Of a DNA stretch of 64,000 bases, positions 1 to 64,000 are shown in pieces. The notes under the pieces were generated by a model. It saw only the letters and a list, made by a program, of their open reading frames with translations. It searched no databases and was not told where the DNA came from. Within the stretch, counting starts at the first letter, position 1. Each line of letters starts with the position of its first letter. The translations under genes were made by a program, and so were the position numbers. Source of the DNA: Orlajensenia leifsoniae (GTDB lineage: Bacteria; Actinomycetota; Actinomycetes; Actinomycetales; Microbacteriaceae); NCBI RefSeq assembly GCF_004570845.1, contig NZ_SPQZ01000007.1:1-64000 (forward strand). The letters run 5' to 3'.

Positions 1-1
1 C

Positions 2-694
2 AAGGCCAACGCCCTGCTCGAGCTCGACATCGACGGCAAGACCGAGCTCGTGCTCGTCAAGGACGTGCAGAAGGACCCGGTCCGCCAGATCATCGAGCAC
101 CTCGACCTCATCGTCATCCACAAGGGCGAGAAGGTCCAGATCGAGGTTCCCGTGCACGTGACCGGTGAGACCGTCGCCGGCACCATCGCCGACCTCGACG
201 CCAAGACCCTCCTGCTCGAGGCCGAGGCGACCCACATCCCCGAGAACGTCGTCGTCGATGTCGGGGGACTCGAAGAGGGTGCCCAGATCTTCGCCAAGGA
301 CATAGAGCTGCCCCGGGGCTCCTCGCTCATCAGCGACCCCGACATCTCCGTTGTGTCGCTCGTTCCTTCCGAGATCTCAACGTCAGCTTCTGTTCAAATG
401 CGACTCAAGGCTCTCATTGCCCTTTTCGGTGAGGACGAACTTGGACACGTTCTAAGGGTAACCAACCCGGAGTTGCTCCGCCTCGATGAAGCCTCAGCCA
501 AGAAGTCGAATGCACTCGACGCCCTCGCGGGTCTGGAGCGAGTAGCAGTCTTGGCAACCAATCGATGGGGATCTGCCGCTATCGATTGGCTTCGTGGACC
601 AAACATTGTCCTTGAAGGAGCGCGTCCGATGGACGTGCTCGAGCTCGATGGGCCTGACGAAGTGATCCGAGCAATACGACTCAGCGCGGCATAG
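2..694 (+). CDS. rplY: Ribosomal protein L25 (Ctc) C-terminal part fused in frame to an Xre/MbcA/ParS-type antitoxin (5' partial)
   Basis: The frame is open from base 2, so the gene starts before the window. Bases 2-364 encode about 121 residues typical of the L25/Ctc C-terminal domain, which sits on 5S rRNA in the 50S subunit, with motifs such as DVQKDPVRQIIEHLDL and VPVHVTGE. From base 365, right after ISVVSLV, the protein changes to about 109 residues resembling an Xre/MbcA/ParS antitoxin: a helical N-terminal part, then a toxin-binding end with AIDWLRGPN and ARPMDVLE. L25 of this group normally ends in a short acidic Ala/Glu tail, which is missing here. GC content and third-position bias drop at the junction. 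An in-frame ATG at 398 could allow separate antitoxin translation, but no Shine-Dalgarno is visible before it. The RES toxin gene starts 2 nt downstream. Confidence 0.85.
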   Translation, partial: KANALLELDIDGKTELVLVKDVQKDPVRQIIEHLDLIVIHKGEKVQIEVPVHVTGETVAGTIADLDAKTLLLEAEATHIPENVVVDVGGLEEGAQIFAKDIELPRGSSLISDPDISVVSLVPSEISTSASVQMRLKALIALFGEDELGHVLRVTNPELLRLDEASAKKSNALDALAGLERVAVLATNRWGSAAIDWLRGPNIVLEGARPMDVLELDGPDEVIRAIRLSAA

Positions 695-696
695 GC

Positions 697-1272
697 GTGA
701 TCGTCTATCGCGTTTTTCCATATGATCCCGCTGCTGCGGTGGGAACCTCAGGACATCCCGACTACTTGCACCGCCCGCAAGGAGGCGGACGCGCAGATAA
801 TGCAAACGAGTACGACACCTGGTACTACGCACTTACGCCCGAAGCCGCCGTCGGTGAAGTGTTCGGAGAGTTCGCCGAGTGGTCGGATGAGATGTTCGAC
901 GTTCCCTACTTGCCGTCTGGAAGACGTGCCCTTGCCGCGTATGAGATCCCGGACTTGCTTCGGTTTATCGACCTAGACGATGCGCGGAATCTTGTAGATC
1001 GAGGCTTACGGCCAACGCAAGTGGTATCTAAGAATTTGGGAGTTACGCAGGGGTGGGCTATGGACGTCTTCCGCGAGCGGAATTCGAACGGCGCGCCTCG
1101 ATGGGACGGCTTACGTTGGTGGTCCTTTTGGCGTCCAAATTGGACGGTCTTTGCCAGATGGCGCCCAGTCGGAGGCTCACCCGATCACCAACTTCTGAAT
1201 ATTGAGTACATCGACATCACCCATCACGTAGTCGATGTGGCACGCAAAGAACTGCGACGCCCGCGCCGCTAG
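697..1272 (+). CDS. RES-domain toxin (predicted NAD+-consuming enzyme) of an Xre/RES toxin-antitoxin pair
   Basis: This 191-residue protein starts at GTG 697, two bases after the antitoxin stop, so the two are probably translationally coupled. It has the RES layout: VYR at the N-terminus, a GGGR motif (R32), a TPEAAVGE motif (E49/E54) and an RWWSFW motif (S143), consistent with the Arg-Glu-Ser residues that name the domain. Known RES toxins such as MbcT and ParT consume NAD+ or ADP-ribosylate a host enzyme and are held inactive by a DUF2384-type antitoxin. Here the partner is the C-terminal part of the preceding ORF. Codon use is less GC-biased than in neighbouring genes, suggesting acquisition. 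All three core residues appear present, so it may be active. Which chemistry it uses cannot be told from sequence. Confidence 0.8.
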   Translation: MIVYRVFPYDPAAAVGTSGHPDYLHRPQGGGRADNANEYDTWYYALTPEAAVGEVFGEFAEWSDEMFDVPYLPSGRRALAAYEIPDLLRFIDLDDARNLVDRGLRPTQVVSKNLGVTQGWAMDVFRERNSNGAPRWDGLRWWSFWRPNWTVFARWRPVGGSPDHQLLNIEYIDITHHVVDVARKELRRPRR

Positions 1273-1696
1273 ACGGATTTGGCAAGCGGGGCCCGGCGAG
1301 ACCGCCGAGAATTCTTTCCCATTGTATCTACGGGACTATCACCGAGTAGTTTGCGCGGCCCGTCCATGCCGCTGCTCGACTCTTGTCGTCATCCCTGTAT
1401 CCGCCGGACAGTCTTCAGACCTTCGCTACCGGTCCAAGGCGTGCATGCAAAGTCGACCATTTTCGATCCTCAGTTTAGAAACGGAGTGGCCCGCCCAGGA
1501 AACTACCCGACGCGTGGTTCTCAAAGGGGTGCGTCCGCACTGTGCGAGTCTCCGCGGGCTCTCAAATCGCGCACTGCAACATTCCTCCTTGGCGATCACT
1601 GGAATAGTTTGCTGCTTAGCTTGGAACATCTCCTCAGGACCGCCGTATGTGCCCGGTTAACTGAAGGCCTTCCGGATTGCCCAAGATCGCCACGAT
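1273..1696. other. Non-coding stretch downstream of the RES gene
   Basis: About 420 bp between the RES stop codon and the terminator at 1697. Composition is lower in GC than the flanking core genes and resembles the toxin-antitoxin segment. Two open frames cross it on the plus strand, but neither has a ribosome-binding site, family resemblance or third-position bias, so I do not call them genes. No repeats, tRNA fragments or recombinase remnants were seen. It may be the right-hand flank of the inserted cassette. Confidence 0.5.
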
Positions 1697-1730
1697 AAGT
1701 CCCTCGGATCCGCAAGGATCCGGGGGACTT
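1697..1730 (+). terminator. Strong hairpin terminator, probably the original rplY terminator
   Basis: A 15-bp stem (1697-1711 with 1716-1730, one G-T wobble) is closed by a GCAA tetraloop and followed by CGTCTTT. It lies behind the toxin-antitoxin segment, where an rplY terminator would be expected if the segment had been inserted between the gene end and its terminator. Confidence 0.75.
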
Positions 1731-1766
1731 CGTCTTTGCCGCGACCCGGGCGTCGGGACGACCCGA

Positions 1767-1772
1767 TAGCCT
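1767..1772 (+). promoter_or_regulatory. -10 hexamer TAGCCT, leaderless promoter of the MFS gene
   Basis: TAGCCT ends 6 nt before ATG 1779, so transcription would begin at or next to the start codon. No Shine-Dalgarno precedes this ATG, as expected for a leaderless mRNA. Confidence 0.5.
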
Positions 1773-1778
1773 CGCGCT

Positions 1779-2990
1779 ATGGAAGCCGTTCGAGAGCCGC
1801 AGGGCGATCGGGCCTGGCAGCCGGGAACCGTCCGGGACGCCGCCGGCGGCATCGTCGCCCTCACGATCGCGACCTTCTTCGCCATCACCACCGAGATGCT
1901 GCCGGTCGGGGTGCTGCCTGCGATGGGCGACGACCTCGGCGTCTCGGAATCGATCGCCGGGCTCCTCGTCACCGTCTACGCGTTCATGGTCGCCGTGCTC
2001 GCCGTGCCGTTGACGCTCTGGACCCGACGGATGCCGCGCAAGGGCCTCCTGCTGGTGACTCTCGCCGCGTACACGGCAGGCAACCTGGTCGTGGCCCTGG
2101 CGCCCACGTTCGCCGTGGTCGCGGCGGGCCGCGCACTCGGCGGCATCGCCCACGCGCTGTTCTTCTCGTTGAGCATCGCGTACTGCTCGCGTCTCGTGCG
2201 GCCGGAGTTCACCGGGAGGGCACTCGCACTGGTCACGGCTGGGGCGTCAGCCGGCTTCGTGCTCGGCGTTCCCCTGTCGACGTCCCTCGGCTCGGCCGTG
2301 GGATGGCGGGTCGCCTTCGGCGTCCTGGCGGCGGGGTGCGCTCTCGCATTCGTGTCGGTGGTGGTCCTGCTGCCGGCCGTCGCCGTGGACGCCGGACACG
2401 ACCGCGACCATCCCGAGCGTCGAGCGCGCCGAGGGCGCCTAGCAGCGGTCTCGGTCACGAATGCGCTCGTCTATCTGGGCCAGTACTCGGTCTACACCTA
2501 CATCGCCGTCATCCTGCTGGCGTCGGGTCTGTCCACGGCCGGCGTGGGGCCCGTGCTGCTCGTGCTCGGCGGCCTCGGTCTCGTCGGAACCTGGTTCGCC
2601 GCCGTCAGTCTCGACCGCCGCCCGCGGTCGAGCCTGCTGATCGCGCTCATCGCGATGGTCGTCGGGCTCATGGCGCTCGGGTTCGCGTTCCCCGACCAGG
2701 TCGGGGTGCTTGCGGCATCCGCCCTCTGGTTGACCGGCTTCGGTGCTGTCGCCTCCAGCTTCCAGACCGCAGCCATCCGCACGCTAGGTGCGTCGCCCGA
2801 CCTCATCGGGGCGCTCGTCAACGCGACGGCGAACATCGGCATCGGCGGGGGAGCGGCTCTCGGTGGAGCCGTGCTGGCCGGCATCGGACTCACTTGGCTG
2901 CCGTACTGCGGCGCGGCCCTCATCCTGGCCGGCGTGATCGTCATCGTCGTGTCCCGGCGGGCGTTCCCGTCATCTCCCACCGCGAGCTGA
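1779..2990 (+). CDS. MFS transporter, DHA1 family
   Basis: This 403-residue protein has about 12 hydrophobic segments and the features of DHA1-family (AraJ/sugar-efflux or drug-efflux type) major facilitators. These include an N-terminal TEMLPVGVLPAM stretch in TM1 and a basic loop between TM2 and TM3 (LWTRRMPRKG). It sits in the cytoplasmic membrane and probably exports a small molecule by proton antiport; the substrate cannot be named. The start is ATG 1779, supported by a -10 hexamer 6 nt upstream. It ends 7 bp before the next gene, so the two are probably co-transcribed. Confidence 0.85.
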   Translation: MEAVREPQGDRAWQPGTVRDAAGGIVALTIATFFAITTEMLPVGVLPAMGDDLGVSESIAGLLVTVYAFMVAVLAVPLTLWTRRMPRKGLLLVTLAAYTAGNLVVALAPTFAVVAAGRALGGIAHALFFSLSIAYCSRLVRPEFTGRALALVTAGASAGFVLGVPLSTSLGSAVGWRVAFGVLAAGCALAFVSVVVLLPAVAVDAGHDRDHPERRARRGRLAAVSVTNALVYLGQYSVYTYIAVILLASGLSTAGVGPVLLVLGGLGLVGTWFAAVSLDRRPRSSLLIALIAMVVGLMALGFAFPDQVGVLAASALWLTGFGAVASSFQTAAIRTLGASPDLIGALVNATANIGIGGGAALGGAVLAGIGLTWLPYCGAALILAGVIVIVVSRRAFPSSPTAS

Positions 2991-2997
2991 CCCGACC

Positions 2998-3627
2998 ATG
3001 GTGAAGCCCCTGCTCCGAGACGACGCCTTCGAGGCCGTCGCCGCAGACATCATGGCCGATTCGGCGAATGCCGATCTCACCGCTCGCGGCTGGACTCCGC
3101 TCTTCACCGGCTCCCGCACCTCCCGTGTCGTGATCATGAGTCAGGCGCCCGGGCGGATCGCGCAGGAGTCCGGCATCCCCTTCGATGACGCGAGTGGGCG
3201 ACGCCTCACCCGCTGGCTCGGCGTCGATCATGCACAGCTCATCGATCCCCGGCACTTCGCGATCGTTCCGATGGACTTCTACTACCCGGGTAAAGCTCCG
3301 TCGGGAGATCTGCCTCCGCGCAGGGGAATCGCGGAGAAGTGGCATCCGCGCATTCTCGAACTGATCACGGATGCCCGGCTGACGGTGCTGGTCGGCTCCT
3401 ACGCCCAGCGCCATGTGCTCGGCAGTGAGCGCCGTGCGACGCTGACCGAGACCGTGCACGACTGGAGCGCCTACGCGCCGGCGGTCGTCCCGATCGTGCA
3501 CCCATCACCGCTCAACACCGGTTGGCTCATGCGCAATCCGTGGTTCGAGTCCGAACTGGTTCCCGATCTGCAGGCTCGTGTGACCGCAGCCCTCGCAGCG
3601 CCGGCGCCGACTCGCCAGGCGCACTGA
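2998..3627 (+). CDS. Uracil-DNA glycosylase family protein
   Basis: A 209-residue protein of the uracil-DNA glycosylase superfamily. Near residues 45-50 it has MSQAPGR, matching the family's GQAPG water-activating loop, and near residues 165-172 VHPSPLN, matching the HPSPLS leucine-loop motif. These families remove uracil from DNA to begin base-excision repair. The first loop reads SQAPG instead of GQAPG, and some members of this branch have no proven activity, so substrate and activity are uncertain. ATG 2998 lies 7 bp after the MFS stop, suggesting one transcript. Confidence 0.75.
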   Translation: MVKPLLRDDAFEAVAADIMADSANADLTARGWTPLFTGSRTSRVVIMSQAPGRIAQESGIPFDDASGRRLTRWLGVDHAQLIDPRHFAIVPMDFYYPGKAPSGDLPPRRGIAEKWHPRILELITDARLTVLVGSYAQRHVLGSERRATLTETVHDWSAYAPAVVPIVHPSPLNTGWLMRNPWFESELVPDLQARVTAALAAPAPTRQAH

Positions 3628-3680
3628 CCCCATTTCGTGGCGGATCCGGCCGGTCGTCAGTGAGGGCTCCTCAGCCTCAA

Positions 3681-3686
3681 TAGAGT
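3681..3686 (+). promoter_or_regulatory. -10 hexamer TAGAGT upstream of the signalling/glycan operon
   Basis: TAGAGT lies 24 nt before ATG 3711, which would give a leader of roughly 17-18 nt containing the Shine-Dalgarno GGAG at 3701-3704. No clear -35 element was identified. Confidence 0.4.
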
Positions 3687-3710
3687 GGGACTTGTCGAAC
3701 GGAGTTGCAG

Positions 3711-4787
3711 ATGACCGACGCGCCCTACCGCGTCCTCGTTATCGAAGATGACGAGGACGTTGCGCTGTTCACTCGCACCGTGCTCGAGAAGCGCGCAGGA
3801 TGCGATGTGCGGGTTCTCTACTCGGGCATCGGCGCCATCGACGTGGTGCGCGAGTTCCGGCCCGACGTTCTGGTGACGGATGTCGAACTCCCGGGCGCCA
3901 GCGGACTCGACATCCTCGAGCAGGCGCGCCTCATCGATCCCTCCCTTCCCGTCATCGTCATGACGGCGCACGCCTCCGTCGACTACGCGGTCCGGGCCCT
4001 GCGCGATCGCGCCGACGAGTTCCTCACCAAGCCCGTGCCGAGCACAGTTCTGGTCGAGACGGTCCACCGTCTCGGCGCGAGGTCGCGTCAGGCGGCTGCG
4101 GCGCGTCAGAAGCGCACAGTGCTCGCGATCGGCGCCCACCCCGACGACGTCGAGATCGGCGTCGGAGGGGTTCTCGCGGCCCACGCCGCAGCCGGCGACC
4201 CGATCGTCATCCTCACGCTCTCTCGCGGTGCCCGCGGAGGTGCCGCCGACGACCGCCAGCACGAGTCGCTGGCATCAGCCGAGATCCTCGGTGCGAGGCT
4301 CTTCATGGAGGACCTCGAGGACACCCGCATCCCGAACTCCGACCCGACGGTGGGCATCATCGAACGGGTCGTCGCCGAGGTGTCTCCGGGCATCGTGTAC
4401 ACGCACACGAAGAACGAGCGACACCAGGACCACCGCTCCGTGCACGAGGCGGCTCTCATCGCCACCCGCAGGGTCCCGACCGTCGCGTGCTTCCAGTCTC
4501 CGTCCTCGACCATCGAGTTCCGGCCCAGCCGCTTCGTCACCATCGACGGTCACACCGACACGAAGCTCGCCCTGCTGAGGGCGTTCGCGTCGCAGGCCGG
4601 CATCCGCGACTATCTCGAACCCGACTTCGTTCTCGCCACCGCCCGCTACTGGTCGCGCTTCGGCACCGGCCGCTACAGCGAGCCGCTCGAGATCATCCGT
4701 GACAGCGCCGCGATCGGCGCTCCGTCATCCATCGACACCTCGGCCGGCGCAGTGGCGTCGAGTCCGAGACCTGGGGAGGAAATGTGA
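3711..4787 (+). CDS. Response-regulator receiver fused to a PIG-L (GlcNAc-PI-type) zinc deacetylase
   Basis: A 358-residue two-domain protein. Residues about 5-125 are a complete CheY-like receiver: acidic pair D13/D14, phosphoacceptor D57 in VTDVELPG, the threonine in VMTAHAS, and the lysine in FLTKPV. Residues about 135-320 are a PIG-L/LmbE deacetylase with the metal motif AHPDDVE (H143) and a second histidine cluster HQDHRSVH near 237-244. PIG-L enzymes remove acetyl groups from GlcNAc-type sugars. The layout suggests phosphorylation controls the deacetylase. ATG 3711 follows GGAG with 6-nt spacing; an in-frame TTG at 3705 is less likely. The next gene overlaps by 4 nt, making this the first gene of a coupled operon. 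The substrate is unknown. Confidence 0.85.
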   Translation: MTDAPYRVLVIEDDEDVALFTRTVLEKRAGCDVRVLYSGIGAIDVVREFRPDVLVTDVELPGASGLDILEQARLIDPSLPVIVMTAHASVDYAVRALRDRADEFLTKPVPSTVLVETVHRLGARSRQAAAARQKRTVLAIGAHPDDVEIGVGGVLAAHAAAGDPIVILTLSRGARGGAADDRQHESLASAEILGARLFMEDLEDTRIPNSDPTVGIIERVVAEVSPGIVYTHTKNERHQDHRSVHEAALIATRRVPTVACFQSPSSTIEFRPSRFVTIDGHTDTKLALLRAFASQAGIRDYLEPDFVLATARYWSRFGTGRYSEPLEIIRDSAAIGAPSSIDTSAGAVASSPRPGEEM

Positions 4788-5749
4788 CCGTCTCACGAGT
4801 GCTCGTGACTGGAGCCGGGGGACCGGCAGGAGTGGCGGTCATCCGGTCGCTGCTCAAGCGGGACGACCTGGAGGTCTTCGCCGCCGACATGGACGGCTGG
4901 GCCAGCGCGCTCTACCTCGTTCCGGCCGAGCGCCGCCGCATCATCCCGGCCGGCCTCGCGCCCGAGTTCGTCGACGCCATCATCGCGCTCGTCGCCGAGG
5001 ACGCCATCGACGTGATCGTGTCGACGGTGGATGCCGAGCTCCCCGGCCTCGCCGACAGGCGCGCCGAACTCGGCGCCGAGCTGGCGGCCCCATCGGCCGA
5101 GGCACTGCACACCACGCTCGACAAGTGGCTGCTCATGCAGGCCGTCGAAGGCAAGGCACGTATCCCGCACACCGAGCTGCTCACCCAGGAGGGTGCCGAG
5201 TACGACTGGGTCTTCCCCGTGATCGTGAAGCCCCGCAGCGGTGCCGGCTCCCGGGGAGTGCACCTCGTGCACACCCGCGCCGAGCTCGAGGCCGCGGCGG
5301 GCGACACCAGCCAGATCATCCAGGAGAACCTGCCCGGCGACGAGTTCTCGGTCGACGTCATCCTCGGTGCCGACGGCCACGTCATCTCGGCCGTGCCGCG
5401 CCTGCGAGCCCGCGTCGATTCCGGAGTGGCCGTCGCCGGTCGCACCGTGCACCGCGCAGAGCTCGAGGACACGGCCGCCGCGTGCGCGATCGCCGCCGGA
5501 CTCGTCGGCGTCGCGAACGTGCAGTTGCGCTACGCCACCGACGGAACCCCTGCCCTCCTCGAGATCAACCCGCGCTTCTCGGGCTCCATGCCGCTCACAG
5601 TCGCGGCCGGCGTCGACATGCCGTCCCTCGCCGTCGATCTCGCTCTCGGGCGCGAGCTCCCGCACACGGTCCCGTTCCAGGAGATCGCCGTCACGCGGTT
5701 CCTCGAGGACATCTTCCTGCCCGTCGACGAGATCATCGCGTCGTCATGA
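4784..5749 (+). CDS. ATP-grasp ligase, carbamoyl-phosphate-synthase-large-subunit-like
   Basis: A 321-residue single-copy ATP-grasp protein. It begins with a Rossmann-like preATP-grasp segment (RVLVTGAGGPAG), has the ATP-binding loop VKPRSGAGSRG near residue 148, and ends with the Mg-binding EINPRFSGS near residue 259, as in CarB-type enzymes. Such proteins join a carboxylate to an amine or similar acceptor through an acyl-phosphate. It is far shorter than true CarB, so it is a dedicated ligase, not carbamoyl-phosphate synthase. GTG 4784 overlaps the previous stop (GTGA), implying translational coupling to the receiver-deacetylase. The product is unknown; modification of a sugar or glycan precursor would suit the neighbours. 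Confidence 0.8.
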   Translation: MTVSRVLVTGAGGPAGVAVIRSLLKRDDLEVFAADMDGWASALYLVPAERRRIIPAGLAPEFVDAIIALVAEDAIDVIVSTVDAELPGLADRRAELGAELAAPSAEALHTTLDKWLLMQAVEGKARIPHTELLTQEGAEYDWVFPVIVKPRSGAGSRGVHLVHTRAELEAAAGDTSQIIQENLPGDEFSVDVILGADGHVISAVPRLRARVDSGVAVAGRTVHRAELEDTAAACAIAAGLVGVANVQLRYATDGTPALLEINPRFSGSMPLTVAAGVDMPSLAVDLALGRELPHTVPFQEIAVTRFLEDIFLPVDEIIASS

Positions 5750-6495
5750 GCGCGGCATCGCATCCGGAGCTGAACGGCGACTGGCATGTGCACTCGCAGT
5801 TCTCCGACGATGCGACGAGCACGATGTCGGAGAACATCCGAGTGGCGGCCGAGCGCGGCATCCGTCACCTGAGACTCATCGACCACGTGCGGGTGAGCAC
5901 GACCTGGGTTCCCGAGTTTCTCGCGGCCGTCGCCGCTGAACGAGTCTTCGCGCCCGATTCGCTCACCGTGCACACAGGGGTCGAGGCGAAGATCCTCGAC
6001 GCGTCCGGAAGGCTCGACATCCCCTCCGACCTCGTGGTCGGGCCGGGCGGAGTGGATGGCATCGTCATCGCCGATCACCAGTTCCCGAGTCACGACGGCC
6101 CGTGGACACCCGAGCGCACGCGTGCCGAACTCGCTGCGGGACTCTCGACGACGGATGCGCTGGCCACGCTCGTGCACGCCACGATCGGCGCCATGAAGCT
6201 CGCTCCCGGCGGCCAGCTCGCGCATCCGTTCTCGATCCTGCCGAAGATCGGGATCAGCGAGGACGACCTCCCCGACGACCTGCTCGCGGAGTGGGCGGAT
6301 GCCGCCGCCGCGACGGGCACGAGCATCGAGGTCAACGAGAAATGGGCCTGCCCGGGCCCACGCGTGATCAGGGCGGCCCGAGCGGCCGGCGCGACGGTCG
6401 TCGCCGCAACGGACAGCCACGTGGCCGAGGACGTCGGACGCTACGACCGCGTCATCGCATTGCTGGATGCCGCTGTCCCGGGGGAGACCGCATGA
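5746..6495 (+). CDS. PHP-domain phosphoesterase
   Basis: A 249-residue PHP (polymerase and histidinol phosphatase) protein. Metal-binding motifs are visible: HVH at residues 14-16, an IDHV histidine near 45, AHPFSI in the middle and TDSHVAEDVGRY near the C-terminus. These proteins are metal-dependent phosphoesterases; members include histidinol phosphatases and nucleoside or sugar phosphatases. ATG 5746 overlaps the ATP-grasp stop by 4 nt and the gene's own stop overlaps the glycosyltransferase start by 4 nt, so it is embedded in the operon. A true histidinol phosphatase is unlikely here, since no his genes surround it and a HisN-like protein lies at 60.2 kb. A phosphorylated sugar or lipid intermediate is a reasonable guess. 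Confidence 0.8.
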   Translation: MSAASHPELNGDWHVHSQFSDDATSTMSENIRVAAERGIRHLRLIDHVRVSTTWVPEFLAAVAAERVFAPDSLTVHTGVEAKILDASGRLDIPSDLVVGPGGVDGIVIADHQFPSHDGPWTPERTRAELAAGLSTTDALATLVHATIGAMKLAPGGQLAHPFSILPKIGISEDDLPDDLLAEWADAAAATGTSIEVNEKWACPGPRVIRAARAAGATVVAATDSHVAEDVGRYDRVIALLDAAVPGETA

Positions 6496-7991
6496 CACCG
6501 GCCGACTGGGGGAACATCCTCGAGACGATCCTCGTGGTCGTGCTCGTCATCTTCGTGGCGCTCGGCATCGTGCCGGTGCTCATGATGGCGTACCAGTTCC
6601 TGCTCATCCCCTTCCACGCCTTCCGCAACCACTACCGGAAGGCGGCGCCCTACCTGCCCAACGTCGCGGTGATCGTGCCGGCCTGGAACGAGGGTGCCGT
6701 GATCGGAGCATCGATCGACAGGCTCATGTCGCTGGAGTATCCAGAGGGGCGCCTGCGAATCTACGTCGTCGACGACGCGTCGACGGATGACACTCCCGAC
6801 GTCGTGAAGGCGAAGGCGCTGCAGTACCCCGGCGCGGTGTTCCACCTGCGACGGGACGTGGGCGGTGAGGGCAAGGCGCACACGCTGAACCACGGCATCC
6901 GCATCGTGCTCTCCGAGGACTGGATGGAGGCGCTGCTCATCATGGACGCCGACGTCATTTACCTGCCCGACTCGCTGCGCCGCATGACGCGGCATCTCGC
7001 CGACCCCGAGGTGGGCGCCGTCACGGCGTACATCCGCGAGGGCAGCACAGAGAAGAACTTCCTCAATCGCTTCATCGCCTTCGAGTACGTGCTCTCGCAG
7101 ATCGGCAGTCGCCGCGCGCAGAACGTGCTCGGGGCCCTGGCCTGCCTGGCCGGGGGCGCTCAACTGCACTCGCGCTTCAACCTGGTCGACATCGGCGGCG
7201 CCATCGACACCAGTTCGCTGGCCGAGGACACCGTGACGACGTTCAAGACGCAGCTGGCCGGCCGACGGGTGGTCTTCGAGCCCTACGCCGTGGTCCTCGC
7301 CGAGGAGCCGCTGGCCATCGCCGCTCTGTGGAAGCAGCGTCTACGCTGGGCGCGCGGCAACGTGCAGCTCACCAAGCGCTACAAGGACGTCTGGTTCCGC
7401 CCCTCGAGGAAGCACAACCTCGGCAGCATCTCGTTCGGCCTGTTCTGGTTCAGCGTGTTCCTGCTGCCGGTGCTGATGATCCTCTCGTCCATCGGTCTCA
7501 TCGGCCTCCTCCTGTTGGAGTCGAACCTGGCCTCGGAGGTGTTCCGCATCCTCTGGGTCACCGCAGCCTGCACCTACATCTACACGATGCTGCTGGCGGC
7601 CCAACTCGATCCGGTCACCGGACGCTCCAGCTGGCGCGAGGCGATCCTGTTCCCCGGGCTCATCTCGATCGTGATCATGGTCTCCGCCCTGCTGCCCGGA
7701 TTTTTCGAGGTGGTGGTTCCCGCCTGGTTCGGCTTCCACATCACCGAGACCGGCCTCTTCCTCTGGACCCTGTTCACGTACATCTGGATCTCGGTGTCGA
7801 TGCTCGGCGCCTGGCTGACGAAGGCCGTCGACGGCACCCGGGCAGGGCGCTGGCTGAGCCCGCTCCTCACCTACATCGTCGGCTACGGTCCCATCCTCTG
7901 CGCTGTAACCTTCGACTCGTACATCAAGGAGGCTCGCGGAGCCGCCATGGTGTGGGACAAGACTGAGAAGACAGGACGGGTGATGGGATGA
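6492..7991 (+). CDS. Processive membrane glycosyltransferase family 2 (cellulose/hyaluronan/PgaC-synthase type)
   Basis: A 499-residue inner-membrane GT2. One or two N-terminal membrane segments (about 10-40) precede the GT-A domain with VVDDASTDD near 91, MDADV near 150, a catalytic AED near 245 and QRLRW at about 281-285; at least four membrane segments follow. The D, D, ED, QxxRW set marks processive beta-glycan synthases that polymerise and extrude sugar from UDP donors. Its operon includes a PIG-L deacetylase, recalling poly-GlcNAc systems where polymerase and de-N-acetylase act together, though PgaB-like enzymes belong to another fold. ATG 6492 overlaps the PHP stop; the stop overlaps the 46-residue ORF. 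The polymer made is not known. Confidence 0.88.
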   Translation: MTPADWGNILETILVVVLVIFVALGIVPVLMMAYQFLLIPFHAFRNHYRKAAPYLPNVAVIVPAWNEGAVIGASIDRLMSLEYPEGRLRIYVVDDASTDDTPDVVKAKALQYPGAVFHLRRDVGGEGKAHTLNHGIRIVLSEDWMEALLIMDADVIYLPDSLRRMTRHLADPEVGAVTAYIREGSTEKNFLNRFIAFEYVLSQIGSRRAQNVLGALACLAGGAQLHSRFNLVDIGGAIDTSSLAEDTVTTFKTQLAGRRVVFEPYAVVLAEEPLAIAALWKQRLRWARGNVQLTKRYKDVWFRPSRKHNLGSISFGLFWFSVFLLPVLMILSSIGLIGLLLLESNLASEVFRILWVTAACTYIYTMLLAAQLDPVTGRSSWREAILFPGLISIVIMVSALLPGFFEVVVPAWFGFHITETGLFLWTLFTYIWISVSMLGAWLTKAVDGTRAGRWLSPLLTYIVGYGPILCAVTFDSYIKEARGAAMVWDKTEKTGRVMG

Positions 7992-8128
7992 CCGAGCTCG
8001 GTGAGCGCGCCCTGCAGCGCGAGATCGACGACAACCGGCGCTCCGAGCGCCGCCTGATCCCGCAGGCCCTGCTGGCATTGCTGATCGTGGCGGCCATCGT
8101 CTTCGTGAGACAGGTGTACTTCCTGTGA
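7988..8128 (+). CDS. 46-residue single-pass membrane peptide
   Basis: A short gene nested between the glycosyltransferase and the first stand-alone receiver. ATG 7988 overlaps the glycosyltransferase stop by 4 nt (ATGA) and its TGA (8126-8128) overlaps the next ATG by 1 nt. The peptide has a charged N-terminal half (GERALQREIDDNRRSERRL), then one hydrophobic segment of about 18 residues (ALLALLIVAAIVFV) and a short tail ending QVYFL. The tight overlaps and biased codons argue it is translated. Topology is likely N-in with a short outside tail. It might be an accessory subunit of the synthase, like small partners of other GT2 polymerases, but this is inference. Confidence 0.7.
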   Translation: MTELGERALQREIDDNRRSERRLIPQALLALLIVAAIVFVRQVYFL

Positions 8129-8505
8129 TGGCCGACGATCCGACGGCTCCCTGCCGCGTGCTGATCGTCGACGACAGCGACGACCAGCGCGAGTTGCTCG
8201 GCAAGCACTTCACCAAGGCCGGATGCGTCATCGAGCTGGCTGAATCCGGAGAGGACGGCCTCGCCGTCGTGCTCGACTTCGCGCCGGACATCATCGTTCT
8301 AGACCTGCTGCTCCCCGGTGCCGATGGCTGGATGATCACCACGCGGATGCGCGCGCTCGCCCCTGAGGCTGCCATCGTCATCTCCTCGGTACTCGACGCC
8401 CACGACTACCCGGTGGCGGATGCAGTTCTGCCCAAGCCGTTCACCGGTGATCAGGTGCGCGCGATCGCCGAACGCCTGCGCAGGGAGCATCCCGTTGCCG
8501 ACTGA
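8128..8505 (+). CDS. Stand-alone response regulator receiver (CheY-like)
   Basis: A 125-residue receiver with no output domain. It has the acidic cluster VDDSDD, the phosphoacceptor aspartate in VLDLLLPGADGW, serine in ISSVLDAH at the Thr/Ser position and lysine in LPKPFT, so it should be phosphorylatable. ATG 8128 overlaps the stop of the membrane peptide by 1 nt; an in-frame GTG at 8125 is possible. It overlaps the next receiver by 11 nt. With the kinase at 8887 it may pass phosphate through a relay or act by protein contact on the deacetylase fusion or synthase. Confidence 0.85.
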   Translation: MADDPTAPCRVLIVDDSDDQRELLGKHFTKAGCVIELAESGEDGLAVVLDFAPDIIVLDLLLPGADGWMITTRMRALAPEAAIVISSVLDAHDYPVADAVLPKPFTGDQVRAIAERLRREHPVAD

Positions 8506-8890
8506 GAACCGGGCGCTTCGCACCCTCGTCGCCGACGACGATTCCGACATCCGCTCGCTCATGGAGATCACCGCGATCATGGCCGGCCTCGATGTCGTGT
8601 CCGTCGTCAGCGACGGCAGGGCAGCACTCGAGGTGATCGAGCGAGGGGGCATCGAGCTCGCCATCCTCGACGTCTCGATGCCCGAGATGAGCGGCCTCGA
8701 GGTTCTCGCCAGCATCCGGTCATCGCGACCCCGGACGGAGCCGCGCGTCGTCATCGTGTCGGCCAGCGTGGATGCGGCTTCCCTCGCGGCCGGACTGGAG
8801 TCGGGCGCCGACGACTACGTGACCAAGCCGTTCAGCCCGCGCAGGTTCGCGGAGCGGTTGAAGGAACTGATCGAGGAGTGGGACGCATGA
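8495..8890 (+). CDS. Second stand-alone response regulator receiver
   Basis: A 131-residue CheY-like receiver with ADDDSD, phosphoacceptor in AILDVSMPEMSGLE, serine in VIVSAS and lysine in YVTKPFSP. The first start codon in a position supported by a ribosome site is TTG 8495, placed 7 nt after AGGGAG (8482-8487). This makes an 11-nt overlap with the previous receiver, and the stop overlaps the kinase ATG by 4 nt. Like its neighbour it has no DNA-binding or enzymatic output, so it is a partner of the kinase or a phosphate sink. Confidence 0.82.
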   Translation: MPTENRALRTLVADDDSDIRSLMEITAIMAGLDVVSVVSDGRAALEVIERGGIELAILDVSMPEMSGLEVLASIRSSRPRTEPRVVIVSASVDAASLAAGLESGADDYVTKPFSPRRFAERLKELIEEWDA

Positions 8891-10674
8891 CGACGCCGAC
8901 GTGGATCGGCCGCCTCGTCGGTGACTCGCCGACGCCGGGACTGAAGCAGATCCCGTCCGTGGCAGGGCTCGCCCTCGCGCTGCTGGCCATCCTCTTCGCA
9001 CCGCGTGCGGGCATGACCGATCCGGCTTGGGGATGGTTGGGCATCCTCATCGTCGTCGTGGCCACGATCGCGGCCTTCCTCCTGCCGTGGCGACGCATGC
9101 CCCATACCTGGACTCTGGCCCTGCCTCTCGTCACCATGGTGGGCTTCGGCTTCTTCCGCGTCGGCACGGGTGGGGCATCCTCGCTCTTCGGCGCGCTCGT
9201 CATCCTCCCGGTCGTCTGGATCGCCACCGAGGAAGGCCGGCGCTACATCGCGGTCGCCGCCGTCTCCGCCTGCGTCGTGCTGCAGATGCCGTATCTGCTG
9301 GGTGAGGCGTCGTGGACCGATGGCATGGTGCTTCGAGGCTTCTTCTCGCCGTTCGTGTACCTCATCTTCGCTGCCATCCTCAACGATCTCGCACACCGGT
9401 CCCGGCTGCAGATCGCCTCGCTGAGCACCCTCGCCGAGCAGCGCGCGACGCTTCTCGCCGAAGCGGAGAGGCAGGCGCGCGATCTCGAGGCGAGCGAGGC
9501 CCGACTGCGTGAGTCCGAGCAGTTCAACCGCAGCATCTGGGAGGCCATCGTCGCGGAGTCCGTCATCGCCGTCGACCTTCGCGGCGAGGTCGTCGCCTGG
9601 AACCCCGGGGCCGAACGGATGCTGGGTCACACGAGCGACGAGACCGTGGGCAGGAGCTACATCGTCGACTTCATCGATGCCGGCCAATTGGTCGAACGCA
9701 CCGCGGAGTTCGACTCCAGCATCGATCCCATCAACGACCACGACCATTTCGTCGACCTGATCTCGGCGGCGCGCGAGGGATACGGCGACAACGCCGAGTG
9801 GACCTACCTGCACGCCGATGGCACGAAGATCCCCGTGCAACTGTCGGCATCGCCGCGCATCGACCAGACGGGTCAGGTCGTCGGCTTCATCTTCATCGGC
9901 ACCGACCTCACGCAGGCGCGCGAGGTGAACAAGCTCAAGGACGAGTTCGTCGGCATGATCTCGCACGAGCTGCGCACGCCGCTCAGCTCGATCCTGGGCT
10001 ACCTCGAGCTCATCCGAGACGAGGCCGAGGAGCCGCTCACGCCCGAGCAGCTCGCCTACTTGGCCGTCGCCGAGCGTAACGCGAACCGCCTGCTCTCACT
10101 CGTCGGCGACCTGCTCTTCACGGCGCAGGTGGAGGCGGGCAAGTTTCCGCTCGAGCGTCAGACGGTGGAGCTCGGCGAGATCGTCGCCGCTGCCGTCGAG
10201 TCGGGGCGTCCGGCCGCCGAGCGCAACGGCGTGAACCTCGAGGCCGAGCTGCCGCAGAACCCCGTGGTCGTCGACGGCGACCCGACGCGGCTCGCCCAGG
10301 CCTGCGACAATCTGATCTCGAACGCGCTCAAGTTCACGGGCCGCGGTGGATCGGTCACGGTCTCGCTGACCGAGTCCGAGACCGAGGCCGTCATCGCCGT
10401 ACAGGACACCGGGATGGGCATTCCCGCCGCCGAGATCGACAGGCTCTTCACCCGATTCTTCCGCTCGTCCACGGCTATGCGTCAGGCCGTGCAGGGTGTG
10501 GGGCTCGGCCTCAGCATCACGAAAGCCATCGTCACGGCGCACCATGGCCTGATGGGCGTCTCGAGCGTCGAGAATGAGGGAACGACATTCACCATCGCAC
10601 TGCCCCGACCACTCGGGATCCGGCGCGGGGTCGAGGTCGCAGGAAACCAGATGAACGAGGAGTCGACTGCATGA
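8887..10674 (+). CDS. Membrane histidine kinase with six N-terminal TM segments, PAS, HisKA and HATPase domains
   Basis: A 595-residue sensor kinase. About six hydrophobic segments fill residues 20-165 with no large extracytoplasmic loop, so it probably senses membrane or cytoplasmic signals. A short coiled coil (about 175-215) leads to a PAS domain (about 215-340). The HisKA box SHELRTPLSS places the phosphoacceptor histidine near residue 359. HATPase motifs follow: DNLISNALKFT (N box), DTGMGIP (G1), FTRFFRS (F) and GVGLGLSI (G2). ATG 8887 overlaps the receiver stop by 4 nt; GTG 8878 is an upstream alternative. It is the only kinase visible in the operon and is the likely phosphodonor for its three receivers. 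Confidence 0.88.
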   Translation: MTTPTWIGRLVGDSPTPGLKQIPSVAGLALALLAILFAPRAGMTDPAWGWLGILIVVVATIAAFLLPWRRMPHTWTLALPLVTMVGFGFFRVGTGGASSLFGALVILPVVWIATEEGRRYIAVAAVSACVVLQMPYLLGEASWTDGMVLRGFFSPFVYLIFAAILNDLAHRSRLQIASLSTLAEQRATLLAEAERQARDLEASEARLRESEQFNRSIWEAIVAESVIAVDLRGEVVAWNPGAERMLGHTSDETVGRSYIVDFIDAGQLVERTAEFDSSIDPINDHDHFVDLISAAREGYGDNAEWTYLHADGTKIPVQLSASPRIDQTGQVVGFIFIGTDLTQAREVNKLKDEFVGMISHELRTPLSSILGYLELIRDEAEEPLTPEQLAYLAVAERNANRLLSLVGDLLFTAQVEAGKFPLERQTVELGEIVAAAVESGRPAAERNGVNLEAELPQNPVVVDGDPTRLAQACDNLISNALKFTGRGGSVTVSLTESETEAVIAVQDTGMGIPAAEIDRLFTRFFRSSTAMRQAVQGVGLGLSITKAIVTAHHGLMGVSSVENEGTTFTIALPRPLGIRRGVEVAGNQMNEESTA

Positions 10675-10958
10675 GCGAGACCAGCATCAGGCGGAACGAC
10701 GATGGCGGGCGCTACGAGCTCTCCATCGACGGCGAGATCGCCGGCTACGCCGAATTCCGGCAGAGCCCGGGCGAGATCATCGTGACCCACACGCAGACCC
10801 TGCGCGACTACAAGGGCCAGGGCGTCGCGACGCGGCTGACCGAGTGGATGCTCGCCGACGCTCGAGAGCGCGGCGAGCGGGTCGTGCCGAAGTGCCCCTT
10901 CCTCGTGGAGTACCTCGAGACCCACCACGAGTTCGACGACATCATCGATCGAGGCTGA
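10671..10958 (+). CDS. GNAT-like N-acetyltransferase domain protein (YjdJ/COG2388 type)
   Basis: A 95-residue protein of the small GNAT-like group. It has a compact beta-sheet start (YELSIDGEIAGYAEF), the acetyl-CoA loop DYKGQGVATRLTEWML and a C-terminal CPFLVEYLETH segment, all usual for this short family. Members are thought to bind acetyl-CoA, but substrates are mostly unknown. ATG 10671 overlaps the kinase stop by 4 nt and the next gene begins 3 bp after its stop, so it belongs to the same transcript. Confidence 0.75.
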   Translation: MSETSIRRNDDGGRYELSIDGEIAGYAEFRQSPGEIIVTHTQTLRDYKGQGVATRLTEWMLADARERGERVVPKCPFLVEYLETHHEFDDIIDRG

Positions 10959-10961
10959 CGG

Positions 10962-11798
10962 ATGCCGTCACTCGACGACCGGACGGCTGCCGGTGCTGCA
11001 GACCTCGGCGTCGCCGTGGCGCAGTTCGCGCCCACCGACGACGCCGGGTCCAACCTCGCCGAGATGACCAGGCTCGCCCGTCTCGCGGCATCCCGCGGCG
11101 CACAGCTCGTCGTCTTCCCCGAGTACTCGGCCTTCTTCAGGGCCGAGCTCGACCAGGACATGGTCGATGCGGCCGAGCCCCTCGACGGGGAGTTCGTCCG
11201 CGCTCTCGCCGACCTGGCCGCCTCGCTCGGGATCCACATCGTGGCGGGTGTTCTCGAGCAGTCGACGGATGCCGCACGCTTCTCCAACACCCTCGTCGCC
11301 TTGAACCCGCGCGGTGAACTGGTGGCCACGTACCGGAAGCAGCACCTCTACGACGCCTTCGGCCAGACGGAGTCCGCCCGAGTCGTGCCCGGTGCCATCG
11401 GCGAGCCCGAGACGTTCGTGGTGGGCGGCATCCGCGTGGGAATGCAGACCTGCTATGACATCCGTTTCCCCGAGGTGACCCGTCGCCTCGTCGACGCCGG
11501 CGCCGACCTCGTGCTGGTTCCCGCCGAATGGGTGCGCGGGCCGCTCAAGGAGCACCACTGGCGCACACTCGCGACGGCGCGCGCCATCGAGAACACCGTC
11601 TACGTCGCCGCGGCCGATCACGCACCGCCGGTGGGAGTCGGCACCAGCTTCGTGATCGATCCGATGGGGGTCGAGCTCGCCACGATCGGTGAGACGACGG
11701 ATGCCGCCCTCGCCTGGGTCAGCGCCGAGCGCATCGCGGCCGTGCGTCGCACGAACCCGGCGTTGGCGCTGCGGCGCTACGCCGTGGTGCCGCGCTGA
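10962..11798 (+). CDS. Carbon-nitrogen hydrolase (nitrilase superfamily, Nit-type amidase)
   Basis: A 278-residue nitrilase-superfamily amidase. The catalytic triad is visible: glutamate in VFPEYS near residue 53, lysine in YRKQHLYD near 126, and cysteine in QTCYDIRFPE near 164. The RKQHLYD and CYDIRFPE forms match Nit1/Nit2-type enzymes such as deaminated-glutathione amidase or omega-amidase, which clean up damaged or transaminated amides; no nitrile substrate is expected. It starts 3 bp after the GNAT gene, so it probably ends the operon begun at 3711. It converges with the aminotransferase gene 68 bp away. Confidence 0.82.
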   Translation: MPSLDDRTAAGAADLGVAVAQFAPTDDAGSNLAEMTRLARLAASRGAQLVVFPEYSAFFRAELDQDMVDAAEPLDGEFVRALADLAASLGIHIVAGVLEQSTDAARFSNTLVALNPRGELVATYRKQHLYDAFGQTESARVVPGAIGEPETFVVGGIRVGMQTCYDIRFPEVTRRLVDAGADLVLVPAEWVRGPLKEHHWRTLATARAIENTVYVAAADHAPPVGVGTSFVIDPMGVELATIGETTDAALAWVSAERIAAVRRTNPALALRRYAVVPR

Positions 11799-11843
11799 CG
11801 CGTCTCCGTCGCTGAGCCGCGGCGGCGGCGTCGGTCGGCCGGT

Positions 11844-11880
11844 CAGTCGTTCAGTCGTTCAGCCGTTCAGCCGTTCAGCC
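11844..11880. repeat. 8-bp tandem repeat across the aminotransferase stop codon
   Basis: Two copies of CAGTCGTT, two of CAGCCGTT and a partial fifth copy lie head to tail. The complementary-strand stop codon of the aminotransferase (11867-11869) lies inside the repeat. Gain or loss of a unit between the stop and the coding end would shift the last few codons. Confidence 0.8.
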
Positions 11881-13063
11881 GCGCGAGTCTCGCGACGGCG
11901 TCCTCGAGCACGCTCGTGCGCTTGCAGTAGGCGAAGCGTACGAGGGAGGCGTACTCGTGGCGCCGATCCTCGTGCACGAAGGCCGTGATCGGAACACCGA
12001 CGACTCCGGCCAGGGCGGGCAGCGATCGGCAGAACTCCACGGCATCCGGATGCCCGAGCGGAGCGGCATCCGCCACCACGAAGTAACCGGCCTGGGGGAG
12101 TGAGACCGTGAATCCGGCATCCGTCAGCCCCGACGACAGCAGGTCGCGCTTCGCCCTGAGGGTGTCGGCGGCCGAGGTGAAGAAGCTGTCTGGCAGGCCG
12201 AGCCCGACGGCGATGGCGGGCTGGAACGGTGCACCGTTGACGTACGTGAGGAACTGCTTGACGGCGAGCACGGCCGTGACGAGCTCGGCCGGCGCGGTGA
12301 GCCAGCCGATCTTCCAACCCGTCGTGCTGAAGGTCTTACCGCCCGAGGAGATGGTGATGGTGCGTTCGCGGCCGCCGGGCAGGGTGGCGATCGGCACGTG
12401 CTGCGCCTCGAACACCAGGTGCTCGTAGACCTCGTCGGTCACGATGATGGCGTCGTGGCGCTGCGCGAGCTCGATGATCAGCTGCAGCACCTCGGGGCCG
12501 AACACGGATCCCGTCGGGTTGTGCGGCGTGTTGACGATGATCAGTCGGGTGCGATCGGTGATCGCCGCACGCAGGTCGTCGAGGTCGGGCTGGAAGTCGG
12601 GAGCGCGCAGGGGAACCGTGCGATGGATGCCGTTGGCGAGCCCGATGATCGCGCCGTAGGAGTCGTAGAACGGCTCGAACGTCACCACCTCGTCGCCCGC
12701 CTCGACCAGCGCCAGGATGGTCGCGGCGAGGGCTTCGGTCGCTCCCGCCGTCACCAGTACCTCGCTCTCGGGGTCGAGGGTGATGCCGCGGAAGCGCGAC
12801 TGGTGAGCCGCGATCGCCTCGCGGAGCACGGGCATGCCCCGCCCGGGCGGGTACTGGTTGATGCCGGCGGAGATGGCGTCACGGGCGGCCTCGAGCACCT
12901 CGACCGGGCCGTCCTCGTCGGGGAAGCCCTGACCCAGATTGATGGCGCCGGTGCGGGTGGCCAGGGCGCTCATCTCGGCGAAGATCGTCGCCGCGATGCT
13001 GCCGTCGGCACCGAGCAGGCCGGCTCCGCGAGCTGCGCGTTGCCACGGGGCGTCGGCCGTCAT
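11867..13063 (-). CDS. PLP-dependent aminotransferase, class I (KAT/YbdL/DapC-like)
   Basis: A 398-residue fold-type I aminotransferase. Features include INLGQGFPDEDGP at the N-terminus (typical of the kynurenine/glutamine aminotransferase and YbdL group), NTPHNPTGSVF, TDEVYEHLVF and the cofactor-binding lysine in SSGGKTFSTTGWK near residue 240. In actinobacteria relatives are often called N-succinyldiaminopimelate aminotransferase (DapC) or methionine aminotransferase; sequence alone does not choose. The start is ATG at 13063, 5 nt after AGGAG; longer in-frame forms lack such a site. Its stop lies inside an 8-bp repeat. It is transcribed divergently from the lipoprotein gene and convergently with the amidase. 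The amidase and this enzyme could form a transaminase/omega-amidase pair. Confidence 0.82.
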   Translation of the reverse strand: MTADAPWQRAARGAGLLGADGSIAATIFAEMSALATRTGAINLGQGFPDEDGPVEVLEAARDAISAGINQYPPGRGMPVLREAIAAHQSRFRGITLDPESEVLVTAGATEALAATILALVEAGDEVVTFEPFYDSYGAIIGLANGIHRTVPLRAPDFQPDLDDLRAAITDRTRLIIVNTPHNPTGSVFGPEVLQLIIELAQRHDAIIVTDEVYEHLVFEAQHVPIATLPGGRERTITISSGGKTFSTTGWKIGWLTAPAELVTAVLAVKQFLTYVNGAPFQPAIAVGLGLPDSFFTSAADTLRAKRDLLSSGLTDAGFTVSLPQAGYFVVADAAPLGHPDAVEFCRSLPALAGVVGVPITAFVHEDRRHEYASLVRFAYCKRTSVLEDAVARLARLNG

Positions 13064-13181
13064 CGGTCTCCTGTCGTCGTGCGGTCGGGGCATCGAGATG
13101 ACGGACGCCCTCCACACCCACGCTAGGCGACCAGTGCGGCACACTTGTGGATTTCTCTCGCGACGAGCCGCGCGAATGGCC

Positions 13182-13187
13182 TACCGT
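13182..13187 (+). promoter_or_regulatory. -10 hexamer TACCGT, leaderless promoter of the lipoprotein gene
   Basis: TACCGT ends 6 nt before ATG 13194, which itself is not preceded by a ribosome site. Confidence 0.45.
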
Positions 13188-13193
13188 GACTGC

Positions 13194-13769
13194 ATGCGCG
13201 CCGCATCCCACCGCTACACGCTCCTCGGTGCGGTGCTGCTCGCGACGGGTCTGTCGACGGTCGCGCTCGGCGGATGCGCCGCGTCACCGAAGCCGCTTCC
13301 GTCGGCCAGCAGTACGCCGTCCGCCACCCCGGTGTTCGCGTCGGACGAGGAGGCGCTCGCAGCGGCGGAGGAGGCGTATGCGGCGTACCAGAAAGTCAGC
13401 GATGAGGTTGGGCACGACGGGGGCACCCGACCCGAGCGGTATGAGGCGGTTGCGATTGGGGAGGCGCTTGAAAATGCGCTGAAGAACGCAAGCCAATATC
13501 GCGACGCCGGCGCCACCCTGATCGGATCCACCTCGTTTTCGACCCAGGAGTTGCAAACGGCCGAGTATGCGAAGTCAGAAGCTCTCGAGATCGTTCTGTA
13601 CGTATGCGACGACGTATCTCTTGCTGACATTGTCGATGAGACGGGAACTTCTATCGTCAAACCCGATCGGCAAACTGTGTTGCCATTCGTCCTAACCGTT
13701 GTAGGGAGTGCAGACCAGCTTCAAGTTTCGGAAAAGGTTCTCTGGGACGGAAAGAACTTCTGTCCATGA
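13194..13769 (+). CDS. Secreted lipoprotein of unknown function
   Basis: A 191-residue lipoprotein. The N-terminus (MRAASHRYTLLGAVLLATG...) is a signal peptide ending in the lipobox ALGGC with the acylated cysteine at residue 28, followed by a Ser/Pro/Thr linker. The mature part is an alpha-helical segment (EEALAAAEEAYAAYQKV) then a mixed domain ending DGKNFCP; I do not recognise a named family. From about 13380 to the stop, GC and codon bias drop clearly compared with neighbours, so the mature domain may be acquired or fast evolving. The next gene overlaps by 4 nt, suggesting co-translation with the secreted protein at 13766. Confidence 0.75.
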   Translation: MRAASHRYTLLGAVLLATGLSTVALGGCAASPKPLPSASSTPSATPVFASDEEALAAAEEAYAAYQKVSDEVGHDGGTRPERYEAVAIGEALENALKNASQYRDAGATLIGSTSFSTQELQTAEYAKSEALEIVLYVCDDVSLADIVDETGTSIVKPDRQTVLPFVLTVVGSADQLQVSEKVLWDGKNFCP

Positions 13770-14644
13770 AAAGGGCCGGGTTTCTAGTTGCGCTAGTGCT
13801 GGCTATTTCGTTGGGGTCTAGTCCTGCATACGGGGCGGGCGGCCCATGTCTTGATTTTGATTCCATCACCGGTGGCTGTCCGACATCCTCGGGCTCGATC
13901 AACGACGGCAGCGTCGACATCAACGCGCACACCGGCGGCAGTACCGACGGCGACGGTGGGGCATCTGACGGCGGTGGAGACGGCGGTGAGGCCGGCGGGG
14001 GCGACGCCGCACCCCCGCCCGACCTCATCATCAACCCTGCGGTGGGTGACGACGGCGTCGACGTGAGCCTGCGAACGCTCACCGGCGGTGACGGCGATGG
14101 CGGATCCGTCACCTGCGGCGCCATCGTCGACTGCACTCCGCAGGAGCCGACGCCGCCCACCGTCGTCACCCTCGACGACATCGCCTCATTCCGACCCACG
14201 ACGCCGTCCCAGACGATGGAACCCGATGGCTGGGCCGTCATCGGGCTCCCGGCCAACTTCTTCACCATCGCCGCCGCCGAGACCGAGGCGGGCACCCTGC
14301 TCGGCTTCGACGCACGTGTGCGTTTCACGCCGGTCGGCTACAGCTGGGCCTCCAGCGATGGTGCCTCGGCGTCGAGCGGAACCGGCGGCGCCAGCTGGGC
14401 GGCTCTCGGGGTGCCGGAGTTCACGGCGACACCGACCAGCCTGACCTTCACGACGACCGGGCGCATCACCGTGAGCGCATCCGTCGACTATGCAGCCGAG
14501 TTCAGCTTCGCAGGCCAGCCGTGGCGCCCGATCGCCGGTACGCTGACAGTGTCGGCGAACGACATCATCGTCACAGCAGCACAGGCTGAAACGGTGCTCG
14601 TCGCTCGGGACTGCGTGCGAAATCCATCGGGTCCAGGCTGCTGA
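13766..14644 (+). CDS. Secreted Gly/Asp-rich protein of unknown function
   Basis: A 292-residue protein with a clear signal peptide (MKRAGFLVALVLAISLG, cleavage after AYGA). Residues about 30-75 are low-complexity Gly/Asp/Ser/Thr with runs such as GGDGGEAGGGD. The C-terminal part (about 130-280) reads as a beta-rich domain (ITVSASVDYAAEFSF, GTLTVSANDIIV) and the protein ends with a CxxNPSGPGC cysteine pair. ATG 13766 overlaps the lipoprotein stop by 4 nt, so the two are probably exported partners. Its first 60 bp share the lower GC of the lipoprotein gene; the rest is typical core DNA. Confidence 0.75.
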   Translation: MKRAGFLVALVLAISLGSSPAYGAGGPCLDFDSITGGCPTSSGSINDGSVDINAHTGGSTDGDGGASDGGGDGGEAGGGDAAPPPDLIINPAVGDDGVDVSLRTLTGGDGDGGSVTCGAIVDCTPQEPTPPTVVTLDDIASFRPTTPSQTMEPDGWAVIGLPANFFTIAAAETEAGTLLGFDARVRFTPVGYSWASSDGASASSGTGGASWAALGVPEFTATPTSLTFTTTGRITVSASVDYAAEFSFAGQPWRPIAGTLTVSANDIIVTAAQAETVLVARDCVRNPSGPGC

Positions 14645-14762
14645 CGACCGGAAGCTTGCGGGTCATAGGGAACTCTTATGCTCGGGCAAGTCTGCTCACA
14701 GTCTTCACGAAACCAACGCACAGCTTCGCCCGCCAAGCTGACATCGCTTGGAAGGAGCAACC

Positions 14763-16490
14763 ATGACCGAGAGCAACACCCCGGACGGCACGCCGGAGCA
14801 GATCGCTTCGCACAACGCCCCCGAGCAGACTTCCCCTGAGGCGAAGACGCCCACCGGACCCACCGAGGTCATCGAGCCGACTGTCGAGCACGCCGCTGCT
14901 CCTGTCGTTTCCGAGCCCGCGACTCCGGATGCCGCGACCACCCCGATCGCGCCGGCCGCACCCGCCGCGCCTGCCGCGCCGGTGACCCCGCCGGCAGCAG
15001 CCGCCCCCGTCACCCCGACCCCGGCACCTGTCACCCCGGCACCCGTCGCCCCCGCTGCGGCTCAGCACCCGGGCGCACACCCCCAGACCACCGACGCGTT
15101 CGGCCAGCCCGTCGCTCCGGCCGCCACGGTCTACGCTCCGGGCACCGCCCCGCAGCCGTACGCCCAGCAGACGCAGCCCACGCAGCCCTACGTCGGCGTT
15201 CCCGCAGCACCCGGAGCAGCCGGTGGCAACGGCGGCGCCGCCGGCGGAACCACCGCGACCAAGCGTCGTGCGACCCTCCCCATCGTTGCCGCGCTCATCG
15301 CCGGCGCCCTCATCGGAGGAGCCTCGGGAGTCGGCGTCGCCGCCGTGCTCACGAGCAACGACGACACGACGCAGTCTTCGACCTCGGCCGAGCCGCAGAA
15401 CGTCGTCGTCAACAACACCGACTCGGTCAATGAGATCACCGCCGTCGCCGCCAAGGCCTCGCCGAGCGTCGTGACCATCTCGGTGCAGTCCGATGCCGGA
15501 GCGGGAACAGGCTCGGGCATCGTGCTCTCGAAGGACGGCTACGTGCTCACGAACACGCACGTCGTCACCCTCGACGGCAGCGCGAGCGACACCCAGATCC
15601 AGGTGCAGATGTCCGACGGAACCCTCTACACCGCGAAGCTCGTCGGCACCGACCCCGTCTCGGACCTCGCCGTCATCAAGCTGACGGATGCCTCGGGCCT
15701 GACCCCCCTCGAGTTCGCGGACTCCAGCAAGCTCAACGTCGGCGACTCCGCCGTCGCCATCGGCGCGCCGCTCGGCCTCGCCGGCACCGTCACCAACGGC
15801 ATCGTGAGCGCGCTCAACCGCTCCATCCAGGTGGCGTCCTCCGCAGCCCCCGACGACTCGACGCAGGACCAGCAGGACCCCAACGACGAGAACGGCCAGG
15901 GCGGCGACAGCCCGTTCAACTTCTGGAACCTGCCCGACGACGGCAGCGGCCAGCAGCAGGCGCAGCCCCAGGCCACGTCGACCATCTCCCTCCCGGTCAT
16001 CCAGACGGATGCCGCCATCAACCCGGGCAACTCGGGTGGTGCGCTGCTCAACTCGAAGGGCGAGCTGATCGGCGTGAACGTGGCCATCGCCAGCGCCGGA
16101 GCCACCACCGAGGGCAGCCAGTCGGGCAGCATCGGCGTCGGCTTCGCGGTCCCGTCGAACCTGGCCGAGCGCGTCGCGAACGAGATCATCAAGGACGGCG
16201 CAGCCTCCCACGGTCTTCTCGGAGCGAGCGTGCAGGATGCGACCAGCGCCGAGGCCGGAGTCGTCGGTGCCCTCATCAAGGAGGTCTCCTCCGACGGAGC
16301 GGCAGAGAAGGCGGGCCTCGAGTCCGGTGACATCGTCACCGAGTTCAACGGCGTGCCGATCTCGAACGCCACCGACCTGACGGCCCAGGTGCGCTACCTG
16401 GCCGGCGACGCGAAGGCCGACCTCAGCTACGTGCGCGACGGCAAGAGCGAGACCGCCACCGTCACCCTCGGCGAGTACACGGCAGGCTGA
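14763..16490 (+). CDS. HtrA/DegP-type trypsin-like serine protease with PDZ domain
   Basis: A 575-residue envelope protease. The first 165 residues are cytoplasmic, disordered and Ala/Pro/Thr-rich; one membrane segment follows (about 167-193, LPIVAALIAGALIGG); the S1C protease domain lies outside with histidine in LTNTHVV (~265), aspartate in SDLAVIKL (~299) and nucleophilic serine in NPGNSGGAL (~421). A PDZ domain covers about 485-573. An Asp/Gln-rich insertion (about 355-405) sits inside the protease domain. Such enzymes degrade or refold misfolded secreted proteins. ATG 14763 follows AAGGAG by 5 nt. A strong terminator follows at 16507. It is a single-gene unit. Confidence 0.9.
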   Translation: MTESNTPDGTPEQIASHNAPEQTSPEAKTPTGPTEVIEPTVEHAAAPVVSEPATPDAATTPIAPAAPAAPAAPVTPPAAAAPVTPTPAPVTPAPVAPAAAQHPGAHPQTTDAFGQPVAPAATVYAPGTAPQPYAQQTQPTQPYVGVPAAPGAAGGNGGAAGGTTATKRRATLPIVAALIAGALIGGASGVGVAAVLTSNDDTTQSSTSAEPQNVVVNNTDSVNEITAVAAKASPSVVTISVQSDAGAGTGSGIVLSKDGYVLTNTHVVTLDGSASDTQIQVQMSDGTLYTAKLVGTDPVSDLAVIKLTDASGLTPLEFADSSKLNVGDSAVAIGAPLGLAGTVTNGIVSALNRSIQVASSAAPDDSTQDQQDPNDENGQGGDSPFNFWNLPDDGSGQQQAQPQATSTISLPVIQTDAAINPGNSGGALLNSKGELIGVNVAIASAGATTEGSQSGSIGVGFAVPSNLAERVANEIIKDGAASHGLLGASVQDATSAEAGVVGALIKEVSSDGAAEKAGLESGDIVTEFNGVPISNATDLTAQVRYLAGDAKADLSYVRDGKSETATVTLGEYTAG

Positions 16491-16506
16491 TCGGAGCCGA
16501 CCGATC

Positions 16507-16549
16507 CTGAAGCCGCCGCACCCCAGGGTGCGGCGGCTTCAGCCGTTTC
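16507..16549 (+). terminator. Rho-independent terminator after htrA
   Basis: A perfect 16-bp stem (16507-16522 with 16527-16542), a CCAG loop and a following CCGTTTCC tail. It lies 16 bp after the protease stop codon. Confidence 0.85.
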
Positions 16550-16579
16550 CTGCTGCGGGTGTTCCCAGAATCCCTGCGA

Positions 16580-16585
16580 TAGGCT
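16580..16585 (+). promoter_or_regulatory. -10 hexamer TAGGCT before the glycosyltransferase at 16613
   Basis: TAGGCT ends 27 nt before ATG 16613. A transcript would have a leader of about 20 nt. This probably drives the run of four wall-polymer genes from 16.6 to 20.7 kb, with a second start near 19433. Confidence 0.4.
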
Positions 16586-16612
16586 CAATCGACCGTCTGA
16601 CGAGTGGATGCA

Positions 16613-17668
16613 ATGACCGAGAACGCCCCCAGCGGCCCAGCAGAGCTGCTGCCTGGCGTCTCCTACGTCATGCCGGTGCTCAACGAGGTGACGCACGTGC
16701 GCGCCGCGGTGAAGAGCCTGCTCGAACAGGACTACGTCGGCGAGTTCGAAGTGGCGATCGCGCTCGGCCCGAGCATCGACGGCACCACCGAGCTTCTCGC
16801 CGACATGGCGGCCGAAGACCCGCGCATCAGGGTCATCGACAACCCGGTGGGGTCGACTCCCGCCGGTCTCAATGCGGCGATCCGTGCGTCGCGGCATCCG
16901 ATCGTCATCCGCGTCGATGCCCACTCCAGCCTGCCGAGGGACTACGCGCGCATCGCGGTGGAGACCATCCTCGCGACCGGCTCGGCCAACGTCGGCGGCA
17001 TCATGGACGCCCGCGGTCACAGTCCGTTCCAGAAGGCCGTCGCCCTCGCCTACACGACCAAGGTCGGACTCGGCGGCTCGTCGTTCCATGTCGGGGGAGT
17101 CGAGGGACCGGCCGAGACCGTGTACCTCGGATGCTTCCGGCGAGAGGCCATCGAGGCCGTCGGCCTGTTCGACGAGGGCATCAAACGCGGCCAGGACTGG
17201 GAGCTCAACCGCCGTCTGCGGCTGGCGGGGGAGACGGTATGGTTCACCCCGCGACTCAAGGTCGTCTACCGCCCCCGACCGAGCGTCTCCCGTCTCGCGC
17301 GCCAGATGTTCTCGACCGGACTGTGGCGCGGCGAACTCGCGCGGCGGTTCCCCGCCAACAACGGTCTGCGCTACTTCATCCCTCCGCTAATGGTGGTGGG
17401 AGTCACTCTCGGCGTCCTGTTGGGCCTCGCCGGCGTGGTCCAGGCCCTCGTGGGAGCCCTCCCGTGGATGCTGATCGGCTTCGCCATGCCGGCCGTGTAC
17501 GCGCTGTTCGTGGTCGCGGCCACCATCCTGTCAACCACGGGCGCCGGAATTCGCGTGTCCCTGTGGTTTCTCCTAGTCTTGCCGTGCATCCACTTCTGCT
17601 GGGGGCTCGGCTTCCTGCCGGGCTATCTCTCACTGACCAGCAATATCGCGGCGCACACGGGGAGATGA
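16613..17668 (+). CDS. Glycosyltransferase family 2 (membrane-anchored)
   Basis: A 351-residue GT2 with a GT-A domain at the N-terminus: SYVMPVLNEV, GPSIDGTTE, a DXD-like VDAHSS and a GQDWELNRR acceptor/catalytic region near 190-200. Two or three hydrophobic segments near the C-terminus (about 250-345) anchor it to the inner leaflet. Such enzymes move sugars from nucleotide donors onto lipid-linked intermediates. The stop overlaps the next gene (CDP-alcohol phosphotransferase) by 4 nt, placing it in an envelope polymer pathway. ATG 16613 is chosen; GTG 16604 is an alternative. Donor and acceptor are unknown. Confidence 0.85.
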   Translation: MTENAPSGPAELLPGVSYVMPVLNEVTHVRAAVKSLLEQDYVGEFEVAIALGPSIDGTTELLADMAAEDPRIRVIDNPVGSTPAGLNAAIRASRHPIVIRVDAHSSLPRDYARIAVETILATGSANVGGIMDARGHSPFQKAVALAYTTKVGLGGSSFHVGGVEGPAETVYLGCFRREAIEAVGLFDEGIKRGQDWELNRRLRLAGETVWFTPRLKVVYRPRPSVSRLARQMFSTGLWRGELARRFPANNGLRYFIPPLMVVGVTLGVLLGLAGVVQALVGALPWMLIGFAMPAVYALFVVAATILSTTGAGIRVSLWFLLVLPCIHFCWGLGFLPGYLSLTSNIAAHTGR

Positions 17669-18501
17669 GCTTGGCGGCAACACACGAGTCGGCGGCGTCT
17701 CCCGAGCGTCCGGCGCGACCGTCGTCGATCGCCGAGCTGCGCGCCGTCGCGCAACCACCGGAGGTGCGAGGCCGTCGCAACGCCGAGCACTGGACCGCGT
17801 CGCTCTACCTGCGCGACCTCTCGCCGTACCTCACCTGGATGCTGCTGAAGACGCGTATCTCGGCCAACGGCGTGACCGGACTGATGATCCTCGTGGGCTG
17901 GTCGACGGCCGCAGCCCTCCTCATCCCCGGCATCTGGGGCGCGCTTCTCGCGCTCGTTCTCGGCCAGCTGCAGATGCTCGTCGACTGCTGCGACGGAGAG
18001 GTCGCCCGCTGGCGCCGCACGTCCTCCCCGGCTGGTGTCTTCCTCGACAAGGTCGGGCACTACTCCACCGAGGCGCTCATCCCCATCGCCCTCGGCATCC
18101 GTGCCGCCGCCTGGCCGTTCGACACTCCGGAGGACTACCTCTGGACCACACTCGGCACCCTGCTCGCGCTGCTCATCGTGCTGAACAAGGCGTTGAACGA
18201 CATGGTGCACGTCGCCCGAGCGAACGCCGGACTCACGAAGCTCGCCGACACCCACGGAGAATCAGCACCCACCCACAGTCTCGTCGCCACCCTCCGTCGG
18301 GCCGCGCGCTTCGTGCCGTTCCACCGTCTCTACCATTCCGTCGAGCTCACGATGATCGCCTTCATCGCGGCTGTGATCGGTCTGTTCGTCGGCCAGCCCG
18401 AGGTCGACCGCATCCTCGTCGTCGTGCTCGTTCCCCTCGCCTTCCTCGCACTGATCGGCCACTTCGTCGCGATCATGGCCTCCAAGCGTGTCCGTTCCTG
18501 A
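17665..18501 (+). CDS. CDP-alcohol phosphatidyltransferase family membrane enzyme
   Basis: A 278-residue integral membrane protein with the CDP-alcohol phosphotransferase signature near residues 105-130: DCCDGEVAR followed by GVFLDKVGHY. Enzymes with this motif move a phospho-alcohol from CMP to a lipid or sugar alcohol, using Mg2+. In the consensus D-x2-D-G-x2-A-R-x8-G-x3-D-x3-D the last aspartate is a histidine here, so the active site is not standard. About five to six membrane segments are present. It overlaps both neighbours (4 nt upstream, 14 nt downstream), so it is coupled to the two GT2 genes. A role in a polyol-phosphate or phosphoglycan precursor is likely. Confidence 0.82.
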   Translation: MSLAATHESAASPERPARPSSIAELRAVAQPPEVRGRRNAEHWTASLYLRDLSPYLTWMLLKTRISANGVTGLMILVGWSTAAALLIPGIWGALLALVLGQLQMLVDCCDGEVARWRRTSSPAGVFLDKVGHYSTEALIPIALGIRAAAWPFDTPEDYLWTTLGTLLALLIVLNKALNDMVHVARANAGLTKLADTHGESAPTHSLVATLRRAARFVPFHRLYHSVELTMIAFIAAVIGLFVGQPEVDRILVVVLVPLAFLALIGHFVAIMASKRVRS

Positions 18502-19363
18502 TCCCACGGTCGGGGTCGTCGTGCTCACCCAGGGCACGCGTCCCGACGACCTGGCCCGCGGCATCCGGTCGCTCCTGGATCAGACCGGTGTGAGCCTCGA
18601 CATCGTGTGCGTCGGCAACGGATGGGAGCCGACCGCGCTGCCCGCCGGAGTCGCCGCTCTCGCCCTGCCCGAGAACCTCGGCATCCCTGCCGGACGCAAT
18701 CGCGGAGTCGCGCAGGTAAGCGGTGAGTTCCTGTTCTTCCTCGACGACGACGCGAGCCTGCCCGATCCCGAGTTTCTCGCGGCGGCGGTGGCGAAGCTGC
18801 GCGCCGACGCCTCGATCGGCCTCGTCCAGCCCCGCGTCGTCGACCCCAGCGGGACCACGCCGCCGAAGCGCTGGATTCCGCGCATCCGCAAGGGCGAGGC
18901 CGAGCACTCCAGCAACGTCTTCTCGGTCTGGGAGGGCGCCGTCATCCTGCCGCGCGCGGTCTTCGACGCCACCGGCGGCTGGGCCGAGCCGTTCTTCTAC
19001 GCCCACGAAGGCATCGAACTGGCCTGGCGGGTCTGGGACCAGGGCAAGCGCGCCTGGTACGCCGGCGACCTCGTCGCGAACCACCCGGTGATCACGCCGA
19101 CGCGGCACAGCTACTACTACAGGCTCAACGCCCGCAACCGGGTGTGGCTGGCCCGGCGCAACCTTCCCGCGGTGTTCGTACCGCTCTACGTGGCCTCCTG
19201 GACCGGCGTGCAGCTGCTGCGTTCGGTGCGCAATCGCGACGGCCTCGGCGCCTGGTGGGGCGGCTGGCGCGAGGGGTGGAGAACGGATGCCGGTGAGCGT
19301 CGGCCGCTCCGCTGGCGCACGGTGTGGCGCATGACACTGGCGGGGCGCCCGCCCGTCATCTGA
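18488..19363 (+). CDS. Glycosyltransferase family 2 (rhamnosyltransferase-like)
   Basis: A 291-residue GT2. N-terminal motif VGVVVLTQGTRPDDL, the donor-site loop PENLGIPAGRNRG, the DXD-type FFLDDDASLPD and a later YAHEGIELAWR region fit WbbL-like or galactofuranosyl/rhamnosyl transferases of cell-wall assembly. GTG 18488 overlaps the previous gene by 14 nt. No strong membrane anchor is visible; a basic C-terminus (GERRPLRWRTVWRMTLAG) may bind the membrane. The sugar added is not known. Confidence 0.82.
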   Translation: MSVPDPTVGVVVLTQGTRPDDLARGIRSLLDQTGVSLDIVCVGNGWEPTALPAGVAALALPENLGIPAGRNRGVAQVSGEFLFFLDDDASLPDPEFLAAAVAKLRADASIGLVQPRVVDPSGTTPPKRWIPRIRKGEAEHSSNVFSVWEGAVILPRAVFDATGGWAEPFFYAHEGIELAWRVWDQGKRAWYAGDLVANHPVITPTRHSYYYRLNARNRVWLARRNLPAVFVPLYVASWTGVQLLRSVRNRDGLGAWWGGWREGWRTDAGERRPLRWRTVWRMTLAGRPPVI

Positions 19364-19432
19364 CGTGGGCGCTCGAATCGCGGGATGATCGCGGGCGGCA
19401 TCCGTCGTCGACCCCCATCGCAGTCACCCGGG

Positions 19433-19438
19433 TAGGCT
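19433..19438 (+). promoter_or_regulatory. -10 hexamer TAGGCT, leaderless promoter of the glycerophosphotransferase gene
   Basis: TAGGCT ends 6 nt before GTG 19445. This favours GTG 19445 over GTG 19451 or ATG 19454. Confidence 0.45.
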
Positions 19439-19444
19439 GGAACC

Positions 19445-20734
19445 GTGGGTGTGATGAAGGACGCGAAGCTCGGCTTGCGCTATGTGAAGAGCGTCTTCGC
19501 CAACCGCCGGGCCCAGTCGGAGCTGCGCCAGAAGCTCGCTCTCAAGCCGCCGCTCGAGCCGTACCGGTTCAAGGTCGCGGTCTACTTCGCCGACGGCAAG
19601 GTCAACCTGTACCAGATGCGGCAGTGGTACAAGCCGCTCGCCGAGTTGTCGAAGACCTGGCCCGTGCTCATCCTCAGCCGTGCCTCGGGCTCGGCGTCGA
19701 TCCTGCTCGACGAGGCGCCGGTTCCCGTGGCGTACGTGCGCAAGGTCGTCGACCTCGAGCGGGTGATCGACGAGCAGGACCTGCACGTCATCTTCTACGT
19801 CAACCAGAACGCCAAGAACTTCCAGATGATGCGCTACGGGCGCCGCTGGCACGTTTTCATCAATCATGGTGAGAGCGACAAGATGTACATGACCACGAAT
19901 CAGTTCAAGGCGTACGACTACGCCCTGGTCGCCGGTGACGCCGCCCTGTCGCGACTGAACAAGGTGCTGTGGGACTACGACTTCGCGAAGCGTGCGCTGC
20001 CCATCGGCCGGCCGCAGGCGGACCACTACTCGGGCGATCTGCCCTACACTCCGGATGCCCGCGAGGTCGTGCTCTATGCGCCGACGTGGGAGGGCGACCG
20101 GGCGGCAGCGGCGTACGGTTCCGTCGCCACCCACGGCGTCGCGCTCGTGCGCGCCCTGCTCGCGAGCGGTCGGCATCGGGTGATCTATCGCCCGCATCCG
20201 CGCTCCGGAGTCGTCGACGACGCCTACGGCGCCGCGAACCGCGAGATCATCCGCATGATCGCTCAGGCCAACGCCGCAGACCCGACGGCGCAGCACATCT
20301 TCGACCAGGGAGCCGACCTCGGCTGGCAGCTCGCCGCTGCCGACGTCGCCGTCGTCGACATCTCTGCGATGGTCTACGACCGTCTGGCCACCGGCAAGCC
20401 GCTCATGATCACGCGACCGGTGAACCCGGCCGCCGAGATCGACACCGGCGGATACCTGTCGGACTGCGAGTGGCTGACGGCCGCGGACGCCCCGGGCATC
20501 GTCGCCTTCGTCGACGAGCTGTCGCACGGGGACGACGCGCGCGAGAGGCTGCGCGTGTGGGTGGAGCGCTACTTCGGCGACGCGACTCCGGGGGCGGCCA
20601 CGGCGCGCTTCCACGCGGCCGTACAGCACCTCATGGACGAGTGGGAGCGCAACGCCGCACTGCACGCGGCCGATGGAGAGGTCGACGAGCACGATGTCGG
20701 CGAGGACGACGACCCGGGCATTCTCGGCCAGTAG
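19445..20734 (+). CDS. CDP-glycerol glycerophosphotransferase family protein (TagB/TagF-like)
   Basis: A 429-residue protein with the TagB/TagF C-terminal GT-B fold. Motifs include INHGESDKMY near 140, VLYAPTWEG near 208, YRPHPRSG near 245 and the late VVDISAMVYDRLATGKPLM stretch. These enzymes move glycerol-phosphate (or another polyol phosphate) from a CDP donor onto a lipid-linked primer during teichoic acid synthesis at the inner membrane. The acidic tail (EVDEHDVGEDDDP) is unusual. With GT2, CDP-alcohol transferase and the ABC exporter nearby it supports a wall polyol-phosphate polymer. Chain priming versus polymerisation cannot be told apart. Confidence 0.82.
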   Translation: MGVMKDAKLGLRYVKSVFANRRAQSELRQKLALKPPLEPYRFKVAVYFADGKVNLYQMRQWYKPLAELSKTWPVLILSRASGSASILLDEAPVPVAYVRKVVDLERVIDEQDLHVIFYVNQNAKNFQMMRYGRRWHVFINHGESDKMYMTTNQFKAYDYALVAGDAALSRLNKVLWDYDFAKRALPIGRPQADHYSGDLPYTPDAREVVLYAPTWEGDRAAAAYGSVATHGVALVRALLASGRHRVIYRPHPRSGVVDDAYGAANREIIRMIAQANAADPTAQHIFDQGADLGWQLAAADVAVVDISAMVYDRLATGKPLMITRPVNPAAEIDTGGYLSDCEWLTAADAPGIVAFVDELSHGDDARERLRVWVERYFGDATPGAATARFHAAVQHLMDEWERNAALHAADGEVDEHDVGEDDDPGILGQ

Positions 20735-20773
20735 ACGGCGTCAGCGGTCGAGGCCGCCGAGATCGGCGCTCGA

Positions 20774-21718
20774 TCAGCGCGCTTCGGGGTCCGGTTCGCC
20801 GAACAGGTCGTCGAGGGGATCCGGCTCGAGAGCGGCATCCGGTGCCGTCAGGCTCTTGCGACGGGGACGGATGGCGCGCATCCGCCCGTTGATGATGTTG
20901 CTGGCCCGGGAGACGCCGCCCTGCACTCCAGCGAAGGCGCGCGTCGCGATGTTGCCGCGCGAGTCGCCGACCACGATGTCGTGCGGTTCGAGTTCATGGG
21001 GGAGCGTCTCGGGCGGCATCCCGAACGCCAATCGCGACGACTGCACGACGCGTCCCGACACGATCCGGTTGCCGACTCCACCGATGACGGCACCGATTCC
21101 GAAGGGGATGGCCTTGGAGAAGACGCTGGCGCCGGCTCCCACCACGAACTTGCGCAGGAACATCGACTTGAGCTTGTCGGCCAGCGGCCCGACGAGCGCG
21201 CGTGGCAGGTTCGCCGTCACGAGCTCGCCCCAGTAGGCGCTGCGCACGGCTCCACCGCCGGACACCTGTCCGGCGAGCTGGCGCACCAGGCTCGAGCCCT
21301 CGGAGCCGAGCATCATCGTCATGATGAGGGCGCGGGCCCGATCGGGGTCGGCCACGGCGATACCGTGCACCTCGGCGACGGACTGCGCGTACAGCGCCGT
21401 CGCCTCGAGGAAGCCCGCGGTCTCGACACCCGAGAGCACGATCGTCATGCCCGTGCCGATGCCGGGGACCACCGCCGTCGCTCCGACGGCCGCGCCGCCG
21501 GTGGTGGTGGCGGCCATGTACCGCCGCTCGAGGATGCGCACCAGCTGTGCCGGGGTCGCATCCGGATTGCGTCGACGGATGCTGCGGATGTGCGCGAGCA
21601 CCGCGGGGCGCTGCACGCCCAGTCCGAAGTCGATCGTGCGCACCAGGCGCGGCGGCAGCTCGCCGCCGACGGGGGTGCCGCCGGTGGAGGAGACGATGGG
21701 CTTCGGTGTGCGTGCCAT
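20774..21718 (-). CDS. Uncharacterised protein with central hydrophobic Gly/Ala-rich segment
   Basis: A 314-residue protein I cannot assign with confidence. The middle (about 72-105) is hydrophobic and Gly-rich (GGAAVGATAVVPGIGTGMT), followed by helices (AQSVAEVHGIAVADPDRA), and a second Gly-rich hydrophobic part near 195-225. This pattern resembles EcsC-type membrane-associated proteins of actinobacteria, but no diagnostic motif was found. The start is ATG at 21718, with a -10 hexamer 8 nt upstream on the minus strand. It faces the polymer operon and is divergent from the TPR-like gene. Whether it belongs to the wall-polymer pathway is unknown. Confidence 0.65.
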   Translation of the reverse strand: MARTPKPIVSSTGGTPVGGELPPRLVRTIDFGLGVQRPAVLAHIRSIRRRNPDATPAQLVRILERRYMAATTTGGAAVGATAVVPGIGTGMTIVLSGVETAGFLEATALYAQSVAEVHGIAVADPDRARALIMTMMLGSEGSSLVRQLAGQVSGGGAVRSAYWGELVTANLPRALVGPLADKLKSMFLRKFVVGAGASVFSKAIPFGIGAVIGGVGNRIVSGRVVQSSRLAFGMPPETLPHELEPHDIVVGDSRGNIATRAFAGVQGGVSRASNIINGRMRAIRPRRKSLTAPDAALEPDPLDDLFGEPDPEAR

Positions 21719-21726
21719 AGAGGACG

Positions 21727-21732
21727 AGCCTA
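21727..21732 (-). promoter_or_regulatory. -10 hexamer TAGGCT (minus strand), leaderless promoter
   Basis: On the minus strand TAGGCT ends 8 nt before the ATG at 21718. Confidence 0.4.
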
Positions 21733-21850
21733 TTGCGAGAGTCTGAGGGATCCCCCTCCCTTGCGGATGGTCGCCCGATGTGGCACGAGGCGCCCGTCGC
21801 CGGCCGGGCCCATCCGCAGCATGCGGTCCGCCCCGCGAGCCTCCTCGAAC

Positions 21851-21856
21851 TAGATT
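21851..21856 (+). promoter_or_regulatory. -10 hexamer TAGATT, leaderless promoter
   Basis: TAGATT ends 6 nt before ATG 21863. Confidence 0.45.
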
Positions 21857-21862
21857 CGAGGT

Positions 21863-22468
21863 ATGACGCAGCTCATCACCTGGGAATCCATCGAGGGCCT
21901 CGAGCGCCGAGCGCCCCGCCTCGTCGCGACTCCCGACCAGCATCGCGCAGTCGCCGAGACCGTCACGGCCTGGGCGACGGATGCCGCATCCTTCGATGTC
22001 GACGACGGCATCACGCGGGCGCACCTCCTCCTGGTGGGGGCCGAGCACCTCGAGATGGCCGGCGACCTCGATGAGGCGCGTCGGCTGGCCGAGACTGCCG
22101 CCACGCATCCGACTGCGGAGCCGTTCGGGGCGCATCCGACGCTCATCTCGCTCGCCTTCGCAAGCGGCGACGTCGATCGGGCCGTGGCCCTGGCCGACGA
22201 GGTCAGGGCGGCGCCGGAGGCAGGCCTGCACATCATCCTGATGATCGCCGAGACCTTCGAACTGAACGGCGACCTGGCGAGGGCCGAGCGCTGGAACACC
22301 ATCGGTGCACGGCGGGCGTCGGCCGCCAGCCTGTCGCCCACCGAGCAGTACCTGACCTTCCTCGGCGGGCGCTTCCGGGCGCGACGCGACGCGGGCAAGC
22401 CGCTCGACGGCCTCGACGACGAGGCGCAGGAGTTGCGCGCCGAGGCCGGGCTCGACCCGCTGGTCTGA
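21863..22468 (+). CDS. TPR-like helical protein of unknown function
   Basis: A 201-residue, wholly alpha-helical, cytoplasmic protein. Repeating helix pairs with a TPR-like pattern (HLLLVGAEHLEMAGDLDEARRLAE, then ISLAFASGDVDRAVALADEV, then IAETFELNGDLARAERWN) suggest three or four tetratricopeptide-type repeats used for protein contacts. No catalytic motif is seen. Such small TPR proteins are common in actinobacteria and usually annotated hypothetical. It ends 78 bp from the convergent ABC ATPase gene. Confidence 0.65.
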   Translation: MTQLITWESIEGLERRAPRLVATPDQHRAVAETVTAWATDAASFDVDDGITRAHLLLVGAEHLEMAGDLDEARRLAETAATHPTAEPFGAHPTLISLAFASGDVDRAVALADEVRAAPEAGLHIILMIAETFELNGDLARAERWNTIGARRASAASLSPTEQYLTFLGGRFRARRDAGKPLDGLDDEAQELRAEAGLDPLV

Positions 22469-22520
22469 GCGGCATCCGTGGCCCGAAGCGGTCAGGCGGA
22501 GCGAGCGGCCCGACATGCCG

Positions 22521-22543
22521 CCGGCCCGCCGGCCCGCCGGCCC
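22521..22543. repeat. Short GC-only tandem repeat CCGGCCCG between convergent genes
   Basis: Two full copies and a 7-bp partial copy of CCGGCCCG, containing overlapping GCCGGC palindromes. It lies between the TPR-like gene and the end of the ABC ATPase gene and could fold into GC hairpins that end transcription from either side. Confidence 0.5.
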
Positions 22544-22546
22544 AGC

Positions 22547-23335
22547 TCAGGCCTTCGGGGGCTTGGCCACTCCGTAGTCGGCGTTGTAGGCGTCGAGCAC
22601 GTCGCCGATGGGGCCGTCGAGCACGAGCTTGCCCTTGTCGAGGTAGAGGCCGCGCGTGCAGAAGCGACGCAGGTCGCGCTCGTTGTGCGACACGAAGAAC
22701 AGCGTGCGTCCTCCGGCGAGGAGCTCCTCGATGCGGGCGTAGCACTTCTCGCGGAACGCCTTGTCGCCGACGGCGAGCACCTCGTCGACGAGGATGATCG
22801 GCTCCTCGAGACGCGAGATCACCGAGAAGGCGATGCGCACCTTCATGCCGCTCGAGAGGTGCTTGTAGGGCGTGTCGAGGAAGTCGCCGATGTCGGCGAA
22901 CTCGATGATGTCGTCGAAGCGCTCGTCGATCATGCTGCGCGTCATGCCGTGCAGTCCAGCCGTGAGGTGGATGTTGTCGCGTACTGTCAGGTCGTCGACG
23001 AAGCCGCCGGTGATCTCGATGAGCGGCGCGACGCCGCCGTGCACGGTCACGCTGCCCTCGTCGGGAAGCATCACCCCGGCCACGAGTTTCAGCAGGGTGG
23101 ACTTCCCCTGGCCGTTGCGCCCGACGACGCCGATGGCCTCGCCCTTGCGCACGTCGATCGACAGCCCGCGCAGCGCCCAGAACTCGCCGGGCCGGCTGCG
23201 ACGGGCGCGTCCGGCGAAGAGATCCTTGAAGTTGCGCCGGCCGCGCTTGTTGCGGCGGAACCTGATGCCGGCATCCGCCACCCGGATGTCGATGGCTGCA
23301 GCGCTGGATTCGGTCTCGATGGCGGCGTCGCTCAT
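22547..23335 (-). CDS. ABC transporter ATPase of a wall-polymer exporter (Wzt/TagH type)
   Basis: A 262-residue ATPase with Walker A GRNGQGKST, signature LSSGMKVRIAFS, Walker B IILVDEVLAVGD and the switch histidine in FVSHNER. The SSGM signature and the DEVLAVGD form are typical of polysaccharide or teichoic acid exporters such as Wzt, RfbE and TagH. It starts at ATG 23335, 5 nt after AAGGAG; its start overlaps the permease stop by 1 nt, so the permease is translated first. It has no C-terminal glycan-binding domain of the Wzt type, so it is a short TagH-like form. Confidence 0.9.
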   Translation of the reverse strand: MSDAAIETESSAAAIDIRVADAGIRFRRNKRGRRNFKDLFAGRARRSRPGEFWALRGLSIDVRKGEAIGVVGRNGQGKSTLLKLVAGVMLPDEGSVTVHGGVAPLIEITGGFVDDLTVRDNIHLTAGLHGMTRSMIDERFDDIIEFADIGDFLDTPYKHLSSGMKVRIAFSVISRLEEPIILVDEVLAVGDKAFREKCYARIEELLAGGRTLFFVSHNERDLRRFCTRGLYLDKGKLVLDGPIGDVLDAYNADYGVAKPPKA

Positions 23336-24141
23336 CAGATCTCCTTCAGGACGGAACGCTCGAGCCGCCGGAACAGCAGGAGCCCGACGACGAGGAAGGC
23401 GACGGACACGAGAGCCGAGATGCCCACGTCGAACCAGTTGAGCTGGTCGGGGAAGAAGCCTGCGCGGTAGAGCCCGAAGATGCCGGACAGCGGGTTGAAC
23501 GCCGCCCACACCTGCAGGTCGGCCGGCAGGTCCGTCGTGCCGTAGATGATCGGCGATGCGTAGAACAGCAGGCGCAGGATCAGCCTGACCGCGCGCTCGA
23601 TGTCCCTGAAGAACACCACGAGCGGCGCCACGATGAGTCCGACGCCCACGGTGAGCACGGCCTGCAAGAGGATCGCGAGGGGGAAGTAGAGCAGGTCGAC
23701 GTTGACCTGCGCGCCCGAGAAGATCGCGAACAGTGCCAGCACCGGCAGCGACGCCACGAACTCGATGCCCTTCGAGAGCACGATGCGATTCACCCAGATG
23801 GTGCGGGGGATCGTGGTGGAACGGATGAGCTTCGCCTCACGCAGGAACGCGCGCGTGGAGTCGGAGATGGTGCCGTTGAACCACATCCAGGGGAGCAGGG
23901 CCGTGAGGAGGAAGACGATGTAGGGCTCGGCGCCGACGCTGCGCTCGAAGATGACGGTGAAGACGAACCAGTAGATGGCCGACATGAGCAGCGGGTCGAG
24001 GATCGACCAGACGTAGCCGAGGGCCGACGTGGAGTACCGCACCCGCAGGTCGCGGCGGGTGAGCAGCCAGAGGGAGTGGCGATAGCGCGAGAACGGGGTC
24101 CACTGGGGGCGCGACTCGGCGTAGGAACTCACGCCGTCCAT
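23335..24141 (-). CDS. ABC-2 type permease of a wall-polymer exporter (Wzm/TagG type)
   Basis: A 268-residue membrane protein with six hydrophobic segments and the TagG/Wzm N-terminal start (RRDLRVRYSTSALGYVWSILDPLLM). It pairs with the ATPase immediately downstream to flip or export a lipid-linked glycopolymer across the cytoplasmic membrane. ATG at 24141 is chosen; a GTG at 24132 and longer forms are possible. The nearby glycerophosphotransferase and CDP-alcohol enzyme suggest the cargo is a polyol-phosphate polymer. Confidence 0.88.
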   Translation of the reverse strand: MDGVSSYAESRPQWTPFSRYRHSLWLLTRRDLRVRYSTSALGYVWSILDPLLMSAIYWFVFTVIFERSVGAEPYIVFLLTALLPWMWFNGTISDSTRAFLREAKLIRSTTIPRTIWVNRIVLSKGIEFVASLPVLALFAIFSGAQVNVDLLYFPLAILLQAVLTVGVGLIVAPLVVFFRDIERAVRLILRLLFYASPIIYGTTDLPADLQVWAAFNPLSGIFGLYRAGFFPDQLNWFDVGISALVSVAFLVVGLLLFRRLERSVLKEI

Positions 24142-24256
24142 CGTATGCGCCCGCGCGTCGTGCTCCTGCTCACGCCACCGTGCCGCGTCGCTGCGCCGCG
24201 TCGCTGTGCCGTCGCGCCCCGCTGGTGCCGGCATCCGGAGCCGAAACCATGCCGAG

Positions 24257-24291
24257 ACGACGAAAGCAGGCCGAAACGACGAAAGCAGGCC
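24257..24291. repeat. 16-bp direct repeat, period 19 bp
   Basis: ACGACGAAAGCAGGCC occurs at 24257-24272 and again at 24276-24291. The second copy provides the left half of the terminator hairpin at 24283-24305, so the first may be a duplicated terminator arm. Confidence 0.7.
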
Positions 24292-24305
24292 CGATGGGCC
24301 TGCTT
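24283..24305 (-). terminator. Terminator downstream of the nucleotidyltransferase gene
   Basis: A 10-bp perfect stem (24283-24292 with 24296-24305) and 3-nt loop. Read on the minus strand it is followed by a TTTCG tail, after the stop of the gene at 24341. Confidence 0.75.
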
Positions 24306-24340
24306 CCGTGAGTTTCAGCCGATGCGGCCTGTCATGACGA

Positions 24341-25033
24341 TCACACGAAGTGGTTCGCGCGCTCCAGGTCTTCGGCGAAGTCGATCTCGACAGCGTAGAG
24401 GTCGGTGATGTCGACGGGCTCGACCAGGATGCGCTCCTTCTCGATCGCGAGCTCCAGGCCGCGCTCGAAGTAGTCCTGGTCGTTCACCTTGGTTAGGTGG
24501 CGGATGAAGGTGGCCTTGTCGGCGCTCGAGATGTAGTTGATGCCCACGGCCTCGCCGAGTCCGCCCTTGACGGTCTTGGAGAGCTCCTTGATGTAGCCCT
24601 CGGCGCTCATCGTGTACTTGACCTCTTCGTCGGAGACCTTGGAGTGGTTCACGGTGACGAAGGACTGGTCGCGCGCGATCATCTCGGCGGCACGGTCGAG
24701 AACGGTGGGGTCGAAGACGACGTCGCCGTTCATCCAGAGCACGCCGCCGGCCTGCGATGCCTGGAGGGCACGCAGCAGGCTCTTCGAGGTGTTGGTCTGG
24801 TCGTACTGCTCGTTGTATACGAACGCAGCGTCGGGGAAGGCCTCGATGATGTGCTCGAGCTTGTAGCCGACGACGATCGTGACCTTGGCGCTGCGGCCGA
24901 AGGCGTGCTCGATGTTGTCGAACTGCTGCTTCATGATGGTGCGTCCGTCGCTGAGCTCGGTCAGCGGCTTCGGCAGGGAGCGGCCGAGACGGCTGCCCAT
25001 GCCTGCGGCAAGAATGACGACCTGGGTGGTCAT
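24341..25033 (-). CDS. Nucleotidyltransferase (sugar-phosphate/phosphocholine cytidylyltransferase-like)
   Basis: A 230-residue NTP-transferase with the nucleotide-binding start VVILAAGMGSRLGRSLPKPL, central WMNGDVVFDP metal site and SKTVKGGLGEAVGINYIS substrate region. The last two resemble LicC and related cytidylyltransferases that make CDP-alcohols. ATG at 25033 is preceded by GAGGAG. With a CDP-alcohol transferase at 17665 it could supply the CDP-activated head group of the wall polymer, but a sugar-1-phosphate substrate is also possible. It is followed by a hairpin terminator. Confidence 0.8.
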   Translation of the reverse strand: MTTQVVILAAGMGSRLGRSLPKPLTELSDGRTIMKQQFDNIEHAFGRSAKVTIVVGYKLEHIIEAFPDAAFVYNEQYDQTNTSKSLLRALQASQAGGVLWMNGDVVFDPTVLDRAAEMIARDQSFVTVNHSKVSDEEVKYTMSAEGYIKELSKTVKGGLGEAVGINYISSADKATFIRHLTKVNDQDYFERGLELAIEKERILVEPVDITDLYAVEIDFAEDLERANHFV

Positions 25034-25274
25034 AGTGATCTCCTCGATGGAATTCGGGTCGACCGTACGTTTCATGAACATCCACCATCGGACGTTCACC
25101 CACGGTTCACCCACACGTGTATGTGAAGACACGCCTTTATGCCCGGTTCACCTTATCGTGCCGGGTCGGTCGGGGGCCAGACACGGGGGACGGCGTGCCT
25201 CGATTGTGACCTGCTGCTGAGCGTATTCACAGGGACGGGCGTCATCTGCCGTTCGGCTGTCGCAGGGGAGTTGG

Positions 25275-25280
25275 TAGGTT
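25275..25280 (+). promoter_or_regulatory. -10 hexamer TAGGTT, leaderless promoter of the ABC ATPase gene
   Basis: TAGGTT ends 6 nt before GTG 25287. The 250-bp divergent region upstream also holds three GTTCACC copies near 25094-25152 that might be regulatory. Confidence 0.45.
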
Positions 25281-25286
25281 TACTCC

Positions 25287-27269
25287 GTGAGTTCTGCGCA
25301 GCGATTCCCAGACCCGCACGACCAGGGGGCGACGGCCGAGGAGGCCTCGATCGAGGGCGCTTCCGCGACGGAGGATTCCGCGGACGCCGCACGTTCTCGG
25401 GGGACATCGACGGCGACCTCGTCGGTGCCGGATGCCGGTTCCGATGCGGCGTCCGACGCCCCGGCTGCTCCGGCCAAGCCCGCAGCGCGCAAGCCGGCCG
25501 CCCGCCGACCCGCCGCTCGCAAGCCGGCGGCGTCGAGAAAGCCGGCGGAGACGTCTGCTGCGGCGGAGGGAGATGCGTCAACCGACGCTGACGTGACAAG
25601 CGAGAGCGCCCCCACGTCTCCCGCCGTCTCAGCGCCCAAGCGACCGGCCGCTGCCCGGAAGACGACCACGCCCCGCAAGCCGGCGGCGAAGACCGGCGGC
25701 ACCAGCGCCGCCACAGCGAAGACGACGTCCGCCACACCGAAGAGCCCGGCAACGTCGAAGACTCCCGCGGCGAAGACGACCGCCGCCGCGAAGACGACCC
25801 GGGCGACCCCCGCGCGCTCGACGAGTACGCCGGCACGAGCCGCCGCTGCCGCCAAGGCCGCAGCCGCGAAGGCTGCCGAGGCCGCAACCGCCGAGACGAC
25901 GGAAGCGGCGACCGCTGCGTCTGCGAACGACACGACGGGGAGCGCCGCGACGCCCGCGGCACCCGGCACGCCCGCGGCGAAGGCCGCGACCCCGCCCCGC
26001 AAGCGCCCTGTGCGCGCCCCCAAGGCCCCGCCGGCCGTCGTCAAGGCCGCGCCGACGGTCGCCGCCGCCGAGGTCGTGCGCGATACGGCCACGGCCGAGC
26101 CGCGGCATCCGTCGACGACGCAGAAGGATGCCGCAGACACTCCGGCCGATGCTGCAGCAACGACCTCTCCCGGGAGCGCCACGACGTCCGCCCCCACGGA
26201 GACCGAGACCACGCCGGAGACCGCAGACGAGACCGCCGTCATCGAGGCGTCGGAGGCCGAGTTCCCCACGGACGACGACCTGGTGGCCATCGGCCTCGTC
26301 GACGCCCCTCCGGCCGAGCTGACGATCGAGGACACCGCTGCGGCGGTCGCCGAACTCGAACTCATCGAAGAGCTGACGATCGAGCAGATCGACGAGGACG
26401 AGGCCGAAGCCGAGGCCGAGGCCGCAGCGGCAGCCGCGAAGGCCGCGGCCCGCAAGAAGCGTGCCACCCGCAAGCTGCCCACCGCGACGAAGGCGCCGGC
26501 GGCATCCGCCCCCGCCGTACTCACCATCTCGGGCCTCGCCAAGAGCTACGGTGCGACGCAGGCCGTCGCCGGTATCGACCTCGAGGTTCGCACCGGATCG
26601 TTCTACGGGATCGTCGGCCCCAACGGCGCCGGAAAGACCACGACCCTGTCGATGGTCACCGGACTGCTGCGACCGGATGCCGGAACGGTCGTCGTGCACG
26701 ACGTCGACGTCTGGAAGGAGCCGGCCAAGGCCAAGCGCATGACCGGCGTGCTGCCCGACAGGCTGCGTCTGTTCGACAGGCTCACCGGAGCCCAGCTGCT
26801 GTACTACTCCGGCGTGCTGCGCGGGCTCGACGCTCAGACCGTGCGCACGCGCTCGGCCGACCTCGTCTCCGCCTTCGGGCTGGAAGAGGCGATCAACCGC
26901 CTCGTCGCCGACTACTCCGCCGGAATGACGAAGAAGATCGCCCTCGCGTGCGCCATGATCCACTCGCCCCGCCTCCTGGTGCTCGACGAGCCGTTCGAGG
27001 CCGTCGACCCCGTGTCGGCCGCCAACCTCATCGAGATCCTGCAGCGCTACGTCGCCGCCGGCGGCACCGTCGTGCTCTCGAGCCACGGCATGGACCTCAT
27101 CGAGCGCGTCTGCGACAGCGTCGCCATCATCGTGCAGGGCAGGGTGCTGGCAGCCGGGACCCTCGACGAGGTGCGCGACGGCGAACGACTCGAAGACCGG
27201 TTCGTCGAACTGGCCGGCGGCCGCAAGGTAGCAGAGGGGATGGAATGGTTGCACAGCTTCTCGGACTGA
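25287..27269 (+). CDS. ABC transporter ATPase with ~410-residue histone-like disordered N-terminus
   Basis: A 660-residue protein. Residues 1 to about 410 are low-complexity: Ala/Pro/Lys/Arg repeats (KPAARKPAARRPAARKPAA) like the basic tails of mycobacterial HupB or histone H1, then an acidic Glu/Asp stretch (about 305-390) and an AAAAAKAAARKKRATRK patch. Residues about 411-640 are an ordinary ABC domain: Walker A GPNGAGKTT (~446), signature YSAGMTKKIAL, Walker B LLVLDEPFEAVDP and switch histidine in SSHGMD. It is an exporter ATPase for the permease that overlaps its 3' end by 25 nt. The tail's role is unknown; DNA, RNA or polyanion binding is possible. GTG 25287 is supported by the -10 hexamer 6 nt upstream. 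Confidence 0.85.
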   Translation: MSSAQRFPDPHDQGATAEEASIEGASATEDSADAARSRGTSTATSSVPDAGSDAASDAPAAPAKPAARKPAARRPAARKPAASRKPAETSAAAEGDASTDADVTSESAPTSPAVSAPKRPAAARKTTTPRKPAAKTGGTSAATAKTTSATPKSPATSKTPAAKTTAAAKTTRATPARSTSTPARAAAAAKAAAAKAAEAATAETTEAATAASANDTTGSAATPAAPGTPAAKAATPPRKRPVRAPKAPPAVVKAAPTVAAAEVVRDTATAEPRHPSTTQKDAADTPADAAATTSPGSATTSAPTETETTPETADETAVIEASEAEFPTDDDLVAIGLVDAPPAELTIEDTAAAVAELELIEELTIEQIDEDEAEAEAEAAAAAAKAAARKKRATRKLPTATKAPAASAPAVLTISGLAKSYGATQAVAGIDLEVRTGSFYGIVGPNGAGKTTTLSMVTGLLRPDAGTVVVHDVDVWKEPAKAKRMTGVLPDRLRLFDRLTGAQLLYYSGVLRGLDAQTVRTRSADLVSAFGLEEAINRLVADYSAGMTKKIALACAMIHSPRLLVLDEPFEAVDPVSAANLIEILQRYVAAGGTVVLSSHGMDLIERVCDSVAIIVQGRVLAAGTLDEVRDGERLEDRFVELAGGRKVAEGMEWLHSFSD

Positions 27270-28819
27270 AAGTCCGGCTCTTCGGCAACCTGTTCCGCCG
27301 CGGCCCCTGGCAGATCGTCGGCATCATCGTCGGGCTGATCTACGGCCTGGGCATCGCCGTCTTCCTGATGGCACTGCTCATCGGCCTGCGCTTCGCGCCC
27401 GACGTCGAGTTCCTGCGCGACGGGATCGTCCTCGTGGGATCGATCGTCACCGTCGGGTTCATCGTGGTCCCTCTGTTCATGGGCTCGGATGACTCCCTCG
27501 ATCCCCGGCGGTTCTCGCTGTTCGGCATGCGCAACCGCGACCTCTCGTTCGGACTCGCGCTGGCAGCCTTCGTCGGCGTCCCGGCCCTCGTCCTGGCGAT
27601 CACGCTCGTCGGCTTCGTCGTCACCTGGACGCGCGGCTTCGGTGAGGCCGTGGTCGCGCTGATCGCGGCAGTGCTCGTGCTCGCCACCTGCATCATGCTG
27701 TCCCGCGTCTCGACCTCGCTCGCCAGCCTCTTCCTCGCCACCCGCCGCGCCCGCGAGGTGAGCGGAGTGCTCGGCGTTCTCGTGCTCGTGCTGATCTCGC
27801 CGATCATCGTGCTGCTCGCCCAGGTCGACTGGGCGACCTCCGGTCGTGGTCTCGTCCGCGAGGTCAGCGCCATCCTCTCGTGGACTCCCCTCGGTGCGAT
27901 GTGGGCCATTCCGGGCGACGCGGCCGCCGGCGAGTGGGGAGCATCCGTCCTGAAGCTCCTCATCGCCCTCGCCACGCTCTGGCTGATCTGGCTGGCGTGG
28001 CAGGCGCTCGTGGCGAAGACCCTGGTCACCCCGGGCCGCCAGACCCAGTCGCACGCCTACCACGGCCTCGGCTGGTTCGACAAGATGCTGCCGGGGGCCA
28101 CCGGCGCCGTCGCCGCCCGCTCGCTGACCTACTGGATCAGGGACGCTAGGTACTGGGTGTCGCTCATCATGATCCCCGTGCTGCCGGTCCTCCTCGTCGT
28201 GCCCCTCGCTGCGGTTCAGGTGCCCACAGGGGTTCTGGCCCTGCTGCCGGTGCCGGTCATGTGCATCTTCCTCGGTTGGACCGTGCACAACGACGTCGCC
28301 TACGACTCCACGGCCGTCTGGCTGCACGTGGCATCGGGCGTCAGCGGCTTCGCCGACCGCATCGGCCGGCTCGTGCCCGCGTTCTTCCTGTCGATCCCGC
28401 TCATCGCCCTCGGCACGATCGTGAGCATGCTGCTGTACCGCGACTGGAGCGTGCTGCCGTCGTTCATCGGGGTCTGCGCGAGCCTGTTCCTGGTGGGACT
28501 CGGATGCTCCAGCTACACCTCGGCGCGCTTCCCGTACCCGGTTCCCAAGCCCGGCGCCAGCCCATTCGCCCAGCCGCAGTCCTCGGGCACGGCCGCAGCG
28601 ACCGTGCAGTCGCTGACCTTCCTGGTGGCGCTGGTGCTCACGCTGCCCGCCCTCGTCTTCGGCTACCTCGCCCTGTTCGTCGACCCGGCGTGGCATATCG
28701 CCACGCTCATCGAGGGCGTCGGAGTCGGCCTGATCGCACTCGTGCTCGGCGTCGTCTGGGGGGCGCACACGTTCACGAAGCGCGGCCCCGAGATCCTGGC
28801 CTCGGCGATCCGGGCGTAG
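27245..28819 (+). CDS. ABC transporter permease, large ABC-2-like membrane protein
   Basis: A 524-residue polytopic membrane protein with about 12 hydrophobic segments, arranged as two similar halves, and no soluble domain. It follows the ATPase with a 25-nt overlap, so both are co-translated as one transporter. Similar large ATPase-permease pairs occur in actinobacteria without known substrates. ATG 27245 (MVAQLLGLKVRLFGNLF) is the first start in frame that keeps the typical amphipathic N-terminal helix of these exporters. Confidence 0.8.
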   Translation: MVAQLLGLKVRLFGNLFRRGPWQIVGIIVGLIYGLGIAVFLMALLIGLRFAPDVEFLRDGIVLVGSIVTVGFIVVPLFMGSDDSLDPRRFSLFGMRNRDLSFGLALAAFVGVPALVLAITLVGFVVTWTRGFGEAVVALIAAVLVLATCIMLSRVSTSLASLFLATRRAREVSGVLGVLVLVLISPIIVLLAQVDWATSGRGLVREVSAILSWTPLGAMWAIPGDAAAGEWGASVLKLLIALATLWLIWLAWQALVAKTLVTPGRQTQSHAYHGLGWFDKMLPGATGAVAARSLTYWIRDARYWVSLIMIPVLPVLLVVPLAAVQVPTGVLALLPVPVMCIFLGWTVHNDVAYDSTAVWLHVASGVSGFADRIGRLVPAFFLSIPLIALGTIVSMLLYRDWSVLPSFIGVCASLFLVGLGCSSYTSARFPYPVPKPGASPFAQPQSSGTAAATVQSLTFLVALVLTLPALVFGYLALFVDPAWHIATLIEGVGVGLIALVLGVVWGAHTFTKRGPEILASAIRA

Positions 28820-28878
28820 TGTCCGCCTGAGCGACCGAGGCGCGGCATCCGACCCCGCCGATGCCCGCTCGGGCGTTC

Positions 28879-28884
28879 TACACT
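28879..28884 (+). promoter_or_regulatory. -10 hexamer TACACT, leaderless promoter of the DUF3039 gene
   Basis: TACACT ends 7 nt before ATG 28892. Confidence 0.45.
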
Positions 28885-28891
28885 GGAACCC

Positions 28892-29179
28892 ATGAGCGAA
28901 ACCTTCCGTGCGAGCATCGCCGACCCGGGTCAGCCCGGAGGCGGCACGTCCACCCTCGACCGCGAGCTCGAGGAACTGCTCGAGCAGGAGTCGATCGAAC
29001 CCGGCGACCACGAGCGCTTCTCGCATTACGTGAAGAAGGAGAAGATCCTCGAGTCCGCCCTCTCGGGCAAGCCGGTCAAGGCTCTCTGCGGCAAGAAGTG
29101 GACGCCGGGGCGCGACCCCGAGAAGTTCCCGGTGTGCCCCACCTGCAAGGAGATCTACGAGAAGCTGAAGGCCGAGTAG
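28892..29179 (+). CDS. DUF3039 domain protein (zinc-ribbon-like)
   Basis: A 95-residue actinobacterial protein of the DUF3039 family. The C-terminal half holds ALCGKKWTPGRDPEKFPVCPTCKEIYEKL, with three cysteines (C, then CxxC) suggesting metal binding. The N-terminal part is acidic (LDRELEELLEQESIEPGDHERFSHYVKKEK). The function is unknown; it is conserved in this order of bacteria and often sits beside translation or wall genes. ATG 28892 follows a -10 element by 7 nt. A hairpin at 29199 separates it from pncB. Confidence 0.85.
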   Translation: MSETFRASIADPGQPGGGTSTLDRELEELLEQESIEPGDHERFSHYVKKEKILESALSGKPVKALCGKKWTPGRDPEKFPVCPTCKEIYEKLKAE

Positions 29180-29198
29180 ACCGTCTGAGGCTGCAGCC

Positions 29199-29219
29199 CG
29201 ACCGTCGTCCTGACGGTCG
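29199..29219. terminator. Bidirectional hairpin between DUF3039 gene and pncB
   Basis: An 8-bp perfect stem (29199-29206 with 29212-29219) and 5-nt loop in the 46-bp gap between the two convergent genes. No long T tail is present. Confidence 0.6.
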
Positions 29220-29225
29220 TCGCCC

Positions 29226-30548
29226 CTACTTGTAGACGGTGGGGATGGCCGCTTCGCCGGCTCCCAGCCGGAACGCCTCGATCGGAAGCTCCTGCATCAC
29301 CGCGGCACGGTGCTCGCGTGCGGCCTTCGTGCCCGCGGCGCCGAGGAAGGCGGGATCAGCGACCCCGTCGCGCATGAGGGTCGCCTGCAGCGGGCGCTCC
29401 CGAGACTCGTCCTGAACGCCTTCGGGCTCGCCGTCGGGTCCGTCGCCGAGGTAGACGATCTCCTCGCGGGCCGTGCGGGTCGAGTCGATGCGCCGCACGG
29501 CGGTCTTGCGGCCGCCGACGCTCACCTTCTGGGCACTGGACTTCGCCACCGACACCCACTCGTCGTCGTCACCGCGGCGGGCGACCAGCTTGTAGACCAT
29601 GCCGGCTGTGGGGGAGCCGGAGCCCGTGGCGACCGAGGTGCCGACCCCGTAGGCGTCGACGGGCGAGCCCGAGAGGGCGCCGATGAGGTACTCGTCGAGG
29701 TCGCTGGTCACGGTGATCTTCGTGTTGACGGCGCCGAGGCTGTCGAGTTGTTCGCGAACGGATGCCACGACCGACGGCAGATCGCCCGAGTCGATGCGCA
29801 CGGCTCCGAGGCCGGTGCCGGCGACGCGCACGGCCGTCTCGACGCCCTTCTCGACGTCGTAGGTGTCGACGAGCAGCGTGGTGCCGGCACCGAGGGCCTC
29901 GACCTGTGCCCTGAAGGCGTCCTCCTCGGTGTCGTGCAGCAGCGTGAAGGAGTGCGCTGCGGTTCCCATCGTCGGCACGCCCCATGTACGACCGGCCTCG
30001 AGGTTGCTGGTCGCACCGAAACCGGCGATGTAGGCGGCGCGCGCCGTGGCCACGGCCGCGTACTCGTTCGTGCGGCGCGATCCCATCTCGGCGAGAGGGC
30101 GGCCGAGCGCCACCGACACCATGCGGGCGGCAGCACTGGCGACGGCGGAGTCCGAGTTCAGGATGCTGAGGATGAGGGTCTCGAGGATGACGCCCTCGGC
30201 GAAGGTCGCGTTCACGATCACCAGCGGCGAGCCCGGGAAGTACGCCTCGCCCTCGCGGTAGCCCCAGATGGTGCCGCTGAACCTGTAGTTCGCCAGCCAG
30301 TCGAGGGTCGACGGATGCACCACATCGGCGGCGCGAAGCCAGTCGAGCTCGGCATCCGTGAACCGGAAACGGCCGATCGCCTCGAGCAACCTGCCGGTGC
30401 CGGCGACGACGCCGTAGCGGCGTCCTGCCGGGAGGCGGCGCGCGAAGGCCTCGAACATCGACTCGCGATGAGCCGTGCCGTTCCGAAGGGCGGCGTCGAG
30501 CATGGTGAGTTCATAGCGGTCCGTGAGGAGCGCAGAGGAGCTGGTCAC
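29226..30548 (-). CDS. pncB: Nicotinate phosphoribosyltransferase
   Basis: A 440-residue enzyme of the NAD salvage pathway, converting nicotinate and PRPP to nicotinate mononucleotide. It shows the family pattern [12 protein letters not shown] at the N-terminus, [13 protein letters not shown], the [13 protein letters not shown] segment, the phosphohistidine site MGTAAHSF near residue 210, and VDTYDVEKG with RIDSGDL in the barrel. GTG at 30548 is preceded by a -10 hexamer 8 nt upstream on the minus strand. It is divergent from murI; the short gap holds both promoters. NAD salvage is also relevant to the NAD-consuming RES toxin at the window's left end, though they are far apart. Confidence 0.9.
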
Positions 30549-30556
30549 GAAAGATC

Positions 30557-30562
30557 ACCCTA
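30557..30562 (-). promoter_or_regulatory. -10 hexamer TAGGGT (minus strand), leaderless promoter of pncB
   Basis: TAGGGT on the minus strand ends 8 nt before the GTG at 30548. Confidence 0.4.
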
Positions 30563-30573
30563 TCCCGCACGAC

Positions 30574-30579
30574 TAAGCT
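30574..30579 (+). promoter_or_regulatory. -10 hexamer TAAGCT before murI
   Basis: TAAGCT ends 8 nt before GTG 30588, near-leaderless. It lies back to back with the pncB promoter. Confidence 0.4.
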
Positions 30580-30587
30580 TGCACGTC

Positions 30588-31406
30588 GTGACGGATGCGC
30601 CGATTGGAATCTTCGACTCCGGCGTGGGCGGCCTCACGGTGGCCCGCGCAGTGAAGGACGCCCTGCCCAACGAGTCGATCCTCTACATCGGCGATCTCGA
30701 GCACTCGCCGTACGGCCCCAAGAAGATCGCCGACGTGCGCGGCTACGCCCTCGACGTTCTCGACGACCTGGTGGACCAGGGCGTGAAGATGCTCGTGATC
30801 GCCTGCAACACCGCATCCGCCGCCATGCTCCGCGATGCCCGCGAGCGCTACAGCGTGCCCGTGGTCGAGGTCATCCAGCCGGCAGTGCGCCGCGCGGTGG
30901 CCGCGACCCAGAACCGCCGCGTCGGCGTCATCGGCACCGCGGGCACCATCAACTCGCGCGCCTACGAGGACGCCTTCGCCGCGGCGCCCGAGCTGCAGCT
31001 GTTCACGGCGGCGTGCCCGCGCTTCGTCGAGTTCGTCGAGTCGGGCGTCACCACCGGCGCCGAGGTGCTGGCCGTGGCCGAGGAGTACCTCGCCCCGCTG
31101 CGCGAGGCCGACATCGACACTCTGGTACTCGGATGCACCCACTACCCGTTCCTCCGGGGCGCCATCTCCTACGTCATGGGCGAGAAGGTGACCCTGGTCT
31201 CGAGCGACACCGAGACGGCCAACGACGTCTACCGCGTGCTGGTCTCCCAACAGCTCGAGCGCACGGCGAGCAGTCCGCCCAGCTATCACTACGAGGCGAC
31301 CGGCCCGAGCGTCAGCGCCTTCCTCGACCTGGCCCACCGCCTCATCGGCCGCGACATCGACGCCGTCGATCTCGTGCAGACCGGCACCATGCACATCATC
31401 CGCTGA
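30588..31406 (+). CDS. murI: Glutamate racemase
   Basis: A 272-residue cofactor-independent racemase making D-glutamate for peptidoglycan. The proton-shuttling residues are visible: aspartate in [11 protein letters not shown], cysteine in VIACNTASA and cysteine plus histidine in [13 protein letters not shown] 30588 is chosen because it precedes the conserved [11 protein letters not shown] start and follows a -10 hexamer by 8 nt; the open frame extends much further upstream but is a shadow of pncB. murI, rph and rdgB lie together, a common arrangement in actinobacteria. Confidence 0.93.
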
Positions 31407-31469
31407 GAGGCCTGACGAGGCTCCCGCCTCGCCTGCCGCATCCGTTCCACCCACAGACAGGAATCCACC

Positions 31470-32231
31470 GTGACAGACCTCATCCGCGTCGACGGCCGCG
31501 CCGCCGACGACCTGCGCCCCATCACCATCGAACGCGGCTGGAGCGACCAGGCGGAGGGCAGCGCCCTCATCTCGTTCGGACGCACCAAGGTGCTCTGCAC
31601 GGCCTCGTTCACCAACGGCGTTCCGCGCTGGATGGCAGGCAAGGGCAAGGGCTGGGTCACGGCCGAGTACTCGATGCTGCCGCGCTCGACGAACAGCCGC
31701 ATGGACCGCGAGTCCGTGAAGGGGCGGATCGGCGGACGCACGCACGAGATCAGCCGCCTCATCGGCCGGAGCCTCCGCGCCGTCGTCGACATGAAGGCCC
31801 TCGGCGAGAACACCCTCGTCATCGACTGCGACGTGCTGCAGGCCGACGGCGGCACCCGAACGGCCGCGATCACCGGGGCCTACGTGGCCATGGTCGACGC
31901 CATCGAGTGGGGTCGCCAGCACAAGTTCATCGGCCAGAAGGCCAAGCCTCTCATCGACAGCGTCTCGGCCGTCTCGGTCGGCATCATCGACGGCACCCCC
32001 ATGCTCGACCTCGCCTACACCGAGGACGTGCGGGCCGAGACCGACATGAACATCGTCGTCACCGGACGCGGGCTCTTCGTCGAGGTGCAGGGAACAGCGG
32101 AGGGAGCCCCGTTCGACCGGCGCGAGCTCGACGCCCTGCTCGACTTGGGGGTCGCCGGCGGCGCCACGCTGCGGGACCTGCAGACCGCAGCCCTCGCGCC
32201 CGTCGGCGACGCGGCATCCGTCACCGCCTGA
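31470..32231 (+). CDS. rph: Ribonuclease PH
   Basis: A 253-residue phosphorolytic 3'-5' exoribonuclease that trims tRNA 3' ends. It shows the family N-terminus [17 protein letters not shown], the [16 protein letters not shown] strand, the [16 protein letters not shown] stretch, [10 protein letters not shown], and [19 protein letters not shown] with the phosphate-binding site. GTG 31470 is the start. Its stop overlaps the rdgB ATG by 1 nt. Phosphorolytic processing is relevant here since the two tRNAs and the tmRNA in the window do not encode the full CCA end. Confidence 0.93.
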
Positions 32232-32833
32232 TGGCACTCGAGGTGGTGCTGGCCACGCACAACCAGCACAAGGTCGAGGAGTTCCAGCGCATCCTCGGTG
32301 CCGCCATGCCGTCGATCACCGTCGTGGCCTACGACGGACCCGAGCCCGTCGAGGACGGCGTGAGCTTCGCCGAGAACGCCCTCATCAAGGCGCGGGCCGC
32401 GGCAGCCCACACGGGACTCGTGGCCCTCGCCGACGACTCGGGCATCTGCGTCGACATCCTGGGAGGTGCGCCCGGGATCTTCTCGGCGCGCTGGGCCGGT
32501 GGCCGCGACAGCACCGAGAACCTCGAGCTGCTGCTCGCGCAGTTGAGCGACATCGCCGATCCGCATCGCGGCGCGCACTTCACCTGTGCGATCGCGATCG
32601 TGGCTCCGGATGCCGCGGGGCGGTCGGGCTTCGAGCAGGTGGCGTCGGGCGAGTGGCCGGGGCGACTGGCCTCTGCGGCATCCGGTGCCCACGGTTTCGG
32701 CTACGACCCGATCTTCGTGCCGGACGGCCACGACGTGAGCGCTGCCGAGCTGGCGCCCGAAGTGAAGAACGCCGAGAGCCACCGGGCCCGGGCGTTCACC
32801 GCCGCCATCCCCATCCTGCAGCGCCTGGCCTAG
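32231..32833 (+). CDS. rdgB: RdgB/HAM1 non-canonical purine NTP pyrophosphatase
   Basis: A 200-residue enzyme of the HAM1/RdgB family, which removes dITP, XTP and ITP from the nucleotide pool. It shows VVLATHNQHKVEEFQ at the N-terminus, SFAENALIKARAAA, the metal-binding DDSGICVDILGGAPG and the C-terminal GFGYDPIFVP motif. The ATG overlaps the rph stop by 1 nt, so both are translated together. Confidence 0.92.
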   Translation: MALEVVLATHNQHKVEEFQRILGAAMPSITVVAYDGPEPVEDGVSFAENALIKARAAAAHTGLVALADDSGICVDILGGAPGIFSARWAGGRDSTENLELLLAQLSDIADPHRGAHFTCAIAIVAPDAAGRSGFEQVASGEWPGRLASAASGAHGFGYDPIFVPDGHDVSAAELAPEVKNAESHRARAFTAAIPILQRLA

Positions 32834-32883
32834 CCCGCTCACGGCTCGCTACCATGGGGGCATCCCCAGCAAAGGAGCGCCTC

Positions 32884-33474
32884 GTGGGCACGGTGGTCAT
32901 CTACGGCTCGATGTCGGTCGACGGCTTCATCGCGGACGAGAACGATCAGCCCGGGCCTCTGTTCGACTGGCTGCTCACCGGTGACGTGCCGTTGGACGAC
33001 AGCGGCGTCCTGAAGGTGTCGCAGGCGTCCTACGACCACACCAGGGCGTACTGGGACAGCATCGGGGTGACGATCGCCGGCCGCCACGTCTTCGACCTGA
33101 CGGACGGCTGGGACGGGACGCCTCCGAGCGGTATCGACCACGTGGTGGTCGTGACGCATCGGCCCGCGCCCGATGGCTGGGACCCCTCGGCTCCGTTCCA
33201 TTTCGTCGACGGCATCGAGGCAGCCGTGGCCCGGGCGCAGGAGCTCGCGGGTGACCGCGTGGTCGAGGTCGCCGCGGGTGAGGTCGGTGGCCAGGCTCTT
33301 GCCGCGGGTCTCGTCGACGAGGTGCGCATGGACGTCGTCCCCGTCGTGTTCGGGTCGGGCAAGCGCTACTTCGGGTCGGTGAACGCGCAGCATCTGCTGG
33401 AGGGTCCCGACGAGGTGGTCCAGGGCAGCGGGGTGCTTCACCTGCGCTATCGGGTGCGTCGTCCACCGCTCTGA
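32884..33474 (+). CDS. Dihydrofolate reductase / RibD C-terminal domain protein
   Basis: A 196-residue DHFR-fold protein of the stand-alone RibD_C type. The N-terminus VVIYGSMSVDGFIADEND, IAGRHVFDLTDGW in the middle and DVVPVVFGSGKRYFG near the C-terminus match the family. Such proteins bind NADPH and reduce varied small molecules; few have known substrates. GTG 32884 follows AAAGGAG (32872-32878) by 5 nt, which excludes longer forms of the open frame. Confidence 0.8.
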   Translation: MGTVVIYGSMSVDGFIADENDQPGPLFDWLLTGDVPLDDSGVLKVSQASYDHTRAYWDSIGVTIAGRHVFDLTDGWDGTPPSGIDHVVVVTHRPAPDGWDPSAPFHFVDGIEAAVARAQELAGDRVVEVAAGEVGGQALAAGLVDEVRMDVVPVVFGSGKRYFGSVNAQHLLEGPDEVVQGSGVLHLRYRVRRPPL

Positions 33475-33489
33475 ACGGGCGCTGCTGAT

Positions 33490-33508
33490 AACGATTCCCG
33501 GAGTCGTT
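33490..33508 (+). terminator. Weak hairpin after the DHFR-like gene
   Basis: 9-nt arms (33490-33498 with 33500-33508, one G-T wobble) with almost no loop and no T tail. It could act as a weak terminator before the CDF gene. Confidence 0.3.
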
Positions 33509-33564
33509 CCCAACTGCGCGGATGAGGTCGTTCGGGCGGGATTCCGGCCTACCCTTGAAGGGAC

Positions 33565-34473
33565 ATGGCCCACGATCACGCCCACCGGAGCTCCAACAGG
33601 TCCCGACTTCTCATAGTCATCGGGATCGTCTCCGTCGTGCTCGTCGCCGAGGTGGCGGGTGCCGCCCTCAGCGGATCGCTCGCCCTGTTCGCCGACGCCG
33701 GCCACATGCTCTCCGATCTCACCGGCCTCGTCGTCGCGCTGGTCGCCGCGATCGTGGCCGCGCGACCGGCGTCGGAGCGCCAGACCTACGGGTACCAGCG
33801 TGCCGAGGTCTTCGGGGCGCTCATCAATGCGCTCATCCTGATCGTCGTCGCGCTGTTCGTCGGCATCGAGGGCATCCGCCGCCTGATCGAGCCGGGCCCC
33901 GCAGAGGTGCAGGGCTCGCTCATGCTGCTCATTGCGAGCATCGGCCTCGTGGCCAACGTGATCGCCTTCCTGGTGCTGCGACGCGGCGACACCACGTCGC
34001 TCAACATGCGCGGTGCGGCCCTCGAGGTGCTCGGCGACCTGCTGGGGTCCATCGCCGTCATCGTGGCCGGCATCGTGATCATCACGACGGGATTCGCCGC
34101 GGCGGACGCGATCGCCTCGCTGCTCATCGCCGTGATGATCGTGCCGCGCGCGGTGTCGCTGCTGCGCGACGTGGTGCGGGTGCTCAGCCAGTCCGTGCCC
34201 GTCGACACCAGCGTCGCCGAGATCCGCGAGCACATCCTCGAGACCGACGGCGTCGTCGATGTCCACGACGTGCACGTGTGGGCGATCACCTCGGGCGAGT
34301 ACGTCTTCAGCGCCCACGTGGTGGTCGAGCCGGACGCTCTCGCCGGCGAGCGGTCGAGCTGCCTGCTCGACGAGCTCAGCGACTGCCTCGCGCATCACTT
34401 CGACGTGGAGCACTCCACGTTCCAGCTCGAGCCGGCCGAGCACGCGGCGCACGAGCAGCCGCACCACGCGTAG
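33565..34473 (+). CDS. Cation diffusion facilitator (CzcD/ZnT-like zinc exporter)
   Basis: A 302-residue CDF transporter with six membrane segments (about 12-190) and a C-terminal cytoplasmic metal-binding domain. The ADAGHMLSD motif in TM2 provides the transported-zinc site; the second site in TM5 reads ADAIASLLIAV. A histidine-rich start (MAHDHAHRS) and end (EHAAHEQPHHA) fit metal handling. It probably exports Zn2+ or another divalent cation by proton antiport. TACCCT at 33550 is a possible -10, and GAAGGG lies just before ATG 33565. Confidence 0.9.
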   Translation: MAHDHAHRSSNRSRLLIVIGIVSVVLVAEVAGAALSGSLALFADAGHMLSDLTGLVVALVAAIVAARPASERQTYGYQRAEVFGALINALILIVVALFVGIEGIRRLIEPGPAEVQGSLMLLIASIGLVANVIAFLVLRRGDTTSLNMRGAALEVLGDLLGSIAVIVAGIVIITTGFAAADAIASLLIAVMIVPRAVSLLRDVVRVLSQSVPVDTSVAEIREHILETDGVVDVHDVHVWAITSGEYVFSAHVVVEPDALAGERSSCLLDELSDCLAHHFDVEHSTFQLEPAEHAAHEQPHHA

Positions 34474-34525
34474 CCACGACGCCCGCTGGGGCCCAGACGA
34501 AGTCCGCGGTCGAGCTCATGGGTCG

Positions 34526-34599
34526 GAGAACAGGCCCGATCGTCCGGAACAGGCCCATCTGGCCTGTAGCGGCTCGATTAGCGGATCGGGCCTGTTCTC
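34526..34599. terminator. Nested inverted repeats between convergent CDF and DedA genes
   Basis: A perfect 16-bp inverted repeat (34526-34541 with 34584-34599) encloses a smaller hairpin of 7-bp arms (34549-34555 with 34561-34567). Four copies of ACAGGCC/GGCCTGT result. Position between two gene ends suggests a bidirectional terminator, but the 42-nt loop is long. Confidence 0.6.
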
Positions 34600-34635
34600 G
34601 GAACGAGACCCGGGCAAGCGGATGCCGCGCCGAGG

Positions 34636-35376
34636 CTAGAAGCCGTCGGGGCGCTTCTCGAACACGTCGGGGTCGAGGGCCAGCTCGGCTGCCTCCTCGG
34701 CATCCGTCACCACGTCTTCTCCGGCCTCGGCTGCCTTCTTCGCCTGGTGGGCGGAGTGGAAGTAGTGCCAGAGCGTGGGGATGAGCGTGAGGACGACAGC
34801 GCCCAAGAGGATGATGTCGATGTAGTTCTGCACGAACTCGGCGACGGGCGGGATGTACCCGATGAGGAAGCCGAAGTAGGTCAGGCCAGCACCCCAGATG
34901 AGCGCGCCGATGGCGTTGTACAGCGAGTACCTCTTGTAGTCCATGTGGCCGATGCCCGCGGCGACGGGGGCGAAGGTGCGCACGATCGGCACGAAGCGGG
35001 CGAGGATGACCGCGAGCGCGCCGAACCGGGTGAAGAAGGCGTTCGTCCGCTCGACGTTCTTGACGCTGAAGAGGCCGGATTCCTTCTTCTCGAAGACCCG
35101 TGGCCCGAACCTGTGGCCTATGAGATAGCCGACCTCGCCGCCGAGGAAGGCCGCCACGGCGATGGCGAGGCAGACCCACCAGATGTCGACACCGAACACC
35201 AGCGAGGTGTGGGTGAGCAGGCCGGAGATGACCAGCAGGGTGTCGCCGGGGAGGAGGAATCCGACCAGCAGGCCGGTCTCCGCGAAGACTATCGCGCACA
35301 CCACCACCAGGGCCCAGGGGCCTGCGCCGGCGATGATGGTCTCTGGGTCGAGCCAGGGGATCAGGGCGGTGTGCAT
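34636..35376 (-). CDS. DedA family membrane protein (1)
   Basis: A 246-residue DedA/SNARE-associated protein with about five hydrophobic segments, ETGLLVGFLLPGDTLL in the re-entrant loop and the conserved RFVPIVRTFAPVAAGIGHM segment. DedA proteins are thought to flip undecaprenyl phosphate or phospholipids and affect envelope homeostasis. The C-terminal tail (about 205-246) is acidic and cytoplasmic. It starts 11 bp after the second DedA gene ends, so the two are probably one transcript with the heme oxygenase gene upstream. Confidence 0.88.
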   Translation of the reverse strand: MHTALIPWLDPETIIAGAGPWALVVVCAIVFAETGLLVGFLLPGDTLLVISGLLTHTSLVFGVDIWWVCLAIAVAAFLGGEVGYLIGHRFGPRVFEKKESGLFSVKNVERTNAFFTRFGALAVILARFVPIVRTFAPVAAGIGHMDYKRYSLYNAIGALIWGAGLTYFGFLIGYIPPVAEFVQNYIDIILLGAVVLTLIPTLWHYFHSAHQAKKAAEAGEDVVTDAEEAAELALDPDVFEKRPDGF

Positions 35377-35386
35377 GCGCCGCAGT

Positions 35387-36052
35387 CTACTGGGCCGAAG
35401 AGACGTCAGCCTGTGCAGACGCTGCGCGATCGGCGCGCTCCAGTCGCCATGCCCTGATGCCCGCGATGACGGATGCCGTGATGAAGACCCCGGCGATCAC
35501 ATAGGCCAGAACCTTCACCCCGGGGATGGACGCCGCGTAGTAGCCGATCACGGTGATCCCGACGCCCCACGCCAGGGCTCCGACGATGTTCGCGGTCACG
35601 AAGCGGGCGTAGCCCATGCGTCCGACGCCCGCGATGACGGGCACGAAGACGCGACCCCAGGGGATGAACCGGGCGATGACCACCGACCACCAGCCGAAGG
35701 TGCGGTAGAAGCGCTCGGTGCGGGCGATGACCCCCTGCATCCGGGGCCCGCCGCGCTTGTCGAGATAGGGCCTGCCGTACCGTCGTCCGAGCAGGAAGCC
35801 GACCTGGTCGCCGAGGAAGGCGGCGATGCCGGTTCCGATCGCGAGAACCCAGATGTCGACTCCGGATGCGCCTGCCGCGATGATCCCCGAGGCGAAGAGC
35901 AGCGAGTCGCCGGTGACGAACGGGACGAAGACGCCGACGAAGAGCGCGGTGCCCGCGAAGACGAGGCCCCACACGACGAGGTAGAAGACCACGACACCGA
36001 CCTGGCCGAGCAGGTCGGTGAGCTGGCCGTCGAGCGCCGCCGTGCGGAGCAC
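35387..36052 (-). CDS. DedA family membrane protein (2)
   Basis: A 221-residue DedA homologue with GVFVPFVTGDSLLFASG in the first loop and RFIPWGRVFVPVIAGVGRM in the second; only part of these match its neighbour, so it is a paralogue and not a recent copy. GTG 36052, 5 nt after the heme-oxygenase stop codon, is the start chosen. Longer frames run into the heme oxygenase. Role is likely the same lipid-carrier recycling. Confidence 0.82.
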   Translation of the reverse strand: MLRTAALDGQLTDLLGQVGVVVFYLVVWGLVFAGTALFVGVFVPFVTGDSLLFASGIIAAGASGVDIWVLAIGTGIAAFLGDQVGFLLGRRYGRPYLDKRGGPRMQGVIARTERFYRTFGWWSVVIARFIPWGRVFVPVIAGVGRMGYARFVTANIVGALAWGVGITVIGYYAASIPGVKVLAYVIAGVFITASVIAGIRAWRLERADRAASAQADVSSAQ

Positions 36053-36057
36053 GATTC

Positions 36058-36693
36058 TCAGCCGTCGAGCGCGTCGAAGACGGCGCTGTTGAAGTCGAAG
36101 GCCGCGTCGGCTTCCGTGACGAAGGCGTCGACCTGCGCGGCATCGAAGCCGAGGGCGTTGAGGTTCTCGCGATAGGCGCGCTTGTAGTGCACGATGTCGG
36201 TGATCTCGGTGAAGCGGAAGAAGCTCAGCTGCTCGGGAGTGGCGTCGTAGTGGCGCGCGACGAGGCGCGCGATGGCCTGGCCGCCCGAGAGGTCGCCGAG
36301 GTAGCGCGTGTAGTGGTGGGCGAGGTAGCGGGGGAGATCGTCGGGGGCGATCGCGCGCAGGTGCTCGGCGTAGGCGGCCGTGGCCGGCAGGGCCGGGAGC
36401 TCGGTGCGCCACGCGGGGGATCCGAGGGCGGCGAGGTCGCTCTCCACCGCGGCGAACCTGTCGAGACTGTGGGCGTCGATGATGGCCGGATCGTTCGGCT
36501 GGGCCGGGCGCGACTCGAGCGCCTCGTAGATCCAGGCCAGCTGGGCGAGGTAGCGGGTGTAGGCCGCGAGGTCGAGCTCGCCCTTCATGAGGGCCGTGAT
36601 GAACGGCTTGCTCTCGGCGGACCGGTGGGCGTCCATCGTGCGCTCGCGGACGATGGCGGCGACATCCGTCGCGTCGACAGTGAGGTTAGGCAT
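36058..36693 (-). CDS. Heme oxygenase (biliverdin-producing)
   Basis: A 211-residue HmuO-type heme oxygenase that opens heme to biliverdin, CO and Fe2+ for iron acquisition. The proximal histidine is H23 in RERTMDAHRSAES; the distal helix shows YLGDLSGGQAIARL with the flexible GDLSGG segment. ATG at 36693 has a -10 hexamer 6 nt upstream and a DtxR-type iron box over the start, so expression should rise under iron shortage. The minus-strand frame stays open far upstream, but that part is a shadow of the flotillin gene. Two DedA genes follow. Confidence 0.9.
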   Translation of the reverse strand: MPNLTVDATDVAAIVRERTMDAHRSAESKPFITALMKGELDLAAYTRYLAQLAWIYEALESRPAQPNDPAIIDAHSLDRFAAVESDLAALGSPAWRTELPALPATAAYAEHLRAIAPDDLPRYLAHHYTRYLGDLSGGQAIARLVARHYDATPEQLSFFRFTEITDIVHYKRAYRENLNALGFDAAQVDAFVTEADAAFDFNSAVFDALDG

Positions 36694-36699
36694 ACCTAA
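36681..36699 (-). promoter_or_regulatory. DtxR/IdeR iron box over the heme oxygenase start codon
   Basis: The 19-bp site TGAGGTTAGGCATACCTAA matches the consensus TTAGGTTAGSCTAACCTAA at 16 of 19 positions. It covers the start codon (36691-36693) and the sequence up to the -10 hexamer, so bound regulator would block initiation. Confidence 0.78.
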
Positions 36700-36705
36700 A
36701 CAGTA
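36700..36705 (-). promoter_or_regulatory. -10 hexamer TACTGT (minus strand), leaderless promoter of heme oxygenase
   Basis: TACTGT ends 6 nt before the ATG at 36693 and lies next to the iron box. Confidence 0.5.
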
Positions 36706-36828
36706 ACGGACGCAAGCCCCTTGTGTCTCACCCCCGAAACGGGCATCGGCGTGGGTGATCGGGTCCAGTACTCTTCCGAGGGGGGATGAGCAGCGTGCGC
36801 GTCCGCCGGGCTCATCGAAAGGACCTTC

Positions 36829-38289
36829 GTGTTCGACTTCCTCTTCAGCAATCCGCTCCTCGGCACGATCGCGATCGTGATCGTGGCGGTCATCGTCGTC
36901 TTCATCTACGCCAAGGCGCTGTACCGCAACGTGTCGCCGGATGAGGCTCTCGTCGTCACCGGCAAGCGCTCCAAGCGCCGGGTGGTCGACGGGGTCGAGG
37001 CCGAGGAGTCGGGCCAGCGCGTGGTGCACGGCCAGGGCGTGTGGATCACGCCGTTCTTCCAGAAGGCGCACAAGATCTCCCTGCGCTCGCGGGCCATCGA
37101 CATCAAGGCCGAGGCGCAGACCAAGAACGGCATCACGATGAACGTCGACGCCGTGGCGATCGTCAAGGTCGGCGACGCAGACGAGAAGATCCGCGCCGCG
37201 GCCCAGCGCTTCCTCGGCCAGGACAAGAACATCGACATCTTCGCGCTCGAGGTGCTGTCGGGATCGTTGCGCTCCTCGGTGGGTGCCACCGACGTGCTCA
37301 CCATCATCAACAAGCGCGACGAGCTCTCGACCGCGGTGCTCGACATCGCACGCCAGTCGCTGCTCAACCAGGGCCTCGACGTCGACTCCTTCGAGATCAA
37401 GGGCATCTCGGACAGCAACGGCTACATCGAGGACCTCGGCCGTGCCGAGCAGGCCGAGGTGCGCAAGCAGGCCGAGATCGCCGAGTCGCGCGCCAAGAAA
37501 GAGGCCCGCGAGGCCGCCGTCGCCGCCGAGACCGCCATCGCCGAGGCCGAGAACGCCCTCGCCCTGCGCAAGGCCGACCTGCAGAAGGAGACCGACAAGG
37601 CCGCGGCCGAGGCGGCATCCGCCCGCCCGCTCGCCGAGGCGCAGTCGCAGCAGGCCGTCGTCGCCCAGCAGGAGATCACAGCCCAGAAGCGCGCATCGCT
37701 GCGTGCGGCCGAGCTCGAGTCCGAGGTCAAGGCCGTGGCCGATGCCGAGGCCTACCGTGTGAAGACCATCGCGCAGGCGGCCGCAGACTCCAAGCTCATC
37801 GAGGCTCAGTCGGCCCGCGACGCCCGCAAGGCCGCGGCCGACGCCCTCGAGGCCGAGGGTCTCGCCGAAGCCAAGGCGATCGCCGCCCGCGGTGAGGCCG
37901 AGGCATCCGCCACCAAGGCCGCTGCCGAGGCCGTCGCCCAGCAGTCCGAGGCGCTGCTGCAGCTCAAGGTGATCGAGGCCCTGCCGCTCATCGCCCGCGA
38001 GCTCGCGGCGCCGATGTCGAACATCGACCAGCTCACGGTGATCTCCACCGACGGCGCCTCGCAGCTCGCCAAGAACGCGGCATCCGGACTCACGGAGGTC
38101 GATGGAGTACTGAAGTCGACGATGGGCCTCAGCATCCGCGACCTGCTCGGATCGTTCGTCGGCGGCGCTGCGGCCGGCCAGACGTTCGCGGCGAACTCGA
38201 ACGGCGGCGCTGCAGCGCCGCACACGAACCACGTCGTCGCCGTCGACCTCGACCCGGAGCCCGAGTCGGAGACGCTGCCGGTCTCCTGA
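36829..38289 (+). CDS. Flotillin-like SPFH domain protein
   Basis: A 486-residue flotillin (FloT/YuaG type). One N-terminal membrane segment (residues 5-27, LLGTIAIVIVAVIVVFIYA) precedes the SPFH/band-7 domain (about 30-215, with VTGKRSKRRVVDG and FALEVLSGSLRSSVG). A long Ala/Glu-rich coiled coil (about 215-370, many EA repeats) follows, then a short C-terminal domain ending with PEPESETLPVS. Flotillins scaffold membrane microdomains. Start GTG 36829 follows AAAGGACC. It faces the heme oxygenase across a 135-bp divergent region. Confidence 0.9.
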   Translation: MFDFLFSNPLLGTIAIVIVAVIVVFIYAKALYRNVSPDEALVVTGKRSKRRVVDGVEAEESGQRVVHGQGVWITPFFQKAHKISLRSRAIDIKAEAQTKNGITMNVDAVAIVKVGDADEKIRAAAQRFLGQDKNIDIFALEVLSGSLRSSVGATDVLTIINKRDELSTAVLDIARQSLLNQGLDVDSFEIKGISDSNGYIEDLGRAEQAEVRKQAEIAESRAKKEAREAAVAAETAIAEAENALALRKADLQKETDKAAAEAASARPLAEAQSQQAVVAQQEITAQKRASLRAAELESEVKAVADAEAYRVKTIAQAAADSKLIEAQSARDARKAAADALEAEGLAEAKAIAARGEAEASATKAAAEAVAQQSEALLQLKVIEALPLIARELAAPMSNIDQLTVISTDGASQLAKNAASGLTEVDGVLKSTMGLSIRDLLGSFVGGAAAGQTFAANSNGGAAAPHTNHVVAVDLDPEPESETLPVS

Positions 38290-38297
38290 TGCGAGAA

Positions 38298-38322
38298 GGG
38301 CCCACGCGTCACGCGTGGGCCC
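38298..38322. terminator. Terminator between flotillin gene and tRNA-Leu
   Basis: A perfect inverted repeat of 12-bp arms (38298-38309 with 38311-38322) and 1-nt centre. On the minus strand it follows the tRNA and is trailed by CTTCTCG; on the plus strand it lies 8 bp after the flotillin stop, so it can serve both. Confidence 0.75.
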
Positions 38323-38328
38323 GATCCG

Positions 38329-38408
38329 TGCGGAAGGTGGGACTCGAACCCACACGCCGAAGCACAGGAACCTAAATCCTGCGTGTCTGCCAATTCCACC
38401 ACTCCCGC
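38329..38408 (-). tRNA. tRNA-Leu (anticodon UAG)
   Basis: On the minus strand a 7-bp acceptor stem (GCGGGAG with CTTCCGC), D-arm, anticodon stem CAGGA/TCCTG with loop TTTAGGT (anticodon TAG at positions 34-36), a variable arm of about 11 nt and a T-arm with GTTCGAGTC are visible. Discriminator A is at 38329; CCA is not encoded. It reads CUA codons, rare in this GC-rich genome. Confidence 0.93.
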
Positions 38409-38487
38409 TGGTGCCGTCCCAGTGTAAACGGCGCCGCCCTGTGGACAGTTCCTGCACTCGGGCGCGATGGCGCGGCACGATGATCGG

Positions 38488-39720
38488 ATGACCGAGGCCG
38501 TTCGCACCATCACGGAGCGCGTGCGTGCCCGGGTGCGCACCGACGGCGTCGACCTGGCCTCGGATGCCGCCCTCGCCGAGCGCTACGCCCGCGACGCCCT
38601 CCGCGACTACGTCGAGCGCTCGGTCGCCGGAGCCGGTCCGCTCATCGCTGATGAGGAGCAGGCCACCCGCGAGGTCATCGCGTCGCTCACCGGATTCGGT
38701 CCGCTGCAGCCCTACCTCGACGACCCGACCATCGAGGAGATCTGGCTCAACTCTCCGTCCCGTGTCTTCGTGGCGCGCAACGGGGTGCCCGAGCTGACTT
38801 CGACCGTGCTCACCGAGAGCGCTGTGCGCGATCTGGTCGAACGGATGCTGCAGTCCAGCGGCCGCCGCGTCGACCTGTCGAGCCCGTTCGTCGATGCCTC
38901 CCTGCCCGACGGCTCGAGGTTGCACGTCGTGATCCCCGACATCACGCAGAAGCACTGGGCCGTGAACATCCGCAAGTTCACGAGGCGCCTGCGCGACCTG
39001 GGTCGCCTCGTGCAGCTGGGATCGCTGTCGCTACAGGCCGCGGAGTTCCTGCGCATGTGCGTGCTCGCCGACCAGAACATCCTCGTGTCGGGCCCGACGC
39101 AGGCGGGCAAGACCACCCTGCTCGGTGCCCTGCTCTCGAGCGCCCGGCGCGATGAGCGCATCGTGACGGTGGAGGAGACCTTCGAGCTCGACATCGACGC
39201 CCGCGACATCGTGGCCATGCAGTGCCGCCAGCCGAGCATCGAGGGCACCGGGGAGATCAGCCTGCGCCGCCTCATCAAGGAGGCGTTGCGCATGCGCCCA
39301 GACAGGCTGGTCGTCGGCGAGGTGCGCGAGGCCGAGAGCCTCGACCTGCTCATAGCGCTGAACAGTGGCCTTCCCGGCATGTGCAGCATCCATGCCAACA
39401 GCGCTCGCGACGCCCTGGCGAAGCTCTGCACGCTGCCGCTGCTCGCGGGGCGCAATATCGACTCCGCCTTCGTCGTGCCGACCGTCGCGGCCTGCGTCGA
39501 CATCGTCGTGCAGTGCGAGATCGATCGGGCAGGCGCTCGCCGTGTGACGGAGATCCTCGCCCTCAGCGGTTCCGTCTCGGGATCCGTCGTGGAGGCGAGT
39601 CCGGTGTTCCAGCTGCGCGATGGCCTGCTGCAGGCCACCGGAAGCCATCCGCTCAAACTCGCGAAGTTCCGCGCGGCCGGTCTCGACCCGTCGATCGTCC
39701 TGGCTCGGAGCGCGGCGTGA
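38488..39720 (+). CDS. tadA: TadA/CpaF-type secretion ATPase for Tad/Flp pili
   Basis: A 410-residue type II/IV secretion ATPase. It shows the TadA order: helical N-terminus, LTGFGPLQPYLDDPTIEEIW, a Walker A GPTQAGKTT near 200, aspartate box ERIVTVEETFELD, Walker B ALRMRPDRLVVGEVR and the HANSARDALAKL histidine box. It powers assembly of Flp-type pili. ATG 38488 gives the usual MTEAVRTI start; ATG 38467 is possible. The stop overlaps the tadB GTG by 4 nt. tadB, tadC, an Flp-like peptide and three pseudopilin-like genes follow. Confidence 0.88.
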   Translation: MTEAVRTITERVRARVRTDGVDLASDAALAERYARDALRDYVERSVAGAGPLIADEEQATREVIASLTGFGPLQPYLDDPTIEEIWLNSPSRVFVARNGVPELTSTVLTESAVRDLVERMLQSSGRRVDLSSPFVDASLPDGSRLHVVIPDITQKHWAVNIRKFTRRLRDLGRLVQLGSLSLQAAEFLRMCVLADQNILVSGPTQAGKTTLLGALLSSARRDERIVTVEETFELDIDARDIVAMQCRQPSIEGTGEISLRRLIKEALRMRPDRLVVGEVREAESLDLLIALNSGLPGMCSIHANSARDALAKLCTLPLLAGRNIDSAFVVPTVAACVDIVVQCEIDRAGARRVTEILALSGSVSGSVVEASPVFQLRDGLLQATGSHPLKLAKFRAAGLDPSIVLARSAA

Positions 39721-40592
39721 TCTCGGCCCAGGCCGTGGCCGTCGCCTGCGTGGCTGGAGCCGGCGTGCTGCTCGTGCTGTCGCCCTGGCTGTGGCCGCGG
39801 TCGGATGAGCGCCCACGCCGATCGGACTCGGCAGGTGAACGGATGCGCGAGCGCCTCGCGCTCGCCGGTCTCGGCGGCGTGCCACCGGCCGTGCTCCTGC
39901 TCATCTCAGTGCTCGTCGGTCTCGCGACCGCCGGGCTGATGCAGGCGATCGTGGGAGTGTCCGCACTGTCCCTCGCAGCCGGCCTCGTGGGTTTCGCTGC
40001 TCCGGCCCTCGTCGTGACTCTCCGTGCCCGAGCCCGCCGAGTGGCGAACAGAGCGCTCTGGCCCGATGTCGTCGACCATCTCCTGTCGGCCGTGCGCGCC
40101 GGCATCGCGCTGCCTGACGCCGTCGCATCGCTGTCGCAGTCGGGTCCGGCAGGCACGCGCGCGAGCTTCGCCGCGTTCGAGCGCGAGTACCGGGCCACGG
40201 GCAACTTCTCGCACTCGATCGACCTTCTGAAGGCCGACCTGGCCGACCCCGTCGCCGATCGCCTCCTCGAGACCCTGCGCATGGCGCGCGAGGTCGGTGG
40301 CAGCGACCTGGGCGAGGTGCTGCGCTCGCTCGCCGCCTATCTGCGCGATGACGCCGTGGTGCGGGCGGAACTGCGAGCCCGGCAGTCCTGGATCGTGAAC
40401 GCCGCCAGGCTGGGAGTCGTGGCTCCGTGGATCGTGCTGCTCATGCTCGCGACCCGTCCCGAGGGGGCAGCCGCGTACAACTCGCCGGCCGGTGCCGTGC
40501 TCATCCTGGTCGGACTCCTCGTCTCGGCGTTGGCCTACCTGCTCATGATCCGGGTCGGGAGGCTGCCGGAGGAGCAGCGCTGGTTCCGATGA
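39717..40592 (+). CDS. tadB: TadB-like inner-membrane protein (GspF domain)
   Basis: A 291-residue membrane protein with two N-terminal membrane segments, a central cytoplasmic GspF domain (residues about 115-230: WPDVVDHLLSAVRAGIALPDAV and RMAREVGGSDLGEVLRSLAAYLRDD) and two C-terminal segments. This is the platform protein on which TadA acts. GTG 39717 overlaps the tadA stop by 4 nt. It pairs with TadC. Confidence 0.85.
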   Translation: MISAQAVAVACVAGAGVLLVLSPWLWPRSDERPRRSDSAGERMRERLALAGLGGVPPAVLLLISVLVGLATAGLMQAIVGVSALSLAAGLVGFAAPALVVTLRARARRVANRALWPDVVDHLLSAVRAGIALPDAVASLSQSGPAGTRASFAAFEREYRATGNFSHSIDLLKADLADPVADRLLETLRMAREVGGSDLGEVLRSLAAYLRDDAVVRAELRARQSWIVNAARLGVVAPWIVLLMLATRPEGAAAYNSPAGAVLILVGLLVSALAYLLMIRVGRLPEEQRWFR

Positions 40593-40682
40593 CTGTGGAT
40601 AAGTCGGGCGTCACGGCCCGAGATCGCGCCATGATGCCGCAATGACCGGCGTGGATGCGGTGGCGGGCCGGCGGAGCAGCCG

Positions 40683-41615
40683 ATGAGCGCTCCGCAGGCG
40701 TTATCGCTGGTGCTCGGCTGCACTCTCGGCCTCGGCCTGTGGTCGCTCGCTGCGACGCTCCCGAGCTTCAGGCGCCCGCGCCTGGCTGACCGGGTCGCGC
40801 CCTACATCCTCGACGTCTCGCCTGCGGCGCGCGAGCACGTGCGACGACGCACGATCGATCCGCTGCCCGTGATCGGCTCCCTCGCCGCGCCCGTGATCGG
40901 CGCCTTCTCGAGTCTGCTCTCCCGCCTCTTCGGCGGTCCCGAGACGGCGGCACTGCGGTTGCGACAGAGCGGGTCTGCAGCATCCGTCGAGCGGTTGCGT
41001 TCCGAGCAGGTGATCTCGGCCATGCTGGGCGCCGCCGTCGGCATCGTCGTGGTGCTCCTGTCGGCCTCGCGCCTGCCGCCGGTGTTCACCCTGGTGATCC
41101 CGGTGCTCGGTGCCTTCAGCGGAGCGGCGTTGCGCGATCAGGTCCTGCGGCGCGCGGCATCTGCTCGCGTCTCCCGCATGACCGACGAACTCCCGACGGT
41201 CCTCGAGTTCCTCACGCTGAGTCTCTCCGCCGGCGAGGGCATCCATGATGCCCTGCGTCGGGTGGCCCGCACCAGCTCGGGCGAACTGGCTGCCGAGTTC
41301 GCCGGAGTGCTCTCCCGTGTCGGCGTTGGAGTCCCGCTCACGCGTGCGCTCGACGAGCTCTCGACCGGGCTCCGGATGCCCCCGCTCAGCCGGGCGATCG
41401 ATCAGATCACCGCGGCGGTCGAACGGGGAACACCACTGGCCGGTGTGCTTCGCGCCCAGGCACAGGACGCCCGCGGCGAGGCGAAGAACCGGTTGCTCGA
41501 GCGCGCCGGGCGGAATGAGATCGCGATGCTGATCCCACTCGTGTTCCTGATCCTGCCGCTCACCGTCGTGATCGCGATCTTCCCGGGCCTGTTCGTCCTG
41601 CAGGCGGGGTTCTAG
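40683..41615 (+). CDS. tadC: TadC-like inner-membrane protein (GspF domain)
   Basis: A 310-residue membrane protein with a GspF domain at about 155-270 (DELPTVLEFLTLSLSAGEGIHDALRRVA and ALDELSTGLRMPPLSRAIDQITAAVERGTPLAGVLR). Membrane segments lie at the N-terminus, near residue 115-145 and at the end (MLIPLVFLILPLTVVIAIF). It is the second half of the pilus assembly platform. Start ATG 40683 lies 90 bp after tadB; the gap shows no other gene. Confidence 0.85.
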   Translation: MSAPQALSLVLGCTLGLGLWSLAATLPSFRRPRLADRVAPYILDVSPAAREHVRRRTIDPLPVIGSLAAPVIGAFSSLLSRLFGGPETAALRLRQSGSAASVERLRSEQVISAMLGAAVGIVVVLLSASRLPPVFTLVIPVLGAFSGAALRDQVLRRAASARVSRMTDELPTVLEFLTLSLSAGEGIHDALRRVARTSSGELAAEFAGVLSRVGVGVPLTRALDELSTGLRMPPLSRAIDQITAAVERGTPLAGVLRAQAQDARGEAKNRLLERAGRNEIAMLIPLVFLILPLTVVIAIFPGLFVLQAGF

Positions 41616-41692
41616 GTCGATGGAACACGAGACGGCTCGACGTGGGCGATGGCGACGACCGCTGAACGATGGATGACCGTGTGACGAACGAA

Positions 41693-41728
41693 GCGATGAC
41701 GGATGCAGGAGCGATGACGGATGCAGGA
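41693..41728. repeat. 18-bp tandem duplication before the Flp-like gene
   Basis: GCGATGACGGATGCAGGA occurs twice head to tail (41693-41710 and 41711-41728), in the leader between tadC and the small pilin-like gene. Each copy carries an AGGA that could act as an extra ribosome site. Confidence 0.75.
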
Positions 41729-41741
41729 GAAGGGTGTGGCG

Positions 41742-41942
41742 ATGACGACTCTGATGGTGGGCGCTGCGACGGCGCTGAGGGGACGCCTGGCGCGCGAATG
41801 GGATGACGAACGTGGCGACGTGCCCGGCTGGGTGCTGATCACCCTCATGACGGCCGGGCTCGTCGTCCTGATCTGGGCGCTGGCCGGACCCGCACTCACG
41901 GGCGTGTTCCAGGACGCGATCGACCGCGTCTCCGATTTCTGA
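41742..41942 (+). CDS. Flp-pilin-like small membrane protein
   Basis: A 66-residue protein with a basic/acidic start (ALRGRLAREWDDERGDVPGW) and one hydrophobic segment (VLITLMTAGLVVLIWALAGPAL), in the place where Flp pilin genes sit. A classical Flp prepilin has a glycine cleavage site followed by glutamate at +5; here the stretch is RGDVPGWVL without that glutamate. It may be a divergent pilin or an assembly factor. ATG 41742 lies 7 nt after AAGGG. Confidence 0.7.
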   Translation: MTTLMVGAATALRGRLAREWDDERGDVPGWVLITLMTAGLVVLIWALAGPALTGVFQDAIDRVSDF

Positions 41943-41950
41943 GCTGTTCC

Positions 41951-42394
41951 GTGACGCGTGTGCAGGCCGCGCACCGGACGCGGCGGTGTGCACTCGGGCG
42001 CAGGCTGAGGCCGTTCGTTCGCGACGAGCGAGGCTCTGCGGTCGTGGAGTTCACCCTCGTGTCCGTGCTGCTCACGACCCTCGCGCTCGCCGTGGTGCAG
42101 CTGGCTCTGGCGCTGCATGTGCGCAACACGGTGATCGACGCTGCCGCTGAGGGCGCTCGCTATGCCGCGCTCGCCGACAACACCCTCGCCGACGGCGAGG
42201 AGCGCACTCGGATGCTCATATCGACGGCCCTCGGTGCCGCCTACGCACGCGACATCTCAGGCAGCTACGGTCGTGTGGCCGGGTTCCCCAGCGCCGAGGT
42301 CCACGTGACGACGCCGCTGCCGCTCGCCGGACTCCTCGGTCCCGATCGCGCCATGGAGGTGGTCGGCCGTGCGGCGGTCGAGTCGGCGCCGTGA
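41951..42394 (+). CDS. TadE-like pseudopilin (1)
   Basis: A 147-residue TadE-family protein. Basic N-terminus, then the pseudopilin-like processing region DERGSAVVEFTLVSVLL with glutamate at the usual place and a single membrane segment; the rest is a small outer domain (NTVIDAAAEGARYAALAD). Such minor subunits are processed like prepilins. It starts 8 nt after the Flp-like gene and overlaps the next by 26 nt. Confidence 0.82.
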   Translation: MTRVQAAHRTRRCALGRRLRPFVRDERGSAVVEFTLVSVLLTTLALAVVQLALALHVRNTVIDAAAEGARYAALADNTLADGEERTRMLISTALGAAYARDISGSYGRVAGFPSAEVHVTTPLPLAGLLGPDRAMEVVGRAAVESAP

Positions 42395-42866
42395 CGCCGG
42401 CGCGACGCTGGCGGAGGAGACCGGCTCCGCGTCGCTCGAGTTCATCACCGTCGGCCTGATCCTGCTGGTGCCTCTCGTCTATCTCGTGCTGGCGGTGTCG
42501 TCCGTCCAGGCGGGTTCGCTCGCGGCCGAGGGGGCCGCGCGCCAGATGGCCCGCGTCTACGTGCAGGCGACGACGCCGGCGGAGGGCTTGGCGAGTCTCG
42601 ACCGTGCGCTGGCCGTGGGCTTCGACGACTACGGGCTGGCATCCGTGGAGTCGGCCGCGACGATCGCCTGCGACGATTCGGCGAACGGATGCCTCTCCCG
42701 GGGCAACTCCGTCACGGTGACTGTGCGCGTGCGGATCACCCTGCCCCTCGTTCCCGACGTGCTCGCCCTCCGCGACGTGGTGAGCATTCCGCTCGAAGCG
42801 CAGGCGACCCAGCAGGTGTCCCGTTTCTGGAGCGATACCGGAGCGGCGGAAGGAGGCGGGGGATGA
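42369..42866 (+). CDS. TadE/TadF-like pseudopilin (2)
   Basis: A 165-residue protein with basic start, processing region ETGSASLEFITVGLIL and one membrane segment, then an outer domain with two cysteines (CDDSANGC). It is the second minor subunit of the Tad system. GTG 42369 overlaps the previous gene by 26 nt and its stop overlaps the next ATG by 4 nt, so translation is coupled. Confidence 0.8.
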   Translation: MRRSSRRRDAGATLAEETGSASLEFITVGLILLVPLVYLVLAVSSVQAGSLAAEGAARQMARVYVQATTPAEGLASLDRALAVGFDDYGLASVESAATIACDDSANGCLSRGNSVTVTVRVRITLPLVPDVLALRDVVSIPLEAQATQQVSRFWSDTGAAEGGGG

Positions 42867-43321
42867 GACGCCTCTGCGAACGCCTGCGCGCGGCATCCGT
42901 CGACGAGACGGGGTCGACGCTGCCGCTGGCCATCTTCTTCATGTTCCTCGCCGTGGTGGTGATCCTCGGGGTGATGGGGGCGACCAGCCTGTACATCGAG
43001 CGCAAGCGCCTGCTCACCCTGGCCGACGGTGCTGCGCTCGCCGGAGCAGAGGCCTTCGACCTGACCGCCGTCACGGCGACGGACGACGGGCTCCGGGCCG
43101 TCCTCGACTCGTCTGATGTCGGCGCTGCGGCCGCGGACTACCTGGCAGCCGCACCGCGCGGCTCGCTCGAGCACCTCCGAGTGGAGTCGGCCGCGTCCCC
43201 GGACGGTCGCAGCGCCGAGGTCGCCCTGTCTGCGTGGTGGCGACCGCCCGTTCTGGTCCTGGTGCTGCCGGACGGCATCCGTCTCGACGTGGAGTCGACG
43301 GCGCGGTCGGTGTTCGGGTAG
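42863..43321 (+). CDS. TadG-like (Rv3654c/Rv3655c-type) pilus-associated membrane protein
   Basis: A 152-residue protein with a start resembling the preceding subunits (DETGSTLPLAIFFMFLAVVVILGV), one membrane segment and an outer domain (RKRLLTLADGAALAGAEAFDLT) typical of the TadG N-terminal region; the usual long VWA part is absent. ATG 42863 lies after AAGGAGG. It ends the Tad locus, which has no prepilin peptidase or TadZ/RcpC gene inside this window. Confidence 0.75.
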   Translation: MRRLCERLRAASVDETGSTLPLAIFFMFLAVVVILGVMGATSLYIERKRLLTLADGAALAGAEAFDLTAVTATDDGLRAVLDSSDVGAAAADYLAAAPRGSLEHLRVESAASPDGRSAEVALSAWWRPPVLVLVLPDGIRLDVESTARSVFG

Positions 43322-43340
43322 GCGCCTCGTCGGTCGTCGT

Positions 43341-44630
43341 CTACGCGTCGGCTGGAGGGGCTGCCCGCGCGGCGCGGGGACGCTTCGGCACGTAGCGCGG
43401 GATGTAGCGGGCGAGGATGCCGGCGCCCACCAGGCCGAGTACACCCATGACGCCGGCCGCCGCCGAGATGGAGACGACGGCCGTGATGCCGGCGACGGCC
43501 AGGGGCGCGGCAGCACCGCCGAGGTCGCCGGTGAAGCGCCAGGCTCCGAGGAAGGGCGCCGGGTTGGCCGGGGGAGCGAGATCCGCGCCGAGAGTCATGA
43601 GGATGCCGCTGCCGATGCCGTTCGCGAGGGAGAGGAACATCGCGACGCCGATGAACCACTGCACGTTGGTCGACAGGTCGTGGGTGAAGGCCAGGGCGAG
43701 CAGCCCGAGCCCGAGGCCGATCATCGAGGGCAGGGCGCTCCAGAGGCGGCCGAAGCGGTCCATGATCTGGCCGCTGGCGTAGAACAGGGCGAAGTCGATG
43801 GCGCCGGCGAGGCCGATGATGATGGCGGTGTCGCGCTCGGAGATGCCGATGGAGAGGGCCCACAGGGGCAGGATCACCGTACGGGTGGCGCGCAGCGCAC
43901 CGATCAGACCGGCTCCGGTGCCGAGCCTCAGGAGCACGGCCCGGTTGTTCCACAGGGTGCGCCCGAGTCCGTGCGACTCCTCGGCGGCGAGCTCCTCGCC
44001 CGGCGTGCGGACGGCTCCATCCGCAGCGGTGACCTGCTCGGCCCGGCCGAACATGGCCTCGGGGTCGGGAAGCACGAGCAGCACGACGACGGCTCCGAGG
44101 CACGTCGTGATGAAGATCCAGAACACGATCTGGGTGTCGTCGACGAAATGCAGCACAGCCGCCGACAGGAGGGGGCCGACGAACCAGCCCGCGCGGAAGA
44201 TGCCACCCAGCGTCGACAGGGCTCGGGCCCGATATCGCTGAGGCACGTAGCTCGTCATGAAGGCATGCCGGGCGAGGGCGAAGACGGCTGTCGCTATGCC
44301 GATCAGGAAGATCCCGATGCCGAGCACCCAGGCGTTCGTCGCCACGAGGCAGAGGATGGTCGCCGCGATGGCGAGGACGGCGCCGCCGATCATGGCCGTG
44401 CGCTCGCCGATGCGGCTCACGATCCAGCCGCTCGGGATGTCGCCGACCAGTTCGCCGAGCATCACCATGGAGGCGATGAGGCCCGCCACGGCGAGGGTGG
44501 CGCCGAGGTTGTTCGCCACCGTCGGGATGAGCGGGATGATGGCGCCCTCACCGACCGAGAACAGGAACGTCGGCAGATAGGCGGCGAGGGCGACCGAGCG
44601 CAGGCTGAAGGGGCGCTCGGTATCCGTCAT
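43341..44630 (-). CDS. MFS transporter
   Basis: A 429-residue major facilitator with 12 hydrophobic segments. The TM2-3 loop motif GDIPSGWIVSRIGERTAM, and the middle cytoplasmic loop (VLPDPEAMFGRAEQV) are visible. It resembles DHA1-type exporters but substrate is unknown. A -10 hexamer TAGGGT lies 9 nt before ATG 44630. It converges with the Tad locus 19 bp away. Confidence 0.83.
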   Translation of the reverse strand: MTDTERPFSLRSVALAAYLPTFLFSVGEGAIIPLIPTVANNLGATLAVAGLIASMVMLGELVGDIPSGWIVSRIGERTAMIGGAVLAIAATILCLVATNAWVLGIGIFLIGIATAVFALARHAFMTSYVPQRYRARALSTLGGIFRAGWFVGPLLSAAVLHFVDDTQIVFWIFITTCLGAVVVLLVLPDPEAMFGRAEQVTAADGAVRTPGEELAAEESHGLGRTLWNNRAVLLRLGTGAGLIGALRATRTVILPLWALSIGISERDTAIIIGLAGAIDFALFYASGQIMDRFGRLWSALPSMIGLGLGLLALAFTHDLSTNVQWFIGVAMFLSLANGIGSGILMTLGADLAPPANPAPFLGAWRFTGDLGGAAAPLAVAGITAVVSISAAAGVMGVLGLVGAGILARYIPRYVPKRPRAARAAPPADA

Positions 44631-44639
44631 GACCGTTCC

Positions 44640-44645
44640 ACCCTA
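44640..44645 (-). promoter_or_regulatory. -10 hexamer TAGGGT (minus strand) before the MFS gene
   Basis: TAGGGT on the minus strand ends 9 nt before the ATG at 44630. Confidence 0.4.
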
Positions 44646-44676
44646 TGCCCGGCTCGTACGGCGCCCTGCCGGGCTG

Positions 44677-44710
44677 CGGCTGGAGCCGATCGTTCGGGGT
44701 GCTCCAGCCG
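44677..44710 (-). terminator. Hairpin terminator after the FN3 protein gene
   Basis: A 10-bp perfect stem (44677-44686 with 44701-44710) with a 14-nt loop, 7 nt after the stop codon of the gene on the minus strand. Confidence 0.6.
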
Positions 44711-44717
44711 CCGGCGG

Positions 44718-46592
44718 TTAGGGCTCGACGGTAGGGGTGGGCGTGGGTGTCGGTGAGTGGGTGGCCGGCGGCGTGAGAGACGGGTCACCTGTCGGCGCGA
44801 CGGGCGGCTCGACCGTCGGGATCGGCGTCTCCGTGGGCGGCGTCACGGATTCCGGCGTGTCGGCTGTCGGCGGCGCCGGCGTCAGGAATGGCGTCTCCGT
44901 CACGGGAGGCAGCGGTTCGTCGGGTGCCCGGAGCTTGGCGGCGGTGCCGCGCACCGCGATGCTCACCGGGTTGCCGAGCACGGAGTTGCCTCGCGGATCG
45001 GTCACCCTGATGCGGTAGTTGTAGGTCGCGCCGGCCGTGAGGTTGGTGTCGGTGAAGCTCATGGAGGGAAGGGTCCAGAAGTTCGAGTCGACGGTGGTGG
45101 TGTACACCGGAGCCGCCGTGTTCCCGTTGCGGATGACCGCGTAGGTCAGCCTCGTGTTGTCGCGGTCCCAGTTCGCCTTCCACGTCACCTTGGCCGTGCG
45201 GGAGGCGGGTGATGTCACCGTGGGCACGTAGTTCGCGCCGGTGAGCCGTGGGCCGTCCTTGTTGGGAGCGATGCTGCTCACGGCGAATCGCACGATGCCC
45301 TGCTGCTTCACGCTGTTCACCTGGGTGAACTCGCCGCCGTAGAGGATGTACTGGCTGTTGCCGGCCACCGACCAGCCGCCCTGGCTCACCCCGGTGAACG
45401 TTCCGGCGTTGATGTCGGGGAACCACTGCAGGAGCGCCGGCCGCGGGGTGCCGGCCCAGTTCGTGTAGCCGAGCGGATCCTTCGTGATCACGCCCTGCAC
45501 GGTCTTGGTGAACGCCAGGCCGCGGTGCATTCCCCACGGGTTCGTCTGCGGGAAGCCGGCGATGTTCCCGCAGTAGTGGGCGTGACTGGTGGTGTAGACG
45601 ACATCGCCCGCCGGGTACACGGAGTACGTGTCGCCGTGGCAGTCCTCGACCCAGATGATGTCGCCATTGGTCCACGAGGCGTAGAACGTGCCCTCCAGTG
45701 TGCCGGTTCCGTAGTGCTGTCCGGTGCCGTAGACGCCGTTCGCGTCTGATGCGAGGCTCGAGATGGCCGCGTTGCTTCCGGCGTTGCGCACCTTCGCGTT
45801 GACGTTGAAGGGGAGCATCGTTCCGGTGACGCCGTCGACCATGGCGAGACCGTAGCCGGGATTCGAGGATCCGTTGACCTTCTGGAAGTAGCCGCCGAGA
45901 ACCACCTTGCTGCCGTCGGCCTTCACCGTGACAGCGATCGCCTGCCCTTCCGTCACTGCCGGCGCCCAGGTGGGGATCCGCAGTCCGGTGACGGCGTCGT
46001 AGGCGGCTGCGCCCGAGACCGTGGCCCCGTTCGCCACGGTGAACTGCCCGACGAGATACACCGCCGTGTTCGTCGCGGCCACGGCGTTGACCTTGCCGTT
46101 GAGGATGGGCTTGAACGAGGTGAGCGCCCCGGTGGCGGTGTCGAACGCGGCGATCCGGTAGCGGGAGGTTCCTGCGATCGAGGTGAAGCTGCCGACGACG
46201 TAGAGACGGGTCCCGTCGGGCGAGAGCGCCATGTTCCTGACGCGCGCGTTCGGATTCGGACTCCATGAGGCGTTCATGACGCCGGTCTGGAGGTTGTACG
46301 ACAGCAGGTGTGGTCGCGCGACGGTGTTGACGCCGGGAGCGGCGCCGGCCGGCCGTGCGGTCTGGAAGTCCCCGCCGGCGAACACGGTGTTGCCTGCGAT
46401 CTCCTGGTCCCAGACCACGCCGTCGATCTGCACAGAGGGCAGGACGTCCGTGGACACCGTCGCCGGGGTGCCGGCCACCGGGGGAGACGTGTCTGCAGCC
46501 GAGGGTTGGGCCACCAGCAGGAGACTGATGACCAACGCAGCAGCGCCGGTCAGGGAGATGGTTCGGGTGAGCGCGTGCGTGTGCGTGTGCAT
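44718..46592 (-). CDS. Secreted beta-propeller protein with fibronectin type III domain
   Basis: A 624-residue exported protein. The signal peptide (MHTHTHALTRTISLTGAAAL... cleaved near SAADTSPP) precedes about 380 residues of repeated beta-strand blades (GTRLYVVGSFTSIAGTSRYR, NAVYLVGQFTVANGA, SKVVLGGYFQKVNGS), as in delta-60 or propeller repeats. One FN3 domain follows (YVPTVTSPASRTAKVTWKAN...), then a Pro/Thr tail of about 65 residues. No LPxTG motif or transmembrane tail is seen, so it is probably released or wall-associated. Start ATG at 46592 has GAGG 7 nt upstream; ATG 46619 is nine codons longer. Divergent from prfB. Confidence 0.78.
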   Translation of the reverse strand: MHTHTHALTRTISLTGAAALVISLLLVAQPSAADTSPPVAGTPATVSTDVLPSVQIDGVVWDQEIAGNTVFAGGDFQTARPAGAAPGVNTVARPHLLSYNLQTGVMNASWSPNPNARVRNMALSPDGTRLYVVGSFTSIAGTSRYRIAAFDTATGALTSFKPILNGKVNAVAATNTAVYLVGQFTVANGATVSGAAAYDAVTGLRIPTWAPAVTEGQAIAVTVKADGSKVVLGGYFQKVNGSSNPGYGLAMVDGVTGTMLPFNVNAKVRNAGSNAAISSLASDANGVYGTGQHYGTGTLEGTFYASWTNGDIIWVEDCHGDTYSVYPAGDVVYTTSHAHYCGNIAGFPQTNPWGMHRGLAFTKTVQGVITKDPLGYTNWAGTPRPALLQWFPDINAGTFTGVSQGGWSVAGNSQYILYGGEFTQVNSVKQQGIVRFAVSSIAPNKDGPRLTGANYVPTVTSPASRTAKVTWKANWDRDNTRLTYAVIRNGNTAAPVYTTTVDSNFWTLPSMSFTDTNLTAGATYNYRIRVTDPRGNSVLGNPVSIAVRGTAAKLRAPDEPLPPVTETPFLTPAPPTADTPESVTPPTETPIPTVEPPVAPTGDPSLTPPATHSPTPTPTPTVEP

Positions 46593-46647
46593 CAGATTGC
46601 CTCGGTTCAGGCGTGTCATCGACTCGGGTGTCGTAGTCCGAGCTTAG

Positions 46648-46660
46648 TGAGCATTGCTCA
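46648..46660. promoter_or_regulatory. 13-bp palindrome in the divergent region upstream of prfB
   Basis: TGAGCATTGCTCA is a perfect 6-1-6 palindrome between the secreted propeller gene and prfB. It could bind a dimeric regulator of the secreted-protein gene; no regulator is known from this window. Confidence 0.4.
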
Positions 46661-46734
46661 TCAGCAGAATAGGCAGGCCGGAAAACTTCGGGCCGAGGAT
46701 GCCCGGCCCGATCTCGCGTGCTCTCCGTCGCCGG

Positions 46735-46740
46735 TAGGCT
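46735..46740 (+). promoter_or_regulatory. -10 hexamer TAGGCT before prfB
   Basis: TAGGCT ends 9 nt before ATG 46750, near-leaderless. Confidence 0.4.
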
Positions 46741-46749
46741 GGCAGCAAC

Positions 46750-47859
46750 ATGATTGACCTTGATCTCTCTGAACAGATCGCCGCGTTGCGCGTCACCTTC
46801 GGTGACATCAGCTCCGTCGTCGATGTCGAAGCCCTCCGCACCGAGATCGACCGCCTCAGTGAGGAGGCGGGCGTTCCCGACCTGTGGGACGACACCGTCA
46901 ACGCTCAGCGCGTCACCAGTGCGCTCAGCCACCGGCAGACCGAGCTCGCGAAGATGACGAGCGTCGCAGCCCGTCTCGACGACCTCGAGGTGCTCATCGA
47001 GCTGGCCAACGAGGCCGGCGACGAGGAGAGCGCCGAGGAGGCCCGCGTCGAACTCGTGAGCCTGCAGAAGGTCATCGGCGAACTCGAGGTGCAGACCCTC
47101 CTCGACGGCGAGTGGGATTCCTACCCCGCCGTCATCACCATCCGCTCCGGCGCCGGGGGAGTGGATGCTGCGGACTTTGCCGAGATGCTCTTCCGCATGT
47201 ACCTGCGCTGGGCCGAGAAGCACAAGTACCCGGTCACCGTGATGGACACGTCCTACGCCGAGGAGGCCGGCATCAAGTCGGCGACCTTCGAGGTCTCCGC
47301 TCCCTACGCTTTCGGCACCCTGAGTGTCGAGGCCGGCACCCACCGCCTGGTGCGCATGAGCCCGTTCGGCGCGGCAGGCAAGCGCCAGACCAGCTTCGCC
47401 GCCGTCGAGGTCATCCCGCTCATGGAGGAGGCCGGCGAGGTCGAGATCCCCGAGAACGACATCCGCGTCGACGTCTTCCGCTCGAGCGGCCCCGGCGGCC
47501 AGTCGGTCAACACCACGGACTCCGCCGTGCGGATCACGCACCTCCCGACGGGCACCGTCGTCTCGATGCAGAACGAGAAGAGCCAGATCCAGAACCGAGC
47601 CGCCGCCATGCGCGTGCTGCAGTCGCGCCTGCTCCTCCTGCAGAAGGAGGCCGAGGCCGCGCAGAAGAAGGAGCTCGCCGGCGTCATCACGGCCAGCTGG
47701 GGCGACCAGATGCGCTCCTACGTCCTCGCGCCGTACCAGATGGTCAAGGACCTGCGCACGGACTACGAGGAGGGCAACCCCTCGAAGGTGTTCGACGGCG
47801 AGATCGACGGCTTCATCGGCGCCGGCATCCGGTGGCGAAAGCAGAAGACCGACGACTAG
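46750..47859 (+). CDS. prfB: Peptide chain release factor 2
   Basis: A 369-residue class I release factor reading UGA and UAA. It has the RF2 codon-recognition SPF in [13 protein letters not shown] and the GGQ catalytic loop [10 protein letters not shown]. The reading frame is continuous from the ATG; the programmed +1 frameshift (in-frame UGA after CUU) of many bacteria is not present, as usual for actinobacteria. ftsE follows after 61 bp. Confidence 0.95.
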
Positions 47860-47906
47860 GACGCCCGACTGAGCGAGTCGCTAGCGACATTGCGGCATCC
47901 TCTGCT

Positions 47907-47912
47907 TAGCAT
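47907..47912 (+). promoter_or_regulatory. -10 hexamer TAGCAT before ftsE
   Basis: TAGCAT ends 8 nt before ATG 47921, so ftsE may have its own near-leaderless promoter besides read-through from prfB. Confidence 0.45.
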
Positions 47913-47920
47913 CGAGTGAA

Positions 47921-49030
47921 ATGATTCGCTTCGACAACGTCTCCAAGAAGTACCCGGGCACCAGCAGGCCGGCGCTGAACAGCATCGACCTCGAGATCCT
48001 TCGGGGCGAATTCGTGTTCCTCGTCGGTGCATCGGGTTCGGGCAAGTCCAGCTGTCTGCGTCTGATGCTCAAGGAGGAGAAGCCCAGCACGGGCTCCATC
48101 CACGTGCTCGGCCAGGACCTCGGCTCCATCTCGAACCGCAAGGTTCCCTACTTCCGTCGGAACCTCGGCGTGGTCTTCCAGGACTTCCGCCTCCTGCCCA
48201 ACAAGACCGTTGCCGCGAACGTCGCGTTCACGCTCCAGGTCATCGGCAAGTCGCGCGGCTTCATCCAGGAGGCCGTGCCCGACACGCTCAAGATGGTCGG
48301 ACTCGAGGAGAAGGCGCAGCGCCTGCCCCACGAGCTCTCCGGCGGTGAGCAGCAGCGCGTCGCCATCGCGCGCGCCATCGTCAACAAGCCCCAGGTGCTC
48401 CTCGCCGACGAGCCGACCGGAAACCTCGACCCTGTCACCAGCGCCGGCATCATGACCCTGCTCGAGCGCATCAACGCCTCGGGCACCACCATCGTCATGG
48501 CCACCCACGAGGCCGGCATCGTCGACCAGATGAAGCGCCGCGTGATCGAGCTCTCGGCCGGCCAGATCGTGCGCGACGAGCGTCGCGGCGGCTACGGCGC
48601 CACCACGGCCATCCCGGTCGTGGCAGAGGGCCAGATTGCCACCGCCGCTCCGACCGCCGAGGCGCCCGTCGCCGTCGGGGCCACCGTGGGTGCGGCATCC
48701 GTCGCCCCGGTGCCTCTGTCCGAGCAGGCACCGGCCGCGGCAGCCCCGAAGGTCCCGACCTCGGTCATGGAGAACGCCCAGCCGCTCTACATCGAGCCCG
48801 AGGTGACCGATGACGTGACGGATGCCGCCGCCGCGATCACCGCCGCCGCGACGAGCTCGATCCCCATCGTGCCCGTCGAGCCGCCGCCCACGACGATGTC
48901 GCGGCCGGTGCTGCCCGTCGCGACCGAGAACGACGTGCCCGCTCTGACGCTGGCCGAGAAGCTCGGACTCAGGGCGCCGGGCGCGAAGACGAACGACACC
49001 GGTGAGCAGGAAGTTGGGCCGACCCGATGA
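47921..49030 (+). CDS. ftsE: Cell-division ABC ATPase FtsE with ~140-residue C-terminal extension
   Basis: A 369-residue FtsE, compared with about 230 in most bacteria. The ATPase domain is complete: Walker A GASGSGKSS, Q-loop in VVFQDFRLL, signature LSGGEQQRVA, Walker B VLLADEPTGNL and the switch histidine in ATHEAG. Residues from about 228 form a disordered Ala/Pro/Val/Thr-rich tail ending KLGLRAPGAKTND. FtsEX controls peptidoglycan hydrolases at the divisome. Its stop overlaps the ftsX ATG by 4 nt. Its partner is FtsX. Confidence 0.92.
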   Translation: MIRFDNVSKKYPGTSRPALNSIDLEILRGEFVFLVGASGSGKSSCLRLMLKEEKPSTGSIHVLGQDLGSISNRKVPYFRRNLGVVFQDFRLLPNKTVAANVAFTLQVIGKSRGFIQEAVPDTLKMVGLEEKAQRLPHELSGGEQQRVAIARAIVNKPQVLLADEPTGNLDPVTSAGIMTLLERINASGTTIVMATHEAGIVDQMKRRVIELSAGQIVRDERRGGYGATTAIPVVAEGQIATAAPTAEAPVAVGATVGAASVAPVPLSEQAPAAAAPKVPTSVMENAQPLYIEPEVTDDVTDAAAAITAAATSSIPIVPVEPPPTTMSRPVLPVATENDVPALTLAEKLGLRAPGAKTNDTGEQEVGPTR

Positions 49031-49947
49031 GACTCGGTCTCGTACTCACTGAGGCCGCGAACGGCCTGCGACGGAACGCCTCGATGGTGGTCTCCGTCGT
49101 GCTCGTCACGTTCATCTCGCTCACCTTCGTGGGCACGGCCGTGCTCATGCAGATGCAGATCGGCCAGATGAAGGACTACTGGTACGACCGTGCACAGGTG
49201 GCGGTCTACATGTGCACCGACATCTCGGGCTCCTCCAACGAGAACTGCGTCGGTGGCGAGGCGAACGAGGATCAGCTCGCGGCCATCAAGGCCGAGCTCG
49301 AGGGCCCCACGCTGTCGCCGTTCATCAAGAAGTTCTACTTCGAGGACCACGACCAGGCCTACGAGAACTTCCAGAAGCAGTTCAAGGACAACCCGGTCTC
49401 GGCCTACGTCACCCCCGACCAGCTCAACCAGACGTACTGGGTGAACCTCAAGGACGTGTCCCAGGCCGATGTGCTCGTCGAGAGCCTCTCGGCCCTGCCG
49501 GGTGTCGAGGCCGTCACCGACCAGCGCAGCTACCTCGACCAGATCTTCGCGGTGCTGAACGCGGCCAGTTTCACGGCCATCGCGATCGCGGCGATCATGC
49601 TCGTCGCGGCCGCGCTGCTCATCGCCACGACGATCCGCCTGTCGGCGTACTCGCGCAGACGTGAACTCGGCATCATGCGCCTCGTCGGAGCGTCGAACAG
49701 GTTCATCCAGACCCCGTTCGTGCTCGAGGGCATCTTCGCCGCCCTCATCGGATCGCTGCTGGCGGGCGGTGCCATCTGGGCGATCGTGCACTTCTTCATC
49801 CAGGGCTGGCTGAAGGATCGCCTGCAGCTGACGTCGTTCGTGACCGAGGGGAGTGCCCTGGTCGTCGCACCGATCCTGCTGTTGGTCGGCATCATCCTGG
49901 CGGCGTTCTCGGCCAACTTCGCGATCACGCGGTACCTCAAGGTCTAG
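49027..49947 (+). CDS. ftsX: Cell-division membrane protein FtsX
   Basis: A 306-residue FtsX with one N-terminal membrane segment, an extracytoplasmic loop (about 45-165, with two cysteines in MCTDISGSSNENC), three further segments in the C-terminal half and the SAYSRRRELGIMRLVGASN loop typical of FtsX. With FtsE it activates septal peptidoglycan hydrolases. ATG 49027 overlaps ftsE by 4 nt. Confidence 0.93.
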   Translation: MRLGLVLTEAANGLRRNASMVVSVVLVTFISLTFVGTAVLMQMQIGQMKDYWYDRAQVAVYMCTDISGSSNENCVGGEANEDQLAAIKAELEGPTLSPFIKKFYFEDHDQAYENFQKQFKDNPVSAYVTPDQLNQTYWVNLKDVSQADVLVESLSALPGVEAVTDQRSYLDQIFAVLNAASFTAIAIAAIMLVAAALLIATTIRLSAYSRRRELGIMRLVGASNRFIQTPFVLEGIFAALIGSLLAGGAIWAIVHFFIQGWLKDRLQLTSFVTEGSALVVAPILLLVGIILAAFSANFAITRYLKV

Positions 49948-50019
49948 AGCCTGTCCGGGGGGCGCGGGTCAGCGGGTCGACGGCGACCGGATGCTCCGCC
50001 GCGCGTCCCGGGTGCGCTG

Positions 50020-53000
50020 GTGCGGTTCGGCCGCGACCGTCTGCTGGTCGCATCCGTCGCACTGCTCGCCGTGACCCTGATCGCGACGGCCGGCCTGCAG
50101 AGTGCGGCGGCGACTGCGCTGCAGGCGACCCTCGACGACCACTGGCGGGGCGCCTACGACATCCTCGTGACCTCGGAGAAGGCGACCAGCGACGAGCTCC
50201 TGTCGCCGAACTCGCTCATCGGCGAGGACGAGCGGATGCCGTTGCGCGACCTGGAACGCATCAGGGGCATCGACGGCGTCGACGTCGCTGCCCCGATCTC
50301 GCAGCTGCTGGTGCCGTCCCTCGACTCGGCGCGCGTCGACGTCGCGGTGCCGATCGACCTGTCGCGCTCGACGCTCGACCCGCAGGACTACCGTCTGCGC
50401 GTGCGCTACCTGACCGATGACGGCCTCGGTGAACGTCTCGCGCTCGCCGAGACCTACAGGCTCACCCTCGACACCTCGAACGCGCCACGCGACATCGTCG
50501 TCGATCGCAGCGCCTACGACGACAACGACTGCCGCACGCAGGTAGGGGATGTGACGGTCGACTGCGGGTACGACTATCCCGAGACGGAGAAGCGCTACAC
50601 GGCACTGATCGCGGAGGAATCGGGCGAATCCGGGTCCATGGGGTCGAGCGGCAGCATCACCAGCACGGTGGTGGACGACGACGTCGTGTTCCCGCTTCCG
50701 GGCGTCGCCCTGCCGCCGACGCGCGTGACGCTCGTCGACCCCGTGGCCGAGCGCGCGCTCCTGGGCGACGGGGGTGCCTTCCTGGACCCGCTGGTGACCG
50801 TGGGCGCCGGTACCCGGCCCTCCGTCGCCGACCTGGACCGGTGGAGCGTCGATCAGCCGACGAGCGCATTCACCAGAGCCATCTCGCAGGCCGTCGAGCA
50901 GCAGCAGGCCATGTACGACAGCCTCGCGGGGAGCGGACAGTACGCCGAGTACGTCGCCGAGAAGCAGAAGCGGGGCGAGGAGCCGTTGCCGGTCGAGGAG
51001 GTCTTCGCCGCTCCGCAGCATCTGCCGGTGGTCGTATCGACTCAGAGGGACGTGCCGCTGACCGTGCGGGTCGACGTTGAGGCGATGGGGCCCGGCGAGA
51101 TGCCGGACGTCGCGTCCTCCTACTGGGCCGTGCCCACGTTCGACGACGCCGGGGTGGCCGGCGTCCCGCTCGGGGCCATCTCCGCCGATGTGCGCAGTCT
51201 CCTCGACCCGTTCTCGACGCAGAAGCTCACACTTCCCTGGGTGGGGAACCCGGATGCCGTCCCGCAGCTCGGCGACCAGGGCTACACCGGCGGCTACTTC
51301 GGGCAGGTGGCGCATTCGACTCCGGCCGAGCCGACCTCGCGGGCCGGCGAACTCGTCCTGGACTCGACCGGTCACCTCGGCACGTCCATGGACAACTACT
51401 GGGGCGGTGATCCGAGCTCCTGGGTCAATAAGGGGCCGGGCACATCACCCGGGATGCAATCGACCTACGCGACGGTGAGCGCCGACCAGGTGCTCCAGTC
51501 GAACGACGACAGCGGGACGTACTTGCTGCCGATCGCCGGATTCGACATGGACGACATCGTCCTGCCCGCTGATCCGCTCTCCTACACTCCGCTGGGCGCC
51601 TACGATCCGGCAGCGGCGACCCTGGTGCGCAACGCAGCGGGAGATGACATCCAGCACGTCGACCTGCTCCCGGTCGCTGGAGGACTCGGCCTCGTCGGAG
51701 CCAGAACGGCGGCCATCGCCGACATCGATGCCGTCTCCGACTCCCTCGTGGACCCGACGATGGATGCCGTGCGTGTACGCGTCGCCGGAGTCGACCGCTA
51801 CGACGCCGCCGGCATCGACGCCGTCGGTTCCGTCGCCGAGGCGATCGAGAGACTGGGGCTCGCGGCCACGATCGTCGCCGGTTCCAGCCCGCAGACCGCG
51901 TCGATGACGGTCGACGGCTATGCGTTCGGCACCACGGATGTCGACGGCGAGCAGAGCGTCGGCCTTCTCGGCACCGTCGAGCAGCGCTGGTCCGCTCTCG
52001 GCGCGGCAGCCCGTCTCGGCACCAGCGTGTCGCAGGCCACCCTCGCACTCCTGGCCACCGTGATCGCCGCGACCCTCGCACTCTTCGCGGTCGCCTCGCT
52101 CTCCGCCGTCGGCTCCCGTCGTTCCGGTGCTGCGACGCTCCGGACAGTCGGCTGGACGCGGGGACGCATCCTGCGCTGGCTGCTCGCCGAGCAGTGGCCG
52201 GCCCTCGCCGCCGTGCTGCTCGCCGGCGGCCTGGCCGCCGTGCTGGCCGCCGACGACGCGCTCGTGCTCTCGACGACGGCATCCGTGGTGCTCGCCGTCA
52301 TCGTCATCGCCGTCGTGCGCGCGGTCTCGGGAGCATCGGGCGAACGGATGCGGCTGGCCACGGCAGACGAGCTGCTGCGGGAGCACCCGGAGGAGCGGCC
52401 CGAGGTGCGCTGGACCAACGCGCCGACTGTCGAGAGTCACGGCGGTTACGGCCTCCCCGACGAGTCGTCGCCCGAGCAGGTGATCGTCCCCGATCGCCCG
52501 CGCTCTCACGGACGGATGCGGCTCGGCGCCGAATCGGTCGTCGGCTTCGGTCTGCGGCTCGTGCGCGGTGACGCGGGCAGCGCCATCGGGAACGCCGCTG
52601 CCGTGCTCGTCGTCATGGCGACGACAGCCTGCTTCGTACTGAGCCTCGGCCTCGGCCAGACGGCGGCCGGAACGAGTCTCATCGCACAGTTCGGCACGGC
52701 TCAGGCGCTCGCTCCCCAACTCGCCCTCGGCGTGGTCGGGGTCGTCGCCGGCGTGCTGCTCACCATCCTCGTCAGGACCCAGGCGCTGCACCGCCGCCGT
52801 CGTTCGCGGGCGGTGCTGCGCGAGCTCGGCTGGGTCGGGAGCGACATTCGCCGTGCCGAGCGTTCCGAGGTGCTCGTCATCGGGCTCCCGGCGGCGCTGC
52901 TTGGCTGCTACCTGCTCTGGTTCGCCCTCGACACCGCCGGGCTCGCCGGCATCGACACGGCCGTCTCGGCCGCCCTGGTCGCAGGGCTCGCCGTCGTGGC

Positions 53001-53043
53001 GCTCCTGCTCGTCACCACCCGGAAGGCCGCCACAGCTCCATGA
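50020..53043 (+). CDS. Large FtsX-family ABC permease (MacB/LolC-like)
   Basis: A 1007-residue membrane protein with an N-terminal membrane segment (LLVASVALLAVTLIATAGLQ), a very large outer domain (residues about 30-665) and a C-terminal membrane part with the FtsX core, including RSGAATLRTVGWTRGRI and RRSRAVLRELGWVGSDI, the two family loops. It pairs with the ATPase at 53040 (4-nt overlap). Such exporters move lipoproteins, peptides or other substrates, or act as mechanotransmitters. GTG 50020 is the first in-frame start after ftsX. Confidence 0.85.
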   Translation: MRFGRDRLLVASVALLAVTLIATAGLQSAAATALQATLDDHWRGAYDILVTSEKATSDELLSPNSLIGEDERMPLRDLERIRGIDGVDVAAPISQLLVPSLDSARVDVAVPIDLSRSTLDPQDYRLRVRYLTDDGLGERLALAETYRLTLDTSNAPRDIVVDRSAYDDNDCRTQVGDVTVDCGYDYPETEKRYTALIAEESGESGSMGSSGSITSTVVDDDVVFPLPGVALPPTRVTLVDPVAERALLGDGGAFLDPLVTVGAGTRPSVADLDRWSVDQPTSAFTRAISQAVEQQQAMYDSLAGSGQYAEYVAEKQKRGEEPLPVEEVFAAPQHLPVVVSTQRDVPLTVRVDVEAMGPGEMPDVASSYWAVPTFDDAGVAGVPLGAISADVRSLLDPFSTQKLTLPWVGNPDAVPQLGDQGYTGGYFGQVAHSTPAEPTSRAGELVLDSTGHLGTSMDNYWGGDPSSWVNKGPGTSPGMQSTYATVSADQVLQSNDDSGTYLLPIAGFDMDDIVLPADPLSYTPLGAYDPAAATLVRNAAGDDIQHVDLLPVAGGLGLVGARTAAIADIDAVSDSLVDPTMDAVRVRVAGVDRYDAAGIDAVGSVAEAIERLGLAATIVAGSSPQTASMTVDGYAFGTTDVDGEQSVGLLGTVEQRWSALGAAARLGTSVSQATLALLATVIAATLALFAVASLSAVGSRRSGAATLRTVGWTRGRILRWLLAEQWPALAAVLLAGGLAAVLAADDALVLSTTASVVLAVIVIAVVRAVSGASGERMRLATADELLREHPEERPEVRWTNAPTVESHGGYGLPDESSPEQVIVPDRPRSHGRMRLGAESVVGFGLRLVRGDAGSAIGNAAAVLVVMATTACFVLSLGLGQTAAGTSLIAQFGTAQALAPQLALGVVGVVAGVLLTILVRTQALHRRRRSRAVLRELGWVGSDIRRAERSEVLVIGLPAALLGCYLLWFALDTAGLAGIDTAVSAALVAGLAVVALLLVTTRKAATAP

Positions 53044-53693
53044 GCACTGTCCTCGAGTTCGACGATGTCACCGTCGCCTATGCCCGCCCGCGCGACGTTC
53101 CCCTCGTCCTCGTCTCGGGCTGCGACATCACCGTGCGCCCCGGACGCCTGCACTGCGTCGCCGGTCGCAGCGGATCGGGGAAGACCAGCGTGCTGCGGGT
53201 GGCGGCCGGTCTCGTGGCGCCGAGTGAGGGCCGCGTGCTCTGGGACGGCCTGGACCTGGCAGGCCTCGACGACGACGCGGTGACGCGGCTGCGCCGGGAT
53301 CGCGTCGGATTCCTCGACCAGGCCGGCTCTTTGCTCGATGGTATGAGCGTGCTCGAGAACGTGCTGGTTCCCGCGGTGCCGGCCCGGCGCGTGCGGGAGC
53401 TGGGGGAGCGGGCGCTGGCCCTGCTCGACGAGGTCGGCATAGCCGACAGGGCGTCCGCGCGCCCGGGCGAGCTCTCGGGTGGCGAGCGACAGCGCGCAGC
53501 CCTCGCACGGGCCCTGCTGCTCTCGCCGCGGCTGCTCATCGTCGACGAACCGACGGCCGGCCTCGACAGGACCAGTGCCGATGGCATCATCGACCTGCTC
53601 GTGGCCCGACGCGATGCCGACGTGGCCGTGCTCGTCGCCTCGCACGACCCCCACCTGATCGACGCGGCGGATGCCCGCACGCACCTGGCGTGA
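53040..53693 (+). CDS. ABC transporter ATPase (LolD/MacB type)
   Basis: A 217-residue ATPase with Walker A GRSGSGKTS, signature LSGGERQRAALARA, Walker B LLIVDEPTAGLD and switch histidine in ASHDPHL. It matches ATPases that pair with FtsX-type permeases and overlaps the permease stop by 4 nt. It begins with a partial substrate-side region (MSTVLEFDDVTVAYARPRD). Confidence 0.9.
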   Translation: MSTVLEFDDVTVAYARPRDVPLVLVSGCDITVRPGRLHCVAGRSGSGKTSVLRVAAGLVAPSEGRVLWDGLDLAGLDDDAVTRLRRDRVGFLDQAGSLLDGMSVLENVLVPAVPARRVRELGERALALLDEVGIADRASARPGELSGGERQRAALARALLLSPRLLIVDEPTAGLDRTSADGIIDLLVARRDADVAVLVASHDPHLIDAADARTHLA

Positions 53694-53766
53694 GGCCGCG
53701 TTGGCGGCGCCGTTCGCGCCGGGAGCCGGGCGGCGACCGTGCGTGAGTGTGGGCCGCGGCATCCGT

Positions 53767-53772
53767 TAGACT
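53767..53772 (+). promoter_or_regulatory. -10 hexamer TAGACT before smpB
   Basis: TAGACT ends 55 nt before ATG 53828, giving a leader of about 50 nt with a strong GGAGGAGG ribosome site. smpB therefore has its own promoter. Confidence 0.5.
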
Positions 53773-53827
53773 GAACGGCTGCCCGAGCCACGGGCGCACG
53801 CAGGCCATCCACCGAGGAGGAGGAATC

Positions 53828-54304
53828 ATGCCGAAGGAACGCGGAGAGAACGTCGTCGCGACGAACCGGAAGGCGCGTCACGACTACCTCATCGGTGAGA
53901 CGTACGAGGCCGGGCTCGTGCTCACGGGCACCGAGGTGAAGTCGCTGCGCGCCGGTCGTGCATCGCTCGTCGACGGCTACGCCTTCATCGAGGGCGGGGA
54001 GATGTGGCTCGACGCCGTGCACATCCCCGAATACAGCCAGGGCACGTGGACGAATCACCCGCCCCGCCGCAAGCGCAAGATGCTGCTGCACAAGGCCGAG
54101 ATCATCAAGATCAGCCACAAGACGAAAGAGGGCGGCTACACGCTCGTTCCGTTGAAGATCTACTTCTCTGACGGACGGGCCAAGGTGGAGATCGCCGTGG
54201 CCAAGGGCAAGAAGGACTACGACAAGCGGCAGGCGCTGCGCGAGCGGCAGGACAAGCGCGAGTCCGATCGAGCCATCTCGAGTCGCAAGCACCTGGGGGA
54301 GTAG
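53828..54304 (+). CDS. smpB: SsrA-binding protein SmpB
   Basis: A 158-residue RNA-binding protein that delivers tmRNA to stalled ribosomes. The family pattern is visible: [29 protein letters not shown] at the start, the central [24 protein letters not shown] and the basic tail [20 protein letters not shown] needed in the decoding centre. ATG 53828 follows GGAGGAGG. The partner RNA gene ssrA lies 4.1 kb downstream. Confidence 0.95.
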
Positions 54305-54307
54305 AGC

Positions 54308-55042
54308 ATGCCGGCCAACGAGGTCATCAGGGTTCCCGGAACCTACAACCTGCGCGACGTCGGAGGCTACCCCGCGCGCGACGGCGTCGTGCGCAGTGGC
54401 GTGCTGCTGCGCTCCGATGGTCTCGGTCGTCTCGACGACGCCGGTCGAGACGCGCTGCGCGCCCTCGCCGTGCACACGATCATCGACCTGCGCGACGGCT
54501 TCGAGACCTCGTCGATGCCCGATGCGATCGACGGCCTCGACGTCGACACCATCTCGCTTCCCGTCTTCGAGGGTTCCGGCGCCTCCCACACCGAGAACAC
54601 CATCACTCTCGAGGCGCTGTACGAGCGCATTGTGACCCAGCACGCCCCGGTCGTGATCGAGGCCATCCGCACCATCGCCCGGCATCGCGACGGCGCCGTG
54701 CTCGTGCACTGCACGGCGGGCAAGGACCGCACCGGCGTCATCGTGGCTCTCGCCCTGCTCGCCGTCGGCGTCGACCGTCAGCTCGTCATCGAGGACTACG
54801 CGGCGACCGAGGCGAATCTCGCCGGCGAATGGCTCGAGGGCATGATCGCGATGATCGGCAGGTACGGCATGGCCGATACGCCCGAACTCCGCACCCTGAT
54901 GGGCGGCAGCCCGGCTGCAGCCCTCGACTCGACGATCGACCTCATCGAGCGCAAGCACGGATCGGTGCAGCAGTACCTCCTCGCCTCGGGCCTGACCCTC
55001 GACGAACTGGCGGACCTCGAAAGCGTGCTCGTCGAGCGCTGA
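54308..55042 (+). CDS. Tyrosine-protein phosphatase (MptpB/PtpB-like)
   Basis: A 244-residue tyrosine/lipid phosphatase of the atypical dual-specificity group. The P-loop reads HCTAGKDRTG with catalytic cysteine near residue 136; N-terminal NLRDVGGYPARDGVVRSGVLLRSDGL and LRDGFE match the family. It starts 3 bp after smpB, so it is likely co-transcribed. Substrate is unknown; related enzymes dephosphorylate tyrosine, serine or phosphoinositides. Confidence 0.85.
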   Translation: MPANEVIRVPGTYNLRDVGGYPARDGVVRSGVLLRSDGLGRLDDAGRDALRALAVHTIIDLRDGFETSSMPDAIDGLDVDTISLPVFEGSGASHTENTITLEALYERIVTQHAPVVIEAIRTIARHRDGAVLVHCTAGKDRTGVIVALALLAVGVDRQLVIEDYAATEANLAGEWLEGMIAMIGRYGMADTPELRTLMGGSPAAALDSTIDLIERKHGSVQQYLLASGLTLDELADLESVLVER

Positions 55043-55068
55043 TCGCGCTGAATTGCACTCATAACGCG

Positions 55069-55088
55069 GTAGTGCAAGAATGCACTAC
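55069..55088. promoter_or_regulatory. TetR-type operator just before the tetR gene
   Basis: A perfect inverted repeat GTAGTGCA-AGAA-TGCACTAC ends immediately before ATG 55089. A third half-site TTGCACT lies at 55053-55059. This is the usual layout for an autoregulating TetR repressor, which probably also controls the MFS pump downstream. Confidence 0.65.
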
Positions 55089-57499
<2,411 letters not shown>

Positions 57500-57505
57500 G
57501 GCTGA

Positions 57506-57550
57506 GCGGGCAGGTCACGGGACGCCGTGCGGCGCCCGGGACCTGCCCGC
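57506..57550. terminator. Long hairpin between MFS pump and SIMPL gene
   Basis: Perfect 10-bp outer arms (57506-57515 with 57541-57550) and a GC-rich, partly paired interior. Position between the two convergent genes suggests a bidirectional terminator. Confidence 0.65.
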
Positions 57551-57564
57551 CGCGGCGCTCGCGC

Positions 57565-58227
57565 CTACGCGGTCTCGAAGCGCACGTGCACTGTCGCGGC
57601 GATCGTGATCGGCTGGGGCGCGAGATCCATCGCCGGACTCGACCCCTTCATGCGGAGCGAGGCTCCCATCGGCGCGGCGGCGAGGCCGGGCTGGAGAGCG
57701 CCGGGGTCGAGCAGCCCCGGATCGGCGACCGCGACGGGTGTGAGCCCGGTGAGGGCGAGCGCCGCCGCGTAGGTCGCCGCAGCTCGCACGGCCGCCTTGA
57801 CGGCCTGCGCGCGCACGTCGGCGGTGACCTCCGCCTTCGTGGCGTCGGTCAGCGTCCACTCCACGCCGGTGACGACCACTCCGTCGTTCGTCGCGACGGA
57901 GCCGAGCCACTCCGAGAGGGTGCCTGCATCGGCGAAGGTGACCGTCACCGGCGCCGTGGCCGTGTGCACGAACGGCAGCTGCTGGCCGTCCTGGTTCCAC
58001 GGCCGTGCCGACGACACGGTCACACCGTCGCTCGCCCAGCGCGTCAGGGCTGCGCCGTCGGCCTCGTGGAGGGCGACGATTCCGGCGACGATCGTGCTGT
58101 GGATGACGGCGGCCTGCTCCACGACGCTCTGCCGGTCGGCGCCCTCGGTGCTGACGCTGAGATGCACGGTTCCGAGTTCGGCCGCATGCTCGATCTCAGC
58201 CTCGCCTGCCACGGTGATGGTCGTCAT
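57565..58227 (-). CDS. SIMPL (DUF541) domain protein
   Basis: A 220-residue protein of the SIMPL/DUF541 family: ITVAGEAEIEHAAELGTVHLSVSTEGADRQ at the start, the GVTVSSARPWNQDGQ region and a C-terminal PQPITIAATVHVRFE strand. Members form oligomeric envelope or cytoplasmic rings and are linked to stress. No signal peptide is visible, so it is probably cytoplasmic here. ATG at 58227 follows GGATTCCTCC. It is divergent from ssrA. Confidence 0.8.
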   Translation of the reverse strand: MTTITVAGEAEIEHAAELGTVHLSVSTEGADRQSVVEQAAVIHSTIVAGIVALHEADGAALTRWASDGVTVSSARPWNQDGQQLPFVHTATAPVTVTFADAGTLSEWLGSVATNDGVVVTGVEWTLTDATKAEVTADVRAQAVKAAVRAAATYAAALALTGLTPVAVADPGLLDPGALQPGLAAAPMGASLRMKGSSPAMDLAPQPITIAATVHVRFETA

Positions 58228-58323
58228 GGAGGAATCCTCTCGTGCCGCGGGCGTGTCCGCGGACTCGTCATCACCCTAAGCCGACGCCGTCTCGGGGAGT
58301 AGGCGATCGCCCGAATATCGGTG

Positions 58324-58329
58324 TAGAAT
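58324..58329 (+). promoter_or_regulatory. -10 hexamer TAGAAT of the ssrA promoter
   Basis: TAGAAT lies about 115 nt before the mature tmRNA 5' end. A transcript starting near 58336 would have a leader of about 108 nt. No clear -35 element was found. Confidence 0.5.
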
Positions 58330-58332
58330 GGA

Positions 58333-58369
58333 GGGCTGCATCCGGTTCCGAACGGGGTGGATGCAGCCC
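58333..58369 (+). other. Leader hairpin upstream of ssrA
   Basis: An 11-bp perfect stem (58333-58343 with 58359-58369) with a 15-nt loop, directly at or beside the predicted transcription start. It may protect the pre-tmRNA 5' end or guide processing. Confidence 0.5.
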
Positions 58370-58376
58370 TTGGTAA

Positions 58377-58396
58377 TTCAACAGCGTGTGACAGCG
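58377..58396. repeat. Left arm of a 20-bp perfect inverted repeat flanking ssrA
   Basis: The 20 bases at 58377-58396 are the exact reverse complement of 58824-58843. This arm lies 47 nt before the mature tmRNA 5' end. The pairing ends at both sides, so it is exactly 20 bp. Confidence 0.9.
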
Positions 58397-58443
58397 GCCC
58401 ACTCAGTGCGACCGACCTCTCGGGGCCGGAAGCGAGTGCTCAT

Positions 58444-58815
58444 GGGGATGATCGGTTTCGACATTGCCTGTGAGACTGTGAGAAGCGGGCCGAGGATCCA
58501 GGGTTATCTCGTAAACGATCTCTGGAAAACACAAGTGCCAATTCAAAGCGCACTGACTTCGCTCTCGCTGCCTAGGCAGTAGAGCCCATAAGTCCGTCAG
58601 ACCGGGCCAGACCTCGCCCCGGACCCTGACGTCATCTAGAGGACTGGCTGCGTATCGACGCCTCGAGCGATACGTGGGACTTGCACTCGGGCTGGGCCCG
58701 TCCACCTAGACGCCTGTGGCAAAGGTGGGGGCCGAGTAGAACGACTTCGCAGGATACGCCCGTAGAAGGCATGGAATCTCAGCAGTGGACCCGGGTTCAA
58801 TTCCCGGCATCTCCA
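58444..58815 (+). ncRNA. ssrA: Transfer-messenger RNA (tmRNA)
   Basis: The 5' end GGGGATGATCGGTTTCGACA and the 3' end with T-arm GGTTCAATTCC and CATCTCC form the tRNA-Ala-like domain: GGGGATG pairs with CATCTCC (58808-58814, one G-T wobble), with discriminator A at 58815. The mRNA-like part starts at the GCC at 58537 and encodes the tag ANSKRTDFALAA before TAG at 58573, a typical actinobacterial tag. CCA is not encoded (CC then T follow). tmRNA with SmpB rescues ribosomes on broken mRNAs and marks their products for proteolysis. Length is 372 nt, as usual. Confidence 0.96.
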
Positions 58816-58823
58816 CCTCTGGT

Positions 58824-58843
58824 CGCTGTCACACGCTGTTGAA
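58824..58843. repeat. Right arm of the 20-bp inverted repeat flanking ssrA
   Basis: Exact reverse complement of 58377-58396. It begins 8 nt after the tmRNA discriminator base. Confidence 0.9.
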
Positions 58844-58983
58844 CCCGTGTCTCAGCCGGCGGCATCCGCGGCTCTACACGATGCCGCCCGTGAAAGCGAT
58901 CCCTTCCCCCTGGACGACTGCCGAGCCTAGGCTCGATGAGCAGACACCGGACATCCCGGTGCGCAGATTCAGATGGGGGCATC

Positions 58984-59205
58984 ATGCGCAGATTTCTCAC
59001 CCTGCTGCTCGTCGCCGCAATCCTCGCCGTCGGCTACGTCTACGGTTCGAGGGCAGGCAAGGGCCCGTACCGCGATGTGATGGCGTCGCTCGACGCGCTG
59101 TGGAACGACCCGCGCGTCAAGAAGGCACGCAAGCACGCCCTGAAGGACGCCCAGAACGCGGCCAAGGCCGCCGAGAAGAAGATCGCGAAAGCGGCAAAGG
59201 GATAG
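58984..59205 (+). CDS. Small membrane protein (73 aa)
   Basis: A 73-residue protein starting with one hydrophobic segment (FLTLLLVAAILAVGYVYGS), followed by a helical, Lys/Ala-rich tail (KKARKHALKDAQNAAKAAEKK). It resembles small YtxH/DUF-type membrane proteins of actinobacteria. ATG 58984 follows no strong ribosome site. The neighbouring gene, 5 bp after, encodes another Ala-rich membrane protein, so they may work together. Confidence 0.65.
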   Translation: MRRFLTLLLVAAILAVGYVYGSRAGKGPYRDVMASLDALWNDPRVKKARKHALKDAQNAAKAAEKKIAKAAKG

Positions 59206-59210
59206 AACCG

Positions 59211-59687
59211 ATGGCAGAGAACACCACGAACACCTCGGACGGCGCATTCGACGATGCCCGCGAGAACCTGGCCTCGGCGGCGGACAGCGCCGCTGACGCC
59301 GCCAAGTCGGCCGCCTCGAGCGCGAAGAAGACGGCGACGGATGCAGCGGGCAAGGCGCAGAAGGCCGCAACCGAGGCTGCGGCCGGCGCCAAGAAGAGCG
59401 CCGAGACCGTCGTCGACGACGTGAAGGTCTCGGCCGCCACCGTCGGCAACGAGGCGAGCGGCGCCACCGCCGACATCGTCGGCTCCGTGTCGGATGCGGC
59501 AGAGGACGTCGTCACGCGCATCAAGCAGGCCGGTGCCGACGTCGCCGACACCGTGTCGGCGTCCACGGCGCGCATCGTCGACGAGACGAGCGAGCAGTAC
59601 CGCCGCAACCCCGCCGTCGTCATCGCCATCGGCGTCGTCGCGGTGGTCGGCTTCGTCGCCATCATCCGCGCGATCTCGAAGCGCTGA
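59211..59687 (+). CDS. Ala-rich LEA/ElaB-like membrane protein
   Basis: A 158-residue protein. About 120 residues are Ala/Ser/Lys/Asp helical repeats (AADSAADAAKSAASSAKKTA), resembling late-embryogenesis-abundant or ElaB/DUF883-like stress proteins. One C-terminal membrane segment (AVVIAIGVVAVVGFVAII) anchors it. It begins 5 bp after the previous gene and a terminator follows at 59704. Confidence 0.65.
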   Translation: MAENTTNTSDGAFDDARENLASAADSAADAAKSAASSAKKTATDAAGKAQKAATEAAAGAKKSAETVVDDVKVSAATVGNEASGATADIVGSVSDAAEDVVTRIKQAGADVADTVSASTARIVDETSEQYRRNPAVVIAIGVVAVVGFVAIIRAISKR

Positions 59688-59703
59688 CTCCGCATCACCG
59701 GTG

Positions 59704-59737
59704 AAGCCGGTCCTTCCCGACGGGGAGGGCCGGCTTT
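59704..59737 (+). terminator. Rho-independent terminator
   Basis: A 15-bp stem (59704-59718 with 59722-59736, two G-T wobbles), 3-nt loop and a following T-rich TTTCGG end. Confidence 0.8.
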
Positions 59738-59754
59738 CGGTGCCTTTCGGGCGA

Positions 59755-60132
59755 TCAGCCGCCGACGGCCTGCGCGCAGGCGATGCAGAGCGAGGCCTCT
59801 GGGCGAGCGCGCAGCCTGTCGATGGGGATCGACTCCCCGCAGCGCACGCAGGTTCCGTAGCTGCCGTCAGCGAGACGCTCGAGGGCGGCATCCACCTGGA
59901 CCAGGTCGTCGTCGACGGCCAGCTGTGTGCCCGCCAGACGAGACCACTCCGACGACATCGTCGGGCCCTCGGGGTCGTGTTCGTCGTCGGCCATGCCGTC
60001 GCTGCGCGATTCGCGCACGTCGGCGAGCGAGCCGTCGAGCCGCGATCGCTGGGCGGCGACGTCAGCCCGGCGTGCCAGCAGCACGCCCTCGAACTCGGCG
60101 ACCTGGGCGGCATTCAGCGTGCGACGATGCAT
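59755..60132 (-). CDS. DksA/TraR-type C4 zinc-finger protein
   Basis: A 125-residue protein with a helical N-terminal half (RRADVAAQRSRLDGSLADVRESR) and a C-terminal zinc finger with spacing C-x2-C-x17-C-x2-C (CVRCGE ... CIAC). The family includes DksA and TraR, which act in the RNA-polymerase secondary channel; in actinobacteria members are small and mostly unstudied. A -10 hexamer TAGCAT lies 6 nt before the ATG at 60132 on the minus strand. Confidence 0.85.
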   Translation of the reverse strand: MHRRTLNAAQVAEFEGVLLARRADVAAQRSRLDGSLADVRESRSDGMADDEHDPEGPTMSSEWSRLAGTQLAVDDDLVQVDAALERLADGSYGTCVRCGESIPIDRLRARPEASLCIACAQAVGG

Positions 60133-60138
60133 CCGCTG

Positions 60139-60144
60139 ATGCTA
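60139..60144 (-). promoter_or_regulatory. -10 hexamer TAGCAT (minus strand), leaderless promoter
   Basis: TAGCAT ends 6 nt before the ATG at 60132 of the DksA-type gene. Confidence 0.45.
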
Positions 60145-60162
60145 CGCGCCCTGCGGCCCAGA

Positions 60163-60975
60163 TCAGCGCAGCGCGCTGACGACGGCGTCGTGCAGGAGTC
60201 CGTTCGTGGCGAGCGAGCTGCCGTGGGCCAGCTCCACATCACCGGTCACGCTGGTGAGGCGGCCGCCGGCCTCCTCGACGATGGGCACGAGTGCCGCCAC
60301 GTCGTACGCCTTCACGTCGAACTCGGCGACGATGTCGACCAGGCCCTCCGCCAGCAGCGTGTACGACCAGAGGTCGCCGTAGGCGCGGTCGCGCCAGACG
60401 GTCTCGGCGAGACCGAGGAGGCGGTCGAGGTAGCCGGCCTCGCGCCACTGGGCGATGCTCTGGAAGCTCAGCGACGCGTCGGCGAGCTCGCGCACGCCCG
60501 AGACCGCGATGCGGCGGGCGCCCCCGTCGGCAGCGGGATCCGCTGTCCACGCCCCAGCACCCCGAGATCCCCACCAGCGGCGTCCGAGAGCCGGACTGGA
60601 CGCGACACCCACCACGGGCACACCGTCGATCGTGAGGGCGATCAGAGTGCCCCACACGGGGACGCCGCGGAGGAAGTTCGCCGTGCCGTCGATGGGGTCG
60701 ATGATCCACTGACGGTTCGAGTCGCCCTCGACGCCGTACTCCTCGCCGAAGATGCCGTCGCCGGGTCGGGCTGCAGCGATGCGCTCGCGGATGGCCCGCT
60801 CGACGGCCTGGTCGGCATCAGTCACCGGGGTGCGATCGGGCTTGGTCTCGACCACGAGGTCGGCGGCCCGGAAGCGGTCGAGCGCGATCGCGTCGGCTGC
60901 ATCGGCGATCTCGAGGGCGAGCGCCAGATCGGCGGAGTGGTCGAGGGGAACGGATGCAGCGGATTCGGCGGTCAC
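60163..60975 (-). CDS. hisN: Inositol-monophosphatase-family enzyme, probably histidinol-phosphatase HisN
   Basis: A 270-residue metal-dependent phosphatase. The metal sites are DADQAVE, GEEYG and DPIDGTANFLRGVPVWGTLI; C-terminal GDLWSYTLLAEGLVDI and AYDVAALVPIVEEAGG match the family. The phrase FRAADLVVETKPDRTPVTDAD and the ALGRRWW segment fit the actinobacterial HisN branch that completes histidine synthesis. GTG at 60975 is preceded by a -10 hexamer at 60983-60988. General inositol or nucleotide phosphatase activity is an alternative. Confidence 0.83.
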   Translation of the reverse strand: MTAESAASVPLDHSADLALALEIADAADAIALDRFRAADLVVETKPDRTPVTDADQAVERAIRERIAAARPGDGIFGEEYGVEGDSNRQWIIDPIDGTANFLRGVPVWGTLIALTIDGVPVVGVASSPALGRRWWGSRGAGAWTADPAADGGARRIAVSGVRELADASLSFQSIAQWREAGYLDRLLGLAETVWRDRAYGDLWSYTLLAEGLVDIVAEFDVKAYDVAALVPIVEEAGGRLTSVTGDVELAHGSSLATNGLLHDAVVSALR

Positions 60976-60982
60976 GTCAGCC

Positions 60983-60988
60983 AGCCTA
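60983..60988 (-). promoter_or_regulatory. -10 hexamer TAGGCT (minus strand), leaderless promoter
   Basis: TAGGCT ends 7 nt before the GTG at 60975 and supports that start. Confidence 0.45.
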
Positions 60989-61067
60989 GCGAGGCGGAGG
61001 ATGCGGCATCCGTCGCCCAGGGGTGCGGTGAGGCTGCCTCGATTGGCGTTCACCGTCGATCGGATGC

Positions 61068-61073
61068 TAGAGT
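61068..61073 (+). promoter_or_regulatory. -10 hexamer TAGAGT of the tRNA-Lys promoter
   Basis: TAGAGT, preceded by TGC, lies 38 bp before the tRNA. A possible -35 TTGGCG is at 61043-61048 with 19-bp spacing. Confidence 0.5.
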
Positions 61074-61111
61074 CATCACTCGGTTCGGGAAGCAATTTTC
61101 GAGCCGATCTC

Positions 61112-61184
61112 GCACCTCTAGCTCAATCGGCAGAGCAACTGACTCTTAATCAGTGGGTTCTCGGTTCAAGTCCGAGGGGGTGCA
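61112..61184 (+). tRNA. tRNA-Lys (anticodon CUU)
   Basis: Acceptor GCACCTC pairs with GGGGTGC, the D-arm is GCTCAATCGGCAGAGC, anticodon stem ACTGA/TCAGT with loop CTCTTAA (anticodon CTT), and the T-arm has GTTCAAGTC. Discriminator A is 61184; no full CCA is encoded. Confidence 0.96.
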
Positions 61185-61186
61185 CG

Positions 61187-61223
61187 AAAAGCCTCGAACC
61201 TCTCGCCAGGTTCGGGGCTTTTT
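61187..61223 (+). terminator. Terminator after tRNA-Lys
   Basis: A 15-bp stem (61187-61201 with 61208-61222, one G-T wobble), 6-nt loop and a T5 tail. Confidence 0.88.
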
Positions 61224-61302
61224 GCTTGCCCGAACGCGTCGAACGTGCCGTCGAGAGATCGTTGCGCACCGTGCGCCGTCGGGCCCGGTCAGCTCGACGG
61301 AT

Positions 61303-63087
61303 CTATCCGCAGTCGAGCTTGGACGTGGAGATCGAGGTCGGGCTGACCACCGGCGTGACCTCGGCCGACAGCGTGCGGAGGTCGTCGTCGGTGGCGAGGA
61401 CGTCGAAGTCGAACTGCGCTGTCTCCCCGGGCGCGATGGTCGTGCCGACCCGGTTCACCGGATAGTCGCCATCCGTCGTGATGATGGATGGGGCCGGCTG
61501 GCCGTTCCGGGAGACTCCCACCATCGTCGAACCGGGTGGGGCGTACACGAGCGTGTCGACCCGCATGCTCCCGATAGCCGTCGACGCCCCACCGCCCGTC
61601 ACGGAATCAGGAAGCGTCAGCGCCTGATCCGGCGTCACGGTATTCGCGAGCGAGACTCGGACCCGAACATGGCGCTTGCCGTCGGCTGCGCACACCGCCT
61701 GTGCCAGGTCCACGCCCTGCGTCATGAAACGCTGCATCCTGCCCGGTGTCGAATCGATGAAGTAGACGCCGAAGGCATCCGTCGTCGTGGTGCTGGCGGG
61801 CGGCTCACCCTCGAAGGGCGATCCTTTCAGCAGCGATTGCTCGCCGGCATCCGTTCCCCACAGGCGGATGCGCTGCTCGTCGCCGGCGCGGCTGACTGCC
61901 GCGGTGAGGGACGCCATGTCGACATCCCCGGAGGCGATCCGCGCGAACGCCATCGCCACGACCGACTGGCTGATGGCGTCGACCTCCTCCGGCGGGAAGG
62001 TCGCGTACAGGTCGCCCAGAAGCATGGACACGGCGTTGCCGATGTCGAGTTTCGACCCGTCGGGAAGGTCGATCGGTCCCGTTGCGGCCATGATGTAGGA
62101 CAGAGCGACCGTGTCCACTGCAATGACTCCATCCACCGCGACGCCGGTTCGTTGCTTCCACATCTCGTGCGCGATCTTCGAACTCAGGTCGAACCGGGGT
62201 GTTCTCGTGAGGCTCTGCACGCGACTCCCGAGACCGTCCGGGTACGTCTCCTGGGATCCTGGCGGCATCCCGACGACCGGTCCCGGAAACGCTGGGAATG
62301 CCTCGGCGGACCCTGACGACTGGCGCGTGATCGTGAGCGCGCCGTTGTCGGCGTGCACCTCGGCGAGGGAGTCGATGGTGCCACCGCCCGGCATCACCTC
62401 TCCGCTGTTCTGGAAGAGCAGCAGGTAGTTCCGCGGGCCGTCGCCGCCGAGGACGGCAGGCAGCACCTTGAGTCCGTTGTCGACACTGACGATGGACGGG
62501 CGGAGGGTGGCGATCTCGCCTGCAAGCCGGTCGATTCCGGCCGCGACCTGAGGAAGGAGGGCCGCCCGGTCGACGAGGCTCAGTCGCGCCCCACTCAGAT
62601 CGGCCACCGTCAGAGCACGGGACACCGTCGTCGAAAGAGTCCTGACCGCCGCGAGGTCGATCCGTCCGTCGACGGGCCGGATGGCGTCGACTCCGACGTC
62701 CGCCATCGGGATGACGACCTCGCCGGTCAGACGATCGGCCTCTTCCGCCGCGACTCGCACCGCAGCGAGGTTCTCACCGACCCACGGCATCCTCTCGACC
62801 ATCGTCCAGGCGCGACTCTGGGTGGCCGCCCGGGCGCGTGCCGTATGCGTGCGCATCTCCGCGCCCGCTGCGGCTGCAGCGGCTGCGTCGCCGGATGTCG
62901 CCGCCTTCTGCGCCGCCGCGGCGTAGGGGATCGCCTTCTCGAGTTCGTCCCTCGCCGTCAGGACCGAAGGCGTGACGGTGACCGCGAGCCAGGCCAAGCC
63001 GACGAGTACGGCGGCCAGGCTTACGGGCACCCAGAATCGCGCACTCCGCAGCAGCGGTCTGCGCACTCGTCGGGTCCGAGCACTCAT
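61303..63087 (-). CDS. DUF4012 domain protein (exported, membrane-anchored)
   Basis: A 594-residue protein with a basic N-terminus, one membrane anchor (residues about 18-38) and a long outer part. Motifs of DUF4012 are visible: PRNYLLLFQNSGEVMPGGG (near 220) and GVIAVDTVALSYIMAATGPI. Proteins of this family occur in actinobacterial surface-polysaccharide clusters; their role is unknown. It is divergent from the secreted protein at 63285. ATG at 63087 has AGGTCC before it. Confidence 0.85.
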   Translation of the reverse strand: MSARTRRVRRPLLRSARFWVPVSLAAVLVGLAWLAVTVTPSVLTARDELEKAIPYAAAAQKAATSGDAAAAAAAGAEMRTHTARARAATQSRAWTMVERMPWVGENLAAVRVAAEEADRLTGEVVIPMADVGVDAIRPVDGRIDLAAVRTLSTTVSRALTVADLSGARLSLVDRAALLPQVAAGIDRLAGEIATLRPSIVSVDNGLKVLPAVLGGDGPRNYLLLFQNSGEVMPGGGTIDSLAEVHADNGALTITRQSSGSAEAFPAFPGPVVGMPPGSQETYPDGLGSRVQSLTRTPRFDLSSKIAHEMWKQRTGVAVDGVIAVDTVALSYIMAATGPIDLPDGSKLDIGNAVSMLLGDLYATFPPEEVDAISQSVVAMAFARIASGDVDMASLTAAVSRAGDEQRIRLWGTDAGEQSLLKGSPFEGEPPASTTTTDAFGVYFIDSTPGRMQRFMTQGVDLAQAVCAADGKRHVRVRVSLANTVTPDQALTLPDSVTGGGASTAIGSMRVDTLVYAPPGSTMVGVSRNGQPAPSIITTDGDYPVNRVGTTIAPGETAQFDFDVLATDDDLRTLSAEVTPVVSPTSISTSKLDCG

Positions 63088-63284
63088 AGGACCTCAACGA
63101 TAGACCTGTGATGAGCGAATCTCAGGTCGGGTATGTGGAAACAGCCTCTCCGACTCGAATGCGAGCACGGTGCGTTGCACCGAGATGTCGCTGTACGCCC
63201 GCTCCGTGACATCATCGGAGAGCAGGAAGACGAGCTGCAGAGCCGCACTGATGGTCGGGTGCGTGCGCAGGAGGGTGCGACTTC

Positions 63285-64000
63285 ATGACTCTGTTCACCA
63301 ATCAGTCGGCCATCGCCTGCGCCCTGGCCGCCGCCATCACCTTCGGTGGGGGTGCCGCCCACGCGGATACCCTTCCCGACACACCGACCGCCTCGGCTAC
63401 GCCGGCGCCGACTGAGACCGCGCCGACTGAGACGCCGGCTGCAGCTGAGACATCAGCGCCCACCGAGCCGCCGCCGCCCACCGAGTCGCCCGCCGCGACG
63501 CCGTCGCCCGCTCAGACGACAGCGCCCAGCGAGACCCCGGCGCCCATCGAGGCGCCGGCGCCTTCGGCGGATTCCGATGACGGTGAGGCGGCCGCGGATC
63601 CATCAGAGGCCGCGATCGCGGCAGCCGCGCAGCGCGACGAAGCCACCGCCGTCATCGCAGCGGCGAAAGGGAACGCATCCTCCGCAACCATCTCCGTTCT
63701 CATCGCCGCCGTCGACTCGGTGACGGTCGCGCTCGACGGTGACGCCGACGATGCCACTCTCACAGCGCTCACGGCCGCGATGGGCGTCGCTCGGACGGCG
63801 GTCGAGGAGTCCGTGAACGTCTACACGGATGCCCGGGCGGCTCTCGCCGACCAGGGGAGCCTGATCGCAGCCGACCTGCCGACGGGGATCCTCGACGCCC
63901 AGAAGGCGACGGCTGCACCCCTCGCCGCGGCCCTCGCAGCGCTGGCTGCTGACGACGCCGTCGCCGCCGCCGCGGGCCAGGTGACTGCGTGGTCGGCGAA
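63285..64000 (+). CDS. Secreted Pro/Thr/Glu-repeat protein (3' partial)
   Basis: The frame from ATG 63285 stays open to the window end. The start MTLFTNQSAIACALAAAITFG is a signal peptide; residues about 35-100 are TPAPTETAPTE-type repeats as in wall-spanning linkers, and the rest is a helical Ala-rich domain (IAAAAQRDEATAVIAAAKG). GGAGG lies about 10 nt before the ATG. The C-terminus is outside the window, so anchoring cannot be judged. Confidence 0.75.
   Translation, partial: MTLFTNQSAIACALAAAITFGGGAAHADTLPDTPTASATPAPTETAPTETPAAAETSAPTEPPPPTESPAATPSPAQTTAPSETPAPIEAPAPSADSDDGEAAADPSEAAIAAAAQRDEATAVIAAAKGNASSATISVLIAAVDSVTVALDGDADDATLTALTAAMGVARTAVEESVNVYTDARAALADQGSLIAADLPTGILDAQKATAAPLAAALAALAADDAVAAAAGQVTAWSA

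Follow-up and report, generated by a model that had tools for sequence, protein, structure and literature searches.

The ssrA gene of Orlajensenia leifsoniae is enclosed by a long inverted repeat that is an RNA helix and not a DNA element, its two arms having been kept complementary by extensive compensatory change in related genomes. The repeat is probably the leader-trailer helix of pre-tmRNA, equipped with a box of the kind found in rRNA (rrn) leaders and serving for release of the precursor by RNase III before RNase P acts. The gene product, tmRNA, is the RNA that rescues stuck ribosomes, and the usual account of its maturation consists of tRNA-like steps, namely RNase P cleavage at the 5' end and trimming at the 3' end. 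A covarying stalk with the box and the pairing of the 16S stalk would tie this ribosome rescue RNA to the pathway of ribosome production, and it suggests a common transcription-and-cutting route for tmRNA and 16S rRNA that has apparently not been described previously for tmRNA.

The window, that is, the whole stretch of 64,000 nucleotides that was analysed, contains the following features of the locus, some of them predicted:

53828 to 54304, forward strand: smpB, the protein partner of tmRNA (open reading frame), about 4.1 kb upstream of ssrA
58324 to 58329, forward strand: putative -10 element TAGAAT of the ssrA promoter, a pattern conserved in relatives
58333 to 58369, forward strand: 5'-terminal hairpin GGGCUGCAUCC...GGAUGCAGCCC, an inverted repeat with a fold of -27.2 kcal/mol
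58370 to 58386, forward strand: rrn-type leader box TTGGTAATTCAACAGCG, matching TTGAGAACTCAACAGCG in the genome's own 16S rRNA leader
58377 to 58399, forward strand: 5' arm of the stalk, pairing with 58821-58843
58400 to 58438, forward strand: hairpin in the interval that separates the stalk from the RNase P site, with a fold of -14.8 kcal/mol
58444 to 58817, forward strand: ssrA (tmRNA), called by ARAGORN, with tag ANSKRTDFALAA and only ACC of the terminal ACCA encoded
58821 to 58843, forward strand: 3' arm of the stalk, pairing with 58377-58399
58858 to 58888, forward strand: hairpin GGCGGCATC...GATGCCGCC, from sequence and fold a possible terminator lacking a T run

The stem and its covariation

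The sequence-only reading had described perfect 20-bp complements at 58377-58396 and 58824-58843, and these proved exact. The stem grows by three pairs inward to 23 bp (22 Watson-Crick pairs and one G.U), so that its inner 5' edge lies 44 nt upstream of tmRNA, its 3' arm lies 3 nt past the end called by ARAGORN, and the arms enclose a loop of 421 nt. For the 20-bp core, the earlier spacing of 47 nt upstream of tmRNA stands, while the downstream spacing is 6 nt and not the 8 nt first given. Rfam family RF00023 places the gene at 58444-58818 with 149.5 bits. At 58815-58818 the window's ssrA reads ACC followed by T, without ACCA, and the last A must therefore come after transcription; the relative Leifsonia sp. 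Leaf264 encodes CCA. The SmpB proteins of these two genomes are identical, which marks the window's genome as Leifsonia-like within the Microbacteriaceae. Between smpB and ssrA, which lie on the same strand, are phosphatase-like, TetR-like and transporter-like genes and one reverse-strand gene, all named from reading the translations of open reading frames only.

Throughout the window, only three inverted repeats of at least 18 nt occur within a spacing of 1.5 kb, and the ssrA stalk is the longest of them; another, of 19 nt with a loop of 42 nt, lies at 34523-34602. When the flanks (200 nt upstream against 100 nt downstream) were shuffled 600 times with dinucleotide composition preserved, the longest perfect complement reached a maximum of 15, as against the 20 observed. 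Folding of the precursor, which the sequence-only reading had proposed as a check, gives z = -4.36 for 58320-58860, and in the fold of 58333-58905 the pair probabilities of the stem are about 1 nearly throughout, with a lower value of 0.41 for the outermost pair. In the single-sequence fold the stalk forms and the tmRNA acceptor stem does not, which is to be expected for a pseudoknotted RNA. The stem was also considered as an intrinsic terminator and rejected, given its 421-nt loop and lack of a T run; consensus scans for promoters and terminators found none.

About 350 tmRNA genes with their flanks were collected from the family, the order and the class, together with named genomes around smpB; a genus-level sample of four genomes was too small. 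Flanks were compared by a strict helix score, with 130 nt upstream set against 60 nt downstream and judged by the 99% level of shuffled flanks. This score replaced unrestricted duplex folding and a permissive local helix search, both of which returned long gapped artefacts. The stalk occurs throughout the Microbacteriaceae, a family of soil and plant bacteria, and exceeds the 99% level in 136 of 181 distinct ssrA flanks; by the same score the other 45 have no clear stalk. In the stalk-bearing flanks the commonest start of the 3' arm is 3-4 nt past the end of tmRNA, and the distance from the end of the 5' arm to tmRNA is mostly 6 to about 60 nt. The typical stem is 18-24 bp long and little interrupted, within an overall range of about 10 to more than 30 bp, and in Leifsonia sp. 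Leaf264 all 23 of 23 stalk pairs are formed. Where the gap between stalk and tmRNA is at least 19 nt, it holds a hairpin of its own in 92 of 95 relatives, as it does in the window.

Among 51 unique arm pairs that share a common register, arms pair with their own partner at 97.2%, as compared to 72.1% when partners are swapped between genomes and 79.1% in the best of 2000 permutations. Changes on both sides were found at 16 of 18 arm positions, and a tree of the tmRNA bodies carries 148 compensatory events, against 1-23 in controls in which the partner was slid by 1 to 3 positions. The arm sets for the permutation and tree tests were picked by helix score, which favours pairing, and the test was therefore repeated with 5' arms picked by the leader motif only. 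In this second test, 121 of 160 arms had the 3' flank of their own genome among the best 5% of all flanks, and 125 of 160 did when only the part after the motif was used. Furthermore, de novo folding with RNAalifold of 45 precursors chosen by motif distance only recovered the leader-trailer pairs together with the acceptor stem of tmRNA. The covariation that the sequence-only reading had proposed to look for in related genomes is thus extensive, and the outcome that it had named as fatal to its idea, arms not conserved as a pair, is the opposite of what is seen. This covariation shows that the two arms pair as RNA, and a long flanking complement with compensatory change, the mark of an rrn-type leader-trailer helix, is present around ssrA.

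The leader and its box

The outer half of the 5' arm falls inside the box at 58370-58386, which is common to ssrA and 16S rRNA leaders and in the latter begins the paired leader strand; the two versions in the window's genome are identical at 14 of 17 positions. The pattern TTGRNAAYTCMAYAGNG has only three matches in that genome, at ssrA (CCTTGGTAATTCAACAGCGTG) and in two rrn-type leaders at contig ends (CCTTGAGAACTCAACAGCGTG). Across 59 genomes its matches are mostly the rrn form and ssrA leaders, with a few elsewhere (in G027, in G041 and in a tRNA array of G001), and the reversed control pattern has no match in the same 59 genomes. The box strand of related rrn operons, ACTCAACAGCGTGCA, forms a helix with TGCACGCTGTTGGGT of the 16S-23S spacer. 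The 22-nt rrn box alone reaches pairing scores of 36-38 where the 95% level of shuffled sequences is 21-24, with one tested operon in which the shuffled maximum lay above its box score. In searches with the whole leader the same helix did not rise above chance in several operons; the argument for it is therefore its corresponding position in all the operons that were examined. The earlier likening of the repeat to rRNA processing stalks gains force from this comparison, since the box that the 5' arm overlaps is the one from which relatives build their 16S leader-trailer duplex.

The ssrA box has the two properties by which an actinobacterial rrn nut site would be recognized in sequence, a match to the genome's own rrn leader and pairing with the trailer. 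The boxC RNA of Mycobacterium tuberculosis has nearly the same sequence as this box. It is our hypothesis that a Nus complex forms on the ssrA leader, with NusA binding there; the likeness of the boxes could also reflect a common processing site and not Nus binding.

Transcription of the 5' arm is predicted from the sequence upstream. In the window TAGAAT is followed by GGAGGGCTGC, from which we infer that the transcript starts at about 58333-58336. Of the 136 relatives with a stalk, 79 have a TANNNT element combined with a conserved NGARGGC start region, as against 5 of 136 shuffled upstream sequences; the motif mostly precedes, by about 44-80 nt, a point close to the inner end of the 5' arm. 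With a conserved promoter upstream of it, the 5' arm should be part of the transcript, at about 40 nt from its start, and the primary precursor should contain both arms. The 58333-58369 hairpin lies at the predicted start of the transcript, directly before the box, the place that boxB occupies in E. coli rrn leaders; it is boxB-like in position only. Starts of the form GGGCTGC, similar to that of this hairpin, recur in relatives.

Distribution of stem and box

The stem is present in the Microbacteriaceae and in one other family, a second family of the same order (f18). The box occurs in all 12 of the 12 genomes of f18, most of which have a complementary 3' flank of about 9-22 bp, with only two above the strict threshold. 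Mobilicoccus (L136) also has a stem, and in Microbacterium mostly the inner 10-13 bp are left. In most other actinobacteria examined the stem was not detected, and the ssrA flanks of nine named Streptomyces have neither stalk nor box. E. coli ssrA has no long leader-trailer stem, its best helix of 7 bp scoring 17, which is the null level.

A box of the AACTSMA type lies within 20 nt of nucleotide 1 of tmRNA in 44 of 85 genomes from other families of the order and in 18 of 47 from other orders. It usually ends at nucleotide 1, and stalk calls at threshold number just one in the other families and two in the other orders. In many families, for example at the ssrA loci L002, L295 and L366, a related box, TTGACAACTCAACA, ends exactly at nucleotide 1 or beside it and possibly makes up almost all of the 5' leader. 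Such a history is plausible in which a short leader with the box first became longer and then gained a complementary trailer. Given the stalk-less box at nucleotide 1 in many actinobacteria, the box may have another primary role. The 45 flanks without a clear stalk, together with the short stem of Microbacterium, indicate that the stalk is dispensable, and in Microbacterium it may be too short for RNase III.

The near relative G001 has a second tmRNA gene (L393, G001:C5:14000-24500) within an array in which 22 tRNA genes span about 8 kb. This second copy has no stalk, and another rrn-type box, TTGAGAACTCCACAGTG, lies near the start of the array.

Proposed maturation route and known systems

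In the route that we propose, transcription would begin near 58333, and the nascent leader would display the rrn-type, Nus-site-like box. The sequence that follows tmRNA would emerge about 430 nt later and pair with the box region and the next 13 nt to form the 23-bp stalk. RNase III would probably cut the stalk with a stagger to give a pre-tmRNA with short tails, after which RNase P would make the 5' end, and trimming and CCA repair the 3' end. By analogy with rrn operons, Nus factors bound at the box may keep the 5' arm attached to the polymerase while its partner is still to be made, and may shield the largely untranslated transcript from Rho. That RNase III releases pre-tmRNA is likely, given the presence of its gene and published reports of this design for 16S rRNA. 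An RNase III gene was found in 39 of 40 genomes, including the window's; it accompanies ssrA genes both with and without the stalk, so that there is no argument from co-occurrence and phylogeny cannot decide.

A more specific version has, in our estimate, roughly even chances of being correct. A Nus complex on the box common to ssrA and rrn would tether the 5' arm to RNA polymerase and hand it to the 3' arm for RNase III, both in the Microbacteriaceae and in the second actinobacterial family. Such a mechanism would couple the supply of tmRNA to ribosome synthesis through common factors, and the shorter, tmRNA-adjoining box of other actinobacteria would represent the ancestral state.

A genuine precursor helix might instead act mainly in other ways than as an RNase III substrate, by protecting the ends from exonucleases or by guiding the folding of the two halves of the tRNA-like domain. 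The variable length of the stem, short in Microbacterium and f18, would fit such a role, as would evidence from E. coli that the leader-trailer helix of rRNA has an importance apart from RNase III (PMC10250234). Most stems have a length and regularity that suit RNase III, however, and PMC6614801 describes the 16S counterpart of the stalk as an RNase III site; we consider this explanation unlikely. Appreciably less probable is that the 3' arm serves to sequester a Nus-type box, in attenuation or feedback and not in processing. Overlap of the box with the outer half of the 5' arm would allow this, but the pairing of the inner half, outside the box, is equally well kept, this half is the part that Microbacterium has retained, and transcription reaches the 3' arm only once all of tmRNA has been made.

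The sequence-only reading had also raised the trace of a mobile element or a recombination site, to which a DNA-binding dyad may be added. Such origins come to mind because ssrA is a common integration target (CP4-57 directly follows it in E. coli), but they are scarcely credible for a repeat that occupies one and the same position in more than 120 relatives and whose arm sequences diverge while their pairing is kept by compensatory changes. No mobile gene is enclosed; the arms surround only tmRNA and its leader at a site occupied family-wide, and they were rejected as the ends of a transposon or integrative element. A chance repeat or assembly artefact can be dismissed, given the excess over shuffled flanks and the presence of the repeat in independent genomes, including Leifsonia sp. 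Leaf264.

With an RNase III-cut leader-trailer helix as the preferred reading, several known systems invite comparison. PMC6614801, citing Beuth 2005, describes boxC of M. tuberculosis as a binding site of NusA whose pairing with the 16S-23S spacer forms an RNase III site, and gives the proposal that NusA presents the upstream strand. In another actinobacterium, P. acnes, staggered cuts were mapped in the 16S flanks (PMC3848588), and in E. coli the leader-trailer helix is essential for 30S formation (PMC10250234). RNase III also has a part in the maturation of a small stable RNA in Bacillus subtilis, the 4.5S (SRP/scRNA), according to PMC3386247; this is a different RNA in a different phylum. 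For tmRNA itself, RNase III was reported to act first on pre-10Sa RNA of E. coli, with Mn2+ present (Srivastava 1990, as cited in PMC9032294), yet E. coli ssrA is without a long leader-trailer stem, unlike that of the Microbacteriaceae. In Streptomyces venezuelae ssrA is upregulated in an rnc mutant (PMC12096830), an actinobacterial ssrA affected by RNase III, in a genus whose nine named flanks lack stalk and box. In the open-access literature we found no description of a leader-trailer helix around ssrA, or of a box that it has in common with rrn.

The ssrA leader would be an added candidate for the small list of non-rRNA Nus targets, and the locus offers a single-gene model of less than 600 nt for asking whether, in a processing helix, Nus factors pass one arm on to its partner, a matter that is hard to study on 16S rRNA. 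The closest parallel is the actinobacterial 16S processing stalk with boxA/boxC (NusA-boxC of M. tuberculosis and the rrn of P. acnes), which has the same box, AACTCAACAGCG, as ssrA. Both follow the order of promoter, box, paired strand, stable RNA and paired strand, and in both the box strand pairs with sequence beyond the stable RNA. Because the ssrA module shares its box with the 16S leader and would work alike, its origin probably lies in borrowing from rrn or in convergence with it. The ssrA stalk encloses tmRNA where the rrn stalk encloses 16S rRNA, and the ssrA transcript carries one RNA. The 3' arm starts 3 nt after tmRNA, as compared to about 165-200 nt after 16S rRNA, and the ssrA stem, unlike that of rrn, continues for 13 nt past the box as one near-perfect 23-bp helix.
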